From positions 1 through 11,029 of the forward strand of contig QHPM01000292.1 of assembly GCA_003219095.1 (NCBI GenBank): a stretch of DNA of 11,029 bases, read 5' to 3'. The stretch comes from Verrucomicrobiota bacterium (lineage in GTDB: Bacteria > Verrucomicrobiota > Verrucomicrobiia > Chthoniobacterales > UBA10450). Each line of letters begins with the position of its first letter. Position 1 is the stretch's first letter. Of the stretch, positions 1 to 11,029 are shown one piece after another. The notes beneath the pieces are model-generated. The model searched no databases, was not told the origin of the DNA, and saw nothing but the letters and a program-made list of their open reading frames with translations. A program made the translations under genes and the position numbers.

Positions 1-9
1 TTGTCCTAC

Positions 10-55
10 GAGTTAACATTGGAATGTCGGATATGCGATACCTGGATGTTAACTC
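10..55. repeat. 10-bp inverted repeat at left edge
   Basis: GAGTTAACAT (10-19) is repeated as its exact reverse complement ATGTTAACTC (46-55) around a 26-nt spacer. Each arm contains the palindrome GTTAAC. It lies about 70 bp upstream of the broken exported-protein gene. It could be an operator, a stem-loop or a mobile-element remnant. It does not fit the integron core consensus GTTRRRY, so I do not call it an attC. Nothing else in 1-125 is recognisable beyond a weak TACAAT at about 91-96. Confidence 0.35.
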
Positions 56-125
56 CGCGTTTGTGAGAAGGTCGCTAGTTTGCGACACTTTACAATATCA
101 GGGCGCGTTTTAGGATGGCCGAGCG

Positions 126-486
126 ATGAAATGTGTTGCTTGTCTCGTCAGTATCTTCCCCGTCTTCGTTTGCATTGCATCGGCAGCTCCAGAACAGGGT
201 TTCGGGCAAAAGTACGAGATTGATTTGGCCCAGGTTCGGAACATGGTCCGCCGATGATCTCAATTTCTTTTTGCACGGCTCAATGGGCACTGAAGTGGTG
301 CCGGAGCCGGTCTTGCGCGCTTTCATTACAACATATCCCGATTTGTTCCCGACCTCCGAACTGAGTCATCTTGGACTCATTCCGGACAATGAATTTGGCT
401 GGCCAATTGGCTTCTCGCGAAAAACCTTCGATGTGTCATGGCCGATGCGGTCTTACAACGCTCTTAAAATAACCGATAACAGATAA
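126..486 (+). pseudogene. Frameshifted, truncated gene for an exported protein, possibly the N-terminus of a c-type cytochrome-like protein
   Basis: The ATG at 126 opens a 43-codon frame that looks like a classical signal peptide: Lys2, a hydrophobic core (VACLVSIFPVFVCIASA) and a likely cleavage site near ASA-A. This frame stops at 255-257. The protein-like sequence continues in the +1 frame (247 to 486), with SADDLNFFLHGSM and further on a stretch around LGLIPDNEFGWPIGFSRK. Removing one G from the GG at 245-246 would join the two halves as RNM-SADDL, so a single-base insertion is the simplest explanation. After about 425 the reading becomes non-descript and stops at 484-486, so the 3' part also seems lost. 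From memory, the GWPxGFSRK-type segment resembles the start of periplasmic di-heme cytochrome-like proteins. No CxxCH motif remains here, so that identity is weak. The gene is opposite in orientation to the neighbouring cassette genes and ends 13 bp before the cupin stop codon, which suggests it was cut by insertion or deletion. Confidence 0.55.
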
Positions 487-499
487 TTCGTCCGCGGCA

Positions 500-880
500 C
501 TATGCATCACCGGTAGGAACGATGGCGGCGGTTTCCACCATCAGAATGACTGCTCGATCAGGGGCGCGGGTGCGATGCCTGATGCCTTTGGGAACGACAA
601 ATCCCTGCTGTGGCTGCAGATCAACCGAGCGATCTTCGAGATCGATAACAAAGTGCCCCTCCAAGACAAAGAAGAACTCGTCGTCGTTGTCATGTTTGTG
701 CCAGTGGTACTCGCCTTGCATTACTCCCAGGCGAACAACGGAGTCGTTCACCTGGCAGAGGGTTTGGTTATACCACTTATCGGTGCAGGCTTTTACCAAA
801 GGCGGAACGTCCACCAAATGGAGAGCTGGAACCTTGATATCGAGGTGAGTAGCGTAAGGATAATCTTGTTGTTTAGTCAT
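500..880 (-). CDS. Small single-domain cupin protein
   Basis: A 126-residue protein that is essentially one cupin beta-barrel. Cupin motif 1 is visible as H61-x-H63-x4-E68 followed by a Gly (LEG), and motif 2 as G93-x3-P97-x-G99-x2-H102. The three His and one Glu are the usual ligands for a divalent metal. No second domain, signal peptide or membrane segment is seen, so it should be cytoplasmic. Small cupins of this type include sugar isomerases, dioxygenase-like enzymes and binding proteins, and the sequence does not say which. The start at 880 is the first Met, followed by a short polar leader; no clear Shine-Dalgarno precedes it. The 108 bp between this start and the attC-like core at 989-995 are consistent with the 5' part of a gene cassette. 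No attC could be recognised after its stop codon, so the cassette's downstream edge is undefined. Confidence 0.85.
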   Translation of the reverse strand: MTKQQDYPYATHLDIKVPALHLVDVPPLVKACTDKWYNQTLCQVNDSVVRLGVMQGEYHWHKHDNDDEFFFVLEGHFVIDLEDRSVDLQPQQGFVVPKGIRHRTRAPDRAVILMVETAAIVPTGDA

Positions 881-940
881 GGGGTAGAGGATGGCTTAAT
901 CCAGGTTCAAGAAATGCGCAGAACCTTCGCGTCTCCGTCA

Positions 941-960
941 GAATTGTCTCGCAACAATTC
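941..960. promoter_or_regulatory. Perfect 7-bp inverted repeat upstream of the cupin gene
   Basis: GAATTGT (941-947) and ACAATTC (954-960) are exact reverse complements around a 6-nt spacer, about 60 bp upstream of the cupin start. Size and symmetry fit a dimeric repressor operator or a small leader hairpin. No regulator gene is nearby to choose between these. Confidence 0.3.
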
Positions 961-988
961 GATGATGCGAGGCGGCGTAGGCACAATG

Positions 989-1111
989 ATCTAACGAGAC
1001 ACACGATCAGTGACCGCGCCCGAGAGCGCGTGTGGCTGCAAGCTGGGCGAACTAACTACACAAAAGCTACGCATCGGAGGGGGCGCGGTTCGCTGCATAG
1101 CGTGGTTAGAT
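989..1111 (-). other. attC: attC-like integron recombination site
   Basis: Read on the minus strand, the site starts with ATCTAAC (1105-1111), fitting the R'' consensus RYYYAAC, and ends with GTTAGAT (989-995), fitting the R' consensus GTTRRRY. The two are exact complements. Inside, ACCGCGCCC (1013-1021 on the plus strand) pairs with GGGCGCGGT (1081-1089). Next to this stem, the minus-strand CAGCG (left) pairs with CACTG (right) with one G-T wobble, leaving one unpaired A. An extrahelical base beside the L boxes is typical of attC. Total length is 123 bp, within the 57-141 bp range known for attC. R'' lies 18 bp after the stop codon of the membrane-protein gene, the usual compact cassette layout. 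The central 59 bp pair poorly. Against the call: the spacers between R and L boxes (about 9 and 12 nt) are longer than usual, and no integrase is in the window. Confidence 0.6.
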
Positions 1112-1577
1112 GCGGTTGGTGGCAAGCACTCATAGCCATGATCCAGTGACAGCCATCGTGCTGGTGAAAAATGCTCCGGCCGCCCACAAGGTCGCAGCGA
1201 GACCGAATGGCAGCGCGAGCCAAATACGTGCGCGATGTCGCCAGACCAATCCAGCCGCGAGAACAGTCTGAAGTACTAGCGCGGCGTACATGACCATAAA
1301 CTGCCACTCCCATTCACTCGTCCTACCGGCACACGCCTCCCACCACAAGACACCGATAAGCAGGATACCAAGAGGAAAGATAGTTAACGCGAGGAATGCA
1401 ATCGGAACGCGAGCTACGGCACCCTTACGATAGCGAAAGGCTATGATCGCGGAAATAAGCACGACGATCCCAGCGGTCCAGAAGTGTGGGATTGTGATAG
1501 CGAGCGGTAGAATCTCAAAGGAGCACCGCAGCATGAACTTCATGCCGCTAAGCAGATGTGGCGCGTTCTGCATCTAA
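995..1577 (-). mobile_element. Probable integron gene cassette carrying the four-helix membrane protein
   Basis: On the minus strand the sequence GTTAGAT occurs at 1578-1572 and again at 995-989. Integron recombination cuts after the G, so the mobile unit would run from T1577 to G995, 583 bp. It contains one gene (1,130-1,573) followed by the attC-like site, all in one orientation, which matches a standard cassette. The plus-strand sequence at both borders is the same ten bases, ATCTAACGAG (989-998 and 1572-1581). To the right of 1578 no second R'' box or L-box pairing could be found within 140 bp. The cassette may therefore abut an attI, a decayed attC or a secondary insertion site. The region would count as an attC cluster lacking an integrase unless intI lies outside the window. 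Confidence 0.5.
1130..1573 (-). CDS. Cassette-borne four-helix membrane protein of unknown function
   Basis: A 147-residue hydrophobic protein that I do not recognise. Four likely membrane helices lie at about residues 31-48, 56-78, 90-110 and 117-138. They are joined by short Arg/Lys-rich loops (RYRKGAVAR, WRHRARIW) and one acidic loop (EACAGRTSEWEW). No catalytic motif, Cys pair or known signature is visible. The ATG at 1573 lies inside the recombination core itself (GTT-AG-ATG), so the first codon would be made by the cassette junction. Met11 (1543) is an alternative start. No Shine-Dalgarno precedes either, and translation could depend on sequence supplied by the upstream neighbour. The stop codon is 18 bp from the attC-like site. 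The clean hydrophobic pattern argues for a real gene even though the family is unknown. Confidence 0.7.
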   Translation of the reverse strand: MQNAPHLLSGMKFMLRCSFEILPLAITIPHFWTAGIVVLISAIIAFRYRKGAVARVPIAFLALTIFPLGILLIGVLWWEACAGRTSEWEWQFMVMYAALVLQTVLAAGLVWRHRARIWLALPFGLAATLWAAGAFFTSTMAVTGSWL

Positions 1578-1578
1578 C
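1572..1578 (-). other. Integron-type core site (GTTAGAT) at the right border of the cassette
   Basis: The minus-strand heptamer GTTAGAT matches the R' consensus GTTRRRY and is identical to the R' box of the attC-like site at 989-995. Its ATG overlap gives the start codon of the membrane protein. No partner R'' (RYYYAAC) or L-box inverted repeat is seen in the 140 bp to the right. CTCCG (minus strand, near 1660) and CGGAG (near 1600) could pair weakly. Confidence 0.45.
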
Positions 1579-1755
1579 GAGTATTCGGTGAAATTTCTCC
1601 GCCTTTTTAACGGAATAATTCCGCATAATCTGCGGCTTTTCAGGCTGTGCCGTGGAAGACGGAGTTACCCTTCCTTATGTTCGGATGGTTCGCCTGTTCG
1701 ATGCAAGCTAAAATGACGTGCCGGAAACGTTACCTCACGACAGGAAAGCTGGTCT

Positions 1756-1786
1756 AAAAAGTTCGCGATGGCGCGGGCGCCATCGC
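1756..1786 (-). terminator. Rho-independent terminator of tatA
   Basis: GCGATGGCGC (1765-1774) and GCGCCATCGC (1777-1786) form a perfect 10-bp stem with a very tight GG centre. Read on the minus strand, the hairpin is followed after GAAC by five T residues (1760-1756). It begins 25 bp after the tatA stop codon, the right place to end that transcript. The flanking sequence 1787-1805 (ACGCGAGGCGCGTCCGCTCC) is itself partly palindromic and may be repeat-derived. The rest of 1579-1755 shows no gene. Confidence 0.65.
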
Positions 1787-1811
1787 CAGCACGCGAGGCG
1801 CGTCCGCTCCC

Positions 1812-2123
1812 CTAAACTTGATCGGCGCGGTTGCCGGGAGCGACGGTTTGGTTGGGATCGGGCTGGGTGGTGGCGCTGGGAGTTCCGGGCTCGATCCGCG
1901 GTACGTTTGCCTGAGCCGGGCGAATTGTTTTTTCTTCGGTCTTGCCCGCTTTGTTCAGCTCGTCGCTGAATTCGTCTTTTGCTTTTTGAAATTCGCGGAC
2001 GGCTTGTCCCATTCCGCGCGCCAGTTCCGGCAGTTTCTTTGCCCCGAAAAGGACAAGGATGATCAACAGAATAACGATCAGATCTGGCCCTGCCAGATTC
2101 ATGAAGCTCGCGAGCAAGCTCAT
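1812..2123 (-). CDS. tatA: Sec-independent protein translocase subunit TatA (TatA/E family)
   Basis: A 103-residue pore-forming subunit of the twin-arginine translocase, which exports folded proteins across the inner membrane together with TatC. The N-terminal membrane helix spans about residues 13-27 (PDLIVILLIILVLFG). It is followed by the family hinge FGAKKLPEL (26-34) and an amphipathic helix (about 33-52, ARGMGQAVREFQKAKDEF). The FGxxKLPEL hinge and GxAxREFKKAxxEF-type helix favour TatA/E over TatB. The tail (60-103) is Pro/Thr/Gln-rich and probably unstructured, as in many TatA proteins. Met1 at 2123 and Met8 at 2102 are both possible starts; neither has a clear Shine-Dalgarno. tatC is not in the window, so tatA is separate from it here. 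A terminator hairpin follows directly. Confidence 0.9.
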   Translation of the reverse strand: MSLLASFMNLAGPDLIVILLIILVLFGAKKLPELARGMGQAVREFQKAKDEFSDELNKAGKTEEKTIRPAQANVPRIEPGTPSATTQPDPNQTVAPGNRADQV

Positions 2124-2193
2124 ATAGTGTGTCTGAACATCAGGCTATCTGCCGAAGTTGCAAGGTAATTCGGCGGAGGAGGTGGGAGCGTAC

Positions 2194-2271
2194 GGAAGAC
2201 AGGCCGCTGGCCTGTCCGGTGGTCACAGACCGCCGCTACCGAAATCTCGACAGGCCGGAGGCCCGTCTTCC
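2194..2271. repeat. Three-hairpin palindromic repeat between the TPR gene and tatA
   Basis: The outer arms 2194-2216 and 2249-2271 are imperfect inverted copies (GGAAGAC-A-GGCC against GGAAGAC-G-GGCC, then GGCCTGTC). Each arm also folds alone: GACAGGCC-GCT-GGCCTGTC (2198-2216) is a perfect 8-bp stem, and 2249-2267 is the same with one mismatch. A third hairpin, GGTGGTC-ACA-GACCGCC (2218-2234), sits between them, giving a cloverleaf-like fold. The element starts 4 bp after the TPR gene's stop codon and has no T run on either side. It looks like a REP/MITE-type interspersed repeat that could also shield the 3' end of that mRNA. Confidence 0.65.
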
Positions 2272-2274
2272 TGA

Positions 2275-4137
2275 TTAATCTTCGTGCAGTTCGAGACTTG
2301 CGTCGCGGAAGGGTTGGTGCTGTCGATATTGGGCGAGGACGGCAACAAATTCGTCGGCCAATTCGCGGTTCCCTTCGCGCTGTGCAAATGCGTATCCACG
2401 CTCCGCTGTTGCGATGGCATCGTCGAATCGACCGGCCTCGGCGTAAGCCGCCGCTAAGGTCCGATGCAAAATCGGGTTGATGCCGCCGGCGAGTTTCAGT
2501 GCGCGTTCCGCCAACACGACCGCGCGAATTCCGTTGCGGAGCGAAGCGTCGGGCGCGGTGGCCAACACCCATGCCAGGTTGCTCTGTGCATTTCCATCAT
2601 TCGGGTCTAATTCAAGGGCGGTTTCCCACTGCTCGATAGCGGCGCGCGTCTGATGTTTTTGTACCAGCAAAACACCAAATGTGTTGTGCGCGCCGATCTT
2701 GTTCGGCTCGGCCTCCACCTGCGCGCTCCAGAAAAGAATCGCTTCGTCGAGTGGTTTCCCTTCCAGGCCGACCGGTATTTCGCCGTAAACGCCAGCGGCA
2801 GCGGGGCGAATTTCCGCGGCTGCTCGCGCGTGCGCGATTGCTTCTTCGGTTTTGCCCTCGGCGAAGAGCGAGGTCGCGAAGGCAAGATGTGCGCCGTCAT
2901 TATTCGTCGTCACCGCGAGTGTATGTGGCCAAAGCGAATCGGCGTTGCGCCAGAACGTGGTTTGATGATATGCGCAAGCACTAAGAGCGATGGTGATAAT
3001 AGTGCAGGCGATGGCGCCGATTTGTTTCTGGAGACGCCAGCGTACCGTCAGTTCGGCAACCAGCCACACGATGGCGATAGTGATGCCGATGAGAGGTAGA
3101 TAAGTATAGCGATCGGCATGACTTTGCCGGCCTACCTGCACAATGCCAATTACCGGGACCAACATGCCGACAAACCAAAACCAGCCGGTGAACAGAAACG
3201 GGAATCGTTTTCGGTAGATAATCGCGATCGCCGACAACGCGACCAGGAGTGCAGCACAACCGGCGATAGTCAGGAACGGGACAAATTTTTCCGGATGCGG
3301 ATAAAGGACAGCGAGATCGACTGGCCAGATCAGCTGACGCAAATAGATCGCGTAGCTCACGATTGCGTTTTCAAAACGCAGCGGAAAAGAGAATCCGAAA
3401 GTGTCGATCGAGCCGTGTTGCGCCAGCACGGTGGCAACGGCCGAAACAGTGGCGAAGAGAGCAAAGGGAATCTTTTCCAAAACCAGCGAAATGATTTTCT
3501 CCTTTTGAAAACGATTCAGCGGCCAGTAATCGATTAACAAGAGCATGAACGGAATCGTGACCAGCATTGGTTTGGAAAGCGTCCCAAGCGCGGCGGCAAC
3601 CAGCGCGATCAAATAGCGCGCCACTGATTTCCGTCGTACGTAGTTAGACCACGCCAGTAGAGTGAGCGCGAAGAAGAGACCGCTGAGGACATCTTTGCGT
3701 TCGGCGATCCATGCCACCGATTCCGCTCGTAGCGGATGAATGGCGAAGACTGCGGCGACAAATGCGCTGCGCCAGATTTTTCCAGTCAGCGAGTCGAGGG
3801 CAAAAAATAACACGATGGCGGCGAGGGTGTGAACGACGACGCTGCTGAAATGATGGAGGCCCGGGTTTACGCCGAGCAGTTGGCAATCCAGCATGTGCGA
3901 CAGGGTGGTGATGGGATGCCAGTTGGCGGCGTGAAAATGAGTGAAGGCCCATGCGACGTTAGAGAAGCTCAACCCGCTGGTCACGTGACCGGAGCGATAA
4001 ACGTAATCGTGATCATCGTAACGGACCCAATCGAAGTGCGCGGTTTGCCCGAAGACAATCCAGACCAGCGTGGCCAGACCCAGGACGATCAGAATTCTTG
4101 CGTAACCCATCTTCAAACTGAAGCGCAGACTATACAC
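2275..4137 (-). CDS. Polytopic membrane protein with C-terminal TPR repeats, TMTC-like (GT-C-type fold)
   Basis: About 620 residues in two parts. The first 400 or so are membrane-embedded: a first helix at about 11-30, then a periplasmic loop with FDWVRYDDHDYV (Y40-D41-D42) and NWHPITTLSHMLDCQLLG. A conserved HPLRAESVAWIAERKDVLS segment (about 134-152) follows, then a series of further helices. The last 200 or so (about 405-605) form TPR-like helical pairs, clearest at NTFGVLLVQ...AIEQWETALELDPND and LAWVLATAPD. This is the pattern of bacterial TMTC-like TPR proteins related to GT-C glycosyltransferases. The acidic pair after the first helix sits where GT-C enzymes keep a catalytic or metal-binding Asp. 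Substrate and acceptor are unknown, so glycosyl transfer is inferred. The start given is a GTG at 4137; the ATG at 4110 (611 residues, just before the first helix) is about equally likely. It stands alone, with repeats on both sides. Confidence 0.8.
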   Translation of the reverse strand: MYSLRFSLKMGYARILIVLGLATLVWIVFGQTAHFDWVRYDDHDYVYRSGHVTSGLSFSNVAWAFTHFHAANWHPITTLSHMLDCQLLGVNPGLHHFSSVVVHTLAAIVLFFALDSLTGKIWRSAFVAAVFAIHPLRAESVAWIAERKDVLSGLFFALTLLAWSNYVRRKSVARYLIALVAAALGTLSKPMLVTIPFMLLLIDYWPLNRFQKEKIISLVLEKIPFALFATVSAVATVLAQHGSIDTFGFSFPLRFENAIVSYAIYLRQLIWPVDLAVLYPHPEKFVPFLTIAGCAALLVALSAIAIIYRKRFPFLFTGWFWFVGMLVPVIGIVQVGRQSHADRYTYLPLIGITIAIVWLVAELTVRWRLQKQIGAIACTIITIALSACAYHQTTFWRNADSLWPHTLAVTTNNDGAHLAFATSLFAEGKTEEAIAHARAAAEIRPAAAGVYGEIPVGLEGKPLDEAILFWSAQVEAEPNKIGAHNTFGVLLVQKHQTRAAIEQWETALELDPNDGNAQSNLAWVLATAPDASLRNGIRAVVLAERALKLAGGINPILHRTLAAAYAEAGRFDDAIATAERGYAFAQREGNRELADEFVAVLAQYRQHQPFRDASLELHED

Positions 4138-4240
4138 GGCGGAACAAGTCGCGAACGCAGTGTCATGTCTCGGGCGTAAGTTCGGAGGGACAAGCTTCCG
4201 CTCGCCCGCTTGGACTCAATGAGGAGAAACGATAGCTAGA

Positions 4241-4266
4241 GATCCTTCGACTTCGCTCAGGATGAC
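4241..4266. repeat. GTCATCCTGAGC-family palindromic repeat, copy A (half element)
   Basis: Read on the minus strand, these 26 bases are identical to the left arm of copy C (6930-6955). ATCCT (4242-4246) and AGGAT (4258-4262) give a small internal stem. The second arm seen in copies B-D is missing or decayed. The surrounding gap (4138-4317) also holds CAAGC/GCTTG arms (4191-4212) and a C-rich/G-rich run (4279-4300, CTCCCCAAAGGGGG), but no gene. The short minus-strand reading frame across it (with the peptide HPERSRR) is a by-product of the repeat. Confidence 0.65.
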
Positions 4267-4317
4267 AAGTAAACGATCGCTCCCCAAAGGGGGCAGGGGC
4301 GACTCCACTCCACCTCG

Positions 4318-5148
4318 TCAGGGGATGCTGGCCCCAAATAACCAATCGTAGGCGTGATGAATTTCGGTCACGACCGGGCCCTCAATCGGCGAGTTGTGAT
4401 AGGCGGCAGGCAACGTGATCACCTCTTTCTGCCCGGGGAAGGAATCGACCACTAGGCGTTGGAATTTTGGTGGCACGATCTCGTCGTTTTCGGCGAGAAG
4501 AAAAATTGCGCGGGCATGAATGCGTTTCGCGTTGGCAACGCTATCGAGTTCGCGGGGAATTTGCAGGGCGACCGGTCCGGCCAGAAGCCAAAGATTCCAC
4601 CAGCCGTAGTTGCGCAGGATTATTTGGCGCAACGGTGGAGGATTGTGAAGAATAAGACCGCGGACTTCGCGATTGGCTGCGACGTTCATTGCCACGGCGC
4701 TTCCAATGCTCGCGCCAAAAAGGAAGATCGGCTTGTTGTCAGCTTTCGACTTCAGCGCGTCGAAGGCGGCAAGCCCGGCGGGCGACATTCGTGCCAAACG
4801 CGCTGGCCCGGAGCTGCCACCGAACCCTGGGTAATTCATCCCCCAGACTTCGATGGCGCGTTCGCCAAAGGCGTCGGCCTCGGGCATGACCCAGCGTTCG
4901 GCACGATCGGCGTTCCCATAGAAACGCAGGACGTAGGCATCGACATGATCGCGTTGTTGCGCGATCCGCGAACGCGCTGTCCAGATTTCCAATTCTCCAT
5001 TTTGGAAAAGAATGGCTTGCCGCGTCGCGCCGTGCGCATCGATGCGTTGGCTGGAGGGAAACAAAATTAGTTGATCGGGTAATGGCGTGCAAAACATCAG
5101 CGCGAGATAAGCTACCAACGGCACAAGGAGATATCGTGCCCGTCTCAT
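4318..5148 (-). CDS. Membrane-anchored alpha/beta-hydrolase (serine hydrolase)
   Basis: A 276-residue protein from the chosen ATG at 5148. An N-terminal hydrophobic stretch (about 6-22, LLVPLVAYLALMFCTP) would anchor it in the inner membrane or act as an uncleaved signal. There is a Cys, but LMFC is a poor lipobox. The hydrolase core follows: WGMNYPGFGGSSG (about 102-114), the nucleophile elbow G-A-S147-I-G, the acid LLAEN-D222-EIVPP and the His in AAY-H251-NSP. The triad is complete and the order Ser-Asp-His is correct for the fold. The substrate cannot be read from the sequence; an esterase or peptidase of the BAAT/dienelactone-hydrolase type is possible. A longer frame reaches 5205, but those extra codons translate a 7-bp tandem repeat (ETRNEK), so I prefer 5148. 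Its 3' end faces repeat copy A and its 5' end faces copy B, suggesting a single-gene transcript. Confidence 0.85.
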   Translation of the reverse strand: MRRARYLLVPLVAYLALMFCTPLPDQLILFPSSQRIDAHGATRQAILFQNGELEIWTARSRIAQQRDHVDAYVLRFYGNADRAERWVMPEADAFGERAIEVWGMNYPGFGGSSGPARLARMSPAGLAAFDALKSKADNKPIFLFGASIGSAVAMNVAANREVRGLILHNPPPLRQIILRNYGWWNLWLLAGPVALQIPRELDSVANAKRIHARAIFLLAENDEIVPPKFQRLVVDSFPGQKEVITLPAAYHNSPIEGPVVTEIHHAYDWLFGASIP

Positions 5149-5178
5149 TGCGCAAATGTAGTGCACCGAGGCAATGTT

Positions 5179-5203
5179 TTTCTCGTTTCTCGTTTCTCGT
5201 TTC
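5179..5203. repeat. Tandem repeat of TTTCTCG (3.6 copies)
   Basis: Three perfect TTTCTCG units are followed by TTTC, immediately upstream of the hydrolase start. The unit length of 7 is not a multiple of 3. Copy-number change would therefore shift any frame crossing it, which supports placing the real start downstream at 5148. Confidence 0.75.
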
Positions 5204-5276
5204 AAACTCCAGAGATCGTGTGGAAACCGAATCGGGGAAGACCGGGGGGCGATACCACAAACATTTTCCCACCGCT

Positions 5277-5367
5277 GTCGTCCTGAGCGCAGCGAAGGAT
5301 CTCACAAAGCTCCTTAACGACTTCGAACGTTGTGAGGTCTCTCGCCGACTGCGCGGCTCGGGATGAC
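5277..5367. repeat. GTCATCCTGAGC-family palindromic repeat, copy B
   Basis: The borders are GTCGTCCTGAGC (5277-5288) and, reversed, GCTCGGGATGAC (5356-5367). An inner perfect stem CTCACAA/TTGTGAG (5301-5307 and 5330-5336) surrounds a smaller AACG/CGTT pair. The arms between are imperfect. It lies in the gap after glnA and before the hydrolase. On either strand no T run follows, so it is not a standard terminator. Confidence 0.65.
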
Positions 5368-5458
5368 CGAGTTTGGCTACGCAGCGCGCCGATTACAAAC
5401 CAGATCGTCTCTTTTCGCCTCCCCGGATTAGAAGAGGACGTCGCCGCTACCTGTCGTC

Positions 5459-6883
5459 CTACACGTCGTAGTACATCGAGAACTCGTAGGGATGTGGTCT
5501 TAGACGCAAGGCGTCGTATTCCTTTTGTTTCATCTCGAGCCAGTTCGCGATGAAATCGGAATTGAAGACGTCGCCTTTAAGCAGGAAATCGTGGTCCTTC
5601 TCCAGCGCCGCAATGGCGCCACTGAGCGAATCGGGCACGCTCGGCACATTAGCGAGTTCTTCCGGCGGAAGGTCGTAAAGGTTCTTATCGAGTGGATCAC
5701 CGGGATCAATGCGGCTCTGAATTCCATCCAAGCCCGCGAGCAACAACGCGGCGAAGGCGAGATACGGATTCGCGGCAGAATCCGGCGTCCGAAACTCGAT
5801 GCGCTTCGATTTCGGATTGGCCGAGTAAGTGGGAATGCGAATCGCGGCGGAACGATTGCGCGCGGAGTAAGCGAGATTGACCGGCGCCTCGAATCCGGGA
5901 ACGAGGCGTTTGTAACTGTTGGTCGTTGGATTTGTGATGCAGGTGAGCGCGGGCGCGTGTTTCAAAATTCCGCCGATGAAAAAGAGCGCGGTGTCGGAGA
6001 GCCCGGCGTAACCGTTGCCGGCGAAAAGCGGCTTATCGCCTTTCCAAAGCGAAATGTGCGTATGCATGCCGCTGCCGTTATCGGCGAAGAGCGGCTTGGG
6101 CATGAAAGTGACGGTTTTGTTGTGCCGCTTCGCCACGTTGCGCACGATGTATTTGTAGTACTGCATGTGGTCGGCCATCTCTTTCATGGGGGCGAAACGA
6201 ATGTCGATCTCAGCCTGACCCGCGGTCGCCACTTCATGATGTTGACGCTCGATCGGAACGCCCGCCTTCTCTAGCTCGAGACACATCTCATTACGAATGT
6301 CCTGCTGGGTGTCAGCTGGGGGCACTGGAAAATAACCTTCCTTTGCGCGAATCTTGTAACCGAGATTGGGAAATTCTTCCCGCGCGCTGTTCCAATGCGC
6401 TTCTGTGCTCTCGATTTGGTAGAAGGCGGAATTCGCCCCCGAAGAAAAGCGCACATCGTCGAAAATGAAGAATTCCGCTTCCGGTCCGAAATTCGCAGTG
6501 TCGGCGATGCCGGTGCTTTTTAGATAAGCCTCTGCTTTTTCGGCGAGACCGCGCGGGTCGCGATCGTAGGGTTCGCGCGTGATCGGATCGACGATGGTGC
6601 AGATCAGCGACAGCGTTGGTTCGGCGTTAAAAATATCGATCCACGCCGTTGCCGGATCGGGGATGACGAGCATATCGGAAGCGTTGATCACCTTCCAGCC
6701 GCGAATACTCGAGCCATCGAAGCCGAGGCCGTCGGTAAAAATATCTTCGTTATATTCGGTGAGGGTAGTGGTGAAGTGCTGCCAGGTGCCGGGGAGATCG
6801 GTGAATTTGAAATCCACGAGTTTTACCTCGCGGTCCTTGATCATTTTGGAAACGTCGGACGGGGTCTTTTTGTCTTTAGCCAT
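5459..6883 (-). CDS. glnA: Type I glutamine synthetase
   Basis: A full-length 474-residue GlnA (GSI), which condenses ammonia with glutamate using ATP; cytoplasmic dodecamer in this family. Signatures in order: GFDGSS (54-59, the D50-loop region of the family), FGPEAEFF with the metal-binding Glu pair E135/E137, [16 protein letters not shown] (215-230), [12 protein letters not shown] (269-280) with the active-site His, [34 protein letters not shown] (318-351), and the C-terminal [29 protein letters not shown] (400-409) carries Y403, matching the adenylylated Tyr397 of E. coli, so this is the covalently regulated GSI-beta type. The adenylyltransferase (GlnE) is not in the window. The start at 6883 gives [11 protein letters not shown] and the expected N-terminal length; no Shine-Dalgarno is seen. 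It lies 152 bp downstream of glnB on the same strand with repeat copy C between them. Confidence 0.97.
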
Positions 6884-6929
6884 GGATTATGCGTTGCAGG
6901 GTTGAAGCATTGAACGGTTAAAACGGGCG

Positions 6930-7012
6930 GTCATCCTGAGCGAAGTCGAAGGATCCCGCAGTGTTACCTTAAAGTTTTCATCACGGGATTCCTCGACTCC
7001 GCTCGGAATGAC
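6930..7012. repeat. GTCATCCTGAGC-family palindromic repeat, copy C (glnB-glnA gap)
   Basis: The left arm 6930-6955 (starting GTCATCCTGAGCGAAGTCG) pairs with the right arm, which ends at 7012 and reads, reversed, GTCATTCCGAGCGGAGTCG. ATCCCG/CGGGAT also match. The loop 6961-6980 is AT-rich. It fills most of the 152 bp between glnB and glnA, so a transcript covering both genes would carry a large hairpin there, which could change their relative levels. Confidence 0.7.
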
Positions 7013-7035
7013 GGCGGAGGCGATGCGCTCATGCT

Positions 7036-7685
<650 letters not shown>

Positions 7686-10600
7686 ATGCCCCGCGATTCC
7701 TTCGTTCACCTTCATCTTCACACCGAATACTCGCTTCTCGATGGCGCGGTGCGGATGCGAGAGCTGATGAATGAAGCGGTGAAAATGAAAATGCCGGCGG
7801 TGGCGATTACCGATCACGGCAATCTTTTTGGGGCGATCGATTTTTACCAGTGCGCCAAGGCGGCCGGAATCAAACCGATCATCGGTTGCGAGGCCTACAT
7901 CACGAGTGGCTCATATAAGGAAAAACCATCACGCGAATCCACTTTTCATTTCACCTTGCTGGCGGAAAACGAGACCGGCTATCGCAATTTGGTGAAGCTG
8001 ATTTCGGCGGCGCATCTCGACGGTTTTTATTATCGCCCGCGCATTGACAAGGAATTACTGGCGGCGCATGCCGACGGTTTGATCGGCCTGAGCGGTTGTC
8101 TTGCGAGTGAGATCAACAGCGCCATTCAAGCCGGCAACGTTGAAAAAGCGCAGAATCTGACCGCGGAATATCGCGACATTTTTGGGCCGCGAAATTTTTT
8201 CATCGAGTTGCACGACCACGGCATGGCCGAGCAAAAGCAATGCAATGCGCACCTGCCGAAATTCGCCCGCGAATTTGGACTCGGTCTGGTTGCGGCCAAC
8301 GATGTTCATTTTCTCCGGCGCAGCGATCACAAAGCGCACGACGCACTTCTTTGCATCAACACCGCAGCAAAAATTGAAGACCAACAGCGGATGCGTTATG
8401 AGCCTGAGCTCTACTTCAAATCGCCTGCCGAAATGCGCGAAGTCTTTCGTGATTTTCCTGACGCGACCAAGAACACGCTCGAAATCGCGGACCGCTGCAA
8501 TCTCGAAATCGAGTTCGGGAAATCGAAATATCCCGAGTACCCGGTGGCGCCGGGAAAAACACGTGAAGGTTATTTGCGCGAGCTTTGTTACGAAGGTTTG
8601 CACGAGCGTTACGGTGAACGCGCAGCCAACGATCAGGAATTAATCAAGCGACTGGATTACGAAGTAGATGTTCTGGAAAAAACGGGTTTTGTTAGTTATC
8701 TCCTCATTGTTTGGGACTTTATTCGTTTCGCCAGGGAACGCGGAATTCCGGTGGGACCGGGTCGCGGTTCCGCCGCAGGTTCCATCGTGGCCTACGTCCT
8801 GGGAATCACCGATATCGATCCGTTGCAGTACGGACTGATCTTTGAGCGTTTCCTCAATCCCGAGCGCATTTCTCCGCCCGATATTGATGTGGACTTTTGC
8901 GAGGCGCGTCGTGGCGAAGTCCTTGAATATGTCCGGCAAAAATACGGCGAGCGTCGCGTCGCGCAGATCATCACTTTCGGCCGGTTAAAAGCGCGCAGCG
9001 TAGTGCGGGATGTGGCGCGGGTGATGGGACTGAGCGTGCGGGACGGCGACCGGATCGCGAAAATGATCCCGAACGAGTTAAACATTACCCTGAATTCGTC
9101 GGTCGAGAGAAATCCGGAGCTGAAACGAGCAGTCACGACTGAGCCGCAGACGAAGCAGTTGATGGAATACGCGACCGCGTTGGAAGGACTTTCCCGCAGC
9201 GCCGGTGTGCACGCAGCCGGAGTCGTGATCAGCGATCGGGATCTCTCCGAGTACGTGCCGCTCTGCCGGGACACGAAGGGTAACGACATCGTCAGTCAGT
9301 ATTCGATGAATCCATTGAACGACCTCGGGCTGCTGAAAATGCAATATCTGGGGCTGAAGACGCTGACGGTGATCGAGGACACGGTGACGCTGATTCGAAA
9401 AAATGTGCCCGGCTTCTCGCTCAAGAACATTCCGCTGGATGACGCGGCCGCGTTCGGGCTCTACAACCGGGGCGAAACCATTGGCTTGTTTCAAATGGAA
9501 TCGGGCGGGATCACGTCGGTCTCGAAGCAATTCGATGTGCGGAAACTGGACGACATCATTGCGTTAATCGCGCTTTATCGTCCGGGGCCGATGGAATTGA
9601 TCGGTGATTACATAAAGCGGAAGAAGGGGCTAACGAAAATTAGATACGAGCATCCGCTGCTGGAGGAAATCTGCGCCGACACCTATGGAGTGATGATTTA
9701 TCAGGAGCAGGTGATGGCGGCGGCGAGCAAACTGGCTGGGTATTCGATGGGTCAAGCCGATTTGCTCCGGCGTGCCATGGGGAAAAAGGACAAGGAAAAG
9801 ATGGCGAAAGAGCGCGCCAATTTCATTGCCGGTTGCGCGCGCACCAATGAGATCGGGGAGAAAAAGGCGAACGCGATTTTCGATTTGCTGGAAAAATTCG
9901 CCGGCTACGGATTCAACAAGAGCCATAGCGCGGCCTACGCGCTGATCAGTTACGAGACGGCGTTTTTGAAAGCGAACCATCCGGTCGAGTTCATGGCTGG
10001 TTTGCTCTCGAACGAAATCAATAACACCGAAAAAATCTCGGTGCTGGTGAGCGAATGCAAACGGATGGGCATTACCATTCTGCCTCCGGACGTGAATCGG
10101 AGTGGGTTGAAATTCGTGCCGGAAATGTGGGAGGGGCCTCAGTGTCCCGACGGTCGTGGCACTGAGGCCCCTCCCACATTCAGCGCCATTCGCTTTGGTC
10201 TGGCAGCGATCAAGAATGTCGGCGCAGGAGCGATGGAATTTGCCATTAGCGAGCGCGAGCGCGGCGGCGACTTCAAGTCGCTGGAAGATTTCTGCAGCAG
10301 GCTCGATTCGCGCATCGCCAATCGCAAAATGTTGGAATCACTGGTCAAGTGCGGCGCGTTCGATTTCCTGCGCCACGAACGCGCGGAACTCTTCGCCTGC
10401 ATCGATGACGCGCTGGCCTCGTCGGCTGCGGCGCATCGCGATCGAATGGCGGGACAAGTCTCACTTTTCGGAGACACGCACGAACATGTCGCGCCGGCAC
10501 GCAAGCGGACTGTCGCGCCGTGGAGCGATCGCGAGAAGATGAGCTACGAAAAGGAGTTGCTCGGTTTTTACGTCACCGGACATCCGCTCGATGCCTATGC

Positions 10601-11029
10601 CAATGTTATTGCGAACGGGAAATATCAATCAATTGCGTCGCTCGGTGAACTTTCCGATCGTACCACATTCCGGGTCGCGGGCGCGATCACTCAGGTGGAC
10701 AAGAAATTTACCAGGAAAGAAGCCAAACCGTTCGCGGTTGTCTGGCTGGAAGATCTAACGGGCACGCTCGAGCTGGTGATTTGGAACGAGCTTTATCTGG
10801 AGTGCGCGGAAAAGTTGGTGCCGGGAAATGTCATCGGAGTCAGGGGCAAACTCGATCTGCGCGATGAATCGTTGCGGGCGACGGCGGAAAAACTGCGCCT
10901 TCTCTCGTCCGAGCTTCCGGGCGATTCAAACCCGGCCAGCGTCGTGACGCCGCCGCTTTGTCTGCATTTTTCGGCGAATGCGGGTAGCGATGAACTGCGG
11001 GAGGTTCAGGTGCTGCTGGCGGCTTCACC
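7686..11029 (+). CDS. dnaE: DNA polymerase III alpha subunit, 3' end outside the window
   Basis: Replicative polymerase of the C family; 1,114 codons are visible and the frame is open at the window edge (E. coli DnaE has 1,160). The PHP domain at the start keeps H10, H12, D43, H44 and E69, then HF, SGCLAS and NDVH motifs. The metal site lost in E. coli therefore appears intact, as in DnaE proteins with PHP exonuclease activity. Polymerase motifs: GPGRGSAAGS (about 358-367), PDIDVDF with D401 and D403, GVHAAGVVIS, LYRPGPM, YGVMIYQEQVM, LLRRAMGKK and FNKSHSAAYALISY. A clamp-binding QVSLF lies at 924-928 and an OB-fold at about 995-1075. Odd: residue 553, in LLKMQYLGLKTLT, is Gln where E. coli has D555 (VKFDFLGLRTLT). 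Residues 814-832 are an insertion encoded by a palindrome. The start at 7686 gives MPRDSFVHLHLHTEYS, as expected for the family. Confidence 0.96.
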   Translation, partial: MPRDSFVHLHLHTEYSLLDGAVRMRELMNEAVKMKMPAVAITDHGNLFGAIDFYQCAKAAGIKPIIGCEAYITSGSYKEKPSRESTFHFTLLAENETGYRNLVKLISAAHLDGFYYRPRIDKELLAAHADGLIGLSGCLASEINSAIQAGNVEKAQNLTAEYRDIFGPRNFFIELHDHGMAEQKQCNAHLPKFAREFGLGLVAANDVHFLRRSDHKAHDALLCINTAAKIEDQQRMRYEPELYFKSPAEMREVFRDFPDATKNTLEIADRCNLEIEFGKSKYPEYPVAPGKTREGYLRELCYEGLHERYGERAANDQELIKRLDYEVDVLEKTGFVSYLLIVWDFIRFARERGIPVGPGRGSAAGSIVAYVLGITDIDPLQYGLIFERFLNPERISPPDIDVDFCEARRGEVLEYVRQKYGERRVAQIITFGRLKARSVVRDVARVMGLSVRDGDRIAKMIPNELNITLNSSVERNPELKRAVTTEPQTKQLMEYATALEGLSRSAGVHAAGVVISDRDLSEYVPLCRDTKGNDIVSQYSMNPLNDLGLLKMQYLGLKTLTVIEDTVTLIRKNVPGFSLKNIPLDDAAAFGLYNRGETIGLFQMESGGITSVSKQFDVRKLDDIIALIALYRPGPMELIGDYIKRKKGLTKIRYEHPLLEEICADTYGVMIYQEQVMAAASKLAGYSMGQADLLRRAMGKKDKEKMAKERANFIAGCARTNEIGEKKANAIFDLLEKFAGYGFNKSHSAAYALISYETAFLKANHPVEFMAGLLSNEINNTEKISVLVSECKRMGITILPPDVNRSGLKFVPEMWEGPQCPDGRGTEAPPTFSAIRFGLAAIKNVGAGAMEFAISERERGGDFKSLEDFCSRLDSRIANRKMLESLVKCGAFDFLRHERAELFACIDDALASSAAAHRDRMAGQVSLFGDTHEHVAPARKRTVAPWSDREKMSYEKELLGFYVTGHPLDAYANVIANGKYQSIASLGELSDRTTFRVAGAITQVDKKFTRKEAKPFAVVWLEDLTGTLELVIWNELYLECAEKLVPGNVIGVRGKLDLRDESLRATAEKLRLLSSELPGDSNPASVVTPPLCLHFSANAGSDELREVQVLLAAS
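10124..10180 (+). repeat. 57-bp palindromic element inserted in frame within dnaE
   Basis: The arms 10124-10144 and 10160-10180 are perfect 21-bp reverse complements; the inner end of the left arm reads GAGGGGCCTCAGTG. The 15-nt centre holds its own CGAC-G-GTCG stem (10148-10156). Length is exactly 19 codons and the dnaE frame continues unbroken. The added residues (M814 to F832, rich in Gly, Pro, Glu) fall between VNRSGLKFVPE and SAIRFGLAAIKNVG. In E. coli these flanks are joined by only a short loop (VNDDGEIVYG region). No other copy is in this window. Confidence 0.85.

Follow-up and report, generated by a model that had tools for sequence, protein, structure and literature searches.

Palindromic repeats of several kinds lie in frame in one loop of DNA polymerase III in a family of soil Verrucomicrobia

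Introduction

Inteins and IStrons are mobile elements that persist inside conserved housekeeping genes and leave the host gene functional. Palindromic repeats can also lie inside genes. In the parts of their survey drawn on here, Di Nocera et al. (2013; PMC3733652) described GTAG/CGTC REPs within genes, where they encode 20-30 residues as dimers or groups. Most of the intragenic GTAG cases came from the Verrucomicrobium O. terrae. Many intragenic REPs lay in replication and repair genes, among them those for DnaE2 in several species and for DnaE in R. conorii. The recB gene was a same-site case: two Xanthomonas species carried different REPs at roughly one position in it. The authors speculated that mutators arise when REPs enter replication and repair genes.

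Rickettsia palindromic elements are rickettsial, ∼150 bp long and each carry a conserved peptide (PMC10969869). REPINs and BIMEs consist of inverted repeat units, and the RAYT gene is flanked by two inverted units (PMC2817692, PMC3116915, PMC8266576). RAYTs recognize the hairpin strand with a GTAG foot and cut at CT, and also at CA in one system (PMC8266576).

Here we describe a palindrome within dnaE of a bacterium belonging to a family of soil Verrucomicrobia. As with the REPs of PMC3733652, palindromic repeats lie in frame, including in replication genes. In the parts of that study covered here, genes of one functional category carried REPs at different sites, recB excepted, whereas in this family a single DnaE loop has held seven kinds of repeat and undergone 30-38 changes. 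Those same parts make no mention of a host gene with a transposase gene in frame within it, whereas here RAYTs are found in frame in carB and recG. In-frame REPs, including those in DnaE2 and one DnaE, are thus already published in the sections cited; what stands out here is the recurrence and the in-frame transposases. A literature search, with most subscription journals beyond its reach, revealed no recurrent repeats in one DnaE loop, and no in-frame carB transposase was recognized in it.

Results

A near-perfect palindrome lies in frame in dnaE

The window, the whole stretch of 11,029 nt analyzed, is contig C139 of G000, a 2.38-Mb draft genome which is 74% complete. Its last gene is dnaE, and we use class A as the name for the kind of repeat that forms the palindrome at 10124-10180. 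The relevant features are as follows.

7686..11029, + strand: dnaE, DNA polymerase III alpha subunit, 3′ end beyond the window (ORF, NCBIfam and Pfam)
10122..10187, + strand: variable DnaE loop of 66 nt (22 codons), from LKFVP to IRFGL, both conserved (alignment of relatives)
10124..10151, + strand: left arm of the class A palindrome (inverted-repeat search)
10153..10180, + strand: right arm of the class A palindrome (inverted-repeat search)

The ORF list gives the dnaE frame as 7686-11027, stop-free through the palindrome and still open at the window end. Its product scored above cut-off against the NCBIfam DnaE equivalogs (1396 and 1364 bits) and contained the Pfam domains PHP, DNA_pol3_alpha, DNA_pol3_finger, HHH_6 and OB. 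The palindrome is 57 bp long, with 28-nt arms of 93% complementarity, a 1-nt spacer and a longest exact arm of 21 bp. Together with the open frame, the inverted-repeat search thus confirmed the first-pass annotation, which had reported a near-perfect 57-bp palindrome with 21-bp perfect arms in frame in dnaE. The palindrome starts at the last base of codon 813, and the numbering of the added residues as 814-832 is correct.

The same annotation placed these 19 residues where E. coli DnaE has only a few, and alignment with solved DnaE sequences agreed, showing a much shorter turn at this site, which falls in the Pfam HHH_6 region. We take the solved chains to be those of E. coli, Thermus aquaticus and M. 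tuberculosis, and the site presumably corresponds to about residues 825-830 of E. coli DnaE, by count. Of the proposed surface loop, the loop part stood, as a short turn in the aligned solved sequences; its position at the surface is a probable reading of that alignment.

RNA folding of the palindrome with its flanks (106 nt) gave −65.7 kcal/mol and a z of −7.5, with 0/200 shuffles equally stable, in line with the very stable mRNA hairpin expected from first inspection. In a scan of the window, the dnaE palindrome was the sole inverted pair scoring ≥13 with a gap ≤70 nt. Window scan, fold and the loop shuffles reported below ruled out a chance palindrome. Rfam returned no match at gathering scores for the window and four carB/recG loci.

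Other repeats were observed in the window. A perfect 26-nt inverted pair, GATCCTTCGACTTCGCTCAGGATGAC, lies at 4241-4266 and 6930-6955, and repeats resembling it are held by the DnaE loops of G034 and G070. A half-site of a second kind of repeat (class D, below), with 2 mismatches, lies at 2217-2240, flanked by two related 19-nt units; this region, 2198-2267, sits just beyond the end of ORF 2275-4137.

The same loop is filled by different repeats across the family

A search with a DnaE fragment found a match in 80/83 genomes of the family. Loops were readable in 79 dnaE copies from 78 genomes, G069 having two copies. Outside this count are G004, G032 and G098, with no match at threshold, and G028 and G067, whose contigs (G028:C155, L187; G067:C463, L185) stop inside the loop. 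Repeats in the loop may explain assembly breaks there. The genomes are mostly drafts, in which repeats may mislead assembly but cannot make a repeat from nothing.

Compared with an 8-residue loop, 62/79 copies had at least 10 extra residues, 4 had 1-9 extra, and 13 had none. Of these 62 long loops, 46 contained inverted repeats whose exact arms reached 8 bp or more; dinucleotide shuffles predicted 5.1 such loops. Eight of the remaining 16, which lack 8-bp arms, are class A loops too decayed for this criterion. The long loops of G001, G006, G066 and G101 have no palindrome, either lost or never present. In empty relatives the loop measures 15-24 nt; a close relative without the insert, which the first-pass annotation had advised looking for, was found in the same genus (G007, a 5-residue loop).

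Seven kinds of repeat occur in the loop. They were assigned partly by eye, and genome-wide pattern counts cover A, B/C and D.

Kind A: 18 loops
Kind B/C (GTAGCCG...): 23 loops
Kind D (GTAGCGGCGGTC...): 8 loops
Kind F (other GTAG repeats): 4 loops
Kind G (resembling the window repeat at 4241 and 6930, without GTAG): 2 loops
Kinds E and H: one loop each
Kind not assigned: 9 loops
Empty: 13 loops

By eye, B/C and D are alike, and A, the GTAG kinds, E and G are mutually dissimilar. Because of this dissimilarity the loop must have received at least four insertions, and probably seven or more. Kinds B/C and D are dispersed repeats: D half-sites numbered 21 in G000, 75 in G009 and 66 in G005 (control 0), and B/C half-sites 41 in G000 and 20 in G008 (control 0). 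The loop of G020 is empty, yet its genome holds 31 D half-sites and 1 of B/C; genomic repeats alone therefore do not fill the loop.

From a scan of named genomes the best 80 of 560 relatives were retained, of which 13 were judged family members; the other 67 all had a readable loop. Among these 67 non-family Verrucomicrobia loci, 59 loops were of 12-36 nt (4-12 residues) and 8 were longer. Conservation of the 19 residues across the phylum, the observation named beforehand as speaking against an inserted palindrome, was looked for and was absent, and a conserved protein insertion without the palindrome was rejected on the basis of the 59/67 short turns. In a distant Verrucomicrobium (L118, ‘bacterium isolate BP7.bin46’) the DnaE loop contained a palindrome of GTAG type whose arms were 19 bp long; the genome as a whole had 6 half-sites of this palindrome, two of them being the loop copy (control 0). 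Arms of at least 8 bp were absent from the other seven of the eight longer non-family loops. In another family of the order, the loops of G041, G050 and G057 (L190, L191 and L192) reach 63, 84 and 73 residues and are palindrome-free; one has an EV repeat, and one of these genomes is also among the eight. Such long repeat-free loops indicate that the DnaE turn tolerates extra residues in general.

Class A repeats bracket a RAYT gene

Class A elements were sought with a 16-nt arm pattern allowing up to 2 mismatches, with the reversed pattern as control. This first-proposed search for further copies was positive: G000 yielded 10 half-sites, arranged as five pairs, where the reversed control yielded 1; another pattern found 9 sites. 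Class A thus comprises dispersed palindromic units of one family in one genome. One pair on C114, at 2248 (+) and 2795 (−), brackets a 166-aa RAYT ORF, so that a RAYT gene lies between two inverted units as in a REPtron. This ORF matched the NCBIfam REP-associated tyrosine transposase model NF047646 with 82.8 bits (cut-off 80) and, weakly, PDB 4er8 ‘TnpArep’ (E 2e-4). In the same genus, at least one class A match was found in 8/10 genomes searched, mostly few per genome, with none in G001 and G006 and one in G007.

REPs are usually numerous. Class A, with 5 elements in the 74%-complete G000, is not, and its foot reads GTGGGAG (GGAG) as against the GTAG foot of REPs; kinds B/C, D, F and H of the relatives' loops show GTAG or near forms. 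We nevertheless call class A REP-type because of the RAYT link, despite its low copy number. Comparison of empty and filled loops by eye recognized no target-site duplication, and part of the native turn seems lost.

Class A resembles REPINs and BIMEs, as described in the sections of PMC2817692, PMC3116915 and PMC8266576 used here, in its inverted units and in the RAYT between two of them. It differs in its GGAG foot, its few copies and its location in a coding loop, and other RAYTs lie in frame in carB and recG. The first-pass annotation had likened the insert to Rickettsia palindromic elements. The in-frame palindromic element held up, and as in the corresponding part of PMC10969869, dispersed palindromes lie in frame in unrelated genes; as to its kind, the element is better described as REP/BIME-type than as a Rickettsia palindromic element, since in G000 the same ends enclose a RAYT; its length is 57 bp as against ∼150 bp.

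Both insertion and exchange change the loop

A tree was built from ∼960 nt of dnaE on both sides of the loop, the loop excluded, for 79 family and 4 outgroup copies; 56/80 inner branches were well supported. Parsimony on this tree gave 38 class changes, or 30 without the nine unassigned loops. Near sisters differ in the loop, as with G077 (A) and G083 (B/C), or G058 (A) and G060 (empty). Between G077 and G083, 12 differences fall in 43 nt just upstream of the loop; the fourteen remaining 60-nt windows have 0-5 apiece. This concentration in a 43-nt tract identifies the change as an exchange rather than a fresh insertion.

Could a few old insertions, followed by interspecies exchange of loop alleles through homologous recombination, account for most class changes? 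The G077/G083 tract is an instance of just this process. All 18 class A inserts are read in one frame, and orientation is the same among the 11 compared, pointing to shared descent or exchange for class A, whose frame and boundary are common across genera. But A, the GTAG kinds, E and G are not interconvertible, so that exchange would still require the four or more insertions; class D elements start, by eye, ∼+4, +7, +12 and +24 nt from a conserved Glu codon, distances which fit separate insertions; and L118 lies outside the family. We therefore regard exchange as the source of most class changes as rather unlikely, and we infer the share of insertion as opposed to exchange.

A different account of the recurrence is that RAYTs prefer the loop DNA as a target sequence. 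Insertions do begin near one codon, and inspection by eye showed many B/C and D loops with CT ahead of GTAG; CT is a RAYT cleavage dinucleotide in the section of PMC8266576 concerned, with CA also cut in one system. Yet the site is shared by kinds whose ends differ, kind G without GTAG among them. DnaE2, moreover, is filled in a different linker, its equivalent turn being tight, with no insert, in 20/20 copies (L252-L271; read from translations). A preferred target sequence thus appears improbable.

In-frame repeats occur in other genes and the hairpin decays

We surveyed four ∼200-kb samples from three family genomes and found 55 palindromes scoring ≥14. ORFs of 250 codons or more, which span 64-80% of the sequence, contained only 11 of them; several of the 11 were near ORF ends, and one was in dnaE of G027. 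An ortholog comparison within these samples includes some antisense ORFs. In GlgB, matched in 57/83 genomes, 2/41 near-full-length matches had a net gain of at least 10 residues. As a control, spans between conserved anchors were read in UvrA and LeuS, where 22/30 and 25/27 loci, respectively, had a fitting ORF length. The most-filled UvrA site was long in 9/21 copies, with repeat arms in 3; two LeuS sites were long in 9/25 and 10/23 copies, with repeat arms in 6 and 3. In-frame repeats are therefore general in the family. The DnaE loop was the most filled among the sites measured, few genes being compared. In the DnaE2 linker mentioned above, arms of at least 10 bp were present in 8/12 linkers bounded by strict motifs (of 20 loci), with 0.2 expected. 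A 469-codon ORF with no Pfam match (L219:11738-13144, G022:C24) was also seen to hold an in-frame B/C-type palindrome pair.

To follow the hairpin itself, base pairing was scored in 11 of the 18 class A loops, all 11 of the same length, over 27 pairs and 297 cells. Standard pairing was kept in 76.4% of cells, against 77.7% in shuffles, and changes on both sides of a pair affected 2 pairs, against 2.8 in shuffles. Selection keeping the class A hairpin thus found no support; the hairpin decays without compensation.

These data bear on whether the insert itself is selected, a longer loop or a hairpin altering the polymerase (in fidelity, DNA or clamp contact, or translation pausing) and the repeats being the handiest supply of sequence. 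The 62/79 occupancy of DnaE exceeds that of the UvrA, LeuS and GlgB sites, and the DnaE2 linker is filled by repeats as well. Length without a palindrome is found both in G001, G006, G066 and G101 and in the loops of 63, 84 and 73 residues in the other family, and the relevant part of PMC3733652 offers its mutator speculation for REPs in replication and repair genes. On the other hand, 13/79 loops are empty, including that of a near sister of a filled one (G060/G058), the encoded residues vary by repeat kind, pairing is not kept relative to shuffles, and LeuS, no DNA enzyme, has in-frame repeats too. We consider a selected insert improbable; the insert is probably neutral and the loop exposed.

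Whole RAYTs lie in frame in carB and recG

Beyond the short palindromes, complete RAYTs were found within two host genes.

L331:1145-5176 (G000:C178), − strand: carB, carbamoyl-phosphate synthase large subunit, with in-frame RAYT (ORF, Pfam, RAYT model)
L227:4663-7389 (G027:C9): recG with in-frame RAYT between the helicase domains (Pfam, RAYT model)

In G000 the RAYT match lies within a 1344-codon open frame of carB, in the oligomerisation-domain region (L331; family loci L332-L357). The RAYT model scored 71.3 (cut-off 80, E 8e-20) and Y1_Tnp fell just below its Pfam cut-off (22.1 vs 23); GTAG-type repeat ends flank the RAYT on both sides. G027 RecG scored 23.6 for Y1_Tnp (cut-off 23) and 72.6 for the RAYT model (cut-off 80). 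Its RAYT is bounded by 26-bp perfect inverted ends, and the G022 orthologue is without the insert.

Searching the family with the G000 carB ORF matched at least 79/83 genomes, and carB ORFs among the matches listed were either 1318-1388 codons long or, in 28 genomes as judged by ORF length, 1057-1127 codons long. We read the 30 loci scoring best against the RAYT-carrying G000 ORF, a choice biased towards RAYT carriers; 26 of these 30 had an open in-frame insert of 708-843 nt, a multiple of three and stop-free. In the others, the G083 insert is frame-broken, G068 is without one flank, and there is no insert in G014 (12 nt) or G007 (30 nt). The MP(N/D)HVH and Y(I/V)xxNP catalytic motifs (HuH, Tyr) were kept in 26/26 inserts. 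Mean pairwise identity of the RAYT core was 0.61 among the 25 of one type; G002 carries another RAYT (identity 0.40) at the same site.

Median dN/dS, by a crude method and with most pairs saturated, was 0.14 for the carB RAYT (72/300 pairs with usable dS) and 0.05 for adjoining carB (275 pairs). RAYT and carB identities correlated weakly (rho 0.31), and G099 and G076 had a dS of 0.28 in the RAYT and 1.24 in carB; the element therefore seems to move between carB genes. A Pfam scan detected no splicing domain in DnaE (polymerase domains only), CarB or RecG (host and Y1_Tnp domains only), and the dnaE insert, with 19 residues and no self-splicing domain in Pfam, is not an intein. The resemblance to inteins and IStrons lies in elements residing inside housekeeping genes; the difference is that no splicing domain (Pfam) and no Rfam match (window and four loci) were found.

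Discussion

On the likeliest reading, the palindrome is a non-autonomous REP/BIME-type element which a RAYT probably moves; it lies in frame in a tolerant turn of DnaE, and the loop is refilled by insertion and allele exchange. RAYT-driven events would place the elements, and only those that are stop-free and compatible with the fold would stay. The palindrome would persist because the helix-hairpin-helix turn tolerates extra residues and because its frame has no stop codon. Within the family the same turn has been filled by several repeat kinds, some loop changes being new insertions and others exchanges of loop alleles between related bacteria through short recombination tracts. After insertion, the palindrome decays like ordinary coding DNA and leaves a longer linker. 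Tolerance and exchange explain most of the observations; they account least well for how often the DnaE loop is filled, which exceeds what bare tolerance predicts.

The whole RAYTs in carB and, in one genome, recG make in-frame life in permissive loops look like a habit of these elements. Tentatively, RAYTs might live like inteins without splicing, in frame in carB and recG linkers, where selection for a working, essential host gene would weed out frameshifts and stop codons, while their palindromic derivatives seed the loops of DnaE1, DnaE2 and other housekeeping proteins. This is a possibility to which we give less than even weight. If true, host enzymes would gain new, fast-changing segments by this route. 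The in-frame carB RAYTs raise a new question, namely whether a housekeeping gene can carry a lasting transposase, either as part of its own product or translated from within it.

For the family, the DnaE loop amounts to a repeated natural experiment: one loop of an essential polymerase, with or without mobile palindromes, in 78 genomes on a tree that is mostly resolved. It makes directly testable the guess, published in the part of PMC3733652 cited, that fidelity changes when REPs lie in replication and repair genes.
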